The notes beneath the pieces are model-generated. The model had not been told where the DNA came from, did no database searches, and saw only the letters and a program-made list of their open reading frames with translations. A program made the position numbers and the translations under genes. From Clostridia bacterium (GTDB taxonomy: Bacteria > Bacillota_A > Clostridia > Peptostreptococcales > JAAYPU01), in NCBI GenBank assembly GCA_022360735.1, contig JAKSCF010000480.1:1-7163 (forward strand): a stretch of 7,163 bases of DNA, given 5' to 3'. Positions 1 through 7,163 of this stretch are shown in pieces (within the stretch, counting starts at the first letter, position 1; each line of letters opens with the position of its first letter).

Positions 1-112
1 CAGAAATCATAATAATCCGACAGATATGATTATTTTTTTGTATAGTTTCTGCTGCACTGACTCCAGCAATTCCATTACCTAAAATTACATAGGTCTCTAT
101 TCTATTTTCCAT
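1..112 (-). CDS. FAD/NAD(P)-dependent oxidoreductase, N-terminal fragment (runs off window)
   Basis: Only the first 37 codons are in the window, read from the ATG at 112-110. The peptide begins MENRIETYVILGNGIAGVSA and has a beta strand followed by G12-x-G14-x-x-G17, the dinucleotide-binding Rossmann fingerprint at the N-terminus of pyridine nucleotide-disulfide-type flavoprotein oxidoreductases. A strong ribosome binding site (AAGGAGGA, 117-124) lies inside the end of the preceding ferredoxin gene, and the two reading frames overlap by 11 bp. The two genes are therefore probably translationally coupled and their products may act together. A likely role, by inference, is NAD(P)H- or substrate-linked electron transfer to or from the iron-sulfur subunit. 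The fragment is too short to assign a substrate or subfamily. Confidence 0.8.
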   Translation of the reverse strand, partial: MENRIETYVILGNGIAGVSAAETIQKNNHICRIIMIS

Positions 113-686
113 TAGTTCCTCCTTTTTCCACCTTTGAGAATTCATCGTTAGAATCTCCTGGAAAACAAATTCTAATAGAAGGATCTGTCTGATCAGGTGA
201 TGGAAGAATCGGTAGTGTTTGTACCGTTACGTTTTCAATGATTTCATCCAAATTTCCAAATTTTAATGCATGGGTGATACAGGCTGCAACACATGCAGGT
301 ACCTGGCCTTTTTCACGTCTCTCATAACAGGATTCACATTTTTGTGCTACGCCTTTTGTCTTGCTAAAAGATATTGAACCATATGGACAATTCCACATAC
401 AGGCTCCACAACCAATACATCTTCCATCGTCATGTCTAACCGTACCATCTTCTCCTTTATACATTGCACCAACAGGACAGACATTTACACATGCTGGTTC
501 CCCACAATGGTTACAAGCACCTGAATAATGGTACAATTTCGGATTATCTTTTATACATATTGATAATGTTTCTACTCTACGATAAAATTCACCAGGGTTT
601 AGATGGTTAATATCCTTACAGGCAACCTGGCAAGCACCACATCCTACACAGGTCGTCATATCATAATAAAATCCTAAACGTTCCAT
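102..686 (-). CDS. Four-cluster [4Fe-4S] ferredoxin subunit, DmsB/NrfC-type
   Basis: A 194-residue electron-transfer subunit with four cysteine groups in the order typical of DmsB/NrfC/HycB-like proteins: C13-C16-C19-C23, C58-C61-C66-C70, C90-C93-C96-C100, and C117-C120-(11 residues)-C132-C136. All sixteen ligands are present, so four [4Fe-4S] clusters are expected. Length is close to the usual 180-210 for the family. There is no Tat or Sec signal and no membrane anchor, so it is probably cytoplasmic or rides with a partner. The start is fixed by a good site (GGAGGT, 693-698) six bases upstream. The usual partner is a molybdopterin catalytic subunit, but none is visible here: the gene upstream is a racemase-family protein 92 bp away and the gene downstream is a flavoprotein. 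It may link that flavoprotein to a catalytic subunit beyond the left edge. Family assignment is secure; the partner enzyme is unknown. Confidence 0.93.
   Translation of the reverse strand: MERLGFYYDMTTCVGCGACQVACKDINHLNPGEFYRRVETLSICIKDNPKLYHYSGACNHCGEPACVNVCPVGAMYKGEDGTVRHDDGRCIGCGACMWNCPYGSISFSKTKGVAQKCESCYERREKGQVPACVAACITHALKFGNLDEIIENVTVQTLPILPSPDQTDPSIRICFPGDSNDEFSKVEKGGTNGK
117..124 (-). promoter_or_regulatory. Ribosome binding site inside the ferredoxin gene
   Basis: On the minus strand this reads AAGGAGGA, a few bases before the ATG at 112-110. It lies within the last codons of the ferredoxin gene. Its position supports translational coupling of the two genes and fixes the start of the flavoprotein. 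Confidence 0.8.
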
Positions 687-778
687 TTTTTCACCTCCAT
701 TTTAGAAACAGCCGCGATTTCTTTCGGTTTGTTCATATCCTAAAGCCGCTTAGAGAAAATTTCTATTTTCACATATCT

Positions 779-1570
779 CTAAATCCAACCTGAATAGGGT
801 CTTTGTGCAGTGGCATTATGCAGCCACTTAATAAGAGTAATGAAATCAAAGACAGGTAATTGTGTAGCCTCTTGAACCGCTGCAGCATATGGAGGCATAT
901 CACTACACTCAAGAAGAATTGCACCAATATCACCTTCGTCTTCAAATAAAGATAATGCAGCATCTACAACCTCTTGCTGAGCCATACCATTGTCAAAGCA
1001 ACCTTGGTTTTTAATAATCACAGAGAAATTTTTTGCGTTTTCAAGTCCTCTCACTACAAGATTATTATGGTCGGTAACATTGCAATTATTTAATAACTTA
1101 GGTGTAAATGATGTTGTAGTTGCTGTAAGTATACCTATCTTTTGATTAGGTTTAATAACATTTCTGATCCATGGTATTTGCACTAAACTGGATAGGGCAA
1201 CAGGTACATCAACGGCTTGGGCTACTTGTTTATGATAGTTTCCAAAAAAGCCACAAGCGGAGCATATTGCTCTTACTCCGTCTTTCTCAATTAAGTGTTT
1301 AGCCGTTTCGATTAAATCCTTTAATAGTGTTTCGTCTGCCGAAAAAAGTCGGTCACAAACACTGTTAGGCACAGCTTTCATCCGCACAGGAAAATCATAT
1401 GTGCAAGCATTGACTACATTTCCCGGAAGCATGGGATAATATACATCTTCGATATATACAATTCCCACTGAATAACCTGCCACCTGTTGGTGATTAACCC
1501 CTCTTATAGATCTCTTGTTATTAGTATCTGTAAGGTATCCATATTGCCTGCCTTTCAACCTTTCGTTCAT
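779..1570 (-). CDS. Aspartate/glutamate racemase-family protein
   Basis: A 263-residue protein of the Asp/Glu/hydantoin racemase superfamily, whose members are cofactor-independent and use two cysteines as acid and base. Both expected cysteines are visible: C106 in the SACGFF stretch (with C103 nearby) and C222 in LLECSDMPP, followed by the conserved PVFDF segment near 239-243. The order and spacing fit the hydantoin racemase / AroM-like branch. I place the start at the ATG at 1570, not the in-frame ATG at 1618, because GAGGAA (1578-1583) sits seven bases upstream of the former while the latter has no binding site and falls inside a palindrome. It lies downstream of an amino acid transporter and upstream of the ferredoxin, with no clear terminator on the ferredoxin side, so it is probably co-transcribed. 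Interconverting D and L forms of the transported amino acid is an inference; maleate isomerase or decarboxylase-like chemistry also occurs in this superfamily. Confidence 0.82.
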   Translation of the reverse strand: MNERLKGRQYGYLTDTNNKRSIRGVNHQQVAGYSVGIVYIEDVYYPMLPGNVVNACTYDFPVRMKAVPNSVCDRLFSADETLLKDLIETAKHLIEKDGVRAICSACGFFGNYHKQVAQAVDVPVALSSLVQIPWIRNVIKPNQKIGILTATTTSFTPKLLNNCNVTDHNNLVVRGLENAKNFSVIIKNQGCFDNGMAQQEVVDAALSLFEDEGDIGAILLECSDMPPYAAAVQEATQLPVFDFITLIKWLHNATAQRPYSGWI

Positions 1571-1577
1571 TTTATAT

Positions 1578-1583
1578 TTCCTC
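1578..1583 (-). promoter_or_regulatory. Ribosome binding site that decides the racemase start
   Basis: The minus strand reads GAGGAA, with seven bases to the ATG at 1570-1568. The longer possible start at 1618 lacks any such site, so the 16 extra N-terminal codons are probably not translated. Confidence 0.7.
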
Positions 1584-1595
1584 GCACACTTGTTT

Positions 1596-1601
1596 ATTAT
1601 A
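1596..1601 (-). promoter_or_regulatory. Possible -10 element before the racemase gene
   Basis: The minus strand has a perfect TATAAT here, which would start a transcript about 20 bases before the racemase start codon. The matching -35 region (about 1619-1624, CAAAGC) is poor and lies inside the arm of the large inverted repeat. An independent promoter is possible only if it is weak or regulator-dependent. Confidence 0.3.
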
Positions 1602-1612
1602 TGTTTAGAAAA

Positions 1613-1674
1613 TACCATGCTTTGAATTTTAACTTTATATTACATGCATAATATAAATAATTCAAGGCATGGTA
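1613..1674. repeat. Large nearly perfect inverted repeat (two-tier hairpin) between transporter and racemase
   Basis: The outer arms are 1613-1628 and 1659-1674, complementary over 16 bases with one G/T-type exception. After a small asymmetric internal loop, inner arms at 1634-1642 and 1649-1657 pair perfectly over nine bases around a six-base loop (CATGCA). On the minus-strand transcript the hairpin is followed by UAUUUUCU, a weak uridine run. It could end or attenuate transporter transcription, protect the transporter mRNA 3' end, or act as a DNA site overlapping the possible -35 of the racemase. The outer arm is only moderately GC-rich, so this is not a classic strong terminator. Confidence 0.7.
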
Positions 1675-1688
1675 CTCTCTTTACTGTT

Positions 1689-1706
1689 ATAAAGTTAAAA
1701 CTTTAT
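1689..1706. repeat. 18-bp palindrome downstream of the transporter gene
   Basis: ATAAAGTT and AACTTTAT form perfect 8-bp arms around an AA centre. The block AACTTTAT also occurs at 1631-1638 inside the large inverted repeat. The size and symmetry suit a dimeric regulator operator, but an AT-rich chance palindrome cannot be excluded. Confidence 0.45.
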
Positions 1707-1735
1707 TGCTCTTCATCTCTTACGCTGTATATATT

Positions 1736-3160
1736 TTAAAACTTTTTAGAAAATACTACGGATGCGATTATTACACCGATACTTGTAATAAATAGACCAA
1801 TGTATCCTGTTTCATACAGACTCTTAATATTCCAAATAAGAACATACGTAATTACTAAGGGTAGAATATACTTAAGGGCGAAAAACCAAGTATCAAATAA
1901 AGCGAATGGTTTTTTACCACTGTTTGTAATCTCATCTAATAATTCTTCTTTACCCATTCTCCATGAAGCAAATACAGCTACAAATAAACCTGCTAATGCT
2001 ATGAACATACCACTTGAAAAGAAGTCATATACGCCGAATGCGCCAACACCAAATAACTTGGGTCCTACTCCTCCCATAGACAGTGAAGCAAGTATACACA
2101 TTACAACCATTATTACCGATGAACCTAAGGTAGCCTTTTTTCTTGATATGTTTTTTTCTTCAATTAGGTATGATACAACAACTTCTTGTAAACCTATTGA
2201 AGAAGTAATAGCAGCAACAAATAAACCTATGAAGAAAAGTATAGCGAGCACTATTCCGAAGCCACCCATTCCTGCAAACACTGTTGGCATAACTGTAAAT
2301 ACTAGTCCAAAACCTCCTGCTGGGTCTTGCCCATAAGCAAAGAGTGCTGGAAATAATGCAATTCCTGCCAAAATAGCCATACATGTATCCAATCCAACAA
2401 CCCAACCTGCGTTTGACACTATGTTATCGTCTTTTCTTATATAAGAACCATAGGTTGACATAGTACCAAAACCTATTCCGATTGAGAAGAATGCCTGTCC
2501 TAATGCCTTCGCTGCTACACCTCCGTCAATCGTACTAAAGTCAGGCTTAAACAAGAATTCTAAACCTGCCATTGCTCCTGGAAGAGATAAGCCTCTTATG
2601 GCTATAACAACAAGTATTATTGCCAGTGCAGGCATAAATATTTTAGCAGCTTTTTCAATACCACCTTGTATACCTTTAAGAACTATTGTTAAGTTAGCTA
2701 CAAGGTAAATTGACAACCATATAATGGGAGCTGTAGGATTAGCAATAAAACTATCAAATGTCGCTTGATATCCAGCGGGATCAGTTGACAGAAGGCCGCC
2801 TAAAACCTTAGGTATATAAGCCAAAGCCCAACCACCTATAACAGGGAAATATCCCATAACAAAGAAGCAAACCATAAATCCTAAAATACCAGCAAATGAA
2901 AATCTTTTGTCATAGGCTTTTATTGCCCCTACCGTGGCCTTTTGTTTTCTTCTTCCAACTGCAAATTCCCCTAGTGTTAAAGTAAAACCAATTATAACAA
3001 CAAAACTTAAGTAAAGAAGAACAAATGCACCACCACCATTGCTGCCAGCCATATAAGGAAACTTCCATATGTTTCCTAAACCAACAGCAGAGCCTGTAGC
3101 GGCTAAAATAAATCCAACTTTGGAACTCCAATTTTCTCTTTGGCCTGTCGTCTGTTCCAT
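1736..3160 (-). CDS. Sodium-dependent amino acid transporter, NSS (SNF) family
   Basis: A 474-residue membrane protein of the neurotransmitter:sodium symporter family (LeuT/TnaT/Tyt1/MhsT relatives). The N-terminus contains the family hallmark GSAVGLGNIWKFPY (23-36), the unwound part of TM1 that binds substrate and sodium, with N30 at the LeuT Asn27 position. The unwound TM6 is at about 224-241 (FFSIGIGFG), and T319-S320 in TM8 match the second sodium site. About twelve hydrophobic segments can be drawn, the last at 453-470. D258 in TM7 (LDTCMAILAG) is probably the acidic residue that replaces chloride in bacterial NSS proteins; this is an alignment by eye. The start has a very strong site (AAGGAGGT, 3167-3174). 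The gene follows the desulfidase by 151 bp and probably shares its transcript. The substrate cannot be read from sequence; the context suggests cysteine, serine or a related amino acid. Confidence 0.94.
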   Translation of the reverse strand: MEQTTGQRENWSSKVGFILAATGSAVGLGNIWKFPYMAGSNGGGAFVLLYLSFVVIIGFTLTLGEFAVGRRKQKATVGAIKAYDKRFSFAGILGFMVCFFVMGYFPVIGGWALAYIPKVLGGLLSTDPAGYQATFDSFIANPTAPIIWLSIYLVANLTIVLKGIQGGIEKAAKIFMPALAIILVVIAIRGLSLPGAMAGLEFLFKPDFSTIDGGVAAKALGQAFFSIGIGFGTMSTYGSYIRKDDNIVSNAGWVVGLDTCMAILAGIALFPALFAYGQDPAGGFGLVFTVMPTVFAGMGGFGIVLAILFFIGLFVAAITSSIGLQEVVVSYLIEEKNISRKKATLGSSVIMVVMCILASLSMGGVGPKLFGVGAFGVYDFFSSGMFIALAGLFVAVFASWRMGKEELLDEITNSGKKPFALFDTWFFALKYILPLVITYVLIWNIKSLYETGYIGLFITSIGVIIASVVFSKKF

Positions 3161-3311
3161 AATTCTACCTCCTTATTTTTTTATATACTATCCATCACGG
3201 CGAACCCATGAAAAACAATTTGGATTATGAAGCTATATGCATATAAAATAATGTTAAAATTCTAATGTTTTTTATGTGTTAGCCGTGTTATAGCCACTTG
3301 AGTAATGGTTT

Positions 3312-4637
3312 CTAGCAGAGCGTACCCTGCTTCTTCTTAACATCACAAACAAATTCATCGGTAGATGACATACATTGTTTTTGAAGTTGATAGATATTTT
3401 CGATGGTACCTTCTACGGTGTCATGCACTATTCCTTCAATGCTGCTTGAACTAAGGCCTCTTTCAGCCATCAACATAGCATGTAATGCCCCCACCAAACC
3501 TGTGTAGGATCTATAAGCACAACTTGGCTTTGCCCCATCACAAATTGCACCTGCCATGTTCCCCAACGCAGAACGTACAGTGTCTGAAATCTGTTCTATT
3601 GTCGCACCATGAAGATAAGCTACACCACTTGCTGCCGCCGCCGTTGCTACACCACAACAGTAACACATTGGAGACAAGTGTGCATATTCGTTGGATTTAT
3701 AATCAAGAAAAATGTTCATCAAATTTGAAAACGCCACGGCACGCATAATTTCTTCCTCACTGCGGTTAAGGTATTCGCCGGCTGCCATAGGTGCCATGCT
3801 GGAAAGGAGTCCCTGATTTCCACTCCCGGTGTTACTCATGGCAGGGTAGTCGCTACCACCCATACGTGCATCTAAACCGGCAATGGTCCACATACAGATG
3901 TGTGCAATCTCATCATTTGCAATCACACCCTTGTCGATGTTTACTTTTATTGTACGAGCCACTTCTATTCCAAAAGGATTATCTAAGCCGTCTTTACAGA
4001 CAACCCGAGTTAATTCCATAGCTTTTTTAATATGCGTTAGATCGCTAATATCGCAATTTTTACAAAAGTCGTAAATACTTTCCACTGAAAGGAAAGAAGA
4101 ATCCAAGTGGGTATTTTTCTCAGCTTCTACTGCTGCTGCTTCTTCTTCACGGCTGCCAAACAGCACTTCGCCGTCCTTTTCAATGTATTTGATACCATTA
4201 TGTTCGCTCCACATACTAACTGTAACTGTGTGCTGATCAGTTTCCAATGTGGTTCTTAAATAAATTGATGGAGCTGGACTGACCATATCTATGGAGATTT
4301 TTCCCTCCGCTACGAACTCTTCTATAAGCTTTTCTGCATTTTTTACGTCTTCTTCCGTTACATTGTTCAGCACTTCCATGTCTAGATCAGCATCACCTGC
4401 TGTTATACCGAGAACAGTTGATAGGAAGCCACCTCGTTTACCGCCTGTATTTGGAATGCCTACCGACTGCACACCTATGATCATTAGGCCAGATCCTACC
4501 ATAGTAATACGCTTAATTTTACCAGGTGCATATTTGCGGGCCGTAGCTCCATTAAGTGCAAACGCCACCGGCTCGGTGCATCCCAATGCCGGAATAAGCT
4601 CAGTCTCCAAAACCTTCACAAATTGATCTTTTTTCAT
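3312..4637 (-). CDS. L-cysteine desulfidase / Fe-S serine dehydratase-like enzyme, UPF0597 (YhaM/CyuA) family
   Basis: A 441-residue cytoplasmic protein matching the UPF0597 family over its full length (E. coli YhaM/CyuA is similar in size). Characterised members are oxygen-sensitive iron-sulfur enzymes that split L-cysteine into pyruvate, ammonia and sulfide; the C-terminal part resembles the alpha domain of iron-sulfur L-serine dehydratase. Likely cluster ligands are C20 in the N-terminal GCTEP motif, a cysteine in the MCYCC group (C325, C327, C328), and C366 or C373 in the GAICDGAKPSC motif. NTGSGNQG (269-276) is another family signature. The start has GAGGAGA at 4644-4650, six bases upstream. 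It is the first gene after a strong promoter and a long repeat-bearing leader and is followed by an NSS transporter, which fits an uptake-and-breakdown pair. Its base composition looks richer in GC than the transporter's. Activity on cysteine versus serine or another amino acid is not decided by sequence. Confidence 0.88.
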   Translation of the reverse strand: MKKDQFVKVLETELIPALGCTEPVAFALNGATARKYAPGKIKRITMVGSGLMIIGVQSVGIPNTGGKRGGFLSTVLGITAGDADLDMEVLNNVTEEDVKNAEKLIEEFVAEGKISIDMVSPAPSIYLRTTLETDQHTVTVSMWSEHNGIKYIEKDGEVLFGSREEEAAAVEAEKNTHLDSSFLSVESIYDFCKNCDISDLTHIKKAMELTRVVCKDGLDNPFGIEVARTIKVNIDKGVIANDEIAHICMWTIAGLDARMGGSDYPAMSNTGSGNQGLLSSMAPMAAGEYLNRSEEEIMRAVAFSNLMNIFLDYKSNEYAHLSPMCYCCGVATAAAASGVAYLHGATIEQISDTVRSALGNMAGAICDGAKPSCAYRSYTGLVGALHAMLMAERGLSSSSIEGIVHDTVEGTIENIYQLQKQCMSSTDEFVCDVKKKQGTLC

Positions 4638-4675
4638 AATAAATCTCCTCTCGTTCTTTCACAAGTTTATTTCAA

Positions 4676-4687
4676 CGGCAATTGCCG
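4676..4687. repeat. 12-bp perfect palindrome near the desulfidase start
   Basis: CGGCAATTGCCG is its own reverse complement. As RNA it would make a four-pair CGGC/GCCG stem with an AAUU loop about 25 bases upstream of the ribosome binding site. As DNA it could be a dimer-binding site. Confidence 0.5.
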
Positions 4688-4715
4688 CCTATATCCTACA
4701 ACAAGTGGTCTGAAT

Positions 4716-4746
4716 CATGGCACCTATGCATGACAGCATTGCCATG
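4716..4746 (-). promoter_or_regulatory. Bulged hairpin in the desulfidase leader
   Basis: CATGGCA (4716-4722) pairs with TGCCATG (4740-4746). After a three-base bulge (4723-4725), ATGC (4726-4729) pairs with GCAT (4736-4739) around a six-base loop. This gives eleven pairs interrupted only by the bulge. It is not followed by a uridine run in the minus direction, so it is not an intrinsic terminator by itself. Confidence 0.55.
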
Positions 4747-4753
4747 CCGCTTC

Positions 4754-4944
4754 CACGATCACTACAACAAACTCCCTTATAATGGAATTTTATTCGTTAT
4801 AAGGGACGACAAATGCAAAAAAAATACAAACTTTATCTATTCTTTTTTCACGATCACTACAACAGAGTCCCCTATGATGGAATTTTATTCGCTATAAGGG
4901 ACGGAAAATGTAAAAAAAAATACAAACCGTTTCTCTTCCTTTTT
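4754..4944 (-). repeat. Tandem duplication of a ~95-bp hairpin-bearing unit in the leader
   Basis: Two contiguous copies: 4754-4848 (95 bp) and 4849-4944 (96 bp). The 77/78-bp cores (4754-4830 and 4849-4926) differ at eight positions plus one extra A by hand alignment; the rest is an A/G-rich segment (minus strand) with looser similarity. Each copy holds a stem-loop. In the first the arms are 4773-4782 and 4797-4806 (ten perfect pairs); in the second they are 4867-4877 and 4892-4902. Differences in the second stem give two G-U pairs and one mismatch if read as minus-strand RNA, against one wobble and two mismatches as plus-strand RNA, which mildly favours a minus-strand RNA role. The loop sequence GAATAAAATTC is identical in both. 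Each copy ends, in transcript direction, with TGTTGTAGTGATCGTG. The copy nearest the promoter begins at the predicted transcription start. Confidence 0.85.
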
Positions 4945-4951
4945 CAGCAAC

Positions 4952-4980
4952 AGCATATCATATATATAAAAAAATGTCAA
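4952..4980 (-). promoter_or_regulatory. Sigma-A-type promoter of the desulfidase gene
   Basis: The minus strand has a perfect -35 TTGACA (4980-4975), a 17-bp spacer and -10 TATGCT (4957-4952), preceded by TG at 4960-4959, an extended -10. A start near 4944 follows. It lies downstream of the regulator gene, so the desulfidase-transporter genes need not depend on readthrough from it. Confidence 0.72.
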
Positions 4981-4985
4981 TAACA

Positions 4986-5002
4986 TATCTGAATTATCTG
5001 AA
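4986..5002 (-). promoter_or_regulatory. Two direct repeats just upstream of the -35
   Basis: TTCAGATA occurs twice on the minus strand (5002-4995 and 4993-4986), nine bases apart, five bases upstream of the -35 hexamer. The position and near-helical spacing suit an activator site, with the neighbouring XRE-cupin protein as a candidate. The rest of 5003-5107 shows only a weak stem near 5071-5093 and no gene. Confidence 0.4.
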
Positions 5003-5107
5003 ATTATATCCCATTCATTAAGGCAAGTATGCTGGCTAAACAGCCGCCATGTAAAATCTTGTACACTATAAAGGAATAGCCTTGGGATTCCCTGTGGTTA
5101 TGAGCCT

Positions 5108-5665
5108 CTACTCATAGCTGACTATGAAGTGTACAATGGCATCTACCTGGCCATTGTTTATATACTTATGGTTTTCTTTTGAATCGAATGCGATAGCACT
5201 GCCTGCTTTGATGTGGTAGGAATTTGCACCGACGACTAATTCGATTTCCCCTTGAGAAACCAACAAATATTCCGTATTGCTGTTCATATGGTTTACCGAA
5301 GGATAATTGCATCCGGGTTTGAGGATGCCGTAAAAAAGCTCAAAACCGCTTATGGGTGAAAACGGGAAAATGCAGTAGACTTGGATATGGTCGTCATTGT
5401 CCGTCAACGGCGTCATATTGTCAATGCTTTTTACATCATATAGCTTATTTGAATTTTCCAATAGCGTTTCAAATTTAATTTTTAGGCCGTTTGCAATTTT
5501 CCAGACAGTAGCGATTGTTGGAATGGATTCAGAGCGTTCTATTTGGCTGAGCATGGTTTTGCTTACTCCTGTCATGGAAGAAACCTCACTGAGGCTGAGG
5601 CCCATCTTGTTTCGCGTGTTTTTCAGCTTTTCTCCCAGCGGAGAATTCATATAAAAATCGTTCAT
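5108..5665 (-). CDS. XRE-family transcriptional regulator with C-terminal cupin domain
   Basis: A 185-residue two-domain regulator. Residues about 10-66 form a helix-turn-helix of the Cro/C1 type, with a recognition helix around SKTMLSQIERSESIPT (35-50). Residues about 105-182 form a small cupin barrel (EYLLVSQGEIEL, then HIKAGSAIAF and ENHKYIN). This architecture (PuuR/SutR-like) usually senses a small metabolite in the cupin and often controls amino acid or polyamine breakdown genes. The start at 5665 has AAAGGGG about nine to ten bases upstream; the next ATG, at 5650, has none. It stands first in the leftward cluster and has its own promoter, so it is the obvious candidate regulator of the desulfidase-transporter genes, perhaps responding to their substrate. 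That role and the ligand are inferred from position. Confidence 0.9.
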   Translation of the reverse strand: MNDFYMNSPLGEKLKNTRNKMGLSLSEVSSMTGVSKTMLSQIERSESIPTIATVWKIANGLKIKFETLLENSNKLYDVKSIDNMTPLTDNDDHIQVYCIFPFSPISGFELFYGILKPGCNYPSVNHMNSNTEYLLVSQGEIELVVGANSYHIKAGSAIAFDSKENHKYINNGQVDAIVHFIVSYE

Positions 5666-5705
5666 ATATTATTACCCCTTTCCATTATCTTGCCTGATGC
5701 CAACT

Positions 5706-5714
5706 ATTATAGCA
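5706..5714 (-). promoter_or_regulatory. Extended -10 promoter of the XRE-cupin gene
   Basis: The minus strand reads TGCTATAAT, a perfect -10 with the TG extension, predicting a start near 5699 and a leader of about 34 bases. The -35 at the normal distance is weak, as is common with extended -10 promoters. CACCAT (5717-5722) and ATGGTG (5751-5756) form a spaced inverted repeat just upstream that could bind a regulator. Confidence 0.6.
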
Positions 5715-5796
5715 TACACCATAAAATATTTGTGATCAAGATAAAAAATAATGGTGAAAAATATTAGCAAAGAATATATGGAGCACATTCAAATGC

Positions 5797-5824
5797 TTGA
5801 GATACTCCTTAAACCGCTTATAAG
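5797..5824 (+). promoter_or_regulatory. Promoter of the ABC exporter genes
   Basis: TTGAGA (5797-5802) and TATAAG (5819-5824) are separated by 16 bp, each one base off consensus. A start near 5831 gives a leader of about 80 bases. A small inverted repeat, TCCTTA (5806-5811) and TAAGGA (5821-5826), overlaps the -10 and could be an operator. Confidence 0.55.
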
Positions 5825-5866
5825 GAAAAGGTGGTATTTTATTTATAAATAAGAAATATTAACAGA

Positions 5867-5895
5867 TACTAATCTTAAGCAGTTTATGATTAGTA
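5867..5895 (+). promoter_or_regulatory. Hairpin just upstream of the ABC ATPase ribosome binding site
   Basis: TACTAATC (5867-5874) pairs perfectly with GATTAGTA (5888-5895) around a 13-base loop. It ends three bases before the GAAAGG ribosome binding site (5898-5903) and covers the alternative upstream ATG at 5886, which argues against using that start. It could stabilise the mRNA 5' region or tune translation. Confidence 0.45.
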
Positions 5896-5897
5896 AT

Positions 5898-5903
5898 GAA
5901 AGG
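5898..5903 (+). promoter_or_regulatory. Ribosome binding site that decides the ABC ATPase start
   Basis: GAAAGG lies nine bases before the ATG at 5913. The in-frame ATG at 5886 has no binding site and would add nine residues before the normal family N-terminus. Confidence 0.6.
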
Positions 5904-5912
5904 TTGTTCAAC

Positions 5913-6797
5913 ATGATAGAAGTTAATAATTTAACTCAGGTATATAAAAGCGGTAAAGGTGTGTTTGATTTAAACTTTAGGATTAAAGAGGGAGAAGTCT
6001 TTGGGTATTTAGGACCTAATGGAGCAGGTAAAACCACTACCATTAGAAATCTATTGGGCTTTGCTAATGCCACTAAAGGGAGTGCTAAAATTAATGGCAT
6101 AGATTGTAGAAGGGAAGCCTCAAAACTTCAAAGCAGTATAGGTTACCTTCCGGGTGAAATTGCATTTTTAGATCATATGACAGGGATGCAGTTTCTGAAA
6201 TTCATGGGGCAGATGCGAAGAACTAAAGATCTTTCAATTCGTGATAATCTAATTGAAAGGTTAGAGCTGGACACAAAAGGTAAGATAAAAAAGATGTCAA
6301 AAGGAATGAAGCAAAAACTAGCTATTATTACGGCCTTTATGCATGATCCTTCCGTTTACATATTAGATGAGCCCACTAGCGGGCTTGATCCTTTTATGCA
6401 AAATATTTTTATGGAATTAATGGATAAGGAGAAAGGAAGAGGTAAGACCATTATGATGTCTTCACATATTTTTGGAGAAGTACAGAGAAGCTGCGACAGA
6501 GCCGGGATTATTAAAGACGGAAAAATTGTTGCCATTGAAGACATTCAATCCTTAAATGCCTTAAAGCAGGAAACCTATGTCATAACGCTTGCTGATTCTG
6601 CGGATGTGGACAAGCTGATGAAATCAAACCTAACGGTTAAAAAAATATCTCAACGCCGAGTACGTATAACCGTAAGTCATAACTATAAAAAATTCTTTGA
6701 AATCCTATCCATTTGTAGTGTTGTAGGTTTAAGTGCTCAGCAACAATCTTTGGAGGATGTATTTATGAAATATTATGGAGAGGAGGGTGTCTCATGA
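5913..6797 (+). CDS. ABC-2-type transporter ATP-binding protein
   Basis: A 294-residue ATPase of the type that powers ABC-2 exporters. Counting from the ATG at 5913: Walker A GPNGAGKTT (34-42), signature MSKGMKQK (128-135, a variant of LSGGQ usual in this group), Walker B VYILDEP (148-154), D-loop SGLDP (156-160) and switch histidine H185 in SSHIF. The Q-loop glutamine is replaced in GYLPGE (77-82), which is common in this subfamily. A C-terminal extension of about 80 residues ends with SLEDVFMKYYG, the standard end of these exporters' ATPases. The stop overlaps the start of the membrane subunit, so the two are coupled and should form one complex at the cytoplasmic membrane. Such pairs often export drugs or peptides, but the substrate is unknown. 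It is divergent from the amino acid cluster. Confidence 0.93.
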   Translation: MIEVNNLTQVYKSGKGVFDLNFRIKEGEVFGYLGPNGAGKTTTIRNLLGFANATKGSAKINGIDCRREASKLQSSIGYLPGEIAFLDHMTGMQFLKFMGQMRRTKDLSIRDNLIERLELDTKGKIKKMSKGMKQKLAIITAFMHDPSVYILDEPTSGLDPFMQNIFMELMDKEKGRGKTIMMSSHIFGEVQRSCDRAGIIKDGKIVAIEDIQSLNALKQETYVITLADSADVDKLMKSNLTVKKISQRRVRITVSHNYKKFFEILSICSVVGLSAQQQSLEDVFMKYYGEEGVS

Positions 6798-7163
6798 ATT
6801 ATACATTATTTAAAGCCACAGCCAAAGCAAACTGGGTGATTTTATTGATGATTACCCTTGTAATACTTATGTATGTATCCATTAGTATTACAATGTTTGA
6901 TCCGGATAATATTGAGAAAATGAATGCAATGCTTGATATGGTTCCGGAAGGAATGCTTAAAGCTATGGGATTTGAAAACCTTGGTACAGATTTAACCGAG
7001 TATTTATCTAATTATCTTTATGGCTTTATTTTCATTATGTTTCCTATGATATATTGTATAATTGTATCCAATAAACTTATCGCAAAGCATGTAGACAGCG
7101 GGTCCATGGCATATCTACTGACTACGCCCAATTCCCGCGTAAAAATAGCTGTAACGCAAGCTG
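6794..7163 (+). CDS. ABC-2-type transporter permease subunit, N-terminal part (runs off window)
   Basis: An open frame of 123 codons to the window end, starting at the ATG overlapping the ATPase stop (ATGA, 6794-6797), with GAGGAGGG just upstream inside the ATPase gene. It begins with a short cytoplasmic segment, then a first membrane span at about residues 14-33 (WVILLMITLVILMYVSISIT). An extracytoplasmic stretch of about 45 residues follows, then a second span (YLYGFIFIMFPMIYCIIVSN, about 79-98) and a cytoplasmic loop with GSMAYLLTTPNSR, a pattern of ABC-2 permeases that pair with ATPases of this kind. It supplies the membrane channel of the exporter. The remaining spans lie beyond the window. 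Confidence 0.88.
   Translation, partial: MNYTLFKATAKANWVILLMITLVILMYVSISITMFDPDNIEKMNAMLDMVPEGMLKAMGFENLGTDLTEYLSNYLYGFIFIMFPMIYCIIVSNKLIAKHVDSGSMAYLLTTPNSRVKIAVTQA

Follow-up and report, generated by a model that had tools for sequence, protein, structure and literature searches.

A leader element upstream of a cysteine desulfidase-like gene, conserved at two loci, is a candidate cis-acting structured RNA

The pan motif is a simple hairpin, mostly found in tandem upstream of metabolic operons, according to the available part of its description (PMC2864571). The aptamer units of guanidine-II riboswitches are small hairpins, as stated in the accessible sections of PMC9481103. In the portion at hand of PMC7901475, XRE-cupin factors of Pseudomonas inhibit adjoining genes, and palindromic motifs were derived for them. 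The uORFC-8-2 motif, in the accessible text of PMC8632094, is a uORF with tandem Cys codons that is linked to CysS. Here, we describe a repeated element in the leader of a gene for an L-cysteine-desulfidase-like enzyme. The window, by which we mean the whole stretch of DNA analysed (7,163 nucleotides of a Clostridia bacterium), has the following features around this leader, and L001 denotes the orthologous locus.

779-1618, minus strand: Asp/Glu racemase superfamily protein (PRK07475 subfamily)
1736-3160, minus strand: sodium:neurotransmitter symporter family protein (SNF/NSS)
3312-4637, minus strand: SDH_alpha (PF03313), L-cysteine-desulfidase-like enzyme; first gene 3' of the leader
4676-4687, minus strand: palindrome CGGCAATTGCCG before the enzyme start codon; GGCAATTGCCGTTGA is identical in L001 at 5951-5962
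4757-4824, minus strand: unit 2, with U-tract, P1 (4817-4814 with 4766-4763), P2 (4807-4799 with 4780-4772) and apical core 4798-4783
4852-4919, minus strand: unit 1, with U-tract, P1 (4912-4909 with 4861-4858), P2 (4902-4894 with 4875-4867) and apical core 4893-4878
4952-4980, minus strand: promoter-like site TTGACA-17-TATGCT with TG before the -10, score 10/12; start expected at about 4945
5108-5665, minus strand: transcription regulator of the XRE-cupin type, next to the leader on its upstream side and kept in L001

On the minus strand, two contiguous copies of about 95 bp (4846-4919 and 4751-4824) are 88% identical over 74 ungapped nt at a spacing of 95, and a second repeat family with a spacing of 96 stretches the similarity out to 4946/4850. 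A first-pass annotation of this DNA had reported two contiguous copies with eight mismatches and one indel, an identical loop, and stem changes that were mostly compatible with pairing. The repeat was confirmed, with the eight mismatches counted in a 68-nt core (4852-4919 against 4757-4824, minus strand) and the indel being a one-base difference in U-tract length. Each unit consists of a U-tract, a 4-bp P1 (UNCA/UGNA), an internal loop, a P2 of 9-10 bp and an apical loop, the core of which has the consensus ARCGAAYAWAAKUCCA (three sequences). The loop claim held as well: the apical CGAATAAAATTCCAT has the same letters in unit 1 and unit 2. Three of the eight differences fall at paired positions; two are pairing-compatible (A-U to G-U, U-G to U-A) and the third, G-C to G-G, breaks one terminal pair. 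By eye, TTGTTGTAG, from the 3' part of the unit, occurs again at 4696-4704, before the enzyme gene.

When compared with PDB at E<=0.001, the enzyme matched two distinct sequences, both L-cysteine desulfidases (best E 6e-25, residues 239-433). Its gene has the Shine-Dalgarno sequence GAGGAG at 4645-4650, as read off the sequence. A DmsB-like ferredoxin gene also lies downstream, on the same strand as the enzyme gene, and we infer that the enzyme, symporter, racemase-like and ferredoxin genes form one operon, which seems to degrade an amino acid. Two further inverted repeats were noticed in the window. One, at 1614-1675 between the genes for the symporter and the racemase, is a long imperfect hairpin with a weak miRNA-like Rfam match; the other, seen by eye, is a 9-bp inverted repeat TTGTACACT/AGTGTACAA (5059-5067 and 5128-5136) with its arms on either side of the XRE-cupin gene's 3' terminus.

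The searches revealed a single orthologous operon, L001 (JAKSCG010000092.1, Halanaerobiales MAG.272), whose enzyme is 90% identical and whose regulator gene shares 81% DNA identity with that of the window over 535 bases. A single unit occupies the corresponding position in its leader, with a similar promoter before it and the orthologous gene after it; the leader retains the U-tract, the loop core AACGAACATAAGTCCA and the GGCAATTGCCGTTGA block before the enzyme gene. The loop core is identical to that of unit 1 at 12/16 positions and to that of unit 2 at 13/16, while the loop is longer by 9 nt and the 3' linker by 5 nt than in the window units. Four tests of the local similarity between the unit and the L001 leader, which included or left out the U-tract, each used 500 shuffles, and no shuffle reached the observed value. 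We regard this as a genuine leader element, conserved at two loci. The palindrome with GGCAATTGCCGTTGA could form a short hairpin or be bound by a protein.

The two copies in the window lineage probably arose by duplication. Because they are closer to each other (77/94 aligned bases shared) than to L001 (53/94 and 53/95), the duplication, assuming similar rates, probably postdates the separation of the two loci. Since the ortholog has one unit, the tandem state is not a defining feature of the element, and the idea that the tandem arrangement is its essence is not supported. The genes downstream differ in L001, where no symporter gene lies between enzyme and racemase. Two octopine-dehydrogenase-family genes (L001 3393-4607 and 9605-10687) flank the L001 cassette, hinting at an opine-like substrate. 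In L001 the enzyme frame is also open for 43 codons 5' of its start (5872-6000), probably by chance.

Next, we considered whether the units fold. The minimum free energy structure of each unit alone (68 nt; 80 nt in L001) contained P1 and P2 in all three. At these lengths the predicted energies are only modestly low, matched by 9/200 shuffles for unit 1, 4/200 for unit 2 and 14/200 for L001; over longer stretches (99 and 98 nt), unit 1 was unremarkable (76/200) and unit 2 was matched by 3/200. The core-flank duplex of L001 was matched by 11 of 2000 shuffles, that of unit 1 by 61 and that of unit 2 by 144. Comparison of structures and of covariation covered three sequences from two loci. From the unedited MAFFT alignment of these, RNAalifold predicted P1 and P2, with an energy matched by 5/500 column shuffles. 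In this alignment 2 of the 18 predicted pairs had a two-sided change and several cells broke; the P1 strand of L001 was out of register, and inner P2 suited the window copies better. In a model-fitted alignment, which favours the structure because the analyst picked the structure and trimmed L001 letters before model building, 37 of 39 paired cells were paired (reached by 26/500 shuffles) and 4 of 13 stem pairs had changed on both sides yet remained paired (10/500 shuffles, none in six slid controls). The two-sided changes include the second pair of P1 (A-U, G-U, G-C). Further pair types, one of the five measures, were not special (84/500 shuffles). These comparisons establish the repeat, its position, and the conservation of its loop and helices in one ortholog.

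Further copies were sought widely. No Rfam 15 family reached its gathering score; the leaders of the window and of L001 each gave two matches, none better than E 1.6 and all far short of gathering, and the six weak matches in the whole window all lay outside the units. The element is thus undescribed in Rfam, as had been supposed. The genome sets searched with a covariance model of the unit, R1, overlap, and those of more than 40 genomes were searched with stricter filters. Among 299 relatives of the genome of L001, five matched at E<=0.1, that genome itself with 53.8 bits and the other four with 25.9-27.6 bits. The L001 genome holds one copy at this threshold, so the unit is not a dispersed repeat there. 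Three of these loci (L023, L024 and L025) overlap frames of protein-coding size; L026 is in no 100-codon frame and has several non-standard pairs. None of the four is convincing. At E<=0.02, two of 398 phylum genomes matched, the genome of L001 and G408 (0.019). The G408 locus (L027, 1501-1562, 28.1 bits) is in no 100-codon frame, has a loop with AAAATCCAT and a well-paired P2, and lacks P1; it also matches R1 on the opposite strand and is possibly a terminator hairpin. Judging this intergenic hairpin by its frames and its fold, we take the match as probably chance, though it may be a relative. In the order of the L001 genome, that genome alone matched among 38.

The ABC-transporter protein of the window has a best relative with 61% identity, and 16/259 phylum genomes had a match at E<=1e-85; in genome sets drawn around this best relative, R1 matched in 0/5 genomes, again in 0 of the same 5, and in 0/13 class genomes including those 5. 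For 16 distant loci of the enzyme and for one locus from a virus, R1 gave no E better than 4.5 (L018). No plasmid matched the two units (4752-4944), and no viral contig matched a DNA pattern of the unit. The three phage records that matched 4752-4944, all of phage Twort (21 nt, E 0.6), were judged chance. The enzyme subfamily itself is rare in the genomes searched, though present in a large protein set. A pattern scan of genome contigs matched 34 stretches, one of which encoded a relative, that of L001; among the 299 relatives, 17 had an enzyme match at E<=1e-60, the 16 besides that of L001 being only 30-39% identical. With the enzyme alignment A2, one of 398 phylum genomes (E<=1e-120) and one of 59 class genomes (E<=1e-100) matched, in both cases the genome of L001. 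One distant locus of the enzyme (32% identity) turned up among viral contigs. Of 7996 candidates scored in the large protein set, 110 passed E<=1e-100; most of these are nameless, some are named as Desulfobacterales, Vibrio, Photobacterium, Desulfovibrio or Cloacibacillus, and proteins P0002-P0037 are 69-80% identical.

The literature searched, which held few subscription papers, yielded no paper on a cysteine riboswitch, and the element is not described in it, including the available parts of PMC7438776, PMC9481103, PMC6429828, PMC8632094, PMC2864571, PMC7266159 and PMC7901475. With nothing convincing outside the genome of L001, the element looks rare, and undescribed in the sources searched. 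A wide occurrence across Clostridia is not supported, as nothing convincing turned up beyond one genome. The undescribed cis-regulatory RNA of the first-pass annotation survives as a minus-strand leader element with one ortholog and no Rfam match, its tandem form being absent from L001. The further locus lies upstream of the orthologous gene and brings some covariation, so the case that the annotation named as refuting, a unit in no other genome and with no covariation, does not apply.

The unit would be transcribed if the promoter-like site before copy 1 is used. An independent promoter had been proposed there; the site is present and has a counterpart in L001 (TTGACT-17-TATTTT, 5765-5793; 5 such sites there against an expectation of 2.2), but is weak on its own, since 551 bases of the window contain 3 such sites against 2.0 expected. 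No terminator-like site was seen in the leader of the window or of L001. In folding predictions for both loci, the Shine-Dalgarno sequence was less accessible in the free ensemble and more accessible with the units enforced; leaders without units also leave it open, so the opening is not specific to the folded unit, and the predicted shift does no more than hint at translational control.

We lean, modestly, towards the view that the unit acts in cis as a structured RNA within the 5' leader of this desulfidase-like operon. A ligand or protein would read its loop and, as no terminator was seen, the output would lie in translation or in the stability of the mRNA and not in termination. The XRE-cupin regulator is the obvious controller at the DNA level, and the unit might instead be a duplicated DNA operator for this adjoining repressor or for another regulator. 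The regulator gene adjoins the leader upstream in both the window and L001, Pseudomonas XRE-cupin factors repress neighbours and their derived motifs are palindromic (PMC7901475, accessible part), the arms of P2 form an inverted repeat, and a 16-mer upstream of the regulator gene (5847-5832) has 4 mismatches to the unit 2 core. This likeness, however, is at chance level: it was matched by 31/200 shuffles for the unit 2 core, by 69/200 for the unit 1 core (5 mismatches) and by 149/200 for the L001 core (6 mismatches). The regulator promoter instead has a 20-bp block, ACAAATATTTTATGGTGTAT, identical between window 5714-5733 and L001 5018-5037, which is likely to be the regulator's own operator. 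Because of this block and the chance-level core, the operator ranks second to the RNA, and the pair of operators envisaged earlier is weakened. Moreover, each P2 arm changes in step with its partner and the loop sequence is preserved. The 9 nt added to the loop and the 5 nt added to the 3' linker in L001 would be hard to accommodate in a spaced protein-DNA dyad, and from the predicted start it is about 50 and 150 bp downstream to the two cores. We consider an operator unlikely.

A narrower form of the RNA reading, which we place behind the operator and hold to be doubtful, is a very rare, undescribed riboswitch class (a U-tract hairpin with an ARCGAAYAWAAKUCCA loop) for the amino-acid-like substrate of the operon, single in one lineage and a cooperative pair in the other. 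The tandem-riboswitch idea is possible, and rests on a duplication that L001 lacks. The analysis gave no support to sensing of the pathway's substrate or product, and none of its results favours cysteine, serine or glycine as the signal. Lower again, and improbable, is a neutral or merely mRNA-protecting leader hairpin that carries no signal and was duplicated by slippage. It would fit the single unit of L001 and the lack of convincing copies elsewhere in the genomes searched, yet in the alignment of the leaders the loop core and the U-tract are conspicuous, and pure protection would require a stem but no particular loop sequence. Ribosome stalling at the Cys codons of a small leader ORF has a precedent in uORFC-8-2 with its tandem Cys codons (PMC8632094, available part) and candidate short frames with adjacent Cys codons at window 4762-4724 (MIVEAAWQCCHA) and 4745-4689 (MAMLSCIGAMIQTTCCRI), but is very hard to credit, as L001 has no stopped adjacent-Cys frame among the frames listed, its Cys-codon frame continues into the enzyme, and the conserved loop, upstream of the small Cys frames, is left unexplained. 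The frame through the loop itself would encode SLIANKIPS (unit 1) and SLITNKIPL (unit 2), and the L001 counterpart, read by eye, would be SLITNISPL, with a number of silent changes among the three. We rejected this peptide because, again by eye, L001 has a stop codon immediately ahead of it and its first start codon only beyond it, and the listed frames include none of this kind.

As matters stand, the structured RNA that we favour is a candidate for which we have a single ortholog. Were it a sensor, it could help to identify the substrate of the desulfidase-like enzyme subfamily and would offer a natural comparison of one and two copies of a small aptamer. Unlike guanidine-II and glycine riboswitches, the unit has no Rfam match to either, its tandem state is not conserved, and no clear expression platform was recognised; like them, the window leader has two highly similar units (PMC9481103, in its available part). 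The unit differs from XRE-cupin local repressor systems in that its core in the regulator's own promoter is no better than chance, and the locus resembles them in that the regulator gene adjoins a metabolic operon (PMC7901475, accessible portion). The pan motif, as far as the available text of PMC2864571 goes, is found near pantothenate genes and consists of a stem in which two bulged As are conserved, whereas our unit has a conserved apical loop and a U-tract and matches no Rfam family; both are simple hairpins, arranged in tandem ahead of a metabolic operon.
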